Positions 1 to 64,000 of a DNA stretch of 64,000 bases are shown in pieces (the first letter of the stretch is position 1; every line of letters starts with the position of its first letter). The stretch is from contig JAUICZ010000001.1 of the NCBI GenBank assembly GCA_030429205.1, positions 248,001-312,000 of the forward strand, in the 5' to 3' direction. Source of the stretch: Bacteroidia bacterium. Lineage in GTDB: Bacteria; Bacteroidota; Bacteroidia; Chitinophagales; Chitinophagaceae. Under the pieces are notes generated by a model. That model did no database searches, was not told the DNA's origin, and saw only the letters and a list, made by a program, of their open reading frames with translations. The position numbers were made by a program, and so were the translations under genes.

Positions 1-308
1 GCACAATAATCACCACCATCTACAAACGTTGAAGCATAATAGTTAGCCACACCAGGCACTATTTCTTCAGGTTTGATCGCATATGGTATCGCCTTACGTA
101 CAGGCATTTCACAACTGGCAGCCAATGTAGCTGCAGCTGTACTGAATCCTAAGAATTTCAAGAAGTCACGACGCGGCGTATTCGCATCCAATAGTTTACC
201 ACTCAGGTCGAACGGCAAATCCTCTTTGAATTCGTTTTCTACCACCTCTTTATGATCTGCAGTGTTATGCAGTTCTTCCAGACCCTTCCAATATTGTTTT
301 TGACTCAT
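1..308 (-). CDS. actB: ActB-type molybdopterin oxidoreductase-like subunit of alternative complex III (N-terminal part only)
   Basis: Only the first ~102 codons lie in the window; the rest runs off the left edge. The start is the ATG at 308 (MSQKQYWKGLEEL). At about residues 49-70 it has a twin-arginine signal (TPRRDFLKFLGFSTAAA), followed by LAASC, which resembles a lipobox. This N-terminus is typical of ActB, the large iron-sulfur, molybdopterin-oxidoreductase-like subunit of alternative complex III, a quinol oxidase feeding cytochromes. The upstream neighbour on the same strand is an ActA-like multihaem cytochrome 56 bp away, matching the usual actA-actB order. The iron-sulfur domains themselves are not visible, so the call rests on the signal region and the neighbour. 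Confidence 0.8.
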   Translation of the reverse strand, partial: MSQKQYWKGLEELHNTADHKEVVENEFKEDLPFDLSGKLLDANTPRRDFLKFLGFSTAAATLAASCEMPVRKAIPYAIKPEEIVPGVANYYASTFVDGGDYC

Positions 309-364
309 ACGTTTCGATTCGGTGTAATTAATGTTTCCGAATTAGTTTTTATTATCAAATACAA

Positions 365-1636
365 TTAATAATGGCATTTTTGACACTCAGTACCACCTAT
401 ATCATCCACAGTAACGCTTGTACGCTCTCCGGATTTGATCTCTTCGTGGTATTTCTCAAATATGCTATAGTAATCGTTATTGGCAAATTGCACTTCAGTT
501 TGGCGGTGACAGTTGATACACCAACCCATAGATAATGGAGAGAACTGATACACCTCGTCCATATCCTGTATTTCACCATGACACTGCTGACACTGTACTT
601 TACCTACTGCTACGTGCTGAGAGTGATTGAAGTAAACGTGATCAGGCAGGTTGTGAACCTTAGTCCACTCGATAGGCTTAGCCAGTATATGACCCTCTTC
701 GTCGCGATTGTAATCTTTCTTAGATGGGTTCCATCCGGCGTATTCGTATAATTTTTGGATTTCTGCAGTTCCGTCAACCTCTTCACCTTCGTATGTATAT
801 AGCTGATCTCCAGTGTATTCGTTGATCTGCTTGTGACAGTTCATACATACATTGGTAGAAGGTATCATAGCATGCTTACTCTTCTCTGCACCTGCGTGGC
901 AATACAAACAGTTGATCTGATTTACACCAGCATGCACTTTGTGAGAATAGAAGATCGGTTGCTCTGGCATATAGTTTTGCTGACGCCCCATTTCAACAGC
1001 GCCATTCACTATCCAGTAACCCGCAGCAATAAATACTACTACAGCCGCAATAGCGATGAATACTTTATTACGATAAACCGGAACTTCTTTGTGATTAGGT
1101 ATACCCTGCTTGTCGAAAGCTACTCTACGCAAAGCGTGGTTGATACGCCACAGTATTACCGTGAATACCAATAAGATAACAGTAATAAGAGAGTATAACC
1201 AACCGTTACTTTCAGGAGCTTCAGACTGCACCATATTAACATCTCCACCGCCGCCGCCAGGAGGCACCGCAGTTTCAACATAATCAATGATCGCGTCAAT
1301 TTCCTCGTTGCTCAACGCCGGGAAAGCCGTCATGGTCACCTTAGCCCAGTCAGAGTATACTTTATTAGCATACTCGTCTCCACCTAAAACTAGCTTTTGT
1401 GAATTATGTATCCACTCATACAGCCATTCTTTACTAGGCACCCTATCAGACACGCCCTGAAGCGCAGGACCTGTTGCATCCTTAAATGGGTTATGACAGC
1501 TGGCACAATTTGATTGGAATAACGCTTTACCATCCGGTTGAGCAAACGACGTGTTTGCACAAGCAAAAATTGCAACTATTATAGCGAAAGTGCTGCGAGC
1601 AATTTTCCGGAATATCGGCTTAATTGTTTCTGACAC
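365..1636 (-). CDS. actA: ActA-like hexahaem membrane cytochrome c of alternative complex III
   Basis: 423 aa. Six CxxCH haem c motifs start at residues 44, 243, 264, 349, 373 and 418. A hydrophobic leader (about 14-32) ending AFAQ-like suggests export. The first motif sits in a separate class I cytochrome c domain (35-125), followed by a glycine-rich linker, two membrane segments (147-164 and 191-210) and a C-terminal pentahaem domain. The pentahaem part is the ActA type that passes electrons from quinol oxidation towards the terminal oxidase. The start is GTG at 1636: there is no ATG before the signal sequence. It lies 56 bp ahead of an actB-type gene, probably in one operon. The N-terminal monohaem domain is an addition to the pentahaem core. 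Confidence 0.88.
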   Translation of the reverse strand: MSETIKPIFRKIARSTFAIIVAIFACANTSFAQPDGKALFQSNCASCHNPFKDATGPALQGVSDRVPSKEWLYEWIHNSQKLVLGGDEYANKVYSDWAKVTMTAFPALSNEEIDAIIDYVETAVPPGGGGGDVNMVQSEAPESNGWLYSLITVILLVFTVILWRINHALRRVAFDKQGIPNHKEVPVYRNKVFIAIAAVVVFIAAGYWIVNGAVEMGRQQNYMPEQPIFYSHKVHAGVNQINCLYCHAGAEKSKHAMIPSTNVCMNCHKQINEYTGDQLYTYEGEEVDGTAEIQKLYEYAGWNPSKKDYNRDEEGHILAKPIEWTKVHNLPDHVYFNHSQHVAVGKVQCQQCHGEIQDMDEVYQFSPLSMGWCINCHRQTEVQFANNDYYSIFEKYHEEIKSGERTSVTVDDIGGTECQKCHY

Positions 1637-1694
1637 AGAGATAATTTTGAAAATTAACGTTACTTAATGTTAAAGTCAGGCAAAACTACAACAC

Positions 1695-1751
1695 AAACCC
1701 GAAAATCTATAAACATTTTTAAAAAATGTTTGTCAGTGTTTATGCGGGTTT
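1695..1751. repeat. Nested inverted repeat upstream of actA
   Basis: Arms AAACCCG (1695-1701) and CGGGTTT (1745-1751) enclose ATAAACA (1709-1715) and TGTTTAT (1737-1743). Inside these, AAACATTTTT meets AAAAAATGTTT (1711-1731), so two foldings compete. It lies between the SDR gene and the actA start, both on the minus strand. It could be a terminator for the SDR or a leader structure for actA. Confidence 0.4.
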
Positions 1752-1889
1752 CAGCGGATATTTTAAAACTTAAAATATGACAATTGTCAGATTTCTGTCA
1801 TGTCATAAATTTTCCCAATATTGAAAATAGCCACTTTCCGAACTACACTTTTGCCAACCCTTATTTAAATTTTATTTTAATCTTGTCAT

Positions 1890-2678
1890 TTATATTGAGC
1901 CTGTTCTGCCCCCGTCTACAGGGATGCTCACCCCATTCACATAAGCAGCCGCCGGAGTAGCCAAAAAGGCTATCATCGCTGCTATTTCTTTAGGCTCACC
2001 AAACCTTTTAGCCGGTATTTCCGCTACCATTTCACCACTTACATCGTCTTTATCCTTACCGGTTTTAACAGATTTGTTAGTTATGATCGCATCCAGCCTG
2101 CCTGTAGCCGTTGCTCCCGGCAGTACATTATTTACAGTAATGCCGTGTTCTGCCACCTCATTAGCCATAGTTTTTGCCCAGGAAGCTACCGCACCACGTA
2201 TTGTATTAGATACGCCAAGCCCCTTTAACGGGATCTTCACGGAAGTAGATATAACATTGATAATGCGTCCATAACCTGCCTCTTTCATTTTAGGCAGCAC
2301 TGCTGATGCTAAAATATGATTACACACCAAATGCTGGTTAAATGCAATACGGAAGCTTTCTACCTCTGCTGTCTCAATCATACCGGCAGGAGGTCCTCCG
2401 CTATTATTAATCAGTATATGAATGGTATTTTCCTGCACAAACTCATTAATTGTTTCCTCTACCTGATCCGGGTGTTGGAAATCAGCCACTAAGTAGCTGT
2501 GTTTCTGACCGTTAGAGTCATCCAACCCTGCTATTGCCTTTTTCAAGGCCTCTTCGTTCCTGGCAATTAAGACACAGTTGGCTCTCAGCTCGGCCAGTTC
2601 TGACGCTGCTGCATACCCGATACCCTGCGTACTACCTGCTACCAAAGCAGTTTTTCCTTTAATATCTAGTGCTAACAT
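1890..2678 (-). CDS. Atypical short-chain dehydrogenase/reductase lacking the catalytic Tyr and Lys
   Basis: 262 aa with a full Rossmann fold: nucleotide-binding AGSTQGIG (14-21), LINNSGG (89-95) and a C-terminal NGVSIPVDGG typical of FabG-like reductases. Aligned without gaps to FabG, the catalytic Ser is kept (S144), but the Tyr position is S157 and the Lys position is R161 (motif SNTIR instead of YxxxK). A known FabG-like SDR subgroup shares this loss, so the protein may bind NAD(P) without normal dehydrogenase chemistry. The ATG at 2678 is well placed. Divergent from the DUF4290 gene. Substrate unknown. Confidence 0.85.
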   Translation of the reverse strand: MLALDIKGKTALVAGSTQGIGYAAASELAELRANCVLIARNEEALKKAIAGLDDSNGQKHSYLVADFQHPDQVEETINEFVQENTIHILINNSGGPPAGMIETAEVESFRIAFNQHLVCNHILASAVLPKMKEAGYGRIINVISTSVKIPLKGLGVSNTIRGAVASWAKTMANEVAEHGITVNNVLPGATATGRLDAIITNKSVKTGKDKDDVSGEMVAEIPAKRFGEPKEIAAMIAFLATPAAAYVNGVSIPVDGGRTGSI

Positions 2679-2910
2679 TCTTATTACTTATCGTTGCGCT
2701 AAGATAACTATTCAGACAAGGTTTTGCAGATTAACAACATGTTTTTTGAACTTTTCCATACCTTTACCTCAGCGTACCCCGATAATATGTACAACCCTCC
2801 TTTTCTACTGTACAGACTTATCAATGTTTTTCAATCTGACAATACGCTGATACAAACCTCTACACAAGAGGTACTTTATTGATTTACAATTTTTAGAACT
2901 TTCAAATTTT

Positions 2911-3570
2911 ATGGAATATAATACTACGCGTAATCATTTGATCATACCTGAATATGGACGTAACGTGCAGAAGATGGTAGATCATTTGCTGACTATTGAA
3001 GATAGAGATAAGCGCAGCAAATTTGCTGCAGGTATTGTTGAGCTGATGGGCACACTAAACCCTTCTCTAAAAACAATAGAAGATTACAAACACAAGCTTT
3101 GGGACCACCTACATCAGATAGCCGGGTTTAAACTGGATGTAGATAGCCCTTACCCTGCTCCTTCTGAGGAACAAATGATGCGCAGACCAGATCCGCTACC
3201 ATACCCTCAGACTAAGATCAAGGTTCGCCATTTTGGGAAGAATGTGAACATGCTGATTGAAAAAGCTGTTGAAGAAAAAGATGATGAAAAACGTCAAAAC
3301 CTTACACAACTTATCGGCTACTACATGAAGCTGGCATACATCAACTGGCACCGAGAGCCTGTGCATGATGATATGATACGGAACGAGCTTTCTGCAATGA
3401 CGGAAGGCAAGTTACAGTACGAGCAAGGCGGATACAAAGTATACTTTGATACCCGCAACTACAAAGGTGGTAACCGTAGCAATAACAAAGGTGGTAAAGG
3501 TGGTCGCAACAATAACAACAACCGCAGTGGCGGAGCTAAAAACAGAAGATTTAAACAAAGAAATAAATAA
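2911..3570 (+). CDS. DUF4290 family protein with basic Gly/Asn-rich tail
   Basis: 219 aa, no signal peptide or membrane segment. Residues 1-175 match the DUF4290 family known from Bacteroidetes (start MEYNTTRNHLIIPEYGRN; later RHFGKNVNMLIEKA). From about 185 to the end the tail is low-complexity and rich in Gly, Asn, Lys and Arg, which looks disordered and suited to nucleic-acid contact. This is only an inference. The gene ends 6 bp before murA on the same strand, a pairing common in this phylum, so the two are probably co-transcribed. The molecular role is unknown. Confidence 0.82.
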   Translation: MEYNTTRNHLIIPEYGRNVQKMVDHLLTIEDRDKRSKFAAGIVELMGTLNPSLKTIEDYKHKLWDHLHQIAGFKLDVDSPYPAPSEEQMMRRPDPLPYPQTKIKVRHFGKNVNMLIEKAVEEKDDEKRQNLTQLIGYYMKLAYINWHREPVHDDMIRNELSAMTEGKLQYEQGGYKVYFDTRNYKGGNRSNNKGGKGGRNNNNNRSGGAKNRRFKQRNK

Positions 3571-3576
3571 TACAGC

Positions 3577-4890
3577 ATGAGTGCTTTTGAAGTAAGAGGA
3601 GGCAATACCCTTAGCGGCAGTATCACGGCACAAGGTGCAAAAAACGAGGCGCTGCAAGTATTATGTGCCGCACTACTCACCAACGAAGCTGTTACATTCA
3701 ACAATGTGCCTGATATACTGGATGTAAACACGTTGATTGAGTTGCTGGGCGATATGGGTGTAACTATAACACGTCCAAAATCGAATACTGTTATTTTAAA
3801 AGCGGATAATGTAAATAAAGACTTCTTTGCCGACCCTAAAGCAAAAAAGAAAACCGCTCGTTTGCGAGGTGTTGTAATGCTGGCAGGACCAATGCTGGCC
3901 AGATACAGATACGCTTATATACCACAACCTGGCGGCGATAAAATAGGCCGACGCAGATTAGACACACACATCCGCGGCTTCGAGAAGATGGGCGTAAAAT
4001 TCACCTACGATACAGAACAAAGTTTGTTTGAGCTTGACGGTGCAAATATGGCTGGAGCCAATATGATGCTTGGAGAACCATCGGTAACTGGTACTGCAAA
4101 CATTGTAATGGCAGCTGTACTTACAGAAGGTACTACCACCATTTACAATGCAGCCTGCGAACCTTACGTGCAACAGCTGTGCCGTATGCTGAACAAAATG
4201 GGCGCAAAGATCAGCGGCATTGGCTCTAACCTGCTAACCATTGAAGGTGTAGAAAAACTGAGCGGTTGTGAACATACCATGCTGGCCGACATGATCGAAG
4301 TAGGATCGTTCATTGGCCTGGCGGCAGTTACACAAAGTGACATCACTATCAAAAATGCGGGTGTAGCACACTTGGGTATCATACCAGAAGTATTTGAAGG
4401 CTTAGGCATACAAATGAACATCAATGGTGATGATATAAATGTGCCTGCACAAGACCACTACCAAATACAAACGTTCATAGACGGCTCTATACTAACAGTA
4501 TACGACCACCCATGGCCGGGCTTTACTCCGGATTTGTTGAGTATTATTCTGGTTACAGCCACACAAGCCAACGGAACAGTACTGGTACATCAAAAGATGT
4601 TTGAGAGCCGCCTATTCTTTGTAGATAAGCTAATAGACATGGGCGCGCAAATAGTACTCTGCGATCCGCACCGTGCTGTAGTGATTGGCCACGACAGGAA
4701 AGTGCCACTACGTGGTATTACAATGACCAGCCCTGATATTCGTGCAGGGGTAGCGCTACTGATTGCAGCATTATCTGCAAAAGGGAAAAGCACCATACAC
4801 AACATTAACCAGATAGACCGTGGTTACGAACGTATAGATGAACGACTGAATGCGCTGGGCGCAGATATTAAAAGAGTGAACGTTTCGTAA
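3577..4890 (+). CDS. murA: UDP-N-acetylglucosamine 1-carboxyvinyltransferase with Asp in place of the active-site Cys
   Basis: 437 aa, normal length. It transfers enolpyruvate from PEP to UDP-GlcNAc, the first committed step of peptidoglycan synthesis in the cytoplasm. It has the substrate Lys-Asn pair K22-N23 (QGAKNEAL), the family loop and the C-terminal DIRAGVALLIAALSAKG. In the mobile loop the usual PGGC is PGGD: D121 stands where E. coli has Cys115 (codon gat). Enzymes with Asp here are active but are not alkylated by fosfomycin, so the host is predicted to be insensitive at the target. The gene lies 6 bp after the DUF4290 gene in the same operon. Confidence 0.96.
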   Translation: MSAFEVRGGNTLSGSITAQGAKNEALQVLCAALLTNEAVTFNNVPDILDVNTLIELLGDMGVTITRPKSNTVILKADNVNKDFFADPKAKKKTARLRGVVMLAGPMLARYRYAYIPQPGGDKIGRRRLDTHIRGFEKMGVKFTYDTEQSLFELDGANMAGANMMLGEPSVTGTANIVMAAVLTEGTTTIYNAACEPYVQQLCRMLNKMGAKISGIGSNLLTIEGVEKLSGCEHTMLADMIEVGSFIGLAAVTQSDITIKNAGVAHLGIIPEVFEGLGIQMNINGDDINVPAQDHYQIQTFIDGSILTVYDHPWPGFTPDLLSIILVTATQANGTVLVHQKMFESRLFFVDKLIDMGAQIVLCDPHRAVVIGHDRKVPLRGITMTSPDIRAGVALLIAALSAKGKSTIHNINQIDRGYERIDERLNALGADIKRVNVS

Positions 4891-4951
4891 ATAACTTTTA
4901 AGCATTTTAACTTTAGCAGATCAACATACTATATAACCTATTTGATACTTT

Positions 4952-5641
4952 ATGAAGAACATACTTATTGTATTACTCATACTTCCTTTTATTGCAAATG
5001 CACAAGAGTTAACCAAGAAAGAAAAAAGAGCTATAGCCGCCAGCGGTGCTGCAAAACACTATAATATCCCCGTTAATGAAAGAACCCAAAAGATATCTTA
5101 CAATGGCGAGGTTAAACTTGCGGGATCTAAAGAGAAATTATACAAAAGAGCATTACAGTTTATTGCCTTTCAAAACTGGGACAAAGTAGTAAACATTAAA
5201 TGTAAAAATGCCATGCCTGTATCTATGCGCATTATAGAAAAGGCTATAACCTATGAGGATGATGAAGATGGCGTTGTAATAGGCAATGGTTACACCTTAT
5301 ATCCTCTGGAAAGGGCTAGCCACTTCGTACTCACTTTTAAATATAAGATCTCAACAAAAGAGGGTATGTACAAATATGAGTTTACAGACTTTGAGGTTTT
5401 AGAGTTTGTAAGTGGAGAAAGAGCAAAAAGAAAATCTTCTGCCGTTGCCTATGGTGGGTTTGCCACCGGTGGCGGACAAACACGGTTTTACGGCATTGAT
5501 GTAAGACCATACCCTATGGAAGAGTTTGTTGACTTTATTGGCTACTATGAACAGTTTAACCCTGAAATGCATTACCGATTTAAAGAGATTGCAGCAGGCT
5601 TAAAGAAAGACCTGAATAGCGTAATGCAGGGAGAATTTTAA
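4952..5641 (+). CDS. Exported DUF4468-like protein
   Basis: 229 aa with a clear signal peptide (MKNILIVLLILPFIANAQ). The mature region starts with a basic stretch (KKEKRAIAASG) and continues with a TBP-like alpha/beta pattern (KISYNGEVKLAGSKEKLYKRALQFIAFQNWDKV), which resembles the DUF4468 domain of Bacteroidetes secreted proteins. No catalytic motif is apparent. It probably acts in the periplasm or on the cell surface. It is followed after 14 bp by a YiiX-like hydrolase on the same strand, so the two may be co-transcribed. The family call is by resemblance only. Confidence 0.65.
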   Translation: MKNILIVLLILPFIANAQELTKKEKRAIAASGAAKHYNIPVNERTQKISYNGEVKLAGSKEKLYKRALQFIAFQNWDKVVNIKCKNAMPVSMRIIEKAITYEDDEDGVVIGNGYTLYPLERASHFVLTFKYKISTKEGMYKYEFTDFEVLEFVSGERAKRKSSAVAYGGFATGGGQTRFYGIDVRPYPMEEFVDFIGYYEQFNPEMHYRFKEIAAGLKKDLNSVMQGEF

Positions 5642-5655
5642 CTTGAAAAACAAAC

Positions 5656-6312
5656 ATGAAAAACCGTAAGCTCTTATTCATTGTTTTTAGCAGCATACTA
5701 CTTATAGCTGTTGCAATAGCTTTTAAAGAAAGATTGCCGTTTCTTTTTTCGAACTCGGTAAATACCAAGGAACTTAAAAATGGAGACATCATTTTTCAAG
5801 AGTCTCAATCTTCACAATGTAAGGCTGTGCAATTAGCCACACATTCCAGATACGCTCACTGTGGCATCATTTACATCAACAATGGAAAGAGCTATGTTTA
5901 CGAAGCCATACAACCTGTAAAGGTCACCCCTCTTGAACAGTGGATCAAAAGAGGTAAAAACAACCACTACGTGATAAAGCGTTTAAGCAATGCCAACGAA
6001 GTTTTAACGCCTGCAGTATTGAAACGTATGAAAGAAGAAGGAGAACATTTTAAAGGTAAAAACTATGACCTGACCTTTGAATGGAGTGACAACAGAATAT
6101 ATTGTTCTGAGCTGGTATGGAAAGTTTATAAACGGGGCGCTAATATTGAGGTAGGCGCACTGGAACAGTTGAAGGACTTCGACCTGTCCAACCCCATTGT
6201 ACAGGCAAAAATAAAAGAACGATATGGCAGCAACATTCCTTTGAATGAAACGGTAATATCACCTGCGTCTATTTTCAACGACCCGAACCTGGTAACAATA
6301 TTCAGTAACTAA
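5656..6312 (+). CDS. YiiX/YebB-like NlpC/P60-type cysteine hydrolase, membrane anchored
   Basis: 218 aa with one N-terminal hydrophobic segment (6-22) that could be a signal or anchor. The rest is a permuted papain-like fold of the YiiX (DUF830) type: GDIIFQES near residue 43, RYAHCGIIY with a candidate catalytic His near 72, a conserved Glu in YVYEAI, and IYCSELVWKVYK with the candidate nucleophile Cys near 152. Family members hydrolyse amide or ester bonds in envelope substrates, but the substrate here is unknown. It follows the DUF4468-like gene by 14 bp and ends in a strong bidirectional terminator shared with the convergent moxR gene. Confidence 0.8.
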   Translation: MKNRKLLFIVFSSILLIAVAIAFKERLPFLFSNSVNTKELKNGDIIFQESQSSQCKAVQLATHSRYAHCGIIYINNGKSYVYEAIQPVKVTPLEQWIKRGKNNHYVIKRLSNANEVLTPAVLKRMKEEGEHFKGKNYDLTFEWSDNRIYCSELVWKVYKRGANIEVGALEQLKDFDLSNPIVQAKIKERYGSNIPLNETVISPASIFNDPNLVTIFSN

Positions 6313-6341
6313 AGAAGCCAACTCAATGAGTTGGCTTCTTT
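6311..6341. terminator. Bidirectional terminator between the YiiX-like gene and moxR
   Basis: Arms AAAGAAGCCAACT and AGTTGGCTTCTTT are perfectly complementary around a short loop, with A-rich and T-rich outer edges that serve both strands. The left arm overlaps the stop codon of the YiiX-like gene. The convergent moxR gene ends 22 bp further on. Confidence 0.85.
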
Positions 6342-6362
6342 CATTCGATTCATAAATATCTA

Positions 6363-7385
6363 CTAAGGTACTTCTACCGTATTTAGTATTTCGTTGATTA
6401 TTTGTTCGCTGGTTACATTCTCTGCTTCTGCTTCGTAAGTAATGCCTATACGGTGGCGCATTACATCGTGGCAAACAGCGCGCACATCTTCAGGTATTAC
6501 ATACCCCCTACGCTTAATAAATGCATAAGCTTTTGCAGCCAATGCCAAATTGATACTCGCACGTGGCGAACCACCATACGCGATCAATGGCTTCAAGCCT
6601 TTCAGTTTATATTCATCCGGATAACGTGTAGCAAATACTATATCCAGAATATACTGTTCTATCTTCTCGTCCATATACACCTCGCGCACCAGCTTACGGG
6701 CGTTCAAAATATCCTCAGGCTTTACTACCTGGTTTATTTTGGTCATCCCCTGTGGGTTTAGGTTATTACGAATGATGTAGCGCTCTTCTTCTTTCTTAGG
6801 GTAAGATATCACCACCTTCAGCATAAAACGGTCTACCTGCGCTTCCGGCAGCTCGTAAGTACCTTCCTGCTCAATCGGGTTTTGTGTTGCCAATACAAGG
6901 AATGGTTCTTCCAACTTGTAAGTACTATCACCGATAGTTACCTGACGTTCCTGCATAGCCTCTAGCAAGGCACTCTGCACTTTCGCCGGCGCACGGTTGA
7001 TCTCATCCGCCAAAATAAAGTTGGAGAAAATAGGCCCCTTACGCACCTCGAACTTATGATCTTGCGGGTTGTACACCATTGTACCCAACACATCGGCAGG
7101 TAAAAGGTCTGGCGTAAATTGTATACGCGCAAAGTTGGCATGTATAGCCGAAGCTAATGATTTGATCGCTAACGTCTTTGCCAAGCCCGGCACACCTTCT
7201 AAAAGTATGTGTCCGTTTGCCAGCATACTGATCATGAGCCTTTCTACCATATGCTTCTGGCCCACAACTGCTTTATTCAGCTCCATCGTCAACAGATCGA
7301 TAAACGCACTGTTCTGGTGGATCCGTTCGTTCAATTCACGAATATCTACTGATGAAGATGATATTGGTGTTTCCATTTCTGTCAT
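6363..7385 (-). CDS. MoxR family AAA+ ATPase
   Basis: 340 aa, full length for the family. Walker A is GVPGLAKT (64-71). Further landmarks are LPADVLGTMVYN, the Walker B segment FILADEINRAPAKVQ, and the sensor region LATQNPIEQEGTYELPEAQVDRF, all characteristic of MoxR. MoxR ATPases act as chaperone-like remodellers, often with DUF58/VWA (Bat) proteins that carry von Willebrand domains. Here no DUF58 or Bat gene is adjacent; a batC-like gene lies at the other end of the window. The gene is transcribed alone towards the shared terminator and divergently from the 109-aa gene at 7513. Confidence 0.93.
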   Translation of the reverse strand: MTEMETPISSSSVDIRELNERIHQNSAFIDLLTMELNKAVVGQKHMVERLMISMLANGHILLEGVPGLAKTLAIKSLASAIHANFARIQFTPDLLPADVLGTMVYNPQDHKFEVRKGPIFSNFILADEINRAPAKVQSALLEAMQERQVTIGDSTYKLEEPFLVLATQNPIEQEGTYELPEAQVDRFMLKVVISYPKKEEERYIIRNNLNPQGMTKINQVVKPEDILNARKLVREVYMDEKIEQYILDIVFATRYPDEYKLKGLKPLIAYGGSPRASINLALAAKAYAFIKRRGYVIPEDVRAVCHDVMRHRIGITYEAEAENVTSEQIINEILNTVEVP

Positions 7386-7497
7386 AACTAGTCCTTAATT
7401 TACGAAACGCTATTAAGTAATAACTGTTTTACTCATACAAAAATATCATGCAGGCATTACTTAGGCTGTTAAAACTGCGTTAAACCAAATTCTGACA

Positions 7498-7505
7498 TAC
7501 CTTTG
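7498..7505 (+). promoter_or_regulatory. TAnnTTTG -7 element, near-leaderless promoter
   Basis: TACCTTTG matches the Bacteroidetes -7 consensus. It ends only 7 bp before the ATG at 7513, so transcription would start at or next to the start codon. No clear -33 TTG is seen. Confidence 0.5.
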
Positions 7506-7512
7506 CGCACTC

Positions 7513-7842
7513 ATGGAAAGAATAGTAGAAAGATGGCGCAATGTGGAAGCATTGCTTTTAGAACGTTTCGGTAAAATACCAGATCTGCAGGGCATATTAT
7601 ACCTGATAGGCATTAACGAAGTGGCTGTTGACCCCGCAGGGAAGTTTACTAAAGAGCAAAAGCAAGACCTGATGCACGTAGCCGTATGCACCCTTTTAGA
7701 GAAAGAAGGTTTCTTTGAATTCACCGGGCGCGATGGCGATGGCTGGCCACATTTTAAGCAATTAAAACAACCTGATGTACCGGGACTTATCGGGCAGGAG
7801 CTACTTTTAAAAGAATGTGTCATTAAATATTTTGGACAATAA
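7513..7842 (+). CDS. Conserved hypothetical protein, 109 aa
   Basis: A small soluble protein without signal peptide or membrane segments. Sequence landmarks are RFGKIPDLQGILYLIGINEV near the N-terminus, FTKEQKQDLMHVAVCTLLE in the middle, and GRDGDGWPHFKQ followed by GQELLLKECVIKYF at the end. I have seen this pattern in Bacteroidetes genomes as an unnamed small protein and cannot give a function. The ATG at 7513 is the only Met before residue 55, and a -7 promoter element lies just upstream, so the mRNA is probably leaderless. The frame is intact and ends in a strong terminator, which supports a real gene. Confidence 0.82.
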   Translation: MERIVERWRNVEALLLERFGKIPDLQGILYLIGINEVAVDPAGKFTKEQKQDLMHVAVCTLLEKEGFFEFTGRDGDGWPHFKQLKQPDVPGLIGQELLLKECVIKYFGQ

Positions 7843-7868
7843 AAAAAGCCCCGTACGGGGCTTTTTTT
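7841..7868. terminator. Bidirectional terminator
   Basis: AAAAAAGCCCC, loop GTAC, GGGGCTTTTTT. It begins at the stop codon of the 109-aa gene and also faces the end of the convergent metalloprotease gene. Confidence 0.92.
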
Positions 7869-7888
7869 ATTGTAGGATTTATAAAGGA

Positions 7889-9778
7889 TTATCTAATGAG
7901 TGTTATTTTTTCGATGTGGTTGGCATCATCACTACTAATGTGTATTGTATAAGTACCCGCAGAAAGCTTATGACTTAACTCTACTTGAGTCTTCTTCACA
8001 TCATAAATGTTTGATTCATACACTACTGAACCCATCATGTTCATTATTTTAATTTTATATTTATCTGCATCTGGCAACTCTATAGTAAAAGAGCCTGATG
8101 TTGGATTAGGATAAACACTTATCAAACTGTTGAACACTTTATTTTCTGAAACCGTCTGGCCTTTACCTGGCTTTTCACCCGCACCACCATCTCCTGATGA
8201 ACTATTACAACCTTCTATTTTTGCATAAAGGTGTTTACCATAAGGGTATGCTTGTGATATAGTTACTTCAAAGCCCGGTTCAAATATTATTTTTTGACCA
8301 GCATCGTACGTCACCTGTTTATCTAAATTTGATATTTGCGCACTTGATGTTATATAATCATCTACCCTATACAAATTTAAGTATTGTGGAGAGGTGTATA
8401 AAACCAGATAAGGATGACACCTGTCACAACCATATAAGCATGTACTATAATGAATAGCATTACGAATAAGGTCTCCAGGCTGTGGACCAAAGCCATTGTG
8501 AAGGTCTACTCCTGGTTTTCCCGGTAATGCACAATAACTCATTATGGTTCCTTCATTCGCTCCTGGAAGAGGCCCATTAGGGCAAGATCCTTCTGATGGC
8601 ACACAACCATCTATTGCAGTATTATTTCCATTCCATACACAAGCCTGAGTGTGTCTAGATCCTAATAAGTGACCCGGCTCGTGAGTTATAATAAAAATAC
8701 TGTGCGCATAATTAGGAATTGGACTTTGTAATGGTAAAGGTAGCTTAATACCGCTTACACACATTCGTGAATTCGCATCGCCACAATATGGTACACCCCC
8801 AAAAGATCCGGCTTTACCATTATCGTTGAACGCGTTTATAAAATGTGCAATATCAGAAGAAAAAGATACTAACATGTTTTGAAAGTTTGTCAATCTGGAG
8901 TCGGCATCTCCCAAACCAACAGGGCTGTACATTGTAGACCATACCATAACAATATCCAGATACATAGACACACCATCATTCTTAAAAACACATGCAGATT
9001 GGTTAAATAATGATACGGTATATGCTACTGTATTATTGATATTTGACCCCAAGAATTGGTGTATGTCATTCTCTACTTCAAAGAAGTTAGTGATGCATTT
9101 ATCAACAGGTATGACATCTTCGTGATATGCTTCTGGTAGTTCACCCGGTTCATAAATATCAACCCCTTCAATGTCACAATCTGTCTCAGGAGGGCCCGGT
9201 ATATAATCTTCAGAACTATACCCTAAATGGATGTCAGAGTTTCTCAGTTTACCAATTGAAAAGTTGTGAATATTATCTGTACTAATAAGCCCATATACCT
9301 GATCTTCAAAAATGCTCAATGCGACAATAGACTGCATTGGAGAGTTGCTAACTATACCTTGATAATGTACCCCGTACTTATCTTCAGAAAGATTTGCATC
9401 TTCAGGGTTTTGTCCATCTCCGGTTTTAGTTTGTACTGTAAAACCATCAGACAATATATCGGCTCTTACCAGTTCCAATGTTACCATCGCGCCACCTATA
9501 TATATGTCAGTGGTAATTGCATCGGGTTTATTATTGTACAAACTTGTAAATGCGTCGCTATTAAAATTATATAGCTCATAATCTTCAAGTTCATCCAAAT
9601 TTGGATAAGAATTACCAGGTATGCTTTCAAATATTTGGTAAGACTCAAATAATACGCCTTCTGCCTTTTGTGCTTCTACCAGCTTAAATAGCCCATTATA
9701 ATTTTCGCTATTCTGGGCATGTAGCCTAATAGTGCACCCCAGGACAAAGCCTAAAATTACTATTGTTATTTTTTTCAT
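7889..9778 (-). CDS. Secreted reprolysin-like zinc metalloprotease with T9SS type A sorting domain
   Basis: 629 aa. Signal peptide about 1-21. A propeptide-like region is followed by an M12B-type catalytic domain with the zinc motif at H366-E-P-G-H370-LLGSR-H376 and a Met-turn GTIMSYC downstream. The usual small or aliphatic residue after HE is Pro (P368), which is unusual inside the active-site helix. Around residues 480-520 is a stretch like the 3-coathanger stack domain (VTYDAGQKIIFEPGFEV). The last ~75 residues are a type A T9SS sorting domain (SVYPNPTSGSFTIEL ... LSAGTYTIHI ... ITLIR), so the protein should cross the outer membrane by the type IX system and be cut there. It may digest host or environmental protein. 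Confidence 0.88.
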   Translation of the reverse strand: MKKITIVILGFVLGCTIRLHAQNSENYNGLFKLVEAQKAEGVLFESYQIFESIPGNSYPNLDELEDYELYNFNSDAFTSLYNNKPDAITTDIYIGGAMVTLELVRADILSDGFTVQTKTGDGQNPEDANLSEDKYGVHYQGIVSNSPMQSIVALSIFEDQVYGLISTDNIHNFSIGKLRNSDIHLGYSSEDYIPGPPETDCDIEGVDIYEPGELPEAYHEDVIPVDKCITNFFEVENDIHQFLGSNINNTVAYTVSLFNQSACVFKNDGVSMYLDIVMVWSTMYSPVGLGDADSRLTNFQNMLVSFSSDIAHFINAFNDNGKAGSFGGVPYCGDANSRMCVSGIKLPLPLQSPIPNYAHSIFIITHEPGHLLGSRHTQACVWNGNNTAIDGCVPSEGSCPNGPLPGANEGTIMSYCALPGKPGVDLHNGFGPQPGDLIRNAIHYSTCLYGCDRCHPYLVLYTSPQYLNLYRVDDYITSSAQISNLDKQVTYDAGQKIIFEPGFEVTISQAYPYGKHLYAKIEGCNSSSGDGGAGEKPGKGQTVSENKVFNSLISVYPNPTSGSFTIELPDADKYKIKIMNMMGSVVYESNIYDVKKTQVELSHKLSAGTYTIHISSDDANHIEKITLIR

Positions 9779-9823
9779 AGCTAAAAGTTTTTAAATGAAT
9801 AAATAAGTTTTCTCTACAGTTGA

Positions 9824-11293
9824 TTACTTATTCAACTTAGCTTTTAGCTCTTCTATTTGCTTTTGCTGTTCTATTACATACAATGTTAGCTCTTCTATTT
9901 TTTGTAATAAAGTTGCGTCCATTTTTGCAACATCAATACCATCTTTAACCACCTCTTCTGCTGAAGGGACACCTGGCAAGTGTTTATTTTCTTTAATATA
10001 ATCTTCTACTTCGTTAAGCGTTTTCAACTCATAGTTATCTGCAAACACATAATCAGACCAATCGATTGTAGAAGCCAAAGCTACCTTTACGCTTTCTGTT
10101 AGAATACCTTTTTCAACATATAATTTATATTTAGGAGCTCCGTTCACATAAGGTACGGTACTTACATTTCCTATACCAACTTGTCCGTCTTTCATGATAC
10201 GCATAAGCTCACCATTCCAGTTACCAGTACCATTATCTGCAGTATTAAAAGTAAACGCCTTATCGGTATTATTTAAATCTGGAACAACAAACTGCATACT
10301 ACCACCATGTAAGCCTCCGCTACCATTTAGTAAGATACCTGCACCATCTGCCCAATCATTGTTAGCCCACAATACAATACCCTCGTTTGATGAACGTCCG
10401 CGTATGGTATTGAAAGCTCCGGGACCACCAGGGTGTGTATCAAAAGATATATTACCTTTTATGTTTAAAACATCCATAGGCGCACCATAAGCAGAGGTAC
10501 CAATACCAACACTATTTTGCACTACCAAATTCTGATCAGCAAGAATATCATTATCTGCTCTTATTGTACCTCCTACATCCAACGTGTATTGAGCTTGTGT
10601 TTTATTTACTACTACTCTTGGGTTAACTACATTATTTACAACACCCAACGCTAATTTGTTTAAAACACTAGGACTGCCTGAGCTTACAGGATAAGTATCA
10701 TAAATTGTATTCGCCCAAACTTCAAATACGTTATAATCGTTTGCTATCGGCGATGTGTTTGTTGTATTAGTATAAAAATCATCAACAATCTTTACTGTTG
10801 GGCTAATGTTTGTAGAAGGCAATGCAGCAACATGCTGCAAAGACAGCTGCCCTTCTTTATTCAAAGACATCATATTTTTCACCCATTGACCACCATTATC
10901 TGTCAGCCAAAACGAGAATGCGGATTCTGTAGTTGCTCCTACAGCTGGCGTAGCAATAAAATCTATCGCACCCGGATTATTACCTGTATTTGTTACAGAG
11001 TTTAACAGAATACCTCCACCAGATTGCCAATCTTGATCGCTGTACAATGCTACACCATATGAGCTCCTTCCAAATAAATGCCTGTACCAATTAGTAGTAG
11101 CTTCAAAACCAATATCTCCGTTTACAGATAATTTATCAGCTGGTGCTATTGTAGTACCGATACCAACAGCATTAGTGTTCACCGTAGTAATATCGGCTCC
11201 TCCTGTATTCCAACTTGACTGAGCGTGAGCATTTTTTGAAAGTCCGACTAGGGACATTGCGAAAGCAGTCGCAATGAATAATTGCTTTTTCAT
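9824..11293 (-). CDS. Secreted repeat protein with tail-fibre-like C-terminus
   Basis: 489 aa with a signal peptide (1-24, ending AHAQ). Two similar modules of about 100 residues are visible (roughly 58-160 and 265-375). Each has a GRSS-YG/EG element, a DW element, GILLN, and ends in a (K)DGQ or KEGQ turn. They are separated by a shorter copy of the GIGT...G.ADN element. The C-terminal ~75 residues (HLPGVPSAEEVVKDGIDVAKM, then a heptad coiled coil IEELTLYVIEQQKQIEEL) are the ending commonly attached to tail-fibre-like trimers in Bacteroidetes. No T9SS domain is present. It lies 45 bp after the metalloprotease gene. The 21-bp repeat array lies upstream of its start. Function unknown; a surface fibre or adhesin is possible. 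Confidence 0.75.
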   Translation of the reverse strand: MKKQLFIATAFAMSLVGLSKNAHAQSSWNTGGADITTVNTNAVGIGTTIAPADKLSVNGDIGFEATTNWYRHLFGRSSYGVALYSDQDWQSGGGILLNSVTNTGNNPGAIDFIATPAVGATTESAFSFWLTDNGGQWVKNMMSLNKEGQLSLQHVAALPSTNISPTVKIVDDFYTNTTNTSPIANDYNVFEVWANTIYDTYPVSSGSPSVLNKLALGVVNNVVNPRVVVNKTQAQYTLDVGGTIRADNDILADQNLVVQNSVGIGTSAYGAPMDVLNIKGNISFDTHPGGPGAFNTIRGRSSNEGIVLWANNDWADGAGILLNGSGGLHGGSMQFVVPDLNNTDKAFTFNTADNGTGNWNGELMRIMKDGQVGIGNVSTVPYVNGAPKYKLYVEKGILTESVKVALASTIDWSDYVFADNYELKTLNEVEDYIKENKHLPGVPSAEEVVKDGIDVAKMDATLLQKIEELTLYVIEQQKQIEELKAKLNK

Positions 11294-11360
11294 AATCGAT
11301 TTTTGTTTAGAGGTTAAGAATGATGCAACTTATGAACATTACTTTCTTTCCGAATGTTAT

Positions 11361-11444
11361 ATTCGACAAATAACAGACTTCATTTATCGAATAGGCGTTT
11401 TCATTCGACGAACGGACATTTTCATTCATTAAACGGAATATTTT
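11361..11444. repeat. Four direct repeats with exact 21-bp period, candidate operator array
   Basis: Units start at 11361, 11382, 11403 and 11424. Each begins ATT (ATTCGAC, ATTTATC, ATTCGAC, ATTCATT), continues with an AA-rich core (CAAATAA, GAATAGG, GAACGGA, AAACGGA), and three of the four end in TTC or TTTTC. The 21-bp step equals two helical turns, so all units face one side of DNA. The array lies between the start of the 489-aa secreted gene and the promoter of the TPP-riboswitch transcript. A regulator that binds direct repeats, such as a LytTR protein, would fit. Confidence 0.55.
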
Positions 11445-11455
11445 GAATAATAATA

Positions 11456-11486
11456 TTGCTTTTCCTTATCCCCTCACCTACCTTTG
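11456..11486 (+). promoter_or_regulatory. Bacteroidetes promoter (TTG-N20-TACCTTTG) for the TPP riboswitch transcript
   Basis: TTG at 11456-11458 and TACCTTTG at 11479-11486 with a 20-bp spacer match the -33/-7 consensus. The predicted start, near 11493, is just at the 5' edge of the riboswitch. Confidence 0.75.
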
Positions 11487-11495
11487 CATCATTGT

Positions 11496-11572
11496 TAATC
11501 GGGGTGCCTAAAAATTTCAGGCTGAGATCATACCCGCTGAACCTAGACCAGATAATGCTGGTTAGGGAACAT
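11496..11572 (+). promoter_or_regulatory. TPP (THI-box) riboswitch
   Basis: All conserved parts of the thiamine pyrophosphate aptamer are present in order: GGGGTGCC (11501-11508), AGGCTGAGA ending at 11527, ACCCG (11532-11536), GAACCT (11539-11544), CCAGATAATGCTGG (about 11548-11561) and TAGGGAA (11563-11569). It precedes a TonB-dependent receptor by about 100 bp, so high TPP should shut the receptor off. The leader 11573-11675 has weak pairings (AACCA with TGGTT, a GGGCCC palindrome before a T-run). I cannot decide whether control is by termination or translation. Confidence 0.95.
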
Positions 11573-11675
11573 AAGTTCAGCAGCGTACTCGATTGTAACT
11601 AACTACCTCAAACCACCCGTTTGTGTATTTGGTTGCATTGGGCCCCATTTTTTTGAACTATTAATTATTTAATCA

Positions 11676-13895
11676 ATGAAAAAGCATTTACTCAGCATTT
11701 TCGCACTGACGGGCGCTGTATTGGCTCATGCGCAGTCAGACTCAACAGAAGCAGCACAACGCACACTCCTGAAACCGCAGTATTTAGAACCCGCAGAAGT
11801 GCGTGCCATTCGTGCCGGCTCTAACAGTCCTTTTGCAAAAACAGAATTGAACAAGGGGCAAATTGCTGAAGGCAACAACGGACAAGACATCCCTTACCTA
11901 CTGCAATACACACCGTCAGCAGTTGTTACTTCTGATGCAGGTGCCGGCATTGGCTATACTGGTGTCAGGGTACGTGGTACAGATGGTACACGCATCAACG
12001 TTACACTCAACGGTATCCCTGTAAACGATGCAGAATCTCAAGGTACATTCTTCGTCAATTTTGGCGACTTAGCTTCTTCAACCAACTCCATACAACTGCA
12101 ACGCGGTGTAGGTACTTCTACCAATGGTGCCGGTGCTTTTGGTGCTACTATGAGCATCAGCAATCTGGAGCAGATGAAAAAAGCAGGTGCTGAATATATG
12201 ACTGGTTACGGATCTTTTGACACATGGCGCAATACTTTAAAACTGGGTACAGGGTTACTAAAAAATGGTTTTCAGTTTGACCTTCGTTTATCTAAGATCA
12301 ACTCTCGTGGTTACATCCAGCGTTCTAATACCGACCTAAAATCGATGCAGTTCATTGCAGGTTGGAAAGCCAGCGATAAAACACAACTGCGCTTCATGTT
12401 CATGACCGGGCAAGAGAAAACAGGACAGGCATGGAATGGTGTACAGCAAGACAGCTTAGCAACCAATAGGACATTCAACGAATTAGGTGCTATGACGGGT
12501 GGCGGTTATTACGATAACCAAACGGATAACTACCAACAAGATTACTATCAGCTTTTCTTAGACCATCAATTCTCTAAGTATATCAAAGGGCACATAGCAC
12601 TGTTTACTACAAGAGGCAAAGGGTTTTACGAAGAATACAAGCAAGGGCAAGACTATACAGACTATGGCTTGCAAAACAACATCAGGGGTAATGATACTAT
12701 TACATCAACAGACCTGACTCGTCAACTATGGTTAGATAATTATTACTACGGTTCCGTTTTCTCCTTGATATATGATAAGAACAAAACGCTATTCACTTTT
12801 GGTGGGGGCTGGAACCAATATGTAGGTGACCATTACGGCGATGTTTTATGGGCACAAAATGGCGGAGTACCTGTTAACTACCGTTGGTATAATAACAATG
12901 CTCAAAAGAACGACCTGAATATCTACGCTAAACTGGAGCAAAAAGCAGGCGAGAAGTTTTTGCTGTTTGGTGATGTACAATACCGCAATGTTGCCTACAA
13001 TATTTACGGCTTTCGCGACAACCCGAATGTAATGCCTATAGCTACCTTCAACTTCATCAACCCGAAAGCAGGTATTACCTACTTACTAAGCAACACTGCT
13101 GCTAAAAGAGAAAAGCTATATGCTTCTATTGCTATAGCAAACAAAGAGCCTAATCGTCATGATTTTGAAGCATCTCCTACCAATCAACCATTGGCACAAC
13201 AGCTGTACGATGTAGAAGTTGGTTTTGAAAGAACTGTTCGCAAACTTCAGCTATCTGCCAACTACTACTATATGCGCTACAACAATCAGCTGGTACTTAC
13301 GGGGCAAATCAATGATGTAGGTGCTTATACACGTACCAACGTACCAAACAGTTACCGTATGGGTTTAGAGGTACAGGGAGCTTATGTACCTAGCTACTGG
13401 TTGAAGATCTTTGCCAATGCTACATACTCTCAAAACAAGATCGAAAACTTTACAGAGTATGTAGATAACTACGATCATATTTTGGGACATCAAACAACAA
13501 TAAACCACGGCACTACAGATATCGCTTTCTCTCCGAATATTATTGGTGCCGGCGGTATCACACTTTCTCCTTTCAGGTACATGAAGAAAGACCAAGTGTT
13601 TGAAATAGACCTTTTAGGAAGACACGTTGGCAAACAGTATTTAGACAACACAAGTAATAATGATAGAAGCATCAGCGACTATACGGTAATGGATATTAGA
13701 ATACGTTATTCCATCAAAACAAAACCATTCCGTGAGCTAGGGCTTAACCTGATGCTGAACAATGTACTGGGCAGAGAATACGCCAGTAACGGATACACCT
13801 TCAGTTATATATACGGTGGGCGTACCAATACGTTCAATTATTACTATCCGCAAGCCGGGTTTAACTTTTTATTTGGCATTACAGCTAAGCTGTAA
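11676..13895 (+). CDS. TonB-dependent outer-membrane receptor, probably for thiamine compounds
   Basis: 739 aa: signal peptide 1-20, plug domain about 60-165 (NGQDIPYLLQYTPSAV, GVRVRGTDGTRINVTLNGIPVND, then FGATMSISN), followed by a 22-strand-type barrel ending in aromatic residues (FNFLFGITAKL). There is no N-terminal carboxypeptidase-like regulatory domain. It is the first gene behind a complete TPP riboswitch. In Bacteroidetes such riboswitch-controlled receptors are proposed to import thiamine or its precursors across the outer membrane. No inner-membrane thiamine transporter or thi gene is adjacent, so the substrate is inferred from the riboswitch alone. It ends at a terminator. Confidence 0.88.
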   Translation: MKKHLLSIFALTGAVLAHAQSDSTEAAQRTLLKPQYLEPAEVRAIRAGSNSPFAKTELNKGQIAEGNNGQDIPYLLQYTPSAVVTSDAGAGIGYTGVRVRGTDGTRINVTLNGIPVNDAESQGTFFVNFGDLASSTNSIQLQRGVGTSTNGAGAFGATMSISNLEQMKKAGAEYMTGYGSFDTWRNTLKLGTGLLKNGFQFDLRLSKINSRGYIQRSNTDLKSMQFIAGWKASDKTQLRFMFMTGQEKTGQAWNGVQQDSLATNRTFNELGAMTGGGYYDNQTDNYQQDYYQLFLDHQFSKYIKGHIALFTTRGKGFYEEYKQGQDYTDYGLQNNIRGNDTITSTDLTRQLWLDNYYYGSVFSLIYDKNKTLFTFGGGWNQYVGDHYGDVLWAQNGGVPVNYRWYNNNAQKNDLNIYAKLEQKAGEKFLLFGDVQYRNVAYNIYGFRDNPNVMPIATFNFINPKAGITYLLSNTAAKREKLYASIAIANKEPNRHDFEASPTNQPLAQQLYDVEVGFERTVRKLQLSANYYYMRYNNQLVLTGQINDVGAYTRTNVPNSYRMGLEVQGAYVPSYWLKIFANATYSQNKIENFTEYVDNYDHILGHQTTINHGTTDIAFSPNIIGAGGITLSPFRYMKKDQVFEIDLLGRHVGKQYLDNTSNNDRSISDYTVMDIRIRYSIKTKPFRELGLNLMLNNVLGREYASNGYTFSYIYGGRTNTFNYYYPQAGFNFLFGITAKL

Positions 13896-13916
13896 TTAGT
13901 ATACAATCAAGCGTTA

Positions 13917-13952
13917 AATACACCCCACTGCCAAAACGGGGTGTATTTTTTT
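13917..13952 (+). terminator. Terminator of the TonB receptor gene
   Basis: Arms AATACACCCC (13917-13926) and GGGGTGTATT (13938-13947) pair exactly and are followed by a T-run. Confidence 0.9.
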
Positions 13953-13990
13953 GCTTATAACTGTATAAACGGCACAAAAACGGCAAATCC

Positions 13991-13998
13991 TATCTTTG
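13991..13998 (+). promoter_or_regulatory. -7 element TATCTTTG
   Basis: Exact TAnnTTTG, 48 bp before the zinc protease start and just after the preceding terminator. No TTG is seen at the expected -33 spacing. Confidence 0.6.
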
Positions 13999-14046
13999 CA
14001 GAACTGACACTTTTACATTGGTAAACTATTTGATGTTGATATTAGC

Positions 14047-14724
14047 ATGATAATAATATTTATAGTTATAGCGCTGGTGGGAGCGTTGGTGAGTAGCCAG
14101 CTCAGAAGCAGGTTTAGAGAGTACAGCCAGGTACCATTAAGTGCCGGGCTTAGCGGTAAAGAAGTTGCCGAAAAAATGCTGCGTGATAATGGCATTTACG
14201 ATGTACAGGTTACATCGGCACAGGGCTTTTTATCAGACCACTACAACCCTTCAGATAAAACAGTTAACCTTAGTCCCGATGTATATTCAGGCAGAAGCAT
14301 CGCTGCTGCTGCAGTTGCAGCTCACGAATGCGGGCACGCTGTTCAACATGCCACTGCTTATAGTATGTTACAATTTCGCAGTGCGATGGTGCCTGTTGTA
14401 AAAGTAAGTAGCACTTTAGGGCAATGGGTTTTAATGGCAGGTGTTTTACTGTTATACTTTAGAGGTAATGATTTTGTATTGCTTATCGGCATCATTATGT
14501 TCGCAGCATCTACATTATTTTCACTGGTGACATTACCTGTAGAGTACGATGCCAGCAACAGGGCTTTAAAGTGGCTGGATCAAACAGGGCTCACCTCCAA
14601 TCAGGAACATGACAAGGCAAAAGACGCATTGAAGTGGGCTGCCAGAACATATGTTGTAGCGGCTGTCGGCTCCCTTGTCACATTATTATATTACATTTCA
14701 ATATTCACAGGGCGTAGAGATTAA
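14047..14724 (+). CDS. YugP-type zinc metallopeptidase, integral membrane
   Basis: 225 aa. N-terminal membrane segment 2-17, zinc motif HECGH at 93-97 (AAVAAHECGHAVQH), then three hydrophobic segments (about 112-135, 139-157 and 198-218). The LPVEYDASNRALKWL segment near 162-176 is typical of the YugP/PF04298 family and carries the expected third ligand region. Family members are predicted membrane proteases of unknown substrate. It has its own -7 promoter element and is followed 18 bp later by the persulfide dioxygenase gene, with which it may be co-transcribed. Confidence 0.88.
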   Translation: MIIIFIVIALVGALVSSQLRSRFREYSQVPLSAGLSGKEVAEKMLRDNGIYDVQVTSAQGFLSDHYNPSDKTVNLSPDVYSGRSIAAAAVAAHECGHAVQHATAYSMLQFRSAMVPVVKVSSTLGQWVLMAGVLLLYFRGNDFVLLIGIIMFAASTLFSLVTLPVEYDASNRALKWLDQTGLTSNQEHDKAKDALKWAARTYVVAAVGSLVTLLYYISIFTGRRD

Positions 14725-14742
14725 GCGCTGTAAAAACTATAT

Positions 14743-16146
14743 ATGATCGTAGAACAACTGTACACAACATGTTTGAGTGAGGCTGCATATTTCATTGCGG
14801 ATAATGGAGAAGCTGCAGTGATAGACCCTTTGCGCGACGTAGATGAATACATCCGTAAAGCAGAAAAGCTGGGCATAAAGATCAAATACATTTTTGAAAC
14901 ACATTTTCATGCTGATTTTGTAAGCGGACATTTGGAACTATCTGAAAAAACAGGCGCACCAATAGTATATGGTCCGCAAACAGATGCAAAATTCAAATTC
15001 CACAAAGCAGAAGATGGTGAAGAGTTTGCTATCGGTAATTTGAAATTAAAGGTGGTACACACACCTGGGCATACATTAGAAAGCACTTGTTATTTGCTGC
15101 ACGATGAAGCAGGCAAACCACACAGCATATTTACAGGAGACACATTGTTCGTAGGCGATGTGGGGCGCCCTGATTTGTTTAGTGGTAATTTGAGTAAAGA
15201 GGACCTTGCAGGTTTGATGTACGATTCTCTGAACGATAAAATCAAAGTTTTACCTGACAATGTGATCGTGTACCCTGCACATGGTGCAGGCTCATCTTGC
15301 GGAAAGAACCTGGGCAGCGAAACATACAGCACCATTGGTGAGCAAAAAGAAAGCAACTACGCGTTACAGGACATGACTAAAGAAGAGTTCATAAAAGTAG
15401 TAACAGAAGGCTTGTCTACACCTCCTGCGCATTTTCCTGTAAACGCTAAGATCAACAAAGAAGGATACAGCAGCATGGACGATGTTCTGAAAACATCTCT
15501 AAAAGCGCTATCTGTTGAAGAGGTTAAAGATAAGGTTGCGGATAATGTTTGGCTACTAGATACACGTGCGAGAAATGAGTTTACATTAGGCTTCATTCCG
15601 GGTTCTATCTTTATAGGACTCGAGGGCCGTTTTGCAGAATGGGCTGGAACATTAATTCCATTCGATCAACCGTTGATACTGGTGACAGATGAAGGAAAGG
15701 AAGAAGAAGCTATCGTAAGACTGGCAAGGGTTGGTTTTGAAAATGTACAGGGCTATCTAGATGGTGGTTATAACGCCTGGGCAAATGCCGGTGAAGATAT
15801 TGATATGATCATCGACATTGAACCCGACGAGCTGGCTATGGATATTCCGCACGATAACAAACTAGAGATTATCGACGTAAGAAAAGAAAGCGAGTTCGAG
15901 GCCGGACATATCAAAGGGGCCAGAAATAGCCCGTTGAATGACTTGATGGATCCACTACACATAGCGCTAATAGATGATGAACATAATCTATATGTTCACT
16001 GTAAGGGTGGTTACCGTTCTGTTATAGCCTCCTCCATCTTAAAAAAGCACGGATATAATAGCTTACGCAATATTCTGGGTGGGTTTGATGCCATGCAAGG
16101 CCAAAAAGGGTTGGAAATAGTAACCGTACAAAGCGAAAACGCATAG
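14743..16146 (+). CDS. Persulfide dioxygenase-like MBL protein fused to two rhodanese domains
   Basis: 467 aa, cytoplasmic. N-terminal metallo-beta-lactamase fold (1-245): ETHFHADFVSGH (52-63), HTPGHTLEST, FTGDTLFVGDVGRPDLF and PAHGAGSSCG. This set marks ETHE1/Blh-type iron persulfide dioxygenases, which oxidise glutathione or protein persulfide to sulfite. Rhodanese domain 1 (about 260-360) lacks an active Cys: its loop reads VTDEGKE. Rhodanese domain 2 (about 370-465) has the active loop HCKGGYRS with C420. The fusion would couple sulfur-atom transfer to persulfide oxidation in sulfide detoxification. No sqr gene is nearby. A terminator follows. Confidence 0.9.
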   Translation: MIVEQLYTTCLSEAAYFIADNGEAAVIDPLRDVDEYIRKAEKLGIKIKYIFETHFHADFVSGHLELSEKTGAPIVYGPQTDAKFKFHKAEDGEEFAIGNLKLKVVHTPGHTLESTCYLLHDEAGKPHSIFTGDTLFVGDVGRPDLFSGNLSKEDLAGLMYDSLNDKIKVLPDNVIVYPAHGAGSSCGKNLGSETYSTIGEQKESNYALQDMTKEEFIKVVTEGLSTPPAHFPVNAKINKEGYSSMDDVLKTSLKALSVEEVKDKVADNVWLLDTRARNEFTLGFIPGSIFIGLEGRFAEWAGTLIPFDQPLILVTDEGKEEEAIVRLARVGFENVQGYLDGGYNAWANAGEDIDMIIDIEPDELAMDIPHDNKLEIIDVRKESEFEAGHIKGARNSPLNDLMDPLHIALIDDEHNLYVHCKGGYRSVIASSILKKHGYNSLRNILGGFDAMQGQKGLEIVTVQSENA

Positions 16147-16165
16147 ATTACAATTAACTTTATAC

Positions 16166-16199
16166 AAAGCCTCTTTTCCGCAAGAAAAGGGGCTTTTTT
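16166..16199 (+). terminator. Terminator after the persulfide dioxygenase gene
   Basis: AAAGCCTCTTTTC, loop CGCAA, GAAAAGGGGCTTT (one G-T pair), then a T-run. Confidence 0.9.
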
Positions 16200-16243
16200 A
16201 TTGCAATTGTACAGTCAGGCATGTATTTTTAGGTTTATAAAAG

Positions 16244-16251
16244 TATATTTG
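16244..16251 (+). promoter_or_regulatory. -7 element TATATTTG
   Basis: Matches TAnnTTTG, 15 bp before the ATG at 16267. It is framed by AAGTAT and ATACTT, a small inverted repeat that could hold an operator. Confidence 0.5.
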
Positions 16252-16266
16252 ATACTTATCTGTTAA

Positions 16267-17271
16267 ATGATTAGCATGAGATACTTATCCGCTATATGCC
16301 TGTTCGGGCTTTTTAGCATAGCAACTTTTTCGGCAAACGCGCAGGGAGAAAACAACCCCGGCTATATGTCTACAGGTGCTATGCGTACTGCTTCGGGTTT
16401 ATTAATCAATGACGAAGAGTTTGAAACACAAAGACCACAGATCAGCGTGGGGCATGCCTTTGCAAAAGGTGAGCGCCATTTAAGATTAAACACTACACAT
16501 ACACAGATTCGTGTACCACTTTTTGGTGAATATTCAGGTGGTTACTTCGATTTCAATATTCCTATATTTTCAGCTTCCGGCGAACTTGGAAACTCTTGGG
16601 GTTTGGACGATGTTACTGCAACATATACACATATGTTTACCGGTCTTGAAGATTGGTTGATACAAGGAACGCTTGGTTTGAATATTGGCATGAGTACAGC
16701 TAACCAAACAGACGGTAAAGCACGCCCTCTACCAATGGCATATCAGCCTGGTCGTGGTAGTACAGATGTTATTGCAGGTGGTAGTATTACCTGGAAGCGA
16801 TACATCACTTTAGCAGCTGGTTATCAACAACCGATCTTCAGGTACAACGAAAACGATTTCTTTGCAGCCAACAAAATCAACGACACACTTTACAGTGCAT
16901 TAAACTATACTATTGCTCGTAAGCTATACCGTCAGGGCGATGTGATGCTTCGTTTAGAAGGACACTATTACAACAACCGCTGGGGTATTACTGCCGGTGG
17001 TGTTGCCAACTACCACTTAGCAAACGACTTATACGAAGACCGCAATACAAACTTGTGGCACGAGATTGATGGCACACAAGGCTTAACTGTAAATATTACA
17101 GGTAACGTCTTTATGCGCTTTGGTCGTTACGGAGAATACAAGATCGATTTAACAGGTGCTACTCCTGTAGTACGTACAGATACTTACTCTGCAGGTTTAT
17201 ACCGCCAATGGATGTTGATGCCAAGGTTTACTTTCTACTTCAACAGCAAACAAAGCTTGTTGATGTTCTAG
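16267..17271 (+). CDS. Outer-membrane beta-barrel protein, function unknown
   Basis: 334 aa with a signal peptide (about 1-25, ending FSANAQ). The rest alternates polar and aromatic residues in strand-length stretches (RHLRLNTTHTQIRVPLFGEY, YITLAAGYQQPIF, VMLRLEGHYYNNRWGITAGG, YSAGLYRQWMLMPRFTFYF) and ends MLMF, typical of a barrel inserted by Bam. It looks like the porin-like OMPs often annotated in Bacteroidetes, but I recognise no substrate motif. An alternative start is the ATG at 16276. It has its own promoter and terminator, so it is monocistronic. No functional link to the persulfide gene upstream is shown. Confidence 0.72.
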   Translation: MISMRYLSAICLFGLFSIATFSANAQGENNPGYMSTGAMRTASGLLINDEEFETQRPQISVGHAFAKGERHLRLNTTHTQIRVPLFGEYSGGYFDFNIPIFSASGELGNSWGLDDVTATYTHMFTGLEDWLIQGTLGLNIGMSTANQTDGKARPLPMAYQPGRGSTDVIAGGSITWKRYITLAAGYQQPIFRYNENDFFAANKINDTLYSALNYTIARKLYRQGDVMLRLEGHYYNNRWGITAGGVANYHLANDLYEDRNTNLWHEIDGTQGLTVNITGNVFMRFGRYGEYKIDLTGATPVVRTDTYSAGLYRQWMLMPRFTFYFNSKQSLLMF

Positions 17272-17291
17272 TAGACACTGAACATTATTTT

Positions 17292-17318
17292 AAAAGCCAC
17301 GCATTGCGTGGCTTTTTT
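17292..17318. terminator. Terminator between convergent genes
   Basis: AAAAGCCACGC, loop ATT, GCGTGGCTTTT, then more T. It ends the barrel gene and faces the end of the 150-aa gene on the other strand. Confidence 0.9.
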
Positions 17319-17329
17319 GTGTCTGAATA

Positions 17330-17782
17330 CTAATCATCAGTATATACAATAAACGACATTGCACTTGCAGGATGCAGCTCTGGAGGTTGTAACAATATCG
17401 GGTTAACTACATGCTTTGATGGTACAACAATATCAGTATGAGTGAACGTAATATTCATGTAGTTTGCATTAGCATTATTTGCAATTGCCTGTTCAAAGCA
17501 CAACACTTCAGTATGGTGTTGCCCGATAGAGGCCAACAGAATATCAGGCTCTATTAATACTTTGTAACTAGTTAAATATTGTTTATTCACTCCACGTTCC
17601 AGCACTACACAAACAAAACGAAAGTACTCCTGCTCTTTAAATCCATAGTAACTAACAACCTGGTAAACGGGATCATCCAACAGCGTTACAAGTTCTTTAT
17701 AGAACAATTGGTACGACAGTAACGGAATTTGATCTACTGTTACTTTTTCAGTTTGCGATATACCAAAAAAACAGGTAGTCAT
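17330..17782 (-). CDS. Hypothetical protein, third gene of the GcvH-like operon
   Basis: 150 aa, no signal peptide or membrane segment. The middle (VVSYYGFKEQEYFRFVCVVLE) looks like a beta-alpha-beta element with an exposed charged loop. The C-terminus is Pro-rich (NPILLQPPELHPASAMSF). I do not recognise the family. The gene starts 2 bp after the methyltransferase stop, so it is translated from the same message as the methyltransferase and the GcvH-like protein. That context suggests a shared task, possibly as a partner or substrate of the methyltransferase, but this is only inference. Confidence 0.7.
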   Translation of the reverse strand: MTTCFFGISQTEKVTVDQIPLLSYQLFYKELVTLLDDPVYQVVSYYGFKEQEYFRFVCVVLERGVNKQYLTSYKVLIEPDILLASIGQHHTEVLCFEQAIANNANANYMNITFTHTDIVVPSKHVVNPILLQPPELHPASAMSFIVYTDD

Positions 17783-17784
17783 TA

Positions 17785-18387
17785 TTATTTCTTTATCCAG
17801 AATTTTAAATCTCCACCTTCTAATGACTCCACTAGTTTATAACTTCCGGGAATTTCCTCTTGTAACGAATGAAATGTTGCTATCCTGGTACCACCGGGCA
17901 TTGTACCAAGTACTTTATGTAAATACTGTACATAGTATTCATACAATGCTTCAGAGTACTCAATGGTATTATCTATTTTATCAGTACCCTCTATGTTTTC
18001 AAAAAACGAATTGAAGAAGTAAAAATGGTCGAACTGCTTTAAATTCAACGTAGTGAAATTGCCTTCTAAAAAGGTAACATTATCATACCCTAAAACGTTT
18101 AGTGCATTACGAGCATGCTTTACCAGATATGGGCGTTGCTCGATGCCATACCACTCTGCATCCGACTGGTACGATGCTCCTGTCAGGCAAAATTTCCCAA
18201 CTCCGCTTCCTATATCAAGTATCCTGCAATTACCACCTGTATCTAAAAACTCTGCCGCATATCTTGCGATGTGCAGCGGCGTCCAGTGCAACGTAGAGGA
18301 AGATCTGACATAGTAAGGAAACAACTCACTAAAATTAAGGTCACTTTGCAGATACCAACTGTTCGGAATCAATAAACGATCATTCAT
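17785..18387 (-). CDS. Class I SAM-dependent methyltransferase
   Basis: 200 aa. The SAM-binding motif I is ILDIGSGVGKF (about 56-66), followed by an acidic strand end (WYGIEQRPY) and motif-IV-like FDHFYFFNSFFEN. The conserved fold is clear but the substrate is not. The gene overlaps the GcvH-like gene by 8 bp and is followed after 2 bp by the 150-aa hypothetical gene, so the three form a tight operon. The ATG at 18387 fits. The phenylalanine-rich motif IV lacks the NPPY signature of N-methylation of DNA or glutamine, so a small-molecule or protein O/N/C-methyl acceptor is more likely. Confidence 0.8.
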   Translation of the reverse strand: MNDRLLIPNSWYLQSDLNFSELFPYYVRSSSTLHWTPLHIARYAAEFLDTGGNCRILDIGSGVGKFCLTGASYQSDAEWYGIEQRPYLVKHARNALNVLGYDNVTFLEGNFTTLNLKQFDHFYFFNSFFENIEGTDKIDNTIEYSEALYEYYVQYLHKVLGTMPGGTRIATFHSLQEEIPGSYKLVESLEGGDLKFWIKK

Positions 18388-18766
18388 ACTTTAACCCTGA
18401 AGAAATTTTTTGCAGATATTGTTCCGTCATCGTTAACCCCTCTCTTGAATATGGGGCACGTGGTGCTACTTTGATCAGCCACATACTGTCTCCATCAACC
18501 TCTATGAACTTCTCGGCAGCATTTATATATTTTTCATTATGCTCCAGTATCTTACCATCAAAAGGCATATTGAACGGGATCTTATAATCATCAGCATGTA
18601 AATAACCCAGCAGCTCGTTATTTTCAACATAAGCTGAGTCCACTATAAACTCAACCGACTTTATCTTTTCAATACCAGTAAGTTTAAACCCTGATACACC
18701 TATATACGCCACAGTTCCGCTAAATTCAACCCAATCGTGTTCGTCTGTATAATATCTGTTTGCCAA
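18380..18766 (-). CDS. Degenerate GcvH-like protein lacking the lipoyl lysine
   Basis: 128 aa from a TTG start at 18766 (MANRYYTDEHDW if the TTG is read as Met). The open frame continues upstream to 18937, but that stretch overlaps the divergent regulator and has no GcvH similarity. The fold follows glycine cleavage H protein throughout: YTDEHDWVEF, YIGVSGFKL, then GYLHADDYKIPFNMPFDGKI and the C-terminal WLIKV. Against the true GcvH at 45570 without gaps, the lipoyl-lysine position (K63 there) is D60 here, and the nearest Lys is K62. It overlaps the methyltransferase gene by 8 bp and diverges from the CRP-like gene. It is probably a non-lipoylated carrier or scaffold. Confidence 0.78.
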   Translation of the reverse strand: MANRYYTDEHDWVEFSGTVAYIGVSGFKLTGIEKIKSVEFIVDSAYVENNELLGYLHADDYKIPFNMPFDGKILEHNEKYINAAEKFIEVDGDSMWLIKVAPRAPYSREGLTMTEQYLQKISSGLKYE

Positions 18767-18881
18767 ATTGTTTTCTTTTTTGAGGAAGAACAAAGCTAGC
18801 TTTATGACAGTATAGAAAATGTGTGATTTATCAATTATAAAATTGATTTTTCGCACCTTTACAAGACAATAATTAGTGATT

Positions 18882-19589
18882 ATGAGTTTAGAGGGCATTT
18901 TTCCAATAGACAGATGGGACTTCAATTCTGACACCATACTGTTAGATCTACCCGATAAGGATTACGATCTGTTGCTGGCACACTCCAGAGAAGAGAAATA
19001 TGCCAAAGGGGAAATTATATTCAGAGAAGGTGCAAAGCCCACAGGTATCTACTACATCACAAAAGGAACGGTTAAGAAATACAAGGTTGATAATTTTGAG
19101 AAAGAGCATATAATTTATGTGGCCAGCTCTGGCGAGCTTATCGGTTATCATGCAGTGCTGGCTTCAGAAAACTATCCTGATTCTGCATCAACGCTGGAAG
19201 AGTGCACCATCAGGTTTATACCGGCCAATGAGTTTCTGAGTGTACTGGATCAGTCGCCCGAATTAACACGACGACTTTTAAAAACACTGAGTCATGAGTT
19301 TGGTGTACTGGTTAACAACATCACCATTTTTGCACAAAGGCCTGTTCGCGAACGGGTGGCTATTGCTTTGATCGTTTTAAGAGAAAAGTTCAAAAAAGAA
19401 GATCAGCCCGGCAGCTCAACTGTTATCAACCTGTCTAGAGACGACATTGCAAAGATGAGCGGCACTACACGAGAAAATGCAACACGTTTTTTAACAGAGT
19501 TTAAAAACGAAAAAATAATAGAGACCATGGGCAGAAAGATCATTGTGCTGGATGTTGCCAAGCTTGTTGCAACTGCTAATTACGAGTAG
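18882..19589 (+). CDS. CRP/FNR family transcription regulator
   Basis: 235 aa from the ATG at 18882; a GTG two codons earlier is less likely. A cyclic-nucleotide-binding beta-roll (about 25-140: YAKGEIIFREGAKPTGIYYITKG, then GELIGYHAVLA) leads into a long helix and a Crp-type winged helix. The usual cAMP-contact Arg-Ser/Thr of the phosphate cassette is missing (region ENYPDSAST), and no FNR-type Cys cluster is seen, so the effector is probably not cAMP or an Fe-S cluster. The recognition helix carries R197-E198-xxx-R202 as in E. coli CRP, which reads TGTGA. A perfect TGTGA-N6-TCACA site lies 11 bp after this gene. Confidence 0.9.
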   Translation: MSLEGIFPIDRWDFNSDTILLDLPDKDYDLLLAHSREEKYAKGEIIFREGAKPTGIYYITKGTVKKYKVDNFEKEHIIYVASSGELIGYHAVLASENYPDSASTLEECTIRFIPANEFLSVLDQSPELTRRLLKTLSHEFGVLVNNITIFAQRPVRERVAIALIVLREKFKKEDQPGSSTVINLSRDDIAKMSGTTRENATRFLTEFKNEKIIETMGRKIIVLDVAKLVATANYE

Positions 19590-19599
19590 TAATACAGTA

Positions 19600-19615
19600 T
19601 GTGATAATTATCACA
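19600..19615. promoter_or_regulatory. Perfect CRP-type palindrome TGTGA-N6-TCACA
   Basis: TGTGATAATTATCACA is a perfect 16-bp palindrome. Its centre (19607.5) is about 41.5 bp before the start site predicted from the -7 element at 19638-19645, which is the class II activator position. The CRP-like protein encoded immediately upstream has the matching recognition residues. Confidence 0.75.
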
Positions 19616-19637
19616 GTTTTTGCAAGCGAGGGTCTTA

Positions 19638-19645
19638 TAATTTTG
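19638..19645 (+). promoter_or_regulatory. -7 element TAATTTTG of the DUF983 gene
   Basis: Matches TAnnTTTG. A TTG at 19620-19622 is 15 bp upstream, short for a -33 element, which fits a promoter that needs the activator bound at 19600-19615. Confidence 0.6.
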
Positions 19646-19664
19646 GCTTAAATACTCATTGTAT

Positions 19665-20042
19665 ATGTCTGAATCAAAACCATCATTTATTAGTGGCGTT
19701 CTTAGGATGAAATGTCCGCACTGCGGTAAGGGCAGCATATTTGTACATAAAAGCGTATTCCCGCTAAAGACTTGCCTGCGCACACACGAAAAATGTACCG
19801 AATGCGGGCAAGAGTATACCAGTAAAAGTAATAATGCCCCGGGCATGAACTATGCCTTAACTTCAGTAGCTTATATTTTATGTTTTGTAGCCTACGCGCT
19901 GATCTTTGGCCTGTCTTACTACGACAATAGTATTTATTATGCTTTAATAGCCTCCACAGCAGTGATCTTAATCTTACAACCCTGGCTGATGCGGCTGGGC
20001 AAAGTGATATACCTCTACATTTTTTCCCGAAGTGATTTTTAG
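19665..20042 (+). CDS. DUF983 family membrane protein with zinc ribbon
   Basis: 125 aa from the ATG at 19665; a TTG two codons earlier is possible. An N-terminal CPHCGKG and a later CTECG (about residues 20-50) form the zinc-ribbon pair of DUF983 proteins, followed by two membrane segments (about 63-84 and 88-105). Function of the family is unknown; many neighbours elsewhere are respiratory or cytochrome oxidase genes. Here it has its own promoter with a CRP-type operator, so it may belong to the regulon of the adjacent regulator. Its stop codon is inside the following terminator stem. Confidence 0.85.
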   Translation: MSESKPSFISGVLRMKCPHCGKGSIFVHKSVFPLKTCLRTHEKCTECGQEYTSKSNNAPGMNYALTSVAYILCFVAYALIFGLSYYDNSIYYALIASTAVILILQPWLMRLGKVIYLYIFSRSDF

Positions 20043-20083
20043 AACGTAAAACAGCCACGCTTTGCGTGGCTGTTTTACGTTCT
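20041..20083. terminator. 20-bp perfect hairpin, bidirectional terminator
   Basis: Arms 20041-20060 and 20064-20083 (AGAACGTAAAACAGCCACGC and its complement) pair with no mismatch around a TTT loop. The left arm overlaps the DUF983 stop codon, and the convergent gene ends 8 bp beyond the right arm. Confidence 0.85.
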
Positions 20084-20090
20084 ACTTATT

Positions 20091-20822
20091 CTATCTCTTT
20101 TCAACCTGTCCTGTTGGTTGGTATACCGTGTTATTAACAGGTCTGTGTACCCGGGTAAGCATAAACAGCACACCTAATACGCCTACCAATATCACAGAAG
20201 TAACAATCGTATTCAAACGTCTGTCGGGGTTCTTAATACCATTGAAAAAGTACAGCGGCAGCAGAGCTATTAGCGATATCCCAATACCGCTGATCCACAT
20301 AACATTGGCACCCGGCCAGTGCATTACCTTAAACATGGCAGCCAAACATAATAAAGACCCCATAGCAATACTCAGCCCCAACACACCTTTGTCGCCGGCC
20401 GTTTTTAACTCCTTAGATTTTACCACATACAACATGGGTAGAAACACCATACTAAAAAATACTACACCCAGTACCAATAGCACTCCTGCCCCGGGCAAGT
20501 GCATGGCTTTAAAAAAGGAGCCCACTAGCAATAAAAAAGCAGATGAAGTACCACTGATGATCATTAATTTTTTCATTACATAATAGTTTTTAAACGTTAA
20601 CAGATATTGGGTTTCCTTTTCTATTTCCTTCAGCTCTGTTTCATAAAACTGTTGGATCGTTTGTTGGTATACACCTTCAAAATGGTCGCCCTCTTTCATG
20701 GTCTGTTCTACAATACAGCATATATGATCCAGTAGATTCTCGCGTACTTCTTCTGTTTCAATGCCATTACGTCTAATGTCATCTTCTATAAATGCTATTT
20801 GTTCATTGGTCAGACTATACAT
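20091..20822 (-). CDS. Membrane protein with two GldL-like MHxPGA motifs, PadR partner
   Basis: 243 aa. A soluble N-terminal helix bundle (1-75, LTNEQIAFIEDDIRRNG, ENLLDHICC) is followed by five or six membrane segments (about 83-103, 106-128, 146-168, 171-193 and 204-222). Two segments carry nearly the same motif, FKAMHLPGAG and FKVMHWPGAN, which recalls the FKIMHWPGA element of the gliding/T9SS motor protein GldL. This protein is not GldL itself. The soluble part resembles the HAAS/DUF1700-type domains encoded next to PadR regulators. The ATG overlaps the PadR stop codon (TAATG), so translation is coupled. It may act with PadR in envelope stress control. Confidence 0.72.
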   Translation of the reverse strand: MYSLTNEQIAFIEDDIRRNGIETEEVRENLLDHICCIVEQTMKEGDHFEGVYQQTIQQFYETELKEIEKETQYLLTFKNYYVMKKLMIISGTSSAFLLLVGSFFKAMHLPGAGVLLVLGVVFFSMVFLPMLYVVKSKELKTAGDKGVLGLSIAMGSLLCLAAMFKVMHWPGANVMWISGIGISLIALLPLYFFNGIKNPDRRLNTIVTSVILVGVLGVLFMLTRVHRPVNNTVYQPTGQVEKR

Positions 20823-21160
20823 TACTTAGCTGTTTTTAGGTCTAATAAAAAACTCATGGTCTCCGTAAATTCTGAGAACTCCTTCAACTTCTCTTTTATT
20901 CTGGAGTTACCGCTCGGGCTGATGCTGTAATACTTGCGCACCCGCTTACCGATGTACTCTTTTTCTGTAGTTACATAACCATCTTTTTCCAGCGAATGGA
21001 GTGTAGGATACAGAGCCCCTTCGGTGATCTGTATTCTGTCTTTGGTGAGTTCTTTCACCTTTTGAGTAATCTCGTAACCATACATCCTATCGTTTTCAGA
21101 TAGTAGTTTCAGCACAATCGTTTTCAGTGTTCCTTTTACCAGTTCAGAGCTAAAAATCAT
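20822..21160 (-). CDS. PadR family transcription regulator
   Basis: 112 aa. A winged-helix domain covers most of the length: LKTIVLKLLSENDRMYGYEITQKVKE, then TEGALYPTLHSLEKDGYVTTE and a short C-terminal helix for dimer formation. This is the small PadR-s2 type. PadR proteins usually repress their own operon and the partner gene until a ligand or partner binds. The downstream gene is the membrane protein at 20091, translationally coupled by a 1-bp overlap. Upstream, GACACATAA and TTATTGTGTC (21187-21240) form a loose inverted repeat that could be an operator. The ATG at 21160 is clear. Confidence 0.9.
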   Translation of the reverse strand: MIFSSELVKGTLKTIVLKLLSENDRMYGYEITQKVKELTKDRIQITEGALYPTLHSLEKDGYVTTEKEYIGKRVRKYYSISPSGNSRIKEKLKEFSEFTETMSFLLDLKTAK

Positions 21161-21442
21161 AATTCATTTATTATACCTAAGACAAAGACACATAAGATTC
21201 CAATGTATTTAAAACGAAATAAAATATTATTTATTGTGTCTATGATCTATGAGTCTGTTATGGTCTGATTATCAATTATATACTGTCAACTTGGCAAAAC
21301 GGCAATTTATATGCCGCCAGCTTGTCTAAACGACCAATTCTGTGCGAAACGAGGCCTGTTTTCTGCATATAAAATGTAAAATGAAGCTACTCATTACCTA
21401 ATCTTTGCAAATACATTAATAGCGGTTTAATTTATTATTATG
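21161..21442. other. Gene-free region between padR and the putative small RNA
   Basis: No credible coding frame. It holds the padR promoter region, a loose inverted repeat at 21187-21240, and a short perfect inverted repeat CGGCA-N7-TGCCG at 21300-21316. Nothing else is recognisable. Confidence 0.5.
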
Positions 21443-21450
21443 TATTTTTG
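21443..21450 (+). promoter_or_regulatory. -7 element TATTTTTG of a putative small RNA
   Basis: Matches TAnnTTTG and precedes by about 65 bp a hairpin terminator with no gene in between. No -33 TTG is evident. Confidence 0.35.
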
Positions 21451-21456
21451 TAATGA

Positions 21457-21540
21457 TAGGCAAATCGTCACATCTTACTATGAATAGTAATAGATATAAC
21501 ATATTCCTGAAGGCTCCCTGCAAATTGCGGGGAGTTTTTA
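21457..21540 (+). ncRNA. Possible small RNA ending in a rho-independent terminator
   Basis: From the predicted start after the -7 element at 21443-21450, the transcript would be about 80 nt. It ends in CTCCCTGCAA / TTGCGGGGAG (21514-21534, one wobble) followed by TTTTTA. No open frame of more than a few codons stops before the terminator, so it is not a normal gene. It could also be an attenuated leader of serS, which has its own promoter downstream. I do not recognise the RNA family. Confidence 0.35.
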
Positions 21541-21658
21541 ATTGGAGCAATCTTTTAAAAAATAAACGGTTATCAGCAACAAAACTTAACAATCCGGGGT
21601 GTCAATACAGCTTGTTCCTCATAAATTCAAAACGGTTCGTTACAGCAAGGGTTTTAGT

Positions 21659-21666
21659 TATCTTTG
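21659..21666 (+). promoter_or_regulatory. -7 element TATCTTTG of serS
   Basis: Exact TAnnTTTG, 19 bp before the serS ATG. It gives a leader of roughly 13 nt without a clear Shine-Dalgarno site. Confidence 0.65.
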
Positions 21667-21685
21667 CTCTCAATAAATAAACATC

Positions 21686-22954
21686 ATGCTACCGATACAA
21701 TTATTTAGACAGGAGAAAGAGCGCGTACTGGCAGGTTTAGAGAAAAAGAACTTTTCTGAAACCGAGTTGGTAGATAAGATCATCGAAATAGATGAGCAAC
21801 GCAGACATATACAAGCAGAGAACGACAGTATTCTGGCACAAACAAATGCTGCATCTAAGAACATCGGTAAGCTAATGGCTACAGGCGATAAAGAAGGTGC
21901 CGAAAAAATCAAAGCAGAAGTTAGCCAGAATAAAGAAAAGACAAAAGAGTTGACTGCTCAATTACACGAGCTGGAACAGCAGCTGCATGATAACTTAGTA
22001 AAGCTACCCAACATACCGCACGATAGTGTACCTGCCGGTAATTCTGAGAACGATAATGAAGTTGTCAGAGAAAATGGGACAACTCCTGATTTGTCTGAAC
22101 AGAAAAAACCACACTGGGAACTGACGGAGCAATACAACCTCATAGACTTTGAAATGGGAAACAAGATTACCGGTAGCGGTTTCCCAGTATACATTAATAA
22201 AGGAGCAAGGTTGCAACGTGCACTCATCAACTACTTTTTGAATTATAATATCGATGCAGGTTATCAGGAGTTCTACCCTCCTTATTTAGTGAACGAGGAT
22301 AGTGCCTACGGTACAGGTCAGCTGCCTGACAAAGAAGGACAGATGTACCATACTCAAGACGGGTTTTATCTGATACCAACCGCAGAAGTACCATTAACTA
22401 ATATCCATAGAGACACGATCATCAAAGGCGAAGATATTCCTGTAAAGATGACCGGGTTTACACCTTGTTTCCGTAGAGAGGCGGGATCTTACGGAAAAGA
22501 CGTAAGAGGACTGAACCGTGTTCATCAGTTCGATAAAGTAGAGATCGTACAAATAGTAGATCCTGCAAAAAGCTATGAAGTGCTGGACGAGATGGTAGCA
22601 CATGTAGAAAAGCTGGTACAGTCCTTAGGGTTACAATACCGCATATTACGTTTATGTGGTGGCGATACCAGTTTTGCTTCGGCATTAACTTTCGATTTTG
22701 AAGTGTACAGTGCTGCTCAGGAGCGTTGGTTAGAAGTAAGTTCAGTTTCTAACTTCGAGAATTTCCAAACCAACAGAATGAAGATCAGGTACCGTGATGA
22801 GAATAACAAAGCTCAGTTAGCACACTCATTAAACGGTAGCTCACTGGCTTTGCCGCGTATAATGGCCTGCATTATAGAAAACTTTCAAACACCTGAAGGA
22901 ATAAAAGTACCGGAAGTACTACAACCATACTTCGGAGGTAATATCATCAACTAA
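21686..22954 (+). CDS. serS: Seryl-tRNA synthetase
   Basis: 422 aa, usual length. It charges tRNA-Ser with serine in the cytoplasm. The N-terminal coiled-coil arm (about 1-105) binds the tRNA. The class II catalytic core has TAEVPLTN, motif 2 PCFRREAGSYGKDVRGLNRVHQF, the ISSxSNF-type loop EVSSVSNFENFQ, and motif 3 LNGSSLALPRIMACIIEN. The ending (PEVLQPYFGG) is standard. It has a close -7 promoter element and is followed 14 bp later by the DUF4293 gene. No T-box or other riboswitch is visible in the leader. Confidence 0.97.
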   Translation: MLPIQLFRQEKERVLAGLEKKNFSETELVDKIIEIDEQRRHIQAENDSILAQTNAASKNIGKLMATGDKEGAEKIKAEVSQNKEKTKELTAQLHELEQQLHDNLVKLPNIPHDSVPAGNSENDNEVVRENGTTPDLSEQKKPHWELTEQYNLIDFEMGNKITGSGFPVYINKGARLQRALINYFLNYNIDAGYQEFYPPYLVNEDSAYGTGQLPDKEGQMYHTQDGFYLIPTAEVPLTNIHRDTIIKGEDIPVKMTGFTPCFRREAGSYGKDVRGLNRVHQFDKVEIVQIVDPAKSYEVLDEMVAHVEKLVQSLGLQYRILRLCGGDTSFASALTFDFEVYSAAQERWLEVSSVSNFENFQTNRMKIRYRDENNKAQLAHSLNGSSLALPRIMACIIENFQTPEGIKVPEVLQPYFGGNIIN

Positions 22955-22968
22955 TAACAAAAGAGATC

Positions 22969-23412
22969 ATGATACAGAGAAAACAAACCTTATGGCTATT
23001 AGTGGCTGCTGCATTGAGTGTAGCCCTGTTCTTTTTAAATATGGTGAGCATTACCTACTTACAAGGTAGCGAAGCCGTTGATAAGGGCGTCAAGCTTTTA
23101 GAATATAACTACTTACTTTCTATACTGGCATTTGCGCTGATAGCTCTGCCTGTGGTTTCTATTTTCTTTTACAAGAATCTAAAAAAGCAGGTAAACTTTG
23201 CCTGGCTAACTATCGTATTAAATCTTGGTTTTATTGCTTTCCACTTAATGTACATCAGTATGTATGCTGAGGGACATAAGCCTCCTGTACAAAGTCATGC
23301 TTATGGCATTGGTTCTTTTATACCGGCATTATCTGTGGTATTCTTATTTATGGCTATGAGCGGCATGCGTAAAGACAAAAAGCTACTAAAGTCTTACGAT
23401 AGGTTGAGGTAA
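22969..23412 (+). CDS. DUF4293 family membrane protein
   Basis: 147 aa with four predicted membrane segments (about 8-26, 44-64, 74-94 and 108-127). The start MIQRKQTLWLLVAAALS and the final basic tail (RKDKKLLKSYDRLR) fit the DUF4293 family, which is largely restricted to Bacteroidetes and has no known function. It follows serS by 14 bp on the same strand and is probably co-transcribed. It abuts the convergent beta-barrel gene with 1 bp between stop codons and no terminator between. Confidence 0.85.
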   Translation: MIQRKQTLWLLVAAALSVALFFLNMVSITYLQGSEAVDKGVKLLEYNYLLSILAFALIALPVVSIFFYKNLKKQVNFAWLTIVLNLGFIAFHLMYISMYAEGHKPPVQSHAYGIGSFIPALSVVFLFMAMSGMRKDKKLLKSYDRLR

Positions 23413-23413
23413 C

Positions 23414-24304
23414 CTATTTCAACTTTAATACTACACCCGCAGTAATACCAACATTACTAAAAGGGATTTGTGTGGTTGGCGATACATTCTCTGTACCGTT
23501 TACGTAGCCATCAAATTCGTACTTAGTAGTTCTTTGTGACGGACTAATGGCAGACATAACATTTACACCATCTTGCACTACAGAAACAAGCTCCGACTCT
23601 TTGTAGTACAATGTCATTGATAGGATGTTTACTTCTGCAAACACAGTTAGCTTTTTAACAGGTTTAAACTGTACACCCATAGCGCCTGTAAAACCAGGTG
23701 TTAAACGCATTCTGTACTCCTCTTCTATGCTTAAGGTGCCTGTTCTTACTGTTTGCTGTGTAGCGGGGTTGTAGGTATCTTCTATGTAATCAAAGTTCTC
23801 TACAATTGTAGCTTTTACGGGTATAGCTAATCCACCACGTGCATAAACATTTATTTTACCACCTGTTTGCAATACTAATGAGGGCGATACCGTTATTGGC
23901 AAATCAGCCTGTTGCACGACATTTAAAGATGTGGTTACCTGACCATCATTATCATTCAAACTGGTTTCTTGTTTTTGTGTGGTCAGTCCTAAATCTGTAG
24001 CTATCTCCACACCAATGTGATCCGTCAACATTAAGCCGATGGCCAGAGTTCCGCGAACACCTTGTGTCATCGATCCCTTTTTAAGGTTGAAGTTTTCGCT
24101 GGAATTATTAGGGTCTGCTGTATTTGAATTATATGAGCCTGTACCCATGTACAACCTTCTGAAACCGGAACTATATATTGGCGAATATATCAGCCCACCC
24201 TGAGAAAATGCATAACCCAAACCACCGCGAAAGTATACACTTTGTGCAGTAGCCGGTTTCTGAATGAACGTGAATACTATTAACAGGGGAAGTAGATATT
24301 TCAT
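23414..24304 (-). CDS. Outer-membrane beta-barrel protein (OmpA/porin-like)
   Basis: 296 aa from the ATG at 24304 (MKYLLPLLIVFTFIQ signal, cleavage after TAQ). A TTG seven codons upstream is a poorer start. Strand patterns are typical of an eight- to ten-stranded barrel: VYFRGGLGYAFSQGG, TLAIGLMLTDHIGVEIATDLG, INVYARGGLAIPV, TGAMGVQFKPVKKLTVFAEVNI, and the last strand NVGITAGVVLKLK with the beta-signal. Several polar loops are long. Function unknown. The gene is downstream of pepP on the same strand but separated from it by a terminator. Confidence 0.75.
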   Translation of the reverse strand: MKYLLPLLIVFTFIQKPATAQSVYFRGGLGYAFSQGGLIYSPIYSSGFRRLYMGTGSYNSNTADPNNSSENFNLKKGSMTQGVRGTLAIGLMLTDHIGVEIATDLGLTTQKQETSLNDNDGQVTTSLNVVQQADLPITVSPSLVLQTGGKINVYARGGLAIPVKATIVENFDYIEDTYNPATQQTVRTGTLSIEEEYRMRLTPGFTGAMGVQFKPVKKLTVFAEVNILSMTLYYKESELVSVVQDGVNVMSAISPSQRTTKYEFDGYVNGTENVSPTTQIPFSNVGITAGVVLKLK

Positions 24305-24332
24305 TATGTATCGTTTATTTACCAAATATAAC

Positions 24333-24365
24333 GGAAAAAAAACGGGTGGCAGATGCCACCCGTTT
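24333..24365 (-). terminator. Terminator of the pepP gene
   Basis: AAACGGGTGGCA and TGCCACCCGTTT pair around a 2-nt centre, and on the minus strand a run of eight T follows. Confidence 0.88.
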
Positions 24366-24374
24366 AATCAATAC

Positions 24375-25679
24375 TTATTTTCCAGTCTTTTTCTTCTTCA
24401 TACAAGCTTCAATCTCCTCTACCGTTATTGGTATACCCTTGAACAAGTCTACATGGCCTGTTCTGGTTAACCAGATATCATTTTCTATACGGATACCCAT
24501 TTGCTCTTCTTCTATGTACAAACCTGGCTCTACTGTAAATACCATACCCGCTTTAACAGGCAAAGTACGTGTACCCAGATCGTGTACATCTATACCCATG
24601 TGGTGAGAAATACCATGATACAGGTACTTACGATAAGCAGGGTTATCAGGATCTTGATTTTTAATATCTGCTTTAGTGATCAAACCTAACTTAACACATG
24701 CTTTTTCTGTAGCAGCATTTACCTTTTTAGTATAATCTTCAACAGATATACCTGGCTTTAAAATGCTCTTAGCATAGTTGTGCAAATCTAGAACGGCATT
24801 ATATACTTCTTTCTGACGTTTGGTAAACTTACCGTTTACAGGAATGGTTCTTGTCAGGTCAGATGCATAGTTACCATACTCAGCACCAAAGTCCATAAGT
24901 ATAAGGTCGCCATCTTTACACTCTCTGTTGTTCTCTATATAGTGTAACACTCTTGCGCTATCGCCCGATGCGATGATACAATCATACGCATGTTTGGTAG
25001 CTCTGTTTCTAAGAAATTCGTGCGTGATCTCTGCTTCAATTTCATACTCCATTACACCCGGCTCTATAAAGTCCATTACCCTTCTGAAAGCTTTGTGTGT
25101 AATATCTACTGCTTTTTGAATGACCTCTACCTCGTATTTAGTTTTAATACCACGCAGCTCTTTCATGATGCGTGCCGCACGCTCATAATTATGCAATGGA
25201 TAACGCTGCATAAAGCTGTGCACAAAATCAAGATCCGTACGAAGTAAAGAAGTGCTTAACCTGTCGTTCTCGTTACTATTTAAATAAACAGTATCTGCAT
25301 TATGCATCATTACCTGTAATACCGCATCTATACTATCAGCCCATTGTACATTCTTAATACCGGATATGGCAGTAGCTTCTTCCTTACGAAGTTTATGACC
25401 TTCCCATTTTTCAAGATCTTCATTCGGGCGCAACAACACCAATACCTCTTTAGCAGATTGGTCGGGATTGTCCGGATATAGTATTACCATTGTTTGCTCT
25501 TGTACTATACCCGATAACCAAATCACATCAGAGTTGGGTTGGTATGTATACACTGCATCTCCGTTTGTGCTAAGTGTAGGGTTTGCCGGAAATATAGCCA
25601 CAGAATTAGGCTTCATTTTTTTTATAAAACGCTTACGATTTTCCTCGTGCAGTTTCGACGGTATTGGTAAATACTTCAT
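24375..25679 (-). CDS. pepP: Xaa-Pro aminopeptidase (M24B)
   Basis: 434 aa. It removes N-terminal residues that precede proline. The N-terminal half (1-180) is the aminopeptidase P regulatory domain (FPANPTLSTNGDAVYTYQPNSD). The C-terminal pita-bread domain carries the two-metal ligands in order: MDFGAEYGNYASDLTRT (two Asp), HGISHHMGIDVHD (His), VEPGLYI (Glu) and IRIENDIWL (Glu). There is no signal peptide, so it is cytoplasmic. The start ATG at 25679 is clear. It ends at a strong terminator. Confidence 0.94.
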   Translation of the reverse strand: MKYLPIPSKLHEENRKRFIKKMKPNSVAIFPANPTLSTNGDAVYTYQPNSDVIWLSGIVQEQTMVILYPDNPDQSAKEVLVLLRPNEDLEKWEGHKLRKEEATAISGIKNVQWADSIDAVLQVMMHNADTVYLNSNENDRLSTSLLRTDLDFVHSFMQRYPLHNYERAARIMKELRGIKTKYEVEVIQKAVDITHKAFRRVMDFIEPGVMEYEIEAEITHEFLRNRATKHAYDCIIASGDSARVLHYIENNRECKDGDLILMDFGAEYGNYASDLTRTIPVNGKFTKRQKEVYNAVLDLHNYAKSILKPGISVEDYTKKVNAATEKACVKLGLITKADIKNQDPDNPAYRKYLYHGISHHMGIDVHDLGTRTLPVKAGMVFTVEPGLYIEEEQMGIRIENDIWLTRTGHVDLFKGIPITVEEIEACMKKKKTGK

Positions 25680-25897
25680 GCTATTAATTTTCTTGTTGCT
25701 TTATAATTTGGATGGTGAAGTTAGTAATTATTGACTGAACAGCCCGTTAACCCACAAGCAGGCTTTAATAAATCCTACACAAAAAAACAAGGTGAAAAAC
25801 ACCCGTTTTTTAAGCCGCTGATAGGTATTACCTTTAGTTTTCTCTCTCCACCTTGAAGACCAGTATCATTTTTTCACTTTAAAAAAAACTAACTACT

Positions 25898-26254
25898 ATG
25901 CCAACAACGATTGGAGAAGAGGTATCTGTAAGCACAGCGAATGGGTATATCAACAACTTCATCACTGACTATTACGAAACGGGAAAGGCCCCTGTAAAAT
26001 CTATGATCATGGACGCACAGCTAATAAGAGATTATTTAGCTGATAACACTATCAAAAACGTGAAATTTATGCTTGGTGCACGTACAATTTCTGTTAACGG
26101 GCAAGACAAGGAGATCTTTACTTTAATTGTTGCAGGTTACGATGCTAATGAAGATTACGTATTGACCTCATCAAATAAGGTATTAGATTATAGTGCTCCA
26201 TGCCCTCATAACTGCCCAACAGGAGGGACCGCCGCAAATGATACTATTAGCTAA
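25898..26254 (+). CDS. Hypothetical protein, first gene of the two-component operon
   Basis: 118 aa, soluble, no signal peptide. The pattern GYINNFITDYYETGKAPVKSMIMDAQLIRDYLADNTIKNVKFMLGAR with a later LIVAGYDANEDYVL looks like a compact alpha/beta domain. A CPHNCP motif near the C-terminus (about 105-110) could bind a metal or form a disulfide. I do not know the family. The stop overlaps the start of the next gene (TAATG), so it heads an operon with a membrane protein, a histidine kinase and a response regulator. A weak -7-like TACCTTTA lies about 60 bp upstream. A sensor-input role is possible but unproven. Confidence 0.75.
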   Translation: MPTTIGEEVSVSTANGYINNFITDYYETGKAPVKSMIMDAQLIRDYLADNTIKNVKFMLGARTISVNGQDKEIFTLIVAGYDANEDYVLTSSNKVLDYSAPCPHNCPTGGTAANDTIS

Positions 26255-26901
26255 TGTGGTCTAGCATACTGCAAGCGTTTAATATAACCCTAATCGGTTT
26301 AGCTATTATTGGGATAATAAAATTCCCATCTGCTAAACTACCGATTAGGGTTATCATTATATACATTATAGTAACTGCTTTATCTGAAAACATTGCTTTT
26401 TATACCGCTGTTAAATACGAGTATAATCTCATTGTATACCATATCTATGGCCCAATACAAATATTTCTGCTCTCTCTCTTCTACAACAACATTATAAAAA
26501 CTTTCAAAAAAAACAACGCAGGAATAATAATAGGTATTATAGGTGTTATTGCTTCTATACTGAATTCTTTGTTTTTGCAGCCACCTAAAGACTTTCTTAA
26601 TACAAACTTTCTAGTATTTGAGTCAATAGTTATAATAGGACTTTCCTTATACTACTTCTACGATTACCTAAAACAAGAAATAAATAAAAAAGATATAATA
26701 CCCAATGAGTTTTACATAGCTTGTTTATTACTAGTCTTTTCAAGCTTTACTTTGCTCTACTGGTCTATCCAACCTCTTACAGCAGACTTTCTAAAGAAAT
26801 ATAACATGCTATTAAATTATATTTTGATAGCAATCAACACAATAACGTATTTAGGAATCGGTTTTTTACTTTTAAAAAACAAAGGCACTAGAAGTGAATG
26901 A
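26254..26901 (+). CDS. Integral membrane protein with about seven segments, possible sensor
   Basis: 215 aa with six or seven hydrophobic segments covering nearly the whole length (about 5-22, 27-47, 60-80, 90-108, 120-135, 153-172 and 185-207). It is very rich in Ile and Asn and lower in G+C than its neighbours. No catalytic motif is visible. It overlaps the gene before it (TAATG) and the kinase gene after it (8 bp), so it is made with the kinase. The kinase has only one membrane segment and no sensor domain, so this protein may supply the signal. That is inferred from context only. Confidence 0.75.
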   Translation: MWSSILQAFNITLIGLAIIGIIKFPSAKLPIRVIIIYIIVTALSENIAFYTAVKYEYNLIVYHIYGPIQIFLLSLFYNNIIKTFKKNNAGIIIGIIGVIASILNSLFLQPPKDFLNTNFLVFESIVIIGLSLYYFYDYLKQEINKKDIIPNEFYIACLLLVFSSFTLLYWSIQPLTADFLKKYNMLLNYILIAINTITYLGIGFLLLKNKGTRSE

Positions 26902-27682
26902 TGTAAACGTAATACTGATTTTCGCAATAGGAACATTCGTCCTTGTATTATTTGCAGTTGCTATTATTATATACGTTGCTGTAAACAAACGCAAGCATCA
27001 CCAGTTTCTGCTGGAAAAACAAGAGATGGAACACCGCAGGCAACAAGAGTTGATGCACAGCAGGCTGGAGGTGCAAGAACAAACGCTTAAAACACTTTCA
27101 GAAGATCTGCACGACAACATAGCCCCCACCTTGGGTATTGCCCGTATGAACCTGCTGGAAGCCAGCATGCGGGTAGAAACCAAACATAAAGAAATGATAG
27201 ACGCAGCATCGCAAATGATGGGGGATGCGATTTTGGAATTGCGCACACTCAGCCACTTGATGAACGGCACTTTTGTACTAAAAAGAGGCATACAGCAAAG
27301 TCTGGAAAAAGACGTAGAGAAAATAAGATCTGCCAAAAGAATCACCTGCGAACTTGATGTAGAAGGAGAACCGATCAATATGGCTGACGATAGGGAGTTG
27401 ATCACCTACCGTATTATTCAGGAAACTGTCAATAATGCTATAAAACATGGGGAGCCATCAACTATAAACATAAAACTAACCTATCTTACAGACGGGCTGT
27501 CTATCACCGTAGCAGACAATGGAAGAGGGTTTGAACCCGTTGATCTTGAGGAAACGAAAGGTATAGGTTTGATCAACATTAAAGAACGAACTAAGCTATT
27601 AGGCGGCACACATGAAATAACATCTACTAAAAATCAGGGCACCATAGTAAAACTTTTTATACCTGTAGAACATGAGCAATAA
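26894..27682 (+). CDS. NarL-type sensor histidine kinase without own sensor domain
   Basis: 262 aa from a GTG at 26894 that overlaps the previous gene by 8 bp; the ATGs nearby are out of frame or lead to a stop. One membrane segment (6-30), a coiled-coil stretch rich in Gln/Glu (38-68), a HisKA_3 dimerisation domain with the phospho-accepting H73 (SEDLHDNIAPTLG), and a HATPase domain (about 165-258: NNAIKHG, VADNGRGF, GIGLINIKERTKLLGG). It transfers phosphate to the response regulator encoded next, overlapping by 11 bp. There is no periplasmic or PAS domain, so a partner is likely to detect the signal. Confidence 0.92.
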   Translation: MNDVNVILIFAIGTFVLVLFAVAIIIYVAVNKRKHHQFLLEKQEMEHRRQQELMHSRLEVQEQTLKTLSEDLHDNIAPTLGIARMNLLEASMRVETKHKEMIDAASQMMGDAILELRTLSHLMNGTFVLKRGIQQSLEKDVEKIRSAKRITCELDVEGEPINMADDRELITYRIIQETVNNAIKHGEPSTINIKLTYLTDGLSITVADNGRGFEPVDLEETKGIGLINIKERTKLLGGTHEITSTKNQGTIVKLFIPVEHEQ

Positions 27683-28331
27683 TACCATAAACATAGCCAT
27701 TGCCGATGACCATACCCTGTTTAGAGAGGGGTTGATAAAGATTCTGGATAATTACAGAGATATTAAAGTGGTAATAGCTGCCGAAAACGGCAAAGAGCTG
27801 TTAAATACACTAAAGACTGTTCAGGAACAACCACAAGTATGTATTCTGGACATTAATATGCCGGTAATGCGCGGGTACGAAACAGCTAAACAACTAAGAA
27901 AAATCTATCCGGGCATGGGCATAATCGCCCTCTCTATGTATGACGATGAAGCCAAGATCATCCGTATGATACGCAGCGGTGCTAATGGCTATTTGCTAAA
28001 AGATTGCATGCCATCTATACTGGTAGATGCTATTAAAGAAGTATACGAAACAGGCATATACCATTCTGATATTATGACTGATGAAGTACTAAACAGATCC
28101 AGAGCAGAAGAAGGCAAAAAGAATAAACTCACCGATAAGGAGCTGCTTTTTCTTACCCTGGCCAGTACAGACAGAACCTACAAAGCCATTGCAGACGAAA
28201 TGGGCTTATCTGAACGTACCATAGATGGTTACCGGGATAAGCTATTCCATAAATTTCATGTACGCAGTCGTGTAGGCCTGGTTATGGAAGCGCTGAGGCA
28301 TGGCCATATCCAAGTGGACATAGAGTCTTAA
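27672..28331 (+). CDS. NarL/LuxR-type response regulator
   Basis: 219 aa. Receiver domain (7-125) with the acidic pair ADDH (11-14), phospho-acceptor D60 (CILDINMP), the Ser switch (ALSMYDD) and the Lys loop YLLKD. After a short linker comes a GerE/LuxR helix-turn-helix (about 150-212: LTDKELLFLTLASTDRTYKAIADEMGLSERTIDGYRDKLFHKF). It overlaps the kinase gene by 11 bp and is the cognate partner. Its last 4 bp overlap the convergent ychF gene. Its targets are unknown. Confidence 0.94.
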   Translation: MSNNTINIAIADDHTLFREGLIKILDNYRDIKVVIAAENGKELLNTLKTVQEQPQVCILDINMPVMRGYETAKQLRKIYPGMGIIALSMYDDEAKIIRMIRSGANGYLLKDCMPSILVDAIKEVYETGIYHSDIMTDEVLNRSRAEEGKKNKLTDKELLFLTLASTDRTYKAIADEMGLSERTIDGYRDKLFHKFHVRSRVGLVMEALRHGHIQVDIES

Positions 28332-29425
28332 ACATTAAACCTGAAGTGCATTACATCGCCGTCTTGCACTACATACTCTTTACCCTCTATACGTAGCTTA
28401 CCATTTTCTTTACAAGCTGTTTCGCTACCGTATTCCACATAATCGTTGTATGCTATAGTTTCTGCTTTAATAAAGCCTTTCTCAAAATCTGTATGAATTA
28501 CACCAGCAGCCTGTGGAGCCTTCCAGCCACGCTCAATAGTCCATGCGCGCACCTCTTGCACACCTGCTGTAAAGTAAGTGATCAGGTTTAGCAATGAGTA
28601 GGCTGCACGTATTAACCTGCTTAAGCCCGGCTCTTTCAAACCATACTCATCTAAGAACATTGCTTTATCCTCCGCATCATCCATCTCTGAGATCTGTGCC
28701 TCGATGGTGTTGTTCATCACAATCACCTCTGCACCTTCTGCCTTTGCAGACGCCACTAATGCTTCAGAATACTTATTACCTGTAAGTATAGCACCTTCAT
28801 CAACATTGGCTACATACAATACAGGTTTTGCTGTCAGCAAGAAAAGGTCTGCCACAGCATCTGCATCATCACCTTCCAGCGCAAGTTCACGAATGTTTTT
28901 ACCCTCCATTAAATGCTCCTGGCATTTCTTCAATGCTTCAAAAACAATTTTTGCCTTAGGGTCATTCTTAGCCAGCTTCTCAAAACGCTGCATTTTCTTT
29001 TCTACACTTTCCAGGTCTTTTAGCTGCAGCTCTGTATCAATAATTTCTTTATCGCCAACAGGGTTTATCTCTCCCTCTTCTCTTAAGATATTCTCATCCT
29101 CAAAACAACGTATCACATGTACAATGGCATCTACCTCACGGATATTCGCCAAAAACTTGTTGCCCAAACCTTCTCCCTTACTGGCACCTTTTACTAAACC
29201 GGCAATGTCTACAAACTCTATAGTTGTAGGCAATACACGTTCAGGGTTCACCAGTTCTGCCAATTTATCAATACGCTCATCAGGTACTTCTACCTGTCCG
29301 ACATTCGGCTCAATAGTACAGAAACGATAGTTAGACGCCTGAGCCTGTGCATTATTGCTCACCGCATTGAATAATGTTGATTTTCCTACGTTGGGTAACC
29401 CTACAATACCAGCTTTTAGTGCCAT
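28328..29425 (-). CDS. ychF: Redox-regulated ATPase YchF (Obg-like)
   Basis: 365 aa, standard length. A P-loop NTPase of the Obg-HflX group that prefers ATP: G1 GLPNVGKST (9-17), G2/G3 region FCTIEPNVG and VDIAGLVKGASKGEGLGNKFL, G4-like NVDE at about 207-210 instead of NKxD, which explains the ATP preference, then a coiled coil and the C-terminal TGS domain (FTAGVQEVRAWTI ... DGDVMHFRFNV). It binds ribosomes and responds to oxidative stress in other bacteria. A -7 element lies 20 bp upstream. It overlaps the end of the response regulator gene by 4 bp. Confidence 0.97.
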   Translation of the reverse strand: MALKAGIVGLPNVGKSTLFNAVSNNAQAQASNYRFCTIEPNVGQVEVPDERIDKLAELVNPERVLPTTIEFVDIAGLVKGASKGEGLGNKFLANIREVDAIVHVIRCFEDENILREEGEINPVGDKEIIDTELQLKDLESVEKKMQRFEKLAKNDPKAKIVFEALKKCQEHLMEGKNIRELALEGDDADAVADLFLLTAKPVLYVANVDEGAILTGNKYSEALVASAKAEGAEVIVMNNTIEAQISEMDDAEDKAMFLDEYGLKEPGLSRLIRAAYSLLNLITYFTAGVQEVRAWTIERGWKAPQAAGVIHTDFEKGFIKAETIAYNDYVEYGSETACKENGKLRIEGKEYVVQDGDVMHFRFNV

Positions 29426-29445
29426 ATCTTCAGTTGAAATTTGCG

Positions 29446-29453
29446 CAAAGGTA
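29446..29453 (-). promoter_or_regulatory. -7 element TACCTTTG of ychF
   Basis: On the minus strand TACCTTTG ends 20 bp before the ychF ATG. It lies inside the gap between plsC and ychF. Confidence 0.65.
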
Positions 29454-29468
29454 AGCTGTTCTTACCAT

Positions 29469-30200
29469 TTATTTGTACTGCAACAGCGCCTCTTCCATTT
29501 TTTGGTATACCATGGCCTTTAAGCGAGGCAGATCTGCCTGTGTCATCCCCTCTGTTTCAACAGGTTCCATATACACTACCCTGTTTTTACCGGGCTTTAG
29601 TTGCCATACCGTGCTGTAGTGCCACCTATCATTAGTATCCGGGAAAGCCATAGGCAATACAGGTGTTTGAGTATTGATGGCCAGACGAAAAGCACCGTCA
29701 AAAAACTCTTTAAGCGGCTGCCTCGTTTCATTAAAAGTACCCTCAGGGAAAACGGCAATATTACATTCGTGCTTTAGCTGCCGCCACATCAGGCGCATAC
29801 TTTTTGCCCTGCTGTGTGTGCTCGATCTGTCTACAAGTATCGCCAACTGTTTGTATACAAATCCAAAAACGGGGATCTTCACCATCTCCTTCTTCGCCAA
29901 TGTGCGAAAGTAATATGGTACCGCAGCATAAATGAGTACTGTATCCAAGTAGGATATATGGTTGGCTACGTATACATACTTCTTGTCTTCGGGACGCACA
30001 CCAATTCTACGCAGAGGCATACCTATACAAAATAGCCAGCCTATTGCCCAATAGTGCACCACATACCAAATGAATTTTCGGTTTTTCTTATTGTCTTGTA
30101 AACCTACAATAAAGAATAGCGGAAAAGCCGCCAGTAGGCAGGCAAGAAAAGTGGTGATCACCCATACAAAATATATCGGCTGAAGTATCTTCCGCAGCAT
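29469..30200 (-). CDS. 1-acyl-glycerol-3-phosphate acyltransferase (PlsC family)
   Basis: 243 aa. N-terminal membrane segment 11-35. The acyltransferase signature is N80-H81-ISYL-D86, with the later block CNIAVFPEGTFNE (substrate site) and TPVLPMAF. PlsC proteins add the second acyl chain to lysophosphatidic acid at the inner membrane; related enzymes make other lysophospholipids or ornithine lipids, so the exact substrate is uncertain. The gene starts 9 bp after the stop of the four-helix membrane protein at 30210 and belongs to a run of minus-strand genes from 33355. Confidence 0.9.
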   Translation of the reverse strand: MLRKILQPIYFVWVITTFLACLLAAFPLFFIVGLQDNKKNRKFIWYVVHYWAIGWLFCIGMPLRRIGVRPEDKKYVYVANHISYLDTVLIYAAVPYYFRTLAKKEMVKIPVFGFVYKQLAILVDRSSTHSRAKSMRLMWRQLKHECNIAVFPEGTFNETRQPLKEFFDGAFRLAINTQTPVLPMAFPDTNDRWHYSTVWQLKPGKNRVVYMEPVETEGMTQADLPRLKAMVYQKMEEALLQYK

Positions 30201-30209
30201 ATGTCAGGC

Positions 30210-30668
30210 CTACATTCCCGGGAATAAAGGACGCCCTACTATTTCTCTAAAAGGCCAAGGTATAGTTGCCAGAATAACTAACAGTCCTACCAAAGTAAAC
30301 CAGAATAGCTTTTTGAATTTCTTAGCATCGTCAATATTCTTTTTCACTACACTGTAGCCCAGGTGTATGAATACGATACCGATGATCATACCCACCATAT
30401 GCTCCATAGCCCAAAAGCGTTGAGCTGTTTTGCCCATAAATCCACCACTGGTTAGCACATTGAACCAACCTTTATTAAAGTATAAGAACAACCCTAATAA
30501 CAATTGAATGTCAGCACTTATCATTAAGAACAAGGCAGGGCGTTTATCTTTTGCTGTAAATGACTTGCCGCCTCCCATGCCGGACATACTGTTGATGATG
30601 GTCCATATTGCAAATAGCAATACCAACCAGCGCAAAAAATTATGTAAGTGAAGCATTCCCGTTGCCAT
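30210..30668 (-). CDS. Four-helix membrane protein, possible cytochrome b-like
   Basis: 152 aa with four membrane segments (about 12-26, 45-63, 88-106 and 124-140). Conserved-looking His residues lie in MLHLHNFLRW (H7, H9), WAMEHMVGM and VFIHLGYSVV, which is the pattern of small membrane proteins often annotated as cytochrome B in Bacteroidetes. Whether it binds haem is not shown. It is followed after 9 bp by the PlsC-like gene and preceded at 40 bp by the YfiT-like gene, so it may be part of the same transcript. Confidence 0.72.
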   Translation of the reverse strand: MATGMLHLHNFLRWLVLLFAIWTIINSMSGMGGGKSFTAKDKRPALFLMISADIQLLLGLFLYFNKGWFNVLTSGGFMGKTAQRFWAMEHMVGMIIGIVFIHLGYSVVKKNIDDAKKFKKLFWFTLVGLLVILATIPWPFREIVGRPLFPGM

Positions 30669-30707
30669 AGTTCTCTTTTTTGTTGATTTAAAAATACTAC
30701 CTAATTA

Positions 30708-31253
30708 TCAATTCCACCCCATTCTCTCGCGCAAACTTCTTATCTGTTCAAAATGATGACGCCCATGCCATGCATAAGTGTCGGCGCTCATCCATATATG
30801 GCTGGTCCTGTCATCTTCGGGATGATAATACGTACGTTCCCAATCGGCAGGTTCTAAATTGCGTAATAAAGTACCCCAGCGTTTGTGTAATGCATGTATT
30901 AATGTAATAGAAACATTCACAGGCTCTACTTCAACATCTTTTAGCATGGTCCACCTTTTTTCGTCGTATGGTTTTATTACCGGTTTATCTTCAGTAAGTG
31001 CCAGCTTCATTCTGATGTACCCGTTCATATGACTATCGGCTATATGGTGTATCACCTGACGGGTGTTCCACCCGCCTGTACGATAAGGCACCTCTAGTTG
31101 TTGTGCGTCAAGGTTTTCAATAATATGGTCGAGCCAGGTAGGCAGTGCCTCAATAGCATCTATCCAGTCTTGTTGCATCTCCGGCATATGTTTTTCAGGC
31201 ACTTCATATCTGCCTATCGGATAGGCTAATTGTTCTTCATTATCAGCAATCAT
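30708..31253 (-). CDS. YfiT/DinB-type metal-dependent transferase
   Basis: 181 aa, cytoplasmic. It starts with the family's YPIGRYE element and has a four-helix DinB fold with three His ligands: VIHHIADSHMNGYIRMKLALTED (about 64-86) and YAWHGRHHFEQI near the C-terminus. B. subtilis YfiT and the related bacillithiol transferase BstA share this layout and bind a divalent metal. Bacteroidetes are not all known to make bacillithiol, so the thiol substrate is open. It starts 3 bp after the DUF3298 lipoprotein gene ends, in one operon. Confidence 0.88.
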   Translation of the reverse strand: MIADNEEQLAYPIGRYEVPEKHMPEMQQDWIDAIEALPTWLDHIIENLDAQQLEVPYRTGGWNTRQVIHHIADSHMNGYIRMKLALTEDKPVIKPYDEKRWTMLKDVEVEPVNVSITLIHALHKRWGTLLRNLEPADWERTYYHPEDDRTSHIWMSADTYAWHGRHHFEQIRSLRERMGWN

Positions 31254-31256
31254 AGT

Positions 31257-32435
31257 TTAATTTTTCGCTACTACTTCTAAGCCCATACGTTTGATAAAAT
31301 CAGGATGTAATAAATCCATAATCTCATTGTAAGGAACAAAAACCTCGATGATACCATCTGCATACGAAGCTATTTCGTACAATCCGTATGAAAAAGTTAT
31401 TCCTTTATGATTGATATAGTAGTTACCCGGTACATAAAGCTCATCACTAAACAAGTACGCACGTAACGACTGCCCTTTCTTGATATTAAATCGCTTTCTT
31501 AACTGGGGTGTTATTATTTGTACAATCCTTGCAGAGTCTACATGCATCATATCAGCGAGTTTCATTACCTTTTGATTACGTGCATCTATATTGGTGTAAT
31601 CATTAGAATAGTTGCCATGCGCACCGCCGGAATATTCATAATGTCCCCTATCAAGTACAACAATATCATTCGCATTATACACTACTGACAGGTTTATACT
31701 CTCCTCCCAATTGTTCATTGGTGAATTATCCATGTCCGCATCCAAGTCTGTCATGGTTTGGCGATACATGTTCTTATACACCTCTATTTTTTGCTGTATG
31801 CAATCCTGCATATTTTCCGTACTCGTATCACAACCTATTGTTTGTGCAACTACAGACCTTACAAATGATGCACCCTCACTACGATCTAATGGCAATATTA
31901 CTGTATAGCTCACCTCTGCCGCAGGGTCTGTTACCCCCTCTTTATAAGGCAACGACTCTTCTACGCTTACTATACCAAAGCGCATGATACCTTCAGCATA
32001 CTCCTCCTTTAATTGTATTGGAAATGATTTAGAGCTATCACCATTAACCCATATACCCACAATGCTGTCGCCTTGAATTGTTACATACCATTTATCCAAT
32101 GGGTCTTTATGTTCGGGCGGATATTCACTGAAAACGAATTCGTTCGCAGCATCTTCATCACGATGATAACTATATATGCTGATCGGGATACCAATTTTTT
32201 CGTAATAGTAATCACCGTTGTATTTAGCGTCTACATCTGTCAGGTTCACTACCACAGGCATACCTGCAATGGTGCCTATGTACCTTTTATACATTCCCTG
32301 AATAACATCATCACTTGCCTGAAACCCCTCTTCAGCAATTAGCTCTTCCGGCTCAGAAGTTTCATTAGCAGGCTGCTCTTCGCTATTGCAACCAGCTAAC
32401 ACAAACAAAAGAAAGACAAGTGCGTATTTGCTCAT
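31257..32435 (-). CDS. DUF3298 lipoprotein
   Basis: 392 aa. Lipobox LAGC with the lipidated Cys at residue 16 (LLFVLAGCNSEEQ), so it is anchored in the membrane and, lacking a clear retention signal, could face the periplasm. The C-terminal part (about 245-385: HYEYSGGAHGNYSNDYTNID, then YADGIIEVFVPYNEI) is the DUF3298/RsiV-like domain. In RsiV this domain binds lysozyme, but that is not shown here. The N-terminal half is an eight-strand-like region of unknown type. It sits between the SPFH-domain gene (5 bp upstream) and the YfiT-like gene (3 bp downstream). Confidence 0.85.
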   Translation of the reverse strand: MSKYALVFLLFVLAGCNSEEQPANETSEPEELIAEEGFQASDDVIQGMYKRYIGTIAGMPVVVNLTDVDAKYNGDYYYEKIGIPISIYSYHRDEDAANEFVFSEYPPEHKDPLDKWYVTIQGDSIVGIWVNGDSSKSFPIQLKEEYAEGIMRFGIVSVEESLPYKEGVTDPAAEVSYTVILPLDRSEGASFVRSVVAQTIGCDTSTENMQDCIQQKIEVYKNMYRQTMTDLDADMDNSPMNNWEESINLSVVYNANDIVVLDRGHYEYSGGAHGNYSNDYTNIDARNQKVMKLADMMHVDSARIVQIITPQLRKRFNIKKGQSLRAYLFSDELYVPGNYYINHKGITFSYGLYEIASYADGIIEVFVPYNEIMDLLHPDFIKRMGLEVVAKN

Positions 32436-32440
32436 ATGGT

Positions 32441-33355
32441 CTATTTAGCGTCTAAAATGATATTGCCGTTTTTGCCACTGCCCAATAACACCATTTTTGC
32501 ATTATCAGAAGTTGCTAAATCGCGCAAGGCTTTTATTTGTTCGTACTTTAACTGCTTGTCTGTAAGGTTGGTGCTGATGATACGCTGATAATCTGCGATA
32601 CCTTGAGCTTCTACACGTTTACGTTCTGCCTCTTGCTTTTCTTTCTGTAGAACGAATTGCATTTTTTGTGCTTCTTGTTCTGCATTTATCTTTTGCTCAA
32701 TTGCCTGTTTTACAGAAGATGGCAGGGTGATGTTTCGGATCAATAGATTCTCTACTAACAATCCGCGCTTTTTAAATTCTTCCTCAATGCTGTTATAGAT
32801 CAAGTCTTGAAACTCATCCCTTTTACTAGAGTACAAGGCAACAGCATTATAGTTTACAGCGTTGTCACGAATTTTAGTGCGTGCTATCGGACGAACGATC
32901 TTGTCTTCATAGTCCAGTCCTATTTTATCAATTAGCTGCGGTGCATCACCGGCAATAACGCGATACAATACCGTTAAATCTATTATCACCTCCAAACCAT
33001 CGGCAGACAATGTTCTGATAGCATCATCACCCCTCTGGCGGCCTTCGGTATGAATACCGCTCATGGTATAATTCATGGTACGTATATCCACCTCTATTAC
33101 TTCTACTAAAGGATTAACCAAATGCAAACCACTGGTTAAAGCTGTCTTCTGCACTTTACCGAACAACTTCTGTACCCCTACATGCCCTGCATCTATTTGC
33201 ACAACACTTGCTGTTAATGCACCAATCAATAATAAGATAACACCCAGTGCTTTTGCTGCTTTTGTAAACGGCAATAGTTTACGTGCCTCCGGCCCGGCCT
33301 TCCCAATAAAAAACGATACTAATAATACTAATACTCCTAATGCTACAAATCCCAT
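32441..33355 (-). CDS. Prohibitin/SPFH family membrane protein
   Basis: 304 aa. Two N-terminal hydrophobic segments (2-18 and 36-52) anchor it, followed by the SPFH domain (about 53-215: DAGHVGVQKLFGKV, GLHLVNPLVEV) and a Gln/Glu/Lys-rich coiled coil (about 215-265) for ring assembly. Prohibitin-type proteins form large membrane cages that control protease access or lipid organisation. It is the first gene of the tight run to the YfiT gene. Function in this organism is not known beyond the family. Confidence 0.92.
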   Translation of the reverse strand: MGFVALGVLVLLVSFFIGKAGPEARKLLPFTKAAKALGVILLLIGALTASVVQIDAGHVGVQKLFGKVQKTALTSGLHLVNPLVEVIEVDIRTMNYTMSGIHTEGRQRGDDAIRTLSADGLEVIIDLTVLYRVIAGDAPQLIDKIGLDYEDKIVRPIARTKIRDNAVNYNAVALYSSKRDEFQDLIYNSIEEEFKKRGLLVENLLIRNITLPSSVKQAIEQKINAEQEAQKMQFVLQKEKQEAERKRVEAQGIADYQRIISTNLTDKQLKYEQIKALRDLATSDNAKMVLLGSGKNGNIILDAK

Positions 33356-33440
33356 TGTCTATAATTTTAGTATATCAAAAATACGTATCTAAAAGGTGAA
33401 AAACGAGAAATGTGTATGAACATATTGCTTACCTAAACAC

Positions 33441-33473
33441 AAAACCGCCCCTAAATATTTAAGGGGCAGTTTT
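33441..33473 (-). terminator. Terminator of the 174-aa lipoprotein gene
   Basis: AAAACCGCCCCTAA and TTAAGGGGCAGTTTT pair with one mismatch around a short loop and T-rich flanks. Confidence 0.75.
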
Positions 33474-33484
33474 GTTATTGTAGC

Positions 33485-34009
33485 TTATTTCTTAGCTCTG
33501 ATATAAAACAGATAGCCCACATGCGACCATCCAGATTTATGATCAAATACTAGCGAATCATTATTCTTGAAACCTCCTTCGTTTCTATAACTTGAAACAC
33601 CATCATATTTTTCGTAAAAAAAAGTCAAATTCCCTGCTTCATCTATTCCCCAGTTATGTTTGTATCCTGGATCCTCTATTGTATCACCTTTTCTATCTGT
33701 AATAATTATTTGTATAGCAGGCAGTACTTCAATTACAGCTTCACGATTTTCATACTTTGCAGAATCACCTATACTATATGCTACTGTAAATAACAGATCG
33801 TTAATTGTAGTATCTAATGTTGCAGCAAAATTGTAAAACTTACGTTTCAGCAGGCTCCCTTTATATACTCCAACAAATTTTTCACGGTAATCTTTCACAT
33901 TAGCTGCAGGATCTTTGGGGACAACTACTTCTTTAGCTTTCTTACATGAAACACCTATTAGCATTAGCATAAAAAGCAACAGGTTATATTTTACAAAAGG
34001 GCAAGACAT
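33485..34009 (-). CDS. Hypothetical lipoprotein, 174 aa
   Basis: An N-terminal hydrophobic segment ends in IGVSC (Cys near residue 22), a likely lipobox. The mature protein is beta-rich, with an insertion of several charged turns (TDRKGDTIEDPGYKHNWGIDE, then FFYEKYDGVSSYRN). It contains no recognised catalytic motif and resembles no family I can name. It is flanked on both sides by terminators and so is probably monocistronic. A lipocalin-like or small secreted binding protein is possible. Confidence 0.7.
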   Translation of the reverse strand: MSCPFVKYNLLLFMLMLIGVSCKKAKEVVVPKDPAANVKDYREKFVGVYKGSLLKRKFYNFAATLDTTINDLLFTVAYSIGDSAKYENREAVIEVLPAIQIIITDRKGDTIEDPGYKHNWGIDEAGNLTFFYEKYDGVSSYRNEGGFKNNDSLVFDHKSGWSHVGYLFYIRAKK

Positions 34010-34069
34010 TCAAAATATTTAAATGAAAATAATCAAATTTCGTATAGCGATTGTCACCTTAATGCAAAA

Positions 34070-34093
34070 CCGCCCCGATAAAAATCGGGGCGG
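34070..34093 (-). terminator. Terminator of nrdJ
   Basis: CCGCCCCGAT and ATCGGGGCGG pair around an A-rich loop, with TTTTG following on the minus strand. Confidence 0.85.
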
Positions 34094-34133
34094 CTATTTG
34101 TATGTATCAATCACCAAAAACTATACGTGTTTG

Positions 34134-37100
34134 TTAGCTACAACCTGTGGTAGTACCACAGTTAGGGCACATATAACAAGTACCATTACGTAGCGTGATG
34201 TTTCCACAGCTGCGACACACAGGAGCATCTGCACTGGTTCCCATCATCTTCTTCACATCTGTTGATTTTTGCTCTGCGCCAACAGATACCGGTTTCGGTG
34301 CAGGAGCACTGGCTTTAGGAGCAGTTGAGCTTGGTGGCGTTATCCTTACTTGTGATAACTCCTGACGCTCTTCGGCTTCATCGCCCGATGCTACTCTTGC
34401 AGGGTCTTGTACGTGTACAAGGTCTGTACGATCTAAGTATTCATACGCCAATAAGCGGAAAATAAAGTCTAGTACAGAAGTAGCCGATTTAATGTTCGGA
34501 TGCTCTACTATACCTGCCGGCTCAAAGCGAGTAAAAGTGAACTTATCTACATATTCCTCTAACGGAACACCATATTGTAAACCTACCGATACTGCTATGG
34601 CAAAGCTATTCATTAAGCTACGCATAGTAGCACCTTCTTTGGCCATATCCAGGAATATCTCACCCAGCGTACCATCGTTATATTCACCCGTACGTACGAA
34701 CATTGGCTGCCCGCCTACTTTTGCTTTAATAGTATAACCACGGCGTTTTGCAGGTAGCTGCTTGCGCTCAACTATTCGGCTCAGTTTACGTTTCAATTGA
34801 GTGTCAGGGCTGGCCTGCATACGCTTACTCATCTCTTCCAACAACTCGTCTACTGTAAGCTTACTCAAATCTATGATCTGGCTGTCTGCTTCTACTGTTA
34901 CTGCTTCTGCATCTTTAGCATCACCATCTTTTTCTTTCTTCTTCTTATCGCTCTTATTGCTTAACGGCTGGCTTAGTTTAGAACCATCACGATATAAAGC
35001 ACAAGCTTTGATACCCAACTGCCAGCTTAAGTAGTAGCAATCTTTTATCTCATCAACAGTCGCCTCATGCGGTAAGTTGATCGTTTTAGATATTGCACCA
35101 CTGATGAATGGCTGTGTTGCGCCCATCATGCGGATGTGACCGTGTGCGTGAATGTAACGCTCACCTTTTTTACCACATTTGTTTGCACAATCAAATACAG
35201 GCAAGTGCTCTTCTTTCAAGTAAGGCGCACCTTCTACCATCATAGTACCACATACATAATCGTTCGCTTCTTCTATCTGCTCGTCTGTAAAACCAAACGC
35301 TTCAAGCAGGTTAAAGTCAGGTGCAAAATATTGCTCAGGAGTAAAGCCTAAACGTTTCATACACTCTTCGCCCAAAGTATAAGCGTTGAATACGAAACCT
35401 ATTTCAAATGCACTTTCTACAGCTGCATCCAGTTTCTTCAACTCTTCAGACATCAAGCCTTTTTCGCTTAACGACTGATGGTTGATGTGTGGTGCTCCTG
35501 CAAATGTCGCATGACCTTTTGCGTAATTAACGATCGCGTCGATCTCATTCTTTTTATAACCCAAATGCTTTAATGCCTGAGGGATAGACTGGTTGATGAT
35601 CTTGAAGTAACCACCACCAGATAGTTTCTTAAACTTAACCAGTGCAAAGTCCGGCTCGATACCTGTAGTATCGCAATCCATTACCAAACCAATTGTTCCG
35701 GTAGGTGCAATAACTGTAGCCTGTGCGTTGCGGTAACCATGCTTTTCACCCATTTGTACTGCTTCATCCCATGCTTTGGTAGCAGCTTTCAATAAGTAGT
35801 CAGGGCAATACTTAGCGTTGATACCCATTGGCTTAGTTTCTAAACCTTCGTAAGCATCTGTAGCATCGTATGCTGCTGCACGGTGGTTACGCATTACGCG
35901 CATCATGTGCTCTTTATTCTCTTCGAAACGAGCAAATGCGCCAAGCGATTCTGCCATCTCTGCAGAAGTACGGTATGCAACACCATTCATGATAGCTGTG
36001 ATAGCTCCACCAATAGCACGAGCTTCTTCACTATCATAAGGGATACCACTTACCATTAGCATAGAACCAAGGTTTGCGTAACCCAAGCCAAGTGTACGAT
36101 AGTCGTAGCTTAACTGTGCCACTTCCGGAGAAGGGAACTGAGCCATCAATACAGATATCTCCAGTACCACTGTCCATAAACGAACACCATATTCAAAACC
36201 TGCTACATCAAATTCACATGTATCTTCGTTAAAGTAACGACGTAAGTTGTGCGATGCTAGGTTACAAGCTGTATTATCTAAGAACATGTATTCTGAACAT
36301 GGGTTAGACGCATTAATACGTCCACCCTCAGGACATGTATGCCACTCGTTAATTGTAGTATCATACTGTGTACCCGGATCTGCACAACGCCATGCAGAGT
36401 AAGCTATCTTCTCCCACATTTCTTTTGCAGGCATGCTCTTCATTACCTCTCCGGTGCTACGCGCTGTCATATCCCAATCTTCGTTGTTTGTTAAACGACG
36501 GAAGAACTCGTTTGGTATACGTACAGAGTTGTTTGAGTTTTGACCAGAAACAGTACGATAAGCTTCACCTTCATAGTCAGAAGCATAACCCGCAGCAATA
36601 AGTGCAGCTACTTTTTTCTCTTCTTCAACTTTCCAATCGATGAACTCTACAACCTCAGGGTGATCAAGATCAAGACACACCATTTTAGCAGCACGGCGTG
36701 TTGTACCACCACTCTTTATAGCACCTGCAGAACGGTCACCGATTTTCAAGAAACTCATTAAGCCGCTAGATGTACCACCACCACTTAATTGCTCACCTTC
36801 TGCACGGATGTTTGAGAAATTGGTACCTACACCAGAACCGTATTTAAAGATACGTGCCTCGCGTACCCATAGATCCATGATACCACCTTCATTTACCAAA
36901 TCATCATCAACACTTAGTATAAAACAAGCGTGTGGTTGCGGACGCTCATATGCATTTTTAGAACGCTCCAACTCACCTGTAACAGGGTCTATATAATAGT
37001 GCCCTTGTGGTTTACCTGTAATATCATAAGAGTTGTGTAATCCTGTATTGAACCATTGTGGCGAGTTTGGTGCACAGCTTTGGTTTAAGATGCTATATAC

Positions 37101-37469
37101 TAGCTCATCATAAAACACCTGACCATCTTGCTTGCTTGCAAAGTAGCCATATTGCTGCCCCCATGTTCTCCAGCAATCTGCAAGACGGTGTGCAACTTGT
37201 TTGATAGAGCCTTCTCTGCCAAGGCTACCATCTTCTTGCGGAACGCCTGCCTTACGGAAATACTTTTGAGCAAGTATGTCTGTAGCTATTTGTGACCAAT
37301 GTTGCGGAACTTCAACATCTGTCATTTCAAAAACCTTCTCACCATTCGGGTTACGAATTACCGACGTTCGGTAGTCATACTCGAACATATCATACGGGCT
37401 TACACCGTCCTTTGTGTAATGCCTGGAGAAACTGAGCCCCTTACCTTTTCTGGTTTTTGCTACTGCCAT
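34134..37469 (-). CDS. nrdJ: Adenosylcobalamin-dependent ribonucleoside-diphosphate reductase (class II)
   Basis: 1111 aa. It makes deoxyribonucleotides using coenzyme B12 and works with or without oxygen. Active-site pieces are seen in order: NQSCAPNSPQWFNTGL, KYGSGVGTNFSNIRAEGE, the NASNPCSEYMFLDNTACNLASHNL block with the catalytic cysteine, and VIAPTGTIGLVMDCDT. The C-terminal third carries the TSCPD domain (about 915-1020) and a Cys-rich zinc-ribbon tail (CRSCGN, CYMCPNCG, CS) that re-reduces the active site. There is no ATP cone at the N-terminus. It is monocistronic between its terminator and a 316-bp gap. Confidence 0.95.
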   Translation of the reverse strand: MAVAKTRKGKGLSFSRHYTKDGVSPYDMFEYDYRTSVIRNPNGEKVFEMTDVEVPQHWSQIATDILAQKYFRKAGVPQEDGSLGREGSIKQVAHRLADCWRTWGQQYGYFASKQDGQVFYDELVYSILNQSCAPNSPQWFNTGLHNSYDITGKPQGHYYIDPVTGELERSKNAYERPQPHACFILSVDDDLVNEGGIMDLWVREARIFKYGSGVGTNFSNIRAEGEQLSGGGTSSGLMSFLKIGDRSAGAIKSGGTTRRAAKMVCLDLDHPEVVEFIDWKVEEEKKVAALIAAGYASDYEGEAYRTVSGQNSNNSVRIPNEFFRRLTNNEDWDMTARSTGEVMKSMPAKEMWEKIAYSAWRCADPGTQYDTTINEWHTCPEGGRINASNPCSEYMFLDNTACNLASHNLRRYFNEDTCEFDVAGFEYGVRLWTVVLEISVLMAQFPSPEVAQLSYDYRTLGLGYANLGSMLMVSGIPYDSEEARAIGGAITAIMNGVAYRTSAEMAESLGAFARFEENKEHMMRVMRNHRAAAYDATDAYEGLETKPMGINAKYCPDYLLKAATKAWDEAVQMGEKHGYRNAQATVIAPTGTIGLVMDCDTTGIEPDFALVKFKKLSGGGYFKIINQSIPQALKHLGYKKNEIDAIVNYAKGHATFAGAPHINHQSLSEKGLMSEELKKLDAAVESAFEIGFVFNAYTLGEECMKRLGFTPEQYFAPDFNLLEAFGFTDEQIEEANDYVCGTMMVEGAPYLKEEHLPVFDCANKCGKKGERYIHAHGHIRMMGATQPFISGAISKTINLPHEATVDEIKDCYYLSWQLGIKACALYRDGSKLSQPLSNKSDKKKKEKDGDAKDAEAVTVEADSQIIDLSKLTVDELLEEMSKRMQASPDTQLKRKLSRIVERKQLPAKRRGYTIKAKVGGQPMFVRTGEYNDGTLGEIFLDMAKEGATMRSLMNSFAIAVSVGLQYGVPLEEYVDKFTFTRFEPAGIVEHPNIKSATSVLDFIFRLLAYEYLDRTDLVHVQDPARVASGDEAEERQELSQVRITPPSSTAPKASAPAPKPVSVGAEQKSTDVKKMMGTSADAPVCRSCGNITLRNGTCYMCPNCGTTTGCS

Positions 37470-37727
37470 GGGTATTAAAATATTTTGCGTTAAGAAATGT
37501 TACTTTTCTGTAAAGAAGTAGACAACGAAAGTATTTAAAACTGCCATTCGTGAAGAAATTAAAAACCCACTGTTTGTGGATAAAGAATGTGCAATTCTAA
37601 GACGGTTGATTTTCAAGCCTTTTCCCCTCATTGGTCTGATTCATCACAAAAAACATCTTGACTTTTTAATGATTTTTCCTTATATGTTGTACAGCACAAA
37701 ATTAAGGAATTTAAAACTTCTATAACG
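37470..37727. other. Gene-free upstream region of nrdJ
   Basis: No credible coding frame. It should hold the nrdJ promoter (a TACTTTCG resembling a -7 element is on the minus strand around 37527-37534). I looked for a cobalamin riboswitch core and for NrdR-box repeats and found neither by eye. Repeats here are limited to short A/T runs. Confidence 0.5.
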
Positions 37728-37758
37728 CAATACGGGCAGCCAATGGCTGCCCGTATTG
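37728..37758 (-). terminator. 14-bp perfect hairpin, probable terminator
   Basis: CAATACGGGCAGCC and GGCTGCCCGTATTG pair exactly around a 3-nt loop, 28 bp after the end of the first GEVED gene. The T-run after it is weak. Confidence 0.65.
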
Positions 37759-37785
37759 ATTGCAAAATATTTAGACTTAATATTC

Positions 37786-40158
37786 TTATTGTATTACTAG
37801 CTTACGGATAAGCTTGTTACCATCTGCATATAACTCTACAAAGTATACACCAGCCGGTTGAGAAGACAAGTTGATCGACTCGTTAAACTCACCTGTCTGC
37901 ACTTTGTATGCTTCCTCAAATACTGTTTGACCTGTAATATTCGTGATCACTAAATTCACATCATCAATTATTGATGAGCTGTTGAACTGAACATTGAATA
38001 TTCCTTGCGTTGGGTTAGGATATAAACCGAAACCAGACAACCCTTGTATTTGACCTACAGACTCTGGTATTTTATTACGGAAGATCACCATAAAGTCTTC
38101 TGTCTCACCTGAAGTGTAACCACCACAAGCCTCATCAGAAGGAACGTTAGGACCCACATCGTTATTTAATATTACTCTTAACCCTGTTGGCACATCCGTT
38201 ATAACGGTTTTCGGTATTTGAACATTATCAATTAAAGTGTAATTACCGATTGAAGAGAAGCCTGTGTATACACGCTCGTTAGGGATATCATACTCATGGT
38301 CATTATCAAAGTCCATGAATATCGTGATCTTCGCATCACCATGTTCTACTGATTTCATAGTATGGTATACATAGAAAGAATACAAACTATCAATAAACAT
38401 CTCTGCAGGTTTATCGTCAGTATGATCTGTACGAGGAAGAACAGCATTAGGATTAAGCACGTGCGGGCCACCATTGTTCGTATTAATAGTAGCGATCGTA
38501 ACACCACCGATATCACTAGTATCAGCAGAAACGCCACCTAATGCTTTACTATAGCAGTAACATTTATAACCAGGCTTACTATTCACCAGAGTTGGCGAAG
38601 AATATGATGTATCTGTAGTAGCCGGACAAATAGTTCTTAATCTATAATATAGCGGTTGACCAGTAAATATTCGTTGTAATGTATCCTTGCCTGTACTATT
38701 CGGCACGTTAAACCAGCTTACATTGTCTCCAGACACTTCCCAAGCTATATTATATGCAGAACGATCTTTCTGATAAGTCGTATCTGTCAAAGTATACTCG
38801 TAGTCTTTACACATTGATGTATCTGTAGAAGACACAATACCTGCAGCAACCGGGCCGTCACAAGGACGGTGACAGATTTCTACTATATAATCTTCAATCT
38901 CTCCCTGTCCGTCTAGCGTATCACAAGGAGCAAGCTTGATTGTGTCTTCGCTTACTACAATACGCATACCTGTATAACCTATAGCTGCACTAGTAGGTAT
39001 TTTATAATCTATTTGTGCTACTTCTGGTGGGTTACCTGTACCGTTTATCGCCTTGATAGCTACACGCTCTGTATTAGGATTGTATGCACCATCTCTGTTT
39101 AAATCGATGTATACATGCGCTACGGTTGATGTTAAGCTTGATGTAGTATGCGCTTGAGTGATGATAAACCTATACGTTGTATCTCTGTACAAACAAGGCC
39201 ATGCAACACTATCCTGATAGGTTGAGTATACTTTATTTGCCTCGCTATTATTGTATAGCGGAGTTGTGATACCCGTTGTAAGAGGAGCTGTTGTAATAAC
39301 AGTATCTCCCGATGTCATATTAATCACTTTCAGGTTACCAACATCTGCACCTGCATCGCTTCTCACTTGAGTTTCACAATAGCAATAATAGAATGGAGCA
39401 ATGCTTACTTTATGTACAGGAGTAGTCCATGAATAACTATTATTTCTACATTTAACAGTTAGTCTGTAATACTTAGCTGCGGTAATAGAATCTGTGATAC
39501 CACCTGTAGTAGTATCTACAACACCAGGATAGTTAGACCATGTTGTTCCATTAAATGAAAACTCATACTTATAATCAGCATCAGCGTAGAAACTATCCGG
39601 TTTGATCGTGAACTTTCTCTTTGGACATACTTGAGTAGGACCATTTAGAGATGTTTTAGGTGTATCTGTACATGGATAACCAGCTTCAAATATGATTGTC
39701 ATCACCTGAGTAGGTGCACCACATGTTGCAGTATTAACACCACCCCAGTTAAGGTTAGTGATACACGGCCTTAAAATATAACCGGGGTTAGGACAGTTTG
39801 AACCACTACACATTGATGGCGGATCTACCCATGTTTCACCGTTGTATCTGTTACAAACAGACCATACGTGGCCATTTGCTGTCGGCGAAATGTATGCTGA
39901 CGCATTTTTAATGGCCAATGCCATATTATTCACAATAGTTCTGTCGGTACAAACCAACCCTGTCTGGTCGAAAGTACCTTTAATAATCATCCTCAGATAT
40001 ACTCCGGGGTTCAGTTGGTTTCGGAATGCATTCCAGTTGTTACACTGTGTTGTTGCGGTTTGCCCATTTGTATGGGTTTCCGAATACATTACCGTTTGCG
40101 CATTAGATATACCTGCCTGCGACAACAATAAAATGGCGATGAATACAATTTTTTTCAT
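37786..40158 (-). CDS. T9SS surface protein with two GEVED domains (paralogue 1)
   Basis: 790 aa. Signal peptide 1-20. An N-terminal module unique to this copy (21-160; Cys-rich, NNWNAFRNQLNPGVYLRMII) is followed by a shared region from CTDTPKTS onwards: an Ig-like part, GEVED domain 1 (VYIDLNRDGAYNPNTERV ... GEIEDYIVEI), a second Ig-like part, GEVED domain 2 (IFMDFDNDHEYDIPNERVY ... GETEDFMVIF), and a type A T9SS sorting domain (GFGLYPNPTQGIFNVQF ... KLVIQ). It should be secreted through the outer membrane and attached to the surface. The Asp/Asn-rich DxNxDG loops may bind calcium. Role: probably adhesion. Confidence 0.88.
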   Translation of the reverse strand: MKKIVFIAILLLSQAGISNAQTVMYSETHTNGQTATTQCNNWNAFRNQLNPGVYLRMIIKGTFDQTGLVCTDRTIVNNMALAIKNASAYISPTANGHVWSVCNRYNGETWVDPPSMCSGSNCPNPGYILRPCITNLNWGGVNTATCGAPTQVMTIIFEAGYPCTDTPKTSLNGPTQVCPKRKFTIKPDSFYADADYKYEFSFNGTTWSNYPGVVDTTTGGITDSITAAKYYRLTVKCRNNSYSWTTPVHKVSIAPFYYCYCETQVRSDAGADVGNLKVINMTSGDTVITTAPLTTGITTPLYNNSEANKVYSTYQDSVAWPCLYRDTTYRFIITQAHTTSSLTSTVAHVYIDLNRDGAYNPNTERVAIKAINGTGNPPEVAQIDYKIPTSAAIGYTGMRIVVSEDTIKLAPCDTLDGQGEIEDYIVEICHRPCDGPVAAGIVSSTDTSMCKDYEYTLTDTTYQKDRSAYNIAWEVSGDNVSWFNVPNSTGKDTLQRIFTGQPLYYRLRTICPATTDTSYSSPTLVNSKPGYKCYCYSKALGGVSADTSDIGGVTIATINTNNGGPHVLNPNAVLPRTDHTDDKPAEMFIDSLYSFYVYHTMKSVEHGDAKITIFMDFDNDHEYDIPNERVYTGFSSIGNYTLIDNVQIPKTVITDVPTGLRVILNNDVGPNVPSDEACGGYTSGETEDFMVIFRNKIPESVGQIQGLSGFGLYPNPTQGIFNVQFNSSSIIDDVNLVITNITGQTVFEEAYKVQTGEFNESINLSSQPAGVYFVELYADGNKLIRKLVIQ

Positions 40159-40258
40159 AAATATCGTGTTAAACTAACCCATGTTAATCTCCAATTAATT
40201 GAAATTTAACTATGCTAATATAGTGAAAATGTGCTGTTTCAATGTATAGACATAAAAA

Positions 40259-40284
40259 ATACCCGCGACGTTGGTCGCGGGTAT
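40259..40284 (-). terminator. Terminator of GEVED paralogue 2
   Basis: ATACCCGCGAC, loop GTTG, GTCGCGGGTAT, then a T-run on the minus strand. Confidence 0.9.
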
Positions 40285-40311
40285 TGCTTTTAATTAAAAT
40301 CTCTAAAAATA

Positions 40312-42774
40312 TTATTTGATCACCAGCCTCCTGATCAGCTTCTGACCATCTGCTTGAATTTCAACTATATAAACGCCTGTAGGCTTGCCTGTTAAGTCTA
40401 TTTCTTTACTAAATACGCCACTTTGAGGTTTATAGCTGTCCTGATAAATTAATTGTCCCGTAACATTGGTGATCCTTAGTTGAAGATCGTCTATAGCAGC
40501 ATCTGTATTAAACTGTATGCTAAACTGACCATTATTAGGGTTAGGGTAAATACCAAAACCGGTTAGCTTGGCAATATTATTAATGTCGTCAGGCACTTTA
40601 TTACGGAAAATCACCATAAAGTCTTCTGTTTCTCCTGAAACGTAACCACCACAAGCTTCATCAGATGGTATATTAGGCCCCACATCATTATTAAGTATAA
40701 CCCTTAAACCTGTTGGGACATCTGTTATGGCCGTTTTCGGTATTTGAATGTTGTCTATTAATGTATAATTACCAATTGAAGTAAAACCGGTATATATTCT
40801 TTCTGCAGGCACATCATATTCATGATCGTTATCGAAGTCCATGAAAATTGTCACTTTCGAATCGCCATGTTCTTTAACATTCATAGTATGATAAACATAA
40901 AAACTATACAAGCTATCTACATATATATTGGTAGGGTTATCATCTGTATGGTCTGTACGTGGTCTTACTGCCTGTGCATTTAGCAAGTGCGGACCGCCAT
41001 TATATGTTGATATTCCGGCAATTGTAATTCCACCGATATCACTTGTATCAGAAGCCCCTCCGATTGCCTTACTGTAGCAATAACATTTATAACCGGGTTT
41101 TACATTGATTTTAGTAGACGACGTATATGTCGTGTCTTGAGTTCCCGGACAAACCATTCTTACCCGATAATATAAAGGCTGCCCCGTAAACACCCTTTGT
41201 AGCGTATCCTTTTTTGTACTATTAGCAATATTGAACCAAGAAATATCATCACCTGAAATTTGCCAATCCCATGTAAACTGAGATCTGTTCTTCTGATATG
41301 TTGTATCTGTAAGTGTGTACTCATAACTATTACACATCGATGTATCTGTAGAAACTACAACACCGGCATTCAACGGCCCATCACATGGCCTGTGACATAT
41401 CTCGACAATATAGTCTTCAACCTCTCCCTCACCAGTAAGCGTATCACAAGGTGCTACTTTGATCGTATCTTCGCTGACTATTACACGCATACCGGTATAA
41501 CCAATTGAAGCGGAACCAGGTATTTTGTAATCAATCTCTGCAACCTCTGGCGGATTACCGGTACCATCTATAGCCTTAATAGCAACTCGTTCTGAATTAG
41601 GGTTGTATACACCATCTCTGTTTAGATCTATATACACATGCGCTACTGTTGAAGTTAAGCTGGAAGAGGTATGAGCCTGTGTTATGATAAACTTATACGT
41701 AGTATCTCTGTATAAGCATGGCCATGCCAGACTATCATGGTAAGATGAATAAACCTTGTTTGCATCTTTGTTATTGTATAATGGGCTTACTATGCCTGTT
41801 GAGAGCGGAACTGTAGAGACTACAGTATCGCCGGATGTCATATTAATCACCTTCAGGTTACCAATATCTGCCCCTCCATCATTAGTTACTTTATTATCGC
41901 AATAGCAGTAATAAAATGGCGCTATTGCTACTTTATGGGCTGATGTTGTGTACGTTTTATTATCGCCATTACAAGTAATAATACATCTGTACCATTTATC
42001 AACTGTGATAGAATCAAATATCTGGCCTCCGTTTGAAGTATCAGGGCTACCTGTAAAATTCGACCAGCTGGCGCCATTATTATAAGAATATTGCCATTTA
42101 TAAGATAAACCTGTAAGCACAGGATCAAGCCTTAGATAAAACCTCTTATTCGGACATACATAGTTTGGCGCAAGCACTTTTGAAATACTAAGAGGGGTAT
42201 CAACACAAGGTATTCCGGACGAGTAGCCTATCCATCCATTAAACCTTCTGATATGAAAAGTCGGAGACGGAGCTCCTCCTCCATATCCTACATTAGAGCC
42301 TGTATTTATATGCAGTGTCCCATCTGTGTAAACATCTGCCTGAGCTCCGGATCCTGTAGTATAGTGCACCCCACCAGATGTAGGTTCTATGTAAAAGCCA
42401 TATGCCTTACCTGCCGGTATAGTAACATTAAACGCTGTTGGTATTAATTGTACGTTACCCGCTGCACCTCCTCCTGGTACAGAAACACCTGTAGCTATCT
42501 GCGTCCAGCCATTAGCAGTATTAATGGTAGGGCTACCGTTAATAGAATCAGTATTCATCCAAACATTCACTGTTGTGTTTGCATATGTTGAAACGTGTAT
42601 CTCTTCTACAGTAACCCTCTTGTTCGCTCCAACATTAAAAGAAATACCTGCACTACCATTACCACCATTTAATGGCGGCACTGTTTTTACATATTTAATA
42701 TTTTGAGCCTGCGTTAACGTACTTAGTAGTAACATCACTACCAGCAAACCCACACTATATACGCTCTTTTTCAT
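40312..42774 (-). CDS. T9SS surface protein with two GEVED domains (paralogue 2)
   Basis: 820 aa. Signal peptide 1-23. The unique N-terminal module (24-188) starts KYVKTVPPLNGGNGS and is Gly/Thr-rich with a beta-sandwich pattern (FNVTIPAGKAYGFYIEPTSG), unlike the first and third copies. From CVDTP the shared region follows: Ig-like, GEVED 1 (YIDLNRDGVYNPNSERV ... GEVEDYIVEI), Ig-like, GEVED 2 (FMDFDNDHEYDVPAERIY ... GETEDFMVIF) and the type A T9SS domain (GFGIYPNPNNGQFSIQF ... RRLVIK). The surface location is well supported; ligand unknown. Confidence 0.88.
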   Translation of the reverse strand: MKKSVYSVGLLVVMLLLSTLTQAQNIKYVKTVPPLNGGNGSAGISFNVGANKRVTVEEIHVSTYANTTVNVWMNTDSINGSPTINTANGWTQIATGVSVPGGGAAGNVQLIPTAFNVTIPAGKAYGFYIEPTSGGVHYTTGSGAQADVYTDGTLHINTGSNVGYGGGAPSPTFHIRRFNGWIGYSSGIPCVDTPLSISKVLAPNYVCPNKRFYLRLDPVLTGLSYKWQYSYNNGASWSNFTGSPDTSNGGQIFDSITVDKWYRCIITCNGDNKTYTTSAHKVAIAPFYYCYCDNKVTNDGGADIGNLKVINMTSGDTVVSTVPLSTGIVSPLYNNKDANKVYSSYHDSLAWPCLYRDTTYKFIITQAHTSSSLTSTVAHVYIDLNRDGVYNPNSERVAIKAIDGTGNPPEVAEIDYKIPGSASIGYTGMRVIVSEDTIKVAPCDTLTGEGEVEDYIVEICHRPCDGPLNAGVVVSTDTSMCNSYEYTLTDTTYQKNRSQFTWDWQISGDDISWFNIANSTKKDTLQRVFTGQPLYYRVRMVCPGTQDTTYTSSTKINVKPGYKCYCYSKAIGGASDTSDIGGITIAGISTYNGGPHLLNAQAVRPRTDHTDDNPTNIYVDSLYSFYVYHTMNVKEHGDSKVTIFMDFDNDHEYDVPAERIYTGFTSIGNYTLIDNIQIPKTAITDVPTGLRVILNNDVGPNIPSDEACGGYVSGETEDFMVIFRNKVPDDINNIAKLTGFGIYPNPNNGQFSIQFNTDAAIDDLQLRITNVTGQLIYQDSYKPQSGVFSKEIDLTGKPTGVYIVEIQADGQKLIRRLVIK

Positions 42775-42930
42775 AAGTTAAAACAATAAAATTTGAACAA
42801 ATAGTAACCATATGCAATATCAGAAATTGCTCACTATATATTGACCCTAAGTCCATTATAATAGCATTAAAGAGGCAGCTTCTAATTAATAGCACCTTAA
42901 ATAGGCATGTTTTTTTAACCCACAGACAAT

Positions 42931-42970
42931 AAAAAAATCAGGGGCAATTCATATTGCCCCTGATTTTTTT
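42931..42970. terminator. Terminator of GEVED paralogue 3
   Basis: AAAAAATCAGGGGCAAT, loop TCAT, ATTGCCCCTGATTTTTT with A/T tails on both strands. Confidence 0.92.
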
Positions 42971-42992
42971 ATGTTTAGTACTTAAACTTACC

Positions 42993-45347
42993 TTATTGTA
43001 TTACAAGTTTGCGTATCAACCTTTCCCCATCAAAATTCAACTCTACAAAGTACACACCTGCGGGCTGATCGCCAAGATCAATCTCCTTAGTAAACTCTGT
43101 ACCACCAACGCTATATTGTTGTGTATATACTACCTGACCGGTAACGCTGGAAACTCTTGTTTCAACATTATCAACAACATCAACAGCGTTAAACGATAAT
43201 GTAAATGTTCCGGACGTAGGGTTAGGATATATTCCAAATCCTCCCAACTTGCTGGTAAACTCACTCACACCTGCCGGAACTTTCTTACGGAAGATCACCA
43301 TAAAGTCTTCAGTTTCTCCGGACTGGTAAGCGCCACAAGCTTCATCAGAAGGTGTATTCGGGCCTACATCATTATTCAATATCACCCTCATACCTGTTGG
43401 CACGTCTGTTATCGCGGTCTTGGGTATTTGAATATTATCTATCAGGGTGTAATTACCGATAGAAGTAAATCCGGTATATACACGCTCACTAGGAATATCG
43501 TACTCATGATCGTTATCAAAGTCCATAAAGATGGTCACTTTCGAATCTCCATGTTCCTTCACATTCATAGTATGATAAACATAGAAACCATACATGCTAT
43601 CTATGTAGATATCAGTTGGTGTATCGTCTGTATGATCTGTACGCGGTCTTACAGCTTGTGCATTCAATAGGTGCGGACCGCCATTGTATGTAGAAAGCGT
43701 ACCCATAGTGATGCCACCTATATCACTACTATCGTCAGCTTTACCACCTACGGCTTTACTGTAGCAATAACATTTGTATCCTGGTTTAACATTAATCTTC
43801 GTTGAAGGCGAGAAGGTTGTGTCTCTGGTACCCGGACAAACCATTCTTACACGGTAGTAAAGTGGCTGACCAGTAAACACTCTCTGTAATGTATCTTTTT
43901 TGGCACTATTCCCGACATTGAACCAAGATATGTCATCGCCTGACACTTGCCAGTCCCATGTAAACTGAGAACGATCTTTCTGATATGTAGTATCAGTAAG
44001 TGTATACTCGTAGCTGCTACACATAGATGTATCTGTCGAAAGTACGATACCTGCAGTCATTGGGCCGTCGCACGGACGATGACAGATCTCTACAATATAA
44101 TCCTCTACTTCACCGCCACCAGATAAGGTATCACATACTTTTGTTTTGATAGTGTCCTCACTAATAACAACACGCATACCGGTATATCCTATAGCCGCAG
44201 TTGTTGGTATTTTATATTCTTTATTTACTTCATGAGCAGGATTACCTGTACCATCAAAATTATTAATGAGAATACGTTCAGTATTCGGGTTATACTCTCC
44301 ATCTCTGTTCAGGTCAACAAAAATTTGCAACACACCTTTTACCAGCGATGAGCTTGTTTGCTCCTGAGATACTATGAATTTATATGTAGTATCTCTGTAC
44401 AAGCAAGGCCATGCAACACTATCATGGTATGAAGTATATTTTTTGTTTGCTTCTGCATCATTATATATCGGAGCCAAAACACCGTTATCTAAAACAGTGT
44501 CACCAGATGTCATGTTAATCAGCTTAATATTACCAATGTCAGCACCTGCATCAGAAACTACCTGATTATCGCAATAACAATAGTAGAATGGCGCAATGCT
44601 AACTTTGTGCGGTGCTGTAACATACGTGATGTTACTATTAGTACATGTAACAGTACATCTGTACCATTTTGCTGCTGTAATACTATCAGTGATCTTACCA
44701 CCTAATGTCGTGGGCGTTCCTATAAAGTTGGACCAGATGACACCATTGTTTGAAACTTCCCACTTAAAAGTAAGATCAGAAGTGATCTGCAAACCTTCCA
44801 AACCTAAAGTGAACACTTTATTCGGACATACCTGCCATGGTCCTTCAACTTTTGTTTTAGGAGTATCAGTACACGGGATAATACCTGCATATACTTCAAT
44901 CTCTCTGTGGTTTTGGTTGTAGCTACCTACTATGTTGGTAAAACGAATTCTCGTAGTGGTAACTGTAGTGAAAGAAACTGAATCGTCACAGGCTGTACCA
45001 CTATATGATGCTATCTGTGTCCATCCGGATCCATTCCAATACTCTATATCACAAGATGTCATTGGACGATCTCCTTTCTTAAAGATTACTTTACCCACTA
45101 ACTGCGGCGTAGACCATGTGTAATCAATTGTACCACCTGACGAGACCCATCCCCAAGGTGTATTCGGGCAGTTGGATATGACCTGATCGTTGTAGTTCGT
45201 CGGACCATAAATTGTAACACCACCACCAGAGTGATTAGGCGTACCAATTAATGCAATATTCTGTGCCTGAGCACTATTTGACAGTGAAAACACCACCAAA
45301 AAAAAGCTTAAAAGTCGTAAGCATTTCCGAGTAAAAACTTTATCCAT
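42993..45347 (-). CDS. T9SS surface protein with two GEVED domains and galactose-binding-like module (paralogue 3)
   Basis: 784 aa. Signal peptide 1-28 (ends SAQA). The unique N-terminal module (29-157) looks like an F5/8-type-C, galactose-binding-like domain (DYTWSTPQLVGKVIFKKG, then SCDIEYWNGSGWTQIASYSG and TRIRFTNIVGSYNQNHREIEV). The shared part follows from CTDTP: Ig-like, GEVED 1 (FVDLNRDGEYNPNTERI ... GEVEDYIVEI), Ig-like, GEVED 2 and the type A T9SS domain (GFGIYPNPTSGTFTLSF ... RKLVIQ). Carbohydrate binding at the surface is the likely function, shared or varied among the three copies. Confidence 0.88.
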   Translation of the reverse strand: MDKVFTRKCLRLLSFFLVVFSLSNSAQAQNIALIGTPNHSGGGVTIYGPTNYNDQVISNCPNTPWGWVSSGGTIDYTWSTPQLVGKVIFKKGDRPMTSCDIEYWNGSGWTQIASYSGTACDDSVSFTTVTTTRIRFTNIVGSYNQNHREIEVYAGIIPCTDTPKTKVEGPWQVCPNKVFTLGLEGLQITSDLTFKWEVSNNGVIWSNFIGTPTTLGGKITDSITAAKWYRCTVTCTNSNITYVTAPHKVSIAPFYYCYCDNQVVSDAGADIGNIKLINMTSGDTVLDNGVLAPIYNDAEANKKYTSYHDSVAWPCLYRDTTYKFIVSQEQTSSSLVKGVLQIFVDLNRDGEYNPNTERILINNFDGTGNPAHEVNKEYKIPTTAAIGYTGMRVVISEDTIKTKVCDTLSGGGEVEDYIVEICHRPCDGPMTAGIVLSTDTSMCSSYEYTLTDTTYQKDRSQFTWDWQVSGDDISWFNVGNSAKKDTLQRVFTGQPLYYRVRMVCPGTRDTTFSPSTKINVKPGYKCYCYSKAVGGKADDSSDIGGITMGTLSTYNGGPHLLNAQAVRPRTDHTDDTPTDIYIDSMYGFYVYHTMNVKEHGDSKVTIFMDFDNDHEYDIPSERVYTGFTSIGNYTLIDNIQIPKTAITDVPTGMRVILNNDVGPNTPSDEACGAYQSGETEDFMVIFRKKVPAGVSEFTSKLGGFGIYPNPTSGTFTLSFNAVDVVDNVETRVSSVTGQVVYTQQYSVGGTEFTKEIDLGDQPAGVYFVELNFDGERLIRKLVIQ

Positions 45348-45569
45348 AAAAAGCTATTTTCAGAATAAATTGTTAATAATTAAACAAGTCTACCAAGTTA
45401 AGTAATTATTAGCTAATAATGCACGAAATATATAATATTTCACACCTGCCAATTATAATTTATAAGTTAATTTGAAATATAAATACGTGCAACTGTCTAA
45501 ACAAATTTTAAAGCCAGAAGGTCTTCTAAAGTCCAAAATTCTTCTATTTTTACGTTCAAATTTTTCGAT

Positions 45570-45950
45570 ATGAATTTTCCTGATAATCTGAAATACACAA
45601 AAGACCACGAATGGTTGTTAGTAGAAGGTGATATAGCAACAGTAGGTATTACCGATTTCGCACAGCGTGAGCTAGGTGATATTGTATTTGTTGATATTGA
45701 CTCTGACGGTAAGTCGTTGGAAGCCAATGATATATTTGGTACTGTAGAAGCAGTAAAAACAGTTTCTGACTTGTTCTTACCTATTGCAGGTACTGTTACA
45801 GAAGTTAACGCTGAGCTAGAAGGCGCTCCTGAAAATGTAAACTCTGACCCGTATGGCGGCGGTTGGATGATTAAAATGAAGATGAATAACCCTGCAGATG
45901 CAGACGCATTGATGGATGCCGCAGCTTATCAGGAACTTGTAGGAGAATAA
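45570..45950 (+). CDS. gcvH: Glycine cleavage system H protein
   Basis: 126 aa, normal length. It carries the aminomethyl group from glycine on a lipoyl arm between the P and T proteins of the glycine cleavage system. The lipoyl lysine is K63 in [13 protein letters not shown], with the flanking [16 protein letters not shown] and VTEVNAEL. It stands alone, without gcvP or gcvT in the window, and is followed 13 bp later by a VanZ-like gene. Its intact lipoylation site contrasts with the degenerate paralogue at 18380. The ATG at 45570 is clear. Confidence 0.97.
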
Positions 45951-45963
45951 TACAGATTACAAC

Positions 45964-46362
45964 TTGGTAGTTTTTACAGAAAACTCACCTTACAAGAATA
46001 GAGCAAAGTTTTCGGCCATAGGCTGGACTTTGCTCATTTTTATTTTGTGCTTTTTACCCGGCAACGAGATTCCCAACATAAAAATCCCGTTCATAGACAA
46101 ATGGGCACACGTTATCCTTTTTGCCATATTTGCATTCCTTTGGCTTTGTGCATCTCCTTCCAATAAATGGTTGCACCTGTTTTTGATACTCGTTATCACC
46201 ATATTCACCGGCTGGCTGGTAGAATATATCCAAGGACATTATGTTTCCGGCAGATACCAAGATAATATGGACACGCTGGCCGATGCAGTTGGTGGCATCA
46301 TCGGGGTTTTGTTTTTTTATGTTGGTAACAACTTAGCCTTAAGAAAGTATTCACAGGGTTGA
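45964..46362 (+). CDS. VanZ family membrane protein
   Basis: 132 aa from a TTG at 45964, the only start codon before the family homology begins; no ATG is available until residue ~107. Four membrane segments (about 17-33, 48-65, 70-88 and 110-126) and the VanZ features DKWAHVILFAIFAFLW and the late GxxxEYIQ-like GWLVEYIQGHYVSGRYQDNMDTLADAVGG are present. VanZ proteins were named from teicoplanin resistance, but the family is broad and the role here is unknown. The gene is 13 bp downstream of gcvH and likely co-transcribed. Confidence 0.82.
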   Translation: MVVFTENSPYKNRAKFSAIGWTLLIFILCFLPGNEIPNIKIPFIDKWAHVILFAIFAFLWLCASPSNKWLHLFLILVITIFTGWLVEYIQGHYVSGRYQDNMDTLADAVGGIIGVLFFYVGNNLALRKYSQG

Positions 46363-46411
46363 TAGCAAATACTTCGTATTTTGCAATTTCTAAAAACACA
46401 AAACTCGATCA

Positions 46412-47434
46412 ATGATATACAGAAGTAAAGCCCCGTTGCGCATAGGTTTGGCAGGCGGTGGTACAGATGTAAGCCCTTATTGCGATGAGTATGGCGGCTC
46501 TATACTTAATGCAACAATATCGTTGTATGCATATGCCAATATAGAACCTATAACAGAACCTAAAATAATTATTGAGGCCGTTGATAGAAACGAACATGCT
46601 GAATATGATCTGGCCAACGAAATACCTATTGATGGTAATCTTGATTTAGCAGCGGGTGCATATAACCACATAGTAAAAAAATACGGGGCTGTACCTTCGG
46701 GATTTAAATTAACTACTTACGTAGATGCTCCTGCCGGTAGTGGTTTGGGTAGTTCTTCTACACTAATGGTAGCTATCATAGGTGCTTTTTGTGAATGGCT
46801 GCAACTGCCATTGGGAGAGTATGATATAGCCCACACAGCATTCATTATAGAAAGAGAAGAATTGGCAATGGCAGGAGGTAAGCAAGACCAGTACGCTGCT
46901 ACATTTGGTGGGGTTAACTTTATGGAGTTTTATGATCAGGGAAGAGTGATCGTAAACCCGCTAAGAATAAAAAGGAGAGTTTTATTTGAATTAGGCAACA
47001 ACCTTGTACTATACTTCACCTCAACCAGCAGGCTTTCATCTACTATTATTGAGGCACAAGCGAAAAATGTAACTGAAAAAAGTGAGAAACCTATCGAAGC
47101 AATGCACCAGCTTAAAAAACAGGCATTGATGATGAAGGAAGCCTTGCTGAAAGGACAGGTAGATGAAATAGGCCCTATTCTTGACTTTGGGTTCAAATAC
47201 AAAAAGCAAATGGCGCAGGGCATCAGTAATGAAATGATTGATAACATCTACGATGCAGCTTTAAAAAATGGTGCTACAGGTGGTAAAGTTAGTGGTGCCG
47301 GCGGTGGTGGCTTTATGATGTTTTACTGCCCCGGCAATAGCCGTTACAATGTAATAAAAGCATTAAAAGAGTTTGGCGGAGAGTTCCGCCGCTACAACGT
47401 AACAGATCACGGATTATTTACCTGGAGTATTTAA
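46412..47434 (+). CDS. hddA: GHMP kinase, D-glycero-alpha-D-manno-heptose 7-phosphate kinase
   Basis: 340 aa. GHMP kinase with N-terminal APLRIGLAGGGTDVSPYCDEYGG (HddA-type), ATP loop PAGSGLGSSSTLMVAI (about 110-125) and the C-terminal SGAGGGGFMMFYCP. It is expected to phosphorylate heptose 7-phosphate at C1 in the GDP-D-glycero-alpha-D-manno-heptose route used for glycoproteins, S-layers or capsules. The stop is 1 bp before the next gene, a nucleotidyltransferase, and a glycosyltransferase follows. The order supports the pathway. The isomerase and phosphatase (gmhA, gmhB) are not in the window. Confidence 0.88.
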   Translation: MIYRSKAPLRIGLAGGGTDVSPYCDEYGGSILNATISLYAYANIEPITEPKIIIEAVDRNEHAEYDLANEIPIDGNLDLAAGAYNHIVKKYGAVPSGFKLTTYVDAPAGSGLGSSSTLMVAIIGAFCEWLQLPLGEYDIAHTAFIIEREELAMAGGKQDQYAATFGGVNFMEFYDQGRVIVNPLRIKRRVLFELGNNLVLYFTSTSRLSSTIIEAQAKNVTEKSEKPIEAMHQLKKQALMMKEALLKGQVDEIGPILDFGFKYKKQMAQGISNEMIDNIYDAALKNGATGGKVSGAGGGGFMMFYCPGNSRYNVIKALKEFGGEFRRYNVTDHGLFTWSI

Positions 47435-47435
47435 T

Positions 47436-48131
47436 ATGGAGTGTATTGTATTAGCAGGCGGACTAGGCACGCGCTTACAAAGCGTGGTTGAAGATGTACC
47501 TAAATGCATGGCGCCGGTAAACGAACATCCTTTCCTGCATTATGTATTCGACTATCTTGAAAAACAAAATTGCAGCAGGGTTATATTGTCTTTAGGCTAT
47601 AAGCATGAATACATTACCCAATGGCTGCAAACACAAAAAAGAACATTCTCAGTAGACTATGTTATTGAAGAAGAACGTTTAGGTACAGGCGGGGGCATAC
47701 AACTTGCACTAAATGCAGCTAAAGAAGAAAATGTAATGGTATTGAACGGGGATACCATGTTTGATGTCCCGCTGCAACAATTGCAAAAGTTTCATACCGA
47801 TAACAATGCTGCTACTACACTTGCCTTAAAAGGGCTTAAGGATTTTGACAGGTATGGTGTTGTTAATACAGATGAGGAAGGTTGTGTTACTTCTTTCGAA
47901 GAGAAGCAATATAAAGCAGAAGGCTTTATCAATGGAGGCGTATATGCCATTAACAGAACCTATTTGTTCGACAAACACTTACCTGAAAAATTTTCTTTCG
48001 AACAAGAGTACCTTGAAGCTTTTGTAAAAGAAGGAAAATTCTATGGGTATAAATGTGATGGTTATTTTATCGACATAGGCATACCCTCCGATTACAATCA
48101 GGCACAGCTAGACTTTAAACAAATGTTTTAA
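47436..48131 (+). CDS. hddC: Sugar nucleotidyltransferase, probable heptose 1-phosphate guanylyltransferase
   Basis: 231 aa. NTP-transferase fold with LAGGLGTRLQSVVEDVPKCM (6-25), metal-binding LNGDTMFDV and EEKQYKAEGFINGGVY. The length and the position directly after hddA point to HddC, which makes GDP-D-glycero-alpha-D-manno-heptose. Closely related enzymes use mannose or glucose 1-phosphate, so the exact sugar is inferred from the neighbour. Spacing: 1 bp after hddA, and the stop codon directly abuts the ATG of the glycosyltransferase, so all three are translated as one unit. Confidence 0.82.
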   Translation: MECIVLAGGLGTRLQSVVEDVPKCMAPVNEHPFLHYVFDYLEKQNCSRVILSLGYKHEYITQWLQTQKRTFSVDYVIEEERLGTGGGIQLALNAAKEENVMVLNGDTMFDVPLQQLQKFHTDNNAATTLALKGLKDFDRYGVVNTDEEGCVTSFEEKQYKAEGFINGGVYAINRTYLFDKHLPEKFSFEQEYLEAFVKEGKFYGYKCDGYFIDIGIPSDYNQAQLDFKQMF

Positions 48132-49262
48132 ATGGACATTGCAATTATAGGACCTGCACACCCCCTTCGTGGTGGTTTGGCAACATACGATGAACGATTA
48201 GCTAAAGCATTTCAAGATATGGGACATACTGCCTGTATATATTCCTATTCATTGCAGTACCCTTCTTTCCTGTTTCCCGGTAAAACTCAGTATACAGACG
48301 ATCCTTCACCGAAAGACATCACCATACATACAGTCATCAACTCTGTAAACCCGCTTAACTGGCTAAGTGTTGGCAAAAAAATCAAGAAAGCAAAACACGA
48401 CCTTATTGTAGTACGTTACTGGCTACCATTTATGGGACCTGCTCTAGGTACTATTCTTCGACAAGTAAAAAAGAATAAGCACACGCAGGTATTGTGTATT
48501 GCCGACAATGTGATACCGCATGAGAAAAGACCCGGCGATACTGCATTCACCAAGTACTTCCTCAAGACTATTGACTCATTCATTACAATGAGTAAAGATG
48601 TACTGAAAGACTTGAAGAACTTCACTGACAAACCGGCCATGTTCTCTGCCCATCCGTTGTACGACAACTTTGAAGAAACTATTGGCAAAGAAGAAGCTTG
48701 CAAACAACTCAATATAGATACTGATACGAAGTACCTTTTATTTTTTGGTTTCATCAGAAAGTATAAAGGGCTAGACATAATGCTGGAAGTAATGAGCGAT
48801 AAGCGCATACAAGATGCAGGCATAAAACTCATACTGGCAGGAGAATACTACGAAGACCGCAAACCTTACGACGAACTGATAGAAAAAAATAAGTTACAAG
48901 ATCATGTGCTGCAGTTTACGGAGTTCATACCCAATAGCGAAGTCCACTATTACTTTAGCGCGGCAGATGTTGTAGTACAACCGTATAAGTCTGCTACTCA
49001 AAGTGGTATCACACAGGTTGCTTACCATTTTGAAAAACCAATGATCGTCAGCAATGTGGGTGGACTTCCGGAAGTTGTATTAGATGGTAAAACAGGCTTT
49101 GTAGTACAACCTGATGCCCGCTCTTTTGTTGATGCTATTTTAAGATTCTACCAAACTAATAGTATACCACAAATGGAACAGCACCTGCAAACAGAAAAGA
49201 AAAAATATAGTTGGGATACTTTTGTCAACAACTTACTGAGCACTGCCTTTCCTTCAAAATAA
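48132..49262 (+). CDS. Glycosyltransferase family 4 protein
   Basis: 376 aa, GT-B fold. It starts with [20 protein letters not shown] (4-23), a substrate-side Gly-rich loop, and has the GT4 donor site [19 protein letters not shown], then [36 protein letters not shown] with the conserved Glu. The gene follows the heptose nucleotidyltransferase without any spacer, so it probably uses the GDP-heptose made by the operon. The acceptor is unknown; glycans of surface proteins, LPS or capsule are possible. It ends overlapping the convergent ruvB gene by 9 bp. Confidence 0.9.
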
Positions 49263-50276
49263 CGAGCCGCTGCCTCCGCTGGCATCTTTACCTAAATGAC
49301 GGTATGCTTTTTCTGTAGCTTCTCTTCCACGAGGAGTTCTGATGATAAAACCTTCCTGTATTAAGAACGGTTCATACACTTCCTCAATAGTACCTGCTTC
49401 TTCTCCAACAGCTGTAGCAATATTGTTGATACCTGCCGGACCTCCTTTAAACTTATCAATAAGAGTGGTAAGTATTTTATTATCCATATCATCCAACCCA
49501 TGGCTATCTACATTCAATGCTTTTAAACCATGCTCCACAATACCCATATCTATCACACCATTGCCTAAAACTTGCGCAAAATCGCGCATACGCCTCAACA
49601 ATCCGTTAGCAATACGCGGTGTTCCTCTGCTACGCCCTGCAATTTCTCTTGCAGCGTCAGAAGTGACCTTGACATTTAATAACGAAGCGGAACGCATCAC
49701 AATACGTTGCAACACGTCAGTATTATAATACTCCAGTCGGGATTTGATTCCAAAACGGCTCAGTAATGGTGAGGTAAGTAAACCTGATCTTGTTGTTGCT
49801 CCTACTAAGGTAAACGGATTGATATTGATCTGTACCGTACGCGCAGCAGGCCCTGTGTCTATCATGATGTCGATCTTGAAATCTTCCATCGCAGCATACA
49901 GGTACTCTTCTACTACAGTGCTTAACCTGTGTATCTCATCTATGAACAACACATCCCTTTCTTCCAAACTCGTCAGCAACCCTGCAAGGTCTGCCGGCTT
50001 CTCTATTACAGGCCCACTGGTTTCTTTAATGTTTACACTTAGTTCATTAGCAACAATTCTGGACAAAGTGGTTTTACCCAAACCCGGAGGACCATGAAAC
50101 AAAGTATGATCCAGCGCCTCTCCGCGCAGATTGGCAGCCTTGATGAACACACGCAAATTTTCTATCAGCTGTGGCTGTCCTGAAAAGTCTTCAATAGATT
50201 GCGGCCTGATACTATTCTCGTATTCTCGTTCTTGCGGACTCAAATCGTCACCCGGCCTTATATGGGAATTATCCAT
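49254..50276 (-). CDS. ruvB: Holliday junction branch migration helicase RuvB
   Basis: 340 aa, usual length. AAA+ motor that drives branch migration with RuvA during recombination repair. Walker [11 protein letters not shown], Walker [10 protein letters not shown], sensor 1 [18 protein letters not shown] and sensor 2 [18 protein letters not shown], followed by the winged-helix domain ending [13 protein letters not shown]. ruvA and ruvC are not beside it. The ATG at 50276 is clear. It shares 9 bp of its end with the convergent glycosyltransferase gene. Confidence 0.98.
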
Positions 50277-50327
50277 GCGAGTAAAAATAACTAATTCTTA
50301 CCACGCTGTACAATATCAAAGTTTATA

Positions 50328-51071
50328 CTATAACATCGACCACCAAATAGCCTTCTGTTTATAGTCGCCCCAACGGTCGAGGCTGGTGCTGAGCTTATCG
50401 TACATTTCTTTCTGGGTTACCTCTTTACCTTTTTTAGGCGGCACCATTTCTTTCTGGTCAGCATTACCATAATCTACCTTAGTTGCGATCCATGTTGTAT
50501 GCAAACGAGGTATGGCAACTTCCAGCACCATTCCCGGCAAACCGCTAAACATTTCAGGGCCACCACTTGCAGGTATATCATCCGTATAAAATGCTACAAC
50601 ATAAACAGAATCGTACATCTTTGCCAGAGCCTTACGGCATTTATAATTGGCTATAGTACGTACCTCGTCCATTATCTTCCATTCTATTTTGCGCATACTA
50701 TCCTTCACCAAAAACTTCTCTTCGTACACCTGTTTCTGAGCAACGACCTGCTTTGTATTAAAGTCTGTATAAACTACATTTTCAGCTGCTGGAGTACGGG
50801 AGAACCACATATTAAATTGTTGCTCCGCTTCCCTGCCGGGTTGATATACACTTTTGTCGGTATCAAAAATCAGATCAAAATACTCAACCTTGTGCTTAGG
50901 TATTTTTGCGCGAAATTTTTCTATCCACTCTTTTCTTTCCTTATCCATCTGGTCAATAGTGCGGTGTAAATTCGTCTTACGCTCAAACTCTATTTTACCT
51001 TGCATAGTATGCTGTGCAAAAGATCCCAGCGTTATCAACATCAAGAATTGTATGAATAATATTTTCTTCAT
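50328..51071 (-). CDS. GLPGLI family secreted protein
   Basis: 247 aa. Signal peptide 1-19 (SFAQ). It belongs to the GLPGLI family of Bacteroidetes exported proteins, with the defining motif GLPGMVLEV in the second half (MFSGLPGMVLEV) after KYDTDDIP-like FYTDDIPASGGPEM. Function is unknown; members often sit next to large outer-membrane receptors, as here: the gene follows the 936-aa receptor by 7 bp on the same strand. The two are probably co-transcribed and act together at the outer membrane. Confidence 0.9.
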   Translation of the reverse strand: MKKILFIQFLMLITLGSFAQHTMQGKIEFERKTNLHRTIDQMDKERKEWIEKFRAKIPKHKVEYFDLIFDTDKSVYQPGREAEQQFNMWFSRTPAAENVVYTDFNTKQVVAQKQVYEEKFLVKDSMRKIEWKIMDEVRTIANYKCRKALAKMYDSVYVVAFYTDDIPASGGPEMFSGLPGMVLEVAIPRLHTTWIATKVDYGNADQKEMVPPKKGKEVTQKEMYDKLSTSLDRWGDYKQKAIWWSML

Positions 51072-51078
51072 TTCAGGT

Positions 51079-53889
51079 CTATTTATTCAGGATAAAATCA
51101 GCTGCGCTGTTTTCAGGTTTAGCGCCTGCCATTTTTGTAAAATTCCATATCAGGCTGATCATACCATATCTACGTATAGTATTGTAATTACTTTCTGTAA
51201 TACTATTGCCATATGCATACCTGTTAAAGCCGAGGTTTTGGTTAAGGATATCATATACAGATGCTCTTAGCTCTAGCTGATCATTTTCCAGGAACGATTT
51301 AGACAAGTATGCATTCCAACGGAAAACATTATTATTCCTGTCAAATACAGCTGTTTTTTCTCTTATGTACCAATTGAAATCTGTACCTATTTCCATCTTC
51401 CACGGCAGCTCATAGCGGGCATCAAAACCATAGTTTGTAGACCAATAGCTTGTGGTTTGCGTATTGATATCCGACTTATTATCGTTGTATGTAAAACTAA
51501 CATCGATACCTACCTCAAACTTCTCATTTTTTGTTTCGTAATCAGCATCCACACCTACAGTGTAACTATTGTTGTTTGTTACATTCTTCACATTGTTTAC
51601 GAAGTTGTTATTTCTGCTAATATTGGTATTAAAATTAGCCCCAACACTAGCATTGTATTTAGTTATTCTTTTACCAATACCACCACCGGCATAACCATTG
51701 TAGTTACCGTCAATATTCACATATTGAGATCTACGGTTACCAACCGTATCCACAGTCTGTGCCCTTGTAATAGCATTATCTGTGATAGTGAATCCACTAT
51801 AAATGTATATCCATCTGCCCGATAGCACCTTGTAATCGTTGAAGTTCAGGTTGAAACTATTTCTAAACTCCTGGGTAAGATTGGCATTACCAACGGTAAT
51901 ATTCTGTGGGTTGGTATTATCCTGTATTGGCTGTATTTGTTGTATTGTAGGTTGGCGCGTCTGTCCGTTATATCTAAACCTGATACTGGTTTGTTTACCT
52001 ATCTTGTAACGCAGACTAGCTTTTGGAAAAAGGTTAAACACACTATATTTAAAAGAGGTGTCTTGTATAAGGTCTTCCTGATTAAATGCCGTATTTGCAA
52101 CATTCATACCGGCAGAGAAGTCTAGCTTTTTATAATCCCAACTGAAGTTGGTACCAGCTCTATGCGTAATGATATTATATGCGTAGTGGTTGCTAAAGTT
52201 AGGATCTATCGCATCATATACATCGGCATTAACAGCGCTTTTATTAAAAGTATTCCTTTCAGAGTTAGTATTATTGATACTTAATTTATACTCCAGCGAT
52301 ACTGCCATAGCCTTTGTTATCGGCTCTGTATATGTAGCAGCCCCGTCTACATTCAATGCAGTTGATACATTTTCTTTGCGTTGGTCTGTAATACTATCCT
52401 TTCCGCTTATCTTATTTCTTACTATAGTATTTAATCGCCCCGAACTATTAGACTCTTCGTAGTGCTCACCCATAGAAAGCACCAATGTCCTTCTGTCTTT
52501 ATTAAACTTCTTTCTCCACGTCAAGTTGCTGATGATTCTTTTTGTTGTGGCTTCATTATTTACATCCCTGTCACTTGTACTTAAAGTATCTCCACTCGTG
52601 CTCAAAACATTCTGATTGAACTTTGTTTTGTTTAGAGAGTTCATATGATGCCCTGAGGCTGTAAGCCTTAATGTAGACAAGCTATCTGTTTTCCACTCAT
52701 ACAATCCATCAACTTTATGCCTTTGTCCTGTTTTAAATTTATCTTCTGACTGCTGAGTAAACTGCACCTGGTCGTCCGGTAGTATTACTTGGGATATAGT
52801 ATTGTCAATAGACTCGATATTCTGCTTTGCATAACGATAGTTAGTGGCAATACGGTGTTTATCTTCATTCCATTTATCAGAGAAGTGCACACCACCTGTC
52901 CATGCTTTGGGGAAACCCTGACCATTATACTGTCCATTCCAACTGTCAAACTCGTCGCTGGTGTAATATGTAGTTACGGAACCATCATCACCCATTGACG
53001 TATTATTTCCACCGCCAAACTTGTCACGATCTTCCCATCCCAAACCGATCTTACCGGTATTGGCCATAATACCAAAAGCGGATATTTTCTTTTTACCCTT
53101 GAAGTAGTTAAACATGGCCTGATTCTCAAAATAATCCTGATCTACACCGGTACCTCCAGAACCAACGACTTTACCAAAGTACCCCTTCTTCATATCTTCC
53201 TTCAATTGAAGGTTTACAGTTCGCGTCACCTCCCCATCGTCAATTCCGGTAAACTCTGCCTGCTCACTCTTTTTATCAAATACCTGTACTTTATCTACTG
53301 CTTTAGCCTGCAAGCTTTTAGACACTACAGCCGGATCGTCTGTAAAGAACTCCTCACCATCTACAAGTAATTTCTCTACCTTCTGTCCATGAGCCTGTAT
53401 ATTACCATCTTTATCTACTTGTAAGCCCGGCAGTTTTTTCAGCAACTCTTCAACTGTGGCATTATCTTTTACGCTAAAGCTATCTGCCAGATACTCAACA
53501 GTATCTCCTTTAACCCTAATTGCAGAGTAACGTTCTGTAAACACAAACTCCTCCATAAGGTGTGTGCGCGATGTCATTGGCACTTCCCCCAAATCTGTCA
53601 CAGGGTTTTGAATGTTTATTTTATCTACAAAGTCTGCAAAGCCGGGAAATACGGTAAGCATGATATACTTACCTTGCTTGGATACCGTCAACGAGAAACT
53701 ACCATCTTCTTTTGTTCTGGTAAAATTTTCCATTACAGAATCTGCCGCTCTTAACAAGGTAACACTGGCATTTGGCAATGGATTATAGTTTACTGTATCG
53801 GATAACTTTCCCTTGATAGTATAGGGCTGTGCAAGTACCTGTGTAGACAACAGAATACACAAGATGAATAGAGGCAGGCGCTGAAGCAT
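51079..53889 (-). CDS. Large outer-membrane receptor with carboxypeptidase-like regulatory domain
   Basis: 936 aa. Signal peptide 1-20, carboxypeptidase-like regulatory domain (about 23-100: TIKGKLSDTVNYNPLPNASVTLL), a plug-like region (VEELLKKLPGLQVDKDGNIQAHGQKVEKLLVDGEEFF), then a beta-barrel of the OMP_b-brl_3 type, rich in Asn and Thr. There is no obvious TonB box, but the layout matches TonB-dependent-like receptors. Substrate unknown. It precedes the GLPGLI gene by 7 bp. The start ATG at 53889 gives a good signal sequence. Confidence 0.88.
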   Translation of the reverse strand: MLQRLPLFILCILLSTQVLAQPYTIKGKLSDTVNYNPLPNASVTLLRAADSVMENFTRTKEDGSFSLTVSKQGKYIMLTVFPGFADFVDKINIQNPVTDLGEVPMTSRTHLMEEFVFTERYSAIRVKGDTVEYLADSFSVKDNATVEELLKKLPGLQVDKDGNIQAHGQKVEKLLVDGEEFFTDDPAVVSKSLQAKAVDKVQVFDKKSEQAEFTGIDDGEVTRTVNLQLKEDMKKGYFGKVVGSGGTGVDQDYFENQAMFNYFKGKKKISAFGIMANTGKIGLGWEDRDKFGGGNNTSMGDDGSVTTYYTSDEFDSWNGQYNGQGFPKAWTGGVHFSDKWNEDKHRIATNYRYAKQNIESIDNTISQVILPDDQVQFTQQSEDKFKTGQRHKVDGLYEWKTDSLSTLRLTASGHHMNSLNKTKFNQNVLSTSGDTLSTSDRDVNNEATTKRIISNLTWRKKFNKDRRTLVLSMGEHYEESNSSGRLNTIVRNKISGKDSITDQRKENVSTALNVDGAATYTEPITKAMAVSLEYKLSINNTNSERNTFNKSAVNADVYDAIDPNFSNHYAYNIITHRAGTNFSWDYKKLDFSAGMNVANTAFNQEDLIQDTSFKYSVFNLFPKASLRYKIGKQTSIRFRYNGQTRQPTIQQIQPIQDNTNPQNITVGNANLTQEFRNSFNLNFNDYKVLSGRWIYIYSGFTITDNAITRAQTVDTVGNRRSQYVNIDGNYNGYAGGGIGKRITKYNASVGANFNTNISRNNNFVNNVKNVTNNNSYTVGVDADYETKNEKFEVGIDVSFTYNDNKSDINTQTTSYWSTNYGFDARYELPWKMEIGTDFNWYIREKTAVFDRNNNVFRWNAYLSKSFLENDQLELRASVYDILNQNLGFNRYAYGNSITESNYNTIRRYGMISLIWNFTKMAGAKPENSAADFILNK

Positions 53890-54014
53890 GAGGGTATATT
53901 TATTTCGTCTGTTTACATTTGTATGACAAATATGAAGTTTATTTATTCATAACAGGCAAAACAGTTGTTAAAAAAACTAAAATATGAGGGGTAGAAAAAG
54001 GGGGATATCAGCTC

Positions 54015-57000
54015 CTATTGAGCTGCCATTTGTTCTCTTTTAACATTGGCTCTGTTCCTGTTTTTAGGTATGCCTAATGACTCGCAAATGTAATCCTGAA
54101 CTACAGTTCGCGTACTTTCTCTGTTGATTTTCCTGTTATCTGCAGACGGGTTTACACGATTAGACAGGAACACAAACACTACACCTGTTTTAGGGTCTGC
54201 CCATGCACATGTACCTGTAAAACCCTGGTGACCGAAAGCATAACCTGATGTTCTGTCTCCGGCCGGTCCTGAATCATAAGCATCCGGTGCAGGCTTATCA
54301 AAACCCAACCCTCTTCTGCTTAAACGAGAATGATATGCTGTAAAATATGCTATAGTTTCTTTCTTGAAAAAACGTTTTCCATTGTAGGTACCCCCTTGTA
54401 CCAACATTTGAAAAACAGCTGCAACATCTCTTGCATTAGAGAAGATTCCTGCATGCCCTGCAACTCCACCCAACATTGATGCACCCTGATCGTGCACATA
54501 ACCATGTACTAACTGCTGGCGGAAATAGTAATCATCTTCCGTAGGTGTTATTTGAGAGATGTCGAATTTATTAAGCGGGTTATAAGTTATCCTTGTTAAT
54601 CCCATTGGCTGGTAAAACTCTTCATCTACATATACATCAAGAGATTTACCGGTAACCTTTTCTACAATTGCTGCCAAGAAGTAATAATCCAGATCACTGT
54701 ACACATACCTTCCTTTGTTTTCCAGCGGATATTCTAATATCACTTTCCATATACTATCTACATAATCATCCCTCATATACAGCCCTTTGGCTACCTGACG
54801 GGTGAATACCTCATCTTTTACATTACTGTATATCTGTTTGGAGGGCTTATCATTATCATCCAATGTTTCTTTATAAAAAGGTATCCAGCTTTTTAACCCT
54901 GCCTGATGCAACAACAAGTCTTCAATTCTTAAATTATGCTTATCTGTACCTTTTGTAATTGGCAAGTAGTCGCCTACTGTATGGTGTAGTTTTATTCGGC
55001 CTTCTTCATACAACTTCATTACTGCTAGTGTTGTTGCCAGCACTTTTGTTAGAGAGGCTACATCATATATCGTATTTGTATCTACTCTTTGTCTTTTTGT
55101 ATAGTCGAAGTAACCAAAGGCACGATTATAAAATACTCTGCCGTTTTTTGCTGCTATTACCTGGCAACCCGGAAAAACACCGTCAATAACACTGCGCTCT
55201 AACTTTATACTCAACTCACTTAATGCATCGGGATTTACAACACCTGCATCTTCTATAAAAAACTCATCTTCCAGCCTGATCACTACCGGATCTTTTGCCT
55301 TGTCAGCAGGTGTCGCCATCAGGTCAGGACGTTTCTCCATGATCATACCTTCGCAAGGTGTAACAGGCAGCTTGCCCATAGGTGGTGTAATACCCCTGAT
55401 GATATCTGACATTACAGTTTGTACTGCTTCATTATCTTCATAACCTACCAGCACCGATCGGAAGCCACAGAAGTTTTGCAATAAGTACGGGTTGCCCATC
55501 AACACCAACAAGGTTCTCTTCTTCTGTTCTACCTTTTTAAGAAAACTCATTTGTGCATCATCTAAGCCATAACTTCCTCCAACAGGGTAAAAGCTCATAC
55601 CATGTACTGCTATAATACACATGTCATCGCCGTTAATTACCACATTAGCTAAATTCCTCACTGCGGTAGCGTCACTACCCTTAGGCAACCAACTGGTAGC
55701 CATATTAGGGTATAGCTCTTTCAACTTAGTTGATAACACCGTACTACTATCGGCATTTATACCTACATAGCGTATGCGACCATCACCTCTGATGATTCTA
55801 TTGATCAGGTTATTTCTATCGCGTACAAACGTAACACCTGCTGCTGCGATCTGATAACGAATCTCATCAACAGAACTATTTAGGTCTGCTGTCGCATTGC
55901 GAGCATCCACCTCTTTCCAGTTGGCTAGCCCTACTTCATATTTCGCTCGCAATATCTTCTTGACCCTATATTCTACCTCTGCCTTAGATATTTGATCTGC
56001 CAGAATAGCTCTTTTAATTTTCTCGATTGCTAATGGTACATTTTGAGAGAACAGCAACACATCGTTACCGGCTAAAAATGCCTTAACATCTGCTTGCCCT
56101 GCAGCATAGTATTTTGTAACACCTTCCATATTCAAGGCGTCTGTAAAAACCAGCCCCTTAAAACCCATGCGGCTTTTCAATAGAATATTTACTGCTTCGC
56201 CAGAAAGTGTTGTAGGTGTATTTGGGGTACTGTCTATAGCCGGAACTTCTAAATGCGCCACCATAATGCTTTTCACACCGGCATCTATCATTTGCTCAAA
56301 CGGATACAGCTCCAGGTCTTTTAATTGTTCCAAAGACTTATTGATGGTCGGCAGGTCTTTATGTGAATCTGTTTCGGTATCACCATGCCCGGGAAAGTGT
56401 TTGGCACATGCCATCACACCATTGTTCTGTAACCCGTTCATATAAGCTATCCCCATACGACTTACCCAAAACTTATTCTGCCCGTAAGAACGTGCATTAA
56501 TGATCGGGTTATTCGGGTTGTTGTTCACATCTACTACAGGGCCAAAATTCACATGTACCCCCATACGTTTGCACTGTTTGGCTATAGCTGCTCCTATACG
56601 ATAAGCCAGTGTAGTGTCCATAGTAGCACCGATCATCATACTACGCGGCAGGTCTTTTACACCTTTCAGCCTCATACCTAATCCCCACTCTGCATCCATA
56701 CCGATCAGCAATGGAACTTTGGACATATGCTGATAAGTATTATGCTGAACAGCCTGTGCTTCAGCAGTACCTTGCATAAATATCAAACCACCTATCTGAT
56801 TATTCTGTAACAACTTGGTTATAGCAGATCCGTTTTGATTTTTTCCACCGGAATACGCTGCTACCATAAATAGCTGGCCTATACGCTCATCTTCTGTTAA
56901 TTGATTGTATACACTATCTACCCACTTTTCTTTTGCAGACATAGGTACGTCTTGCGCATAAACTTGCGATACAAAACTAAATATGGATAATAAAAAGACT

Positions 57001-57026
57001 ATTGCGGTACGCAAAGGGGCTGCCAT
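54015..57026 (-). CDS. GH3 beta-N-acetylglucosaminidase fused to a serine beta-lactamase-like hydrolase
   Basis: 1003 aa from the ATG at 57026 (a GTG two codons earlier is less likely). Signal peptide 1-25. The N-terminal half (about 35-370) is a NagZ-like GH3 domain with CAKHFPGHGDTETDSHKDLP (K209 of the substrate motif). A middle region (about 390-600) resembles the second GH3 domain. The C-terminal part (about 610-985) is a class C/PBP-type serine hydrolase: nucleophile S658 in ASLTK, YSDLDYYF (Tyr motif) and the HQGFTGT triad. The fusion suggests one protein that cuts peptidoglycan GlcNAc and also cleaves or modifies a muropeptide. Confidence 0.92.
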   Translation of the reverse strand: MAAPLRTAIVFLLSIFSFVSQVYAQDVPMSAKEKWVDSVYNQLTEDERIGQLFMVAAYSGGKNQNGSAITKLLQNNQIGGLIFMQGTAEAQAVQHNTYQHMSKVPLLIGMDAEWGLGMRLKGVKDLPRSMMIGATMDTTLAYRIGAAIAKQCKRMGVHVNFGPVVDVNNNPNNPIINARSYGQNKFWVSRMGIAYMNGLQNNGVMACAKHFPGHGDTETDSHKDLPTINKSLEQLKDLELYPFEQMIDAGVKSIMVAHLEVPAIDSTPNTPTTLSGEAVNILLKSRMGFKGLVFTDALNMEGVTKYYAAGQADVKAFLAGNDVLLFSQNVPLAIEKIKRAILADQISKAEVEYRVKKILRAKYEVGLANWKEVDARNATADLNSSVDEIRYQIAAAGVTFVRDRNNLINRIIRGDGRIRYVGINADSSTVLSTKLKELYPNMATSWLPKGSDATAVRNLANVVINGDDMCIIAVHGMSFYPVGGSYGLDDAQMSFLKKVEQKKRTLLVLMGNPYLLQNFCGFRSVLVGYEDNEAVQTVMSDIIRGITPPMGKLPVTPCEGMIMEKRPDLMATPADKAKDPVVIRLEDEFFIEDAGVVNPDALSELSIKLERSVIDGVFPGCQVIAAKNGRVFYNRAFGYFDYTKRQRVDTNTIYDVASLTKVLATTLAVMKLYEEGRIKLHHTVGDYLPITKGTDKHNLRIEDLLLHQAGLKSWIPFYKETLDDNDKPSKQIYSNVKDEVFTRQVAKGLYMRDDYVDSIWKVILEYPLENKGRYVYSDLDYYFLAAIVEKVTGKSLDVYVDEEFYQPMGLTRITYNPLNKFDISQITPTEDDYYFRQQLVHGYVHDQGASMLGGVAGHAGIFSNARDVAAVFQMLVQGGTYNGKRFFKKETIAYFTAYHSRLSRRGLGFDKPAPDAYDSGPAGDRTSGYAFGHQGFTGTCAWADPKTGVVFVFLSNRVNPSADNRKINRESTRTVVQDYICESLGIPKNRNRANVKREQMAAQ

Positions 57027-57173
57027 GACCACAAATATAATTGTTTGTAAACAAGCAACACAAACTATCCTATATGTTGATATGTATTATATCTCATACC
57101 TTTTCTGCATTCATCGTTTTATCTTAATTTGCTTGGTTTAATTTTACCTTTACATAAAATAGTTTGCTGCATA

Positions 57174-59012
57174 GTGCCTGACGTAATACAATTATTATCT
57201 GACCATATTGCTAACCAAATTGCTGCGGGAGAAGTGATACAACGCCCCTCTTCTGCTGTAAAAGAGCTGCTGGAAAATGCCATAGATGCAGGGGCAACAG
57301 ATATTCAGCTGATCATTAAGGATGCCGGTAAGGAGCTGATACAAGTGGTAGATAACGGTTGTGGGATGAGTACTACTGATGCACGCATGTGTTTTGAACG
57401 TCACGCCACCTCCAAGATCAAAAACATCAATGATCTTTTTTCTATCCGTACTATGGGTTTCCGCGGAGAAGCACTGGCATCTATAGCCGCAGTTGCGCAA
57501 GTGGAGTTGAAGTCTAAGAGAGAAGAAGACGAAGTAGGTACAAAGATAGTTGTAGAAGGCACAGAAGTTAAGTTGCAAGAAGCCTGCGCCGGGCCAAATG
57601 GCACCAGCATAAGTGTAAAGAACCTGTTCTTCAATGTGCCGGCACGTAGACATTTTTTAAAATCGAACTCAACAGAATTCAGACATATTGTTGATGAGTT
57701 TACCAGGGTAGCTATGGCAAACCCTCAAATAGCTTTCAGGCTGTTTCATAACGATAAAGAGCAGTTTCACTTAGGTAGCGGTAATACCAAAACACGTATT
57801 GTTGACTTATTGGGTAAAACCCATGCAAAAAATTTAGTGCCTGTTGAAGAAGAGACCGAGTTCCTGAACATATCAGGTTTTATTGGCAAACCCGAAGCCG
57901 CCACACGCACAAGGGGCAACCAGTTTTTCTTTATCAATAACAGGTATATTAAAAGTCCTTACCTGCACCACGCAGTTGTAAATGCATACGAAGGGTTGAT
58001 AGAAAAAGAGTCCTTCCCGTTTTACGTATTGTTTTTAGAGGTTGATCCTTCTCGTGTAGATGTAAACGTACACCCTACAAAACAAGAAGTTAAGTTTGAA
58101 GATGACAGGATGATGTACGCATACCTCAGTGCTGCAGTAAAACATGCACTGGCAAGGTATAACATAGCACCATCGTTAGACTTTAGCTTAAACCCTGAAA
58201 TACAGCAACTACCTTCGGTACAACTACCAACAACAGAAGAAACTAAAACAAAAACAGCACAAGGGTATCTGAGCAATACTTTCGCGAATAAGGGGCAGGC
58301 GCACAGGATAGAAAAAAGCGACAGCCTCAAACGCTGGAAAGACCTTTACGAAATTGCCAATGCCCAAACTCCTGAACAAAAACCCGTAGAGGAACAAGCG
58401 CCCTCTTTGCACGAAGATCATAACAAACAACACAGCAACGACAATGCTCAAAACATATTGCTGGTACAAGGCAGGATGTTGGTCACTACCGTCAAATCAG
58501 GTTTAATGGCCATACACATTCGCCGGGCACAAGAAAGGATTTGGTACGAGCGTCTTTTATCACAATGGAACGATGGAGAAGCACCTACACAAAAGGTTTT
58601 GTTCCCTGTTTCTTGTGAATTAAGTCCGCAAGATGGCATTTTGCTGAATGATGCATTGCCAGACCTGGCACGCATAGGCTTTGATATTGCACCATTTGGC
58701 AACAATACTTTTGTAGTACAAGGTACACCATCGGACTTACCGCACGGCGAGGAACAAAATATTATAGAAGAAGTTATAGAGCAATTGAAGCACAATGCTG
58801 ATGACGCCACAGCCAAACGTACAGATATATTGTTGACAGGCATGGCTAAACGATTATCGCGCAATACTACCGCTATTCACCAAAAAGAAAACCAACAAGG
58901 TTTAATAGATGAACTTTTTGCCTGCACACAGCCAGAATATACAGCTGACGGCAAAAGAATATTCACTATGATACGTAAAGAGGAGCTGGACAAGAAGTTA
59001 GATGGCGTATAA
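57174..59012 (+). CDS. mutL: DNA mismatch repair protein MutL lacking the endonuclease motif
   Basis: 612 aa from a GTG at 57174 (MPDVIQLL, matching the usual MutL N-terminus; the frame is open upstream from 57129, but a -7-like TACCTTTA at about 57146 would put the transcript start after that point). ATPase motifs are complete: HIANQIAAGEVIQRPSSAVKELLENAIDAG, DNGCGM and GFRGEALASIAAV. The C-terminal dimer domain has HIRRAQERIWYE where many MutL proteins have DQHAAHERILYE, so the metal-binding Asp and His are replaced. It may therefore act without nicking activity. It diverges from the GH3 fusion gene. Confidence 0.93.
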   Translation: MPDVIQLLSDHIANQIAAGEVIQRPSSAVKELLENAIDAGATDIQLIIKDAGKELIQVVDNGCGMSTTDARMCFERHATSKIKNINDLFSIRTMGFRGEALASIAAVAQVELKSKREEDEVGTKIVVEGTEVKLQEACAGPNGTSISVKNLFFNVPARRHFLKSNSTEFRHIVDEFTRVAMANPQIAFRLFHNDKEQFHLGSGNTKTRIVDLLGKTHAKNLVPVEEETEFLNISGFIGKPEAATRTRGNQFFFINNRYIKSPYLHHAVVNAYEGLIEKESFPFYVLFLEVDPSRVDVNVHPTKQEVKFEDDRMMYAYLSAAVKHALARYNIAPSLDFSLNPEIQQLPSVQLPTTEETKTKTAQGYLSNTFANKGQAHRIEKSDSLKRWKDLYEIANAQTPEQKPVEEQAPSLHEDHNKQHSNDNAQNILLVQGRMLVTTVKSGLMAIHIRRAQERIWYERLLSQWNDGEAPTQKVLFPVSCELSPQDGILLNDALPDLARIGFDIAPFGNNTFVVQGTPSDLPHGEEQNIIEEVIEQLKHNADDATAKRTDILLTGMAKRLSRNTTAIHQKENQQGLIDELFACTQPEYTADGKRIFTMIRKEELDKKLDGV

Positions 59013-59034
59013 CCTCATATGAGTACCTTTTTTG

Positions 59035-59042
59035 TACCTTTG
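59035..59042 (+). promoter_or_regulatory. -7 element TACCTTTG
   Basis: Exact TAnnTTTG, 41 bp before the ATG of the PaaE-like gene. A similar TACCTTTT lies 12 bp upstream. Confidence 0.6.
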
Positions 59043-59083
59043 CGCCACTTCGGTTTAAAATCAAGTAATTAAGTAACGAGACG

Positions 59084-60169
59084 ATGGCATTAAAATTTCA
59101 TCCACTAAAAGTGGTAGATGTTCGCAGAGAAACAACAGACTGTGTATCGGTAGCTTTAGATATTCCTGAAAACCTGTCAGATGAATTCAAGTTCATTCCG
59201 GGTCAATATCTTACATTTCGCCGTGGAAATGGAGAGACTGAGATACGCCGTTCTTATTCTATTTGCGCTGCACCATCTGATTGTGAACTACGAGTAGCCA
59301 TCAAAAAAGTTGAAAACGGACGCTTCTCTTCTTATGCTAATGATGAGCTTAAAGTTGGCGATACTCTTGAGGTAATGCCGCCAATGGGCAACTTCTCTCT
59401 TAAAAAGAAGAACGTACAACATAAACATTACATGGCTATAGCTGCGGGTAGTGGCATCACCCCTATTATGAGTATCATGAAATCAGTATTAGAAGATGAT
59501 GCTGAGGCTCGTTTTACATTGATCTATGGCAATAAAAACCGAAACACAATCATATTCAGGGAGCAGATAGAAGCACTTAAGAATAAGTATATGGAGCGCT
59601 TGCGCGTGTATCATATATTGAGCCGTGAAACGATGGATGCCCCTTTATTCAACGGACGTATTACTGCCGAGAAGTGCGAAGAAATGTGCAGCAGCCTGAT
59701 AGATGTAAGCAGTGTAGATGAAGCTTTTATTTGCGGACCCGAAGAAATGATCTTGTCTGTTCAGGAAAAACTAGCTGCATTGGGTATGGATCATGCCAAT
59801 GTACACATAGAACTGTTCACTTCCCCTGACCAGCCTAAAGAAACACACGAGAAATGGGCGAATGAGCATGCAGAAGACAGTGGCAAGATGAGTAAGGTAA
59901 GTATCACCCTGGATGGTACTACTTTTGATATGGACCTTGCATACAACTCTGACACTATTCTGGATGCCGCACTAAAACAAGGCGCTGACCTGCCATTTGC
60001 CTGTAAAGGTGGTGTATGTTGTACTTGCCGCGCTAAAGTAACTGAAGGTGAAGTAGAAATGGAAGTAAACTATGCACTGGAACCGGACGAGGTGGAAAAT
60101 GGTTATGTGCTAACCTGCCAGTCTCACCCAAAATCGGACAGAGTAGTGATAGACTTTGATCAGAGGTAG
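59084..60169 (+). CDS. PaaE-like flavin oxidoreductase with 2Fe-2S ferredoxin domain
   Basis: 361 aa. A ferredoxin reductase module comes first: FAD site RRSYSICA (about 54-61), NAD(P) site AIAAGSGITPIMSI (about 125-138) and CGPEEMI. A plant-type 2Fe-2S ferredoxin domain follows (about 270-361) with the cluster cysteines in CKGGVCCTC and a later Cys in LTCQSHP. The layout matches PaaE, the reductase of phenylacetyl-CoA epoxidase, but no paa genes are nearby, so it could serve another oxygenase. It has its own -7 promoter and abuts the convergent beta-barrel gene. Confidence 0.9.
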   Translation: MALKFHPLKVVDVRRETTDCVSVALDIPENLSDEFKFIPGQYLTFRRGNGETEIRRSYSICAAPSDCELRVAIKKVENGRFSSYANDELKVGDTLEVMPPMGNFSLKKKNVQHKHYMAIAAGSGITPIMSIMKSVLEDDAEARFTLIYGNKNRNTIIFREQIEALKNKYMERLRVYHILSRETMDAPLFNGRITAEKCEEMCSSLIDVSSVDEAFICGPEEMILSVQEKLAALGMDHANVHIELFTSPDQPKETHEKWANEHAEDSGKMSKVSITLDGTTFDMDLAYNSDTILDAALKQGADLPFACKGGVCCTCRAKVTEGEVEMEVNYALEPDEVENGYVLTCQSHPKSDRVVIDFDQR

Positions 60170-60171
60170 CA

Positions 60172-60852
60172 TCAAAAAAAGTATCCAATACTAAAATTAA
60201 CAGGCCCAGATAAAGAGGCATTGGTTCCAAAAACCGGCTCACCGAAATTAAAGTCGATTTTTGAACTTCGATGTTCGATGTTATATCTACCTACCGGCTC
60301 TACTTTTTTTATTTTCACCCCAATACCAAAATAGGCTTCTATTAGAAAATGTTTCCAAAACCTTTTTTGTATCCCTGTTTTCAGCGTTACAAAACTCAAC
60401 ATACTTTTATTCAATAAGTATTTATCGTGATAACTGCTATTATAGTTATCGCCTATGTAACCACCGGCAAACTCTTGTTGATATTGCGTATAAAATATTT
60501 CTCCTGCAATAAAAAAGTCAGCAGTTTCGCTCTTACGCTTAGGCTTATAGTACTTTCTCCCTTCTGCTCTTATCGTAAAACCACTGTATACACCAGATAA
60601 AGAACCAGATGGATTATTTATTGTATCTACTATGTCATATTTCAAGGGGACACTAATGCCAAACTGTACTTGGCCTGCATACTTCCCTACCCTTTTCTCA
60701 ACGCCTAATTGAATAAAATGCCCCGGCCATAGTATACTATGTGTAGCCCATTTAATCGCAGTGTACTTTGCCGATAAAATGCCCGTATCTGTTTGTGCTT
60801 GTGCTGTGGTATATAATAACAAACATAATAGAAGGGTCAATATAGGTTTCAT
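60172..60852 (-). CDS. Hypothetical outer-membrane beta-barrel protein
   Basis: 226 aa from the ATG at 60852 (MKPILTLLLCLLLYTTAQA signal peptide, cut before QTD); an upstream ATG at 60858 is possible. Strand-like stretches (GHFIQLGVEKRVGKYAGQVQFGISVPL, TAEFFIAGEIFYTQYQQE type, FLIEAYFGIGVKIKKV) and the ending GPVNFSIGYFF suggest a small barrel or lipocalin-like OMP. I recognise no family. It lies between the PaaE-like gene and obg, transcribed with obg's strand. A short 41-bp gap to obg may permit co-transcription. Confidence 0.65.
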   Translation of the reverse strand: MKPILTLLLCLLLYTTAQAQTDTGILSAKYTAIKWATHSILWPGHFIQLGVEKRVGKYAGQVQFGISVPLKYDIVDTINNPSGSLSGVYSGFTIRAEGRKYYKPKRKSETADFFIAGEIFYTQYQQEFAGGYIGDNYNSSYHDKYLLNKSMLSFVTLKTGIQKRFWKHFLIEAYFGIGVKIKKVEPVGRYNIEHRSSKIDFNFGEPVFGTNASLSGPVNFSIGYFF

Positions 60853-60893
60853 AAACATGGTTTTAGGCACATCAACAAGATTAATGCCAAAAC

Positions 60894-61895
60894 CTACTCT
60901 ACCTCTTCAGTCAACACTTTCCAAAGTTCATCTTTCAGTTCAGTTAAGCCCTGATTTGCTACTGAGGATATGAACATATGCTTGATGTCTTTAGGTAAAG
61001 TAGCAGCAATGGCTTCTTTTAATTCATCATCCAGCATATCGCTTTTACTGATGGCCAGTATACGTTCTTTGTTCAACAACTCAGGGTTGAATTGTTCTAA
61101 CTCGTTCAACAATACTTCATACTCCTTGGCATGATCGTCGCTATCTGCCGGTATCAAAAACAACAATGCCGCATTACGCTCAATATGCCTTAAGAAACGA
61201 TGCCCTAAGCCTTTACCTTCAGAAGCGCCTTCTATAATTCCCGGCAAATCTGCCATGCAGAAAGAACGCTCGTCTCGATACTGTACCATACCAAGTTGTG
61301 GCGTAAGTGTTGTAAAGGCATAGTTATCGATCTTGGGTTTTGCTGCACTTATAGACGATAGTAAAGTAGACTTACCTGCATTTGGAAAACCTACCAAACC
61401 AACATCTGCCAGTATTTTTAACTCCAGCAACTTCCAAGCCTCAATGCCAGGCTCACCGGGTTGTGCATAATCAGGAGCCTGATTGGTAGCTGTTGCAAAG
61501 TTTTGGTTACCCAAACCACCACGACCACCTTTTACCCATACTTCTTCCTGACCGTCTTCTAATATCTCTATCTCTACCTCACCTGTTTCTTCATCTCTGG
61601 CTACAGTACCTAATGGCACCTCAATAATAATGTCCTTCCCCTCTCTGCCGGTACAATTATTCTTGTTCCCGGGTTGGCCGTGCTCTGCCAGTATGTTTTT
61701 ATGATACCTTAAGTGTAATAAAGTCCATAATTGCTGATTACCCTTTAAAATAATATGCCCACCACGACCACCATCACCACCATCAGGCCCAGCCTTAGGG
61801 TTGTACTTGGTGCGTGCCATATGAGCGCTGCCCGCGCCTCCGTTACCGGATCGGCAGAAGACACGGATGTAATCAACAAAGTTTCCTTTTTCCAC
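60894..61895 (-). CDS. obg: GTPase Obg/CgtA
   Basis: 333 aa, short C-terminal region. Obg GTPase needed for ribosome maturation and stress responses. N-terminal glycine-rich OBG fold ([38 protein letters not shown]), then the G domain: G1 [10 protein letters not shown]2 ALTTLTPQ-like [12 protein letters not shown]3 DLPG, G4 AISKSD, G5 SSVA-like. The start is a GTG at 61895 that overlaps the adk stop codon (TAGTG), so it is translationally coupled with adk. No variable C-terminal extension is present, unlike many Obg proteins. Confidence 0.96.
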
Positions 61896-62476
61896 TATGC
61901 GGGTTGTAAATATTTATCTATCTCTGCTGACAGACTTTTGAAAATATCATCAATAGAACCTTCGCCTTTAATGTTCACAAGCTTACCCTGTGCATCGTAG
62001 TGGCTGGCTACTATTGCAGTTTTTGCATGATATTCTTTAATACGTTTAGTGATCACTTCTTCATTATCATCACTACGGCCTGATGTTGCTCCACGCTCTA
62101 ATAAACGCTTTGTCAATTCATCTTCAGAAACCTGTAATGATAGGACAGTAGTAATACTGGTTTCTTTTAGCTGCAATAGCTTGTCTAGCGCAACCGCCTG
62201 CTCTTTTGTACGAGGGAAACCATCGAAGATAAAACCACGTGCATCCGGAGTCGCATCTATTTTGCTGCTGATCATCCCTATCACAACTTCATCGGGCACT
62301 AAAGAACCATTGTCCATATATTCTTTAGCTTCCAGACCAAGAGCTGTTTCATTTTTCACTTCAGAACGAAGTAAGTCTCCTGTAGAGATGTGCTCTACCT
62401 TGTAACTATCTACTATTTTTTGAGACTGTGTACCTTTTCCACTACCCGGAGGTCCAAACAAAATCAAATTAAACAT
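61895..62476 (-). CDS. adk: Adenylate kinase
   Basis: 193 aa, the short-LID form. It interconverts ATP, ADP and AMP. P-loop [10 protein letters not shown] (8-17), AMP site STGDLLRSE (about 32-40), [11 protein letters not shown] (about 84-94) and the LID region [17 protein letters not shown], with the RLLERG and final R(x)5YH-like contacts. The LID lacks the zinc-binding cysteines. A -7 element TATTTTTG is 25 bp upstream of the ATG at 62476. The stop overlaps the GTG of obg. Confidence 0.97.
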
Positions 62477-62501
62477 ATATATAATTTCTTTTTAAACAAT
62501 G

Positions 62502-62509
62502 CAAAAATA
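62502..62509 (-). promoter_or_regulatory. -7 element TATTTTTG of adk-obg
   Basis: Minus-strand TATTTTTG, 25 bp before the adk start. The gap up to the pseudouridine synthase gene also contains a loose inverted repeat (GTAGTGCA and TGCATTAC, about 62580-62603). Confidence 0.55.
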
Positions 62510-62643
62510 AGCATCCTGCCCGATAAGCAGTTATAAGTATTTCTTAATAAACAATAATCAGTTGGAAATTGAGGTTAGTTGTAGTGCACAAGATAATGCA
62601 TTACACATAAAAATGCAGTGCTAAATAGCTCATTACCATATAC

Positions 62644-63240
62644 TCACCTCTTCTTTGCGCGCAAATATCCCTTTATCTGCTCATCAAATGCTAAATATTC
62701 ACCAGGCGCAATGCCTTCAAGGTTTAGTTTGTCTACGCCATACCTAATCAATCTTAAAGTAGGAAAGCCCACTGCTGCCGTCATCTTTCTAACTTGTCTG
62801 TTTTTACCTTCTGTTATCGTTAGTTGTATCCATGATGTTGGAATGTTAGCACGATATCTTATTGGTGGATTCCTTTCCCATACATCCGGTGCTGTTTCCA
62901 TTTTCTCTGCTTTTGCAGGTAAGGTAAAATGCTCTTTACCATTATGCTTTATAACAACACCTTCTTCCAACTCTTTTATCGCGTCTTGTGTAATGTCTCC
63001 ATCTACCTGTACCCAATAAGTTCTTTTGTGTGCAAACTTTGGATCGGTCAATTCGTGATTTAAGTTTTTATCATTAGTAAGTAACAATAAACCTTCACTA
63101 TCATAGTCTAACCTGCCAACAGGGTAAATGTCTTTACTAATTCCTTTTAAGTAATTAGCTAATGTTTCCTTATCACCATCAGAAGAAAACTGAGAGAGCA
63201 CTTTAAACGGCTTATTAAAAACTATGTATTGAAAAGACAT
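62644..63240 (-). CDS. rRNA pseudouridine synthase of the RsuA/RluE family
   Basis: 198 aa. Catalytic motif GRLDYDSEGLLLLTND (about 42-57) with the nucleophile Asp in RLDYDSEG, followed by KTYWVQVDG-like RTYWVQVDG and the C-terminal ITEGKNRQVRKMTAAVGFPTLRLIRYGV. It lacks the N-terminal S4 domain, so it matches RluE or a stand-alone RsuA-type, which isomerise one uridine in 23S or 16S rRNA. The target uridine cannot be decided from this. It is separated from batC by a terminator hairpin and appears independently transcribed. Confidence 0.9.
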   Translation of the reverse strand: MSFQYIVFNKPFKVLSQFSSDGDKETLANYLKGISKDIYPVGRLDYDSEGLLLLTNDKNLNHELTDPKFAHKRTYWVQVDGDITQDAIKELEEGVVIKHNGKEHFTLPAKAEKMETAPDVWERNPPIRYRANIPTSWIQLTITEGKNRQVRKMTAAVGFPTLRLIRYGVDKLNLEGIAPGEYLAFDEQIKGYLRAKKR

Positions 63241-63284
63241 TTTGAATAGAACTTTAAAAGAAATAGAAATCTATAAAAAGAAAA

Positions 63285-63313
63285 AGTCCGGATAGTTGTT
63301 AAACTTCCGGACT
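63285..63313 (-). terminator. Terminator of batC
   Basis: AGTCCGGA and TCCGGACT pair around a 13-nt loop, with TTTTTCTTTTT after it on the minus strand. Confidence 0.75.
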
Positions 63314-63479
63314 ATTAGGATGGGTTAGTAAGCACAATCCTAACACAATATTAAAAAGAAATTCTACTACTAAAAAAAATAATCAAAAGTTTTTTTCGAA
63401 AACTTCTAACAGAATGTTGATAACCTGTTGGCAACAACTAAGAAAAAACACTTAAAAACAACCACAACATTAAAGCAGG

Positions 63480-64000
63480 TTACCAGTCTTTTTCAACCTT
63501 TACCGGAACAGCTCTGCCTTTCTTCATTTTGTCTTGTAACTTTTTTTCTTCTTGTTGCAAAGCTTTCAACAGTTGCTCTGCCTGTTGCTCAGAAAGCTTG
63601 CTGGGCTTAGATTTTGGAGGTTGTTCTTTTTCTTTGTTTTGTTTTTGTTGATCTTGTTTGTTCTGCTTTTGCTGTTGTTCTTTATCCTTTTTGTTTTGCT
63701 GATCTTGTTGATTTTGCTTGTCTTTATTTTGATCTTTCTTATCCTTATTCTCGTCTTTATTTTTGTCCTTGTTCTGGTCTTTTTTATTTTGATCTTTTTT
63801 GTCTTGTTTGTTGTTCTTACCTCCACCACCTTGCTGTTTTTTCAGCATTTGTAATGCGTAAGACAAATTATATTTTGCCTGTGCATCTTGAGGATTTTTT
63901 CTTAGTGCCTCTTTATATGCTTCTACAGCCTCCTTGTATTTCTTTTCTTCTAAATAAGCATTACCAATGTTATAATGAGCAGCAGCTTGTTGCTCTTTTT
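63480..64000 (-). CDS. batC: BatC-like TPR protein of the aerotolerance operon (partial, 5' end outside window)
   Basis: About 173 codons of the C-terminal part are visible; the start is beyond the right edge. A TPR unit is readable on the minus strand (HYNIGNAYLEEKKYKEAVEAYKEALRKNPQDAQAKYNLSYAL). A long Lys/Gln/Asp/Asn-rich spacer (about 110 residues) follows, and then LSEQQAEQLLKALQQEEKKLQDKMKKG and KVEKDW at the end. This ending is typical of BatC in Bacteroidetes, which works with BatA, BatB and a MoxR ATPase for oxygen tolerance. The other bat genes should be upstream, outside the window. Confidence 0.82.
   Translation of the reverse strand, partial: KEQQAAAHYNIGNAYLEEKKYKEAVEAYKEALRKNPQDAQAKYNLSYALQMLKKQQGGGGKNNKQDKKDQNKKDQNKDKNKDENKDKKDQNKDKQNQQDQQNKKDKEQQQKQNKQDQQKQNKEKEQPPKSKPSKLSEQQAEQLLKALQQEEKKLQDKMKKGRAVPVKVEKDW

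Follow-up and report, generated by a model that had tools for sequence, protein, structure and literature searches.

Organization of the probable adhesin locus

The window, a stretch of 64,000 nt from a Chitinophagaceae genome (contig JAUICZ010000001.1, positions 248,001 to 312,000), contained three neighbouring genes on the same strand (37786-45347) that encode the proteins P0001, P0002, and P0003 (Table 1). As the preliminary description had stated, the three proteins share their C-terminal part (about 620 residues by our count, about 600 in that description) and begin with different heads; the heads were unrelated. The genes were separated by gaps of 153 and 218 bp. Because a hairpin followed each of them, the three are probably separate transcription units; a T run was present only after genes 3 and 2. 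No match to a Bacteroidetes-type promoter pattern was found within 250 nt upstream of any of the genes.

Table 1. Positions of the probable adhesin genes, their modules, and the neighbouring features in the window
Feature	Position	Strand	Remark
nrdJ (class II ribonucleotide reductase)	34134..37469	-	other flank of conserved insertion site
Gene 1 (P0001, 790 aa)	37786..40158	-	ORF
P0001 T9SS type A sorting tail	37792..38025	-	
P0001 shared stalk	38065..39675	-	two GEVED domains, putative Ig-like regions
P0001 signal peptide and head	39676..40158	-	residues 1-161, Cys-rich, head group A
Hairpin and T run between genes 2 and 1	40259..40284	-	GC-rich, terminator-like, counted from sequence
Gene 2 (P0002, 820 aa)	40312..42774	-	ORF
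P0002 T9SS type A sorting tail	40318..40551	-	
P0002 shared stalk	40591..42210	-	
P0002 signal peptide and head	42211..42774	-	residues 1-188, singleton head B2
Hairpin and T run between genes 3 and 2	42929..42972		perfect 20-nt hairpin, terminator-like
Gene 3 (P0003, 784 aa)	42993..45347	-	ORF
P0003 T9SS type A sorting tail	42999..43232	-	
P0003 shared stalk	43275..44876	-	
P0003 signal peptide and head	44877..45347	-	residues 1-157, head B3, galactose-binding-like via relatives
gcvH	45570..45950	+	one flank of conserved insertion site

Shared stalk and sorting tail

According to Pfam, each protein contained two GEVED stretches and one Por_Secre_tail, and the C-terminal Por_Secre_tail/TIGR04183 match was above both cut-offs in all three. 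The two GEVED domains and the T9SS domain described earlier were thereby confirmed, whereas the two Ig-like domains described with them are plausible, no Ig family having been reported by Pfam in the three proteins. In a structure model of P0003 (mean pLDDT 71), the stalk was nearly all beta, and the full model gave only low-scoring matches, to generic multi-domain beta proteins (TM-scores of 0.09-0.16, normalized to query length, among the 50 listed). On this model, stalk regions with no named family may plausibly be called Ig-like.

The genome encodes the T9SS component SprA (2632.6 bits). An N-terminal head followed by a rod of Ig-like and GEVED domains and a sorting tail would be the build of an adhesin, and the three genes probably encode T9SS-exported, surface-attached fibrillar-type adhesins, their display on the surface being predicted. 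Across the 3.6 Mb of the genome, all 150 scored candidates (187 first-look candidates) matched the sorting tail, 149 of them over the Pfam cut-off, which is a large T9SS cargo set for a genome of 3.6 Mb.

A search of the same genome with P0002 did not find a fourth full stalk. Three of the 26 matches were the genes of the window, 22 were to the tail region (the longest to residues 637-818, 27% identity), and one was to residues 35-267 (31%). The P0003 stalk as query yielded one additional match (28% over 367 residues), and six more GEVED matches were present elsewhere in the genome.

Boundary between head and stalk

The alignment of P0002 with the other two copies began only at residue 182/184 and ran to the C-terminus, with 69% and 71% identity. 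In 25-column windows, identity among the three proteins was mostly below 35% before PCxDTP (19 of 24 values), 26-72% over the first 100 columns or so past it, 48-96% from there as far as column 750, and 28-83% across the sorting tail. The DNA profile showed the same step. The boundary had been placed near a CxDTP motif in all three genes, and the raw identity step indeed sits at PCxDTP; uniform divergence along the genes was ruled out by this step. The switch from resemblance to the same head elsewhere to resemblance to the own genome lay roughly 40-100 residues past PCxDTP, in Ig1.

Synonymous divergence along the stalk was at least 1.25 or not computable for every block and pair of the three genes, and the longest DNA run identical between the copies was 26 nt. 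Since synonymous sites are near saturation, the copies of the window must have parted or last recombined long ago, and the view of them as recent duplicates with swapped heads is not upheld.

Heads and their relatives on other proteins

The three heads did not detect one another by BLAST at an E-value of 1e-4, and Pfam reported for them neither a family above its cut-off nor a CshA-type head. Toxin families were absent among the Pfam matches of the heads in a general Pfam search. The P0001 head contained seven Cys residues ahead of the motif's own Cys, in agreement with its description as Cys-rich. The P0002 head had weak links through its relatives (n = 14), one to DUF4082 and one to Lectin_like. 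The P0003 head, described as galactose-binding-like, matched no Pfam family itself; the assignment comes through its relatives, since of seven B3-type heads four matched PF24135 and three PF22633, which are galactose-binding families, below the cut-offs wherever cut-offs were given.

Against the sequences of solved structures, P0002 matched by its tail only, the profiles of heads A and B2 gave nothing below an E-value of 0.05, and the single sequence of head B3 gave nothing. The B3 profile gave one match below 0.001, to a stretch of a beta-galactosidase entry (E-value of 5.5e-4). A structure model of head A, built with five sequences, was poor (pLDDT 51.6).

A search for further heads elsewhere in the genome had been suggested, and relatives of all three were found on other proteins. 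Two proteins with T9SS tails, one with FN3 and one with PKD (both over the cut-off), had a B3-type head in front, and a third such head was carried by a T9SS-tail protein with a sub-threshold Ig match. An A-type head was found inside a T9SS-tail protein with Big_2 and PKD-like matches, and a B2-type head on a protein with the sorting tail as its only Pfam match. A 2328-residue frame of G212 also contained repeated B2-type modules, with a period of about 700 nt. Among 294 family genomes, including that of the window, a head match at an E-value of 0.001 was present in 32 for B2, 10 for A, and 10 for B3. As a side observation, the window's own genome (G000:C4:2143531-2153220; L023, L111) contains a 3437-residue frame in which a module resembling P0002 (31%) is combined with a T9SS tail.

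Stalk genes and head groups in related genomes

A stalk match at an E-value of 0.001 was obtained in 144 of the 294 family genomes, many of the matches being partial only, and in all 15 genomes of a related genus (in G297 by the tail only, among the matches listed). Relatives with the stalk were recorded under the names Flavipsychrobacter, Taibaiella, Chitinophagaceae, and Bacteroidetes, and included IBVUCB1 (G264) and LGM1 (G169, a complete genome), neither of which is titled as a MAG. One record (L133), titled Azovibrio restrictus, carries a Chitinophagaceae-type adhesin locus; A. restrictus is a proteobacterium, and the title looks wrong.

The comparison set, taken from the nearest genomes, comprised 43 stalk genes of 17 genomes (37 of the 43 complete). 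For its assembly, 48 ORFs were kept, two without the stalk start having been dropped, and the duplicate fragment G094_L125_5141 was dropped thereafter; four G026 genes served as the outgroup. The head analysis was confined to this set; some 30 further stalk proteins, more distant and for the most part longer, lay outside it. The overall domain order was identical across the 43 genes. Single-linkage BLAST clustering of their heads gave groups of 16, 14, 8, 2, 1, 1, and 1, and we divided the cluster of 16 manually into groups C (12) and D (4). The P0001 head fell into group A (eight genes), the P0003 head formed a weak pair with G303, and the P0002 head had no partner on this stalk among the 43 genes.

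Conserved chromosomal sites

In 15 genomes including that of the window, one to six stalk genes with a total of six head types lay beside gcvH and/or nrdJ. The heads at this site were B3, B2, and A in the window; E, E, E, C, E, and A in G094; E, C, and C in G221 and G304; D in G264, G169, and G298; E in G295, G296, G299, and G301; and C in G294 and G300. Only the gcvH side was represented in G303 (B3) and only the nrdJ side in G302 (E). In three other genomes of the window's genus (L206-L209), gcvH was found with neither nrdJ nor a stalk gene adjoining it within the stretches compared, so the site appears to have been rearranged there.

A second site adjoins an M24 aminopeptidase gene and held stalk genes in eight related genomes, with the heads C and A; A and A; C; A in three genomes; a singleton and C; and E. 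The aminopeptidase P (M24) gene of the window (24375-25679) has no stalk gene beside it.

Discordant histories of heads and stalks

In the stalk tree (47 rows), genes grouped mostly by genome or close lineage, and the three stalks of the window grouped together (support 99/96). Head types recurred across genera on these stalks, and the tree implied 18 changes of head type (8 states) and 22 of genome (17 states). The AU test rejected a stalk clade of all A heads (eight genes, p-AU 3.8e-6), of the A subset from G000, G169, and G094 (p-AU 1.5e-71), and of all C heads (12 genes, p-AU 5.2e-38). Two further clades, picked after the tree had been seen, gave a p-AU of 0.028 (D genes of G264, G169, and G298) and 0.0019 (C genes of G264 and G298); the latter two genes occupy the same site and have heads that are 83% identical, and their stalks did not group. 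Plain orthology was also visible in the tree, for the A and E genes of G295, G296, and G299 and for the C and E genes of G294 and G300.

Identity in 40-residue windows between genes of the same genome with different heads was 41-56% where the windows started before stalk residue 80 and 62-84% where they started at 80-520. Between genes of different lineages with the same head, it was 45-58% in windows starting at 0-80, which exceeds the value for different heads by 3-11 points; past residue 80 the excess was no more than 4 points. In a permutation test (37 complete genes, head labels shuffled within lineages, 2000 permutations), the head signal was 0.082 in Ig1 1-45 (0/2000), 0.059 in Ig1 46-95 (0.010 expected, 0/2000), and 0.031 in the sorting tail (0.004 expected, 0/2000). 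It was nominal and tiny in effect in GEVED1 (0.017 versus 0.012, 47/2000) and GEVED2 (0.000 versus -0.004, 37/2000), and amounted to 0.005 versus 0.003 in Ig2 (605/2000). Ig1 and the sorting tail thus carry a head signal, and the centre of the stalk carries almost none. Such a pattern, in which both ends stay distinct and the middle is shared, would be expected from gene conversion among the copies resident in a genome.

P0001 and its counterpart in G169 were 61.0% identical in the head and 49.8% in the stalk centre, whereas P0001 and its two neighbours in the window were 25-34% identical in the head and 72-79% in the centre. In four of five cross-genus pairs of the same head type, the heads (48-71%) were more alike than the centres (33-50%): these were the pair just given, a second A pair (53.2% and 48.0%), a C pair (71.0% and 33.3%, the centre being partial), and a D pair (47.7% and 41.5%, the centre again partial). 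The B3 pair of the window and G303 was reversed (head 28.5%, centre 47.5%) and counts against an exchange model.

Identical stalk tracts within genomes

Long identical tracts between paralogs were found in three genomes. In G264, 1615 nt were identical between neighbours with A and C heads (heads 28% identical), and the tracts between two C-head paralogs extended over 1628 nt in G221 and 1389 nt in G304 (C heads of these pairs 53-55% alike). All three tracts began 246-486 nt inside the stalk, at neither the head junction nor an upstream position, and extended to the end of the stop codon, give or take one base, beyond which similarity dropped; heads and flanks differed around them. In G301, 233 nt were identical between stalk genes at two different sites. 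The contigs of G050, G136, G294, and G303 end within the stalk, which would fit repeats formed by identical stalks but is only suggestive. In the genome of the window, no long tract was identical between paralogs (maximum 26 nt), so that for recombination there the argument draws on the tree and the relatives.

These tracts bear on the possibility that stalk genes were duplicated in tandem independently in each lineage, each copy capturing a head, with no gene conversion. Lineage clades of stalks, the frequent tandem arrangement of the genes, and window copies free of conversion tracts would all agree with such a course. We nevertheless regard it as unlikely, because a head-type signal kept in Ig1 and the tail and nearly lost from the centre suggests older genes, each specific to its head, whose middle was overwritten, because the three longest tracts start well inside the stalk, and because the C genes of G264 and G298 share a site and similar heads on stalks that do not group (by a test chosen post hoc). 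Gene conversion between resident copies agrees better with these features.

Probable head replacement in place between sister genomes

Seven orthologous pairs were compared at the gcvH-nrdJ site: two showed replacement of the head only, three none, one a longer tract, and one was too diverged. In the third gene of G221 and G304, the signal peptides were identical, the heads about 68-69% identical (dN 0.24, dS 5.8, saturated), the first 35 residues of Ig1 71% identical, and the rest of the stalk 98.7% identical (dN 0.009, dS 0.19). The flanking genes had a dS of 0.01-0.33, and the two neighbouring stalk genes were unaffected. As the two heads are still mutually nearest, old alleles rather than head types would have been exchanged. 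In G294 and G300, identity was 85% in the signal peptide, 43% in the head (dS 2.25), 97% in the first 35 residues of Ig1, and 95% in the rest of the stalk (dS 0.60), and the flanking genes had a dS of 0.24-0.67, except for values of 1.34 and 1.71 (a 99-codon alignment) and overlapping frames. The head of G300 was nearest to those of G301, G304, and G221 (65-66%) and that of G294 to G303 (41%).

Most of the gene differed between G295 and G299 (dS 1.38 versus 0.05-0.44 in the flanks), which suggests that larger allelic replacements, reaching beyond the head, occur too. No replacement was seen between G295 and G296 or in two genes of G221 and G304, and the G264/G169 pair was too diverged to tell. 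Both head-only cases come from genomes that are MAGs by their titles (G221, G304, G294, and G300), in which strain mixing can make chimeras; G221 and G304 are also the source of two of the long identical tracts.

If instead the genes were one ancient family whose heads evolved fast under diversifying selection on a constrained stalk, with no exchange, the common domain order and the reversed B3 pair would fit. This account has, in our judgement, a very small chance of being correct: same-type heads are more alike than centres in four of five cross-genus pairs (two with partial centres), the heads of the window do not detect one another, and in the two sister pairs the synonymous divergence of the head far exceeds that of the stalk. 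For these two pairs, fast evolution of heads with no exchange is refuted unless the assemblies are chimeric.

Interpretation and relation to known systems

Given the module boundary, the recurrence of heads, their histories discordant with those of the stalks, the identical tracts, the in-place differences in heads, and the fixed site, as read from the sequences, we consider it likely that these genes, at fixed sites, encode modular adhesins whose stalks have undergone gene conversion and whose heads have been replaced in place. Gene conversion would be the molecular route. Conversion between resident copies would overwrite the centre of the stalk, at times as far as the stop codon, so that stalks come to resemble those of their own genome. 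Between a kept signal peptide and a kept stalk, the head would be replaced, alone or together with the beginning of Ig1. Both processes would rely on homologous recombination, with either a paralog or incoming DNA as the partner. These two kinds of recombination would leave heads diverse and moving between genes, sites, and species, and stalks alike within a cell. The heads would bind glycans or other surfaces and be selected for variety.

The preliminary description had proposed a system that works by duplication and head swapping. Head exchange on a shared stalk is supported, with heads recurring across genera, relatives of all three heads on other proteins, and two orthologous genes of sister genomes differing almost only in the head; a dedicated system is not supported. 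Within-cell shuffling or phase variation by invertible cassettes, silent heads, or a retroelement would have a similar outcome, namely many heads on one stalk, and is hardly probable at all: the locus holds a single long-range inverted pair of 19 nt at 84% identity, Pfam names no recombinase or reverse transcriptase among the 20 neighbouring genes (three of them with no match of any kind), and the genome has no fourth full stalk. The inverted repeats, recombinase, and silent copies of invertible-cassette phase variation were thus not encountered in the locus, the 20 neighbours, or the stalk copies of the genome. Polymorphic toxins come with an immunity gene. Their constant part with an exchangeable end module is comparable to the arrangement described here, but they exchange a C-terminal toxin, whereas the exchanged end in the adhesins is N-terminal (PMC3482391).

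Replacement of heads on converted stalks has a close parallel in the bab/hom adhesin genes of Helicobacter pylori, paralogs at a few conserved loci between which gene conversion occurs; their 5' part is alike between strains and their 3' part within a strain, which is read as concerted evolution (PMC3960876). Here too, one part of the gene tracks orthology and another the genome, and long identical paralog tracts are present in G264, G221, and G304, with a shorter one in G301 and none in the genome of the window. The bab/hom paralogs, however, encode outer membrane proteins that are related to one another and belong to a host-bound pathogen, as against unrelated head groups on T9SS cargo, and in contrast to bab/hom, gene conversion is deduced here solely from sequence (PMC3960876). 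Long-lasting concerted evolution in prokaryotes has been called rare (PMC6053082).

The Porphyromonas gingivalis gingipains RgpA/Kgp and HagA are T9SS cargo with shared modules and variants that do not track strain phylogeny, for which domain rearrangement, allelic exchange, and gene conversion were invoked (PMC5266723). There, adhesin modules and catalytic variants differ, whereas in the present genes the stalk is fixed and the N-terminal head is what is exchanged. GEVED was defined in fibrillar adhesins, for which domain shuffling was proposed as a source of new adhesins (PMC10952558). In the CshA type, GEVED lies downstream of the NR2-like binding domain, as in the order of head and GEVED here, but the C-terminal anchor of the present proteins is a T9SS sorting tail and Pfam reported no CshA-type head; that work, as far as its relevant passages go, compares architectures rather than recombination at one locus. 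Among the open-access papers listed in literature searches, none dealt with this gene family or with head exchange at gcvH-nrdJ.

More tentatively, the gcvH-nrdJ site may long have served this Chitinophagaceae branch as a locus of head exchange, a possibility to which we give somewhat less than even weight. It would act as a fixed dock at which species trade unrelated tips through homologous flanks, one formed by the upstream DNA and signal peptide and the other by Ig1 and the stalk, so that lineages would differ in their sets of recognition tips on a uniform rod. If so, the trade could proceed under frequency-dependent pressure, for example from phages, predators, or kin recognition.

Segmental concerted evolution is known from host-bound pathogens, and replacement of heads combined with conversion of stalks would extend it to T9SS adhesins whose heads are unrelated. 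In apparently free-living bacteria, the parts of one gene would have different histories, with stalks alike inside each genome and tips traded at a fixed site. Trees or names based on the full length of such proteins would then mislead. Several head groups on one stalk also constitute a natural set in which to ask what the tips bind and what drives their turnover.

Elsewhere in the window (50331-53889), matches to PNGase F-II N-terminal and Porph_ging were found in one protein, which adjoins an outer membrane beta-barrel protein.
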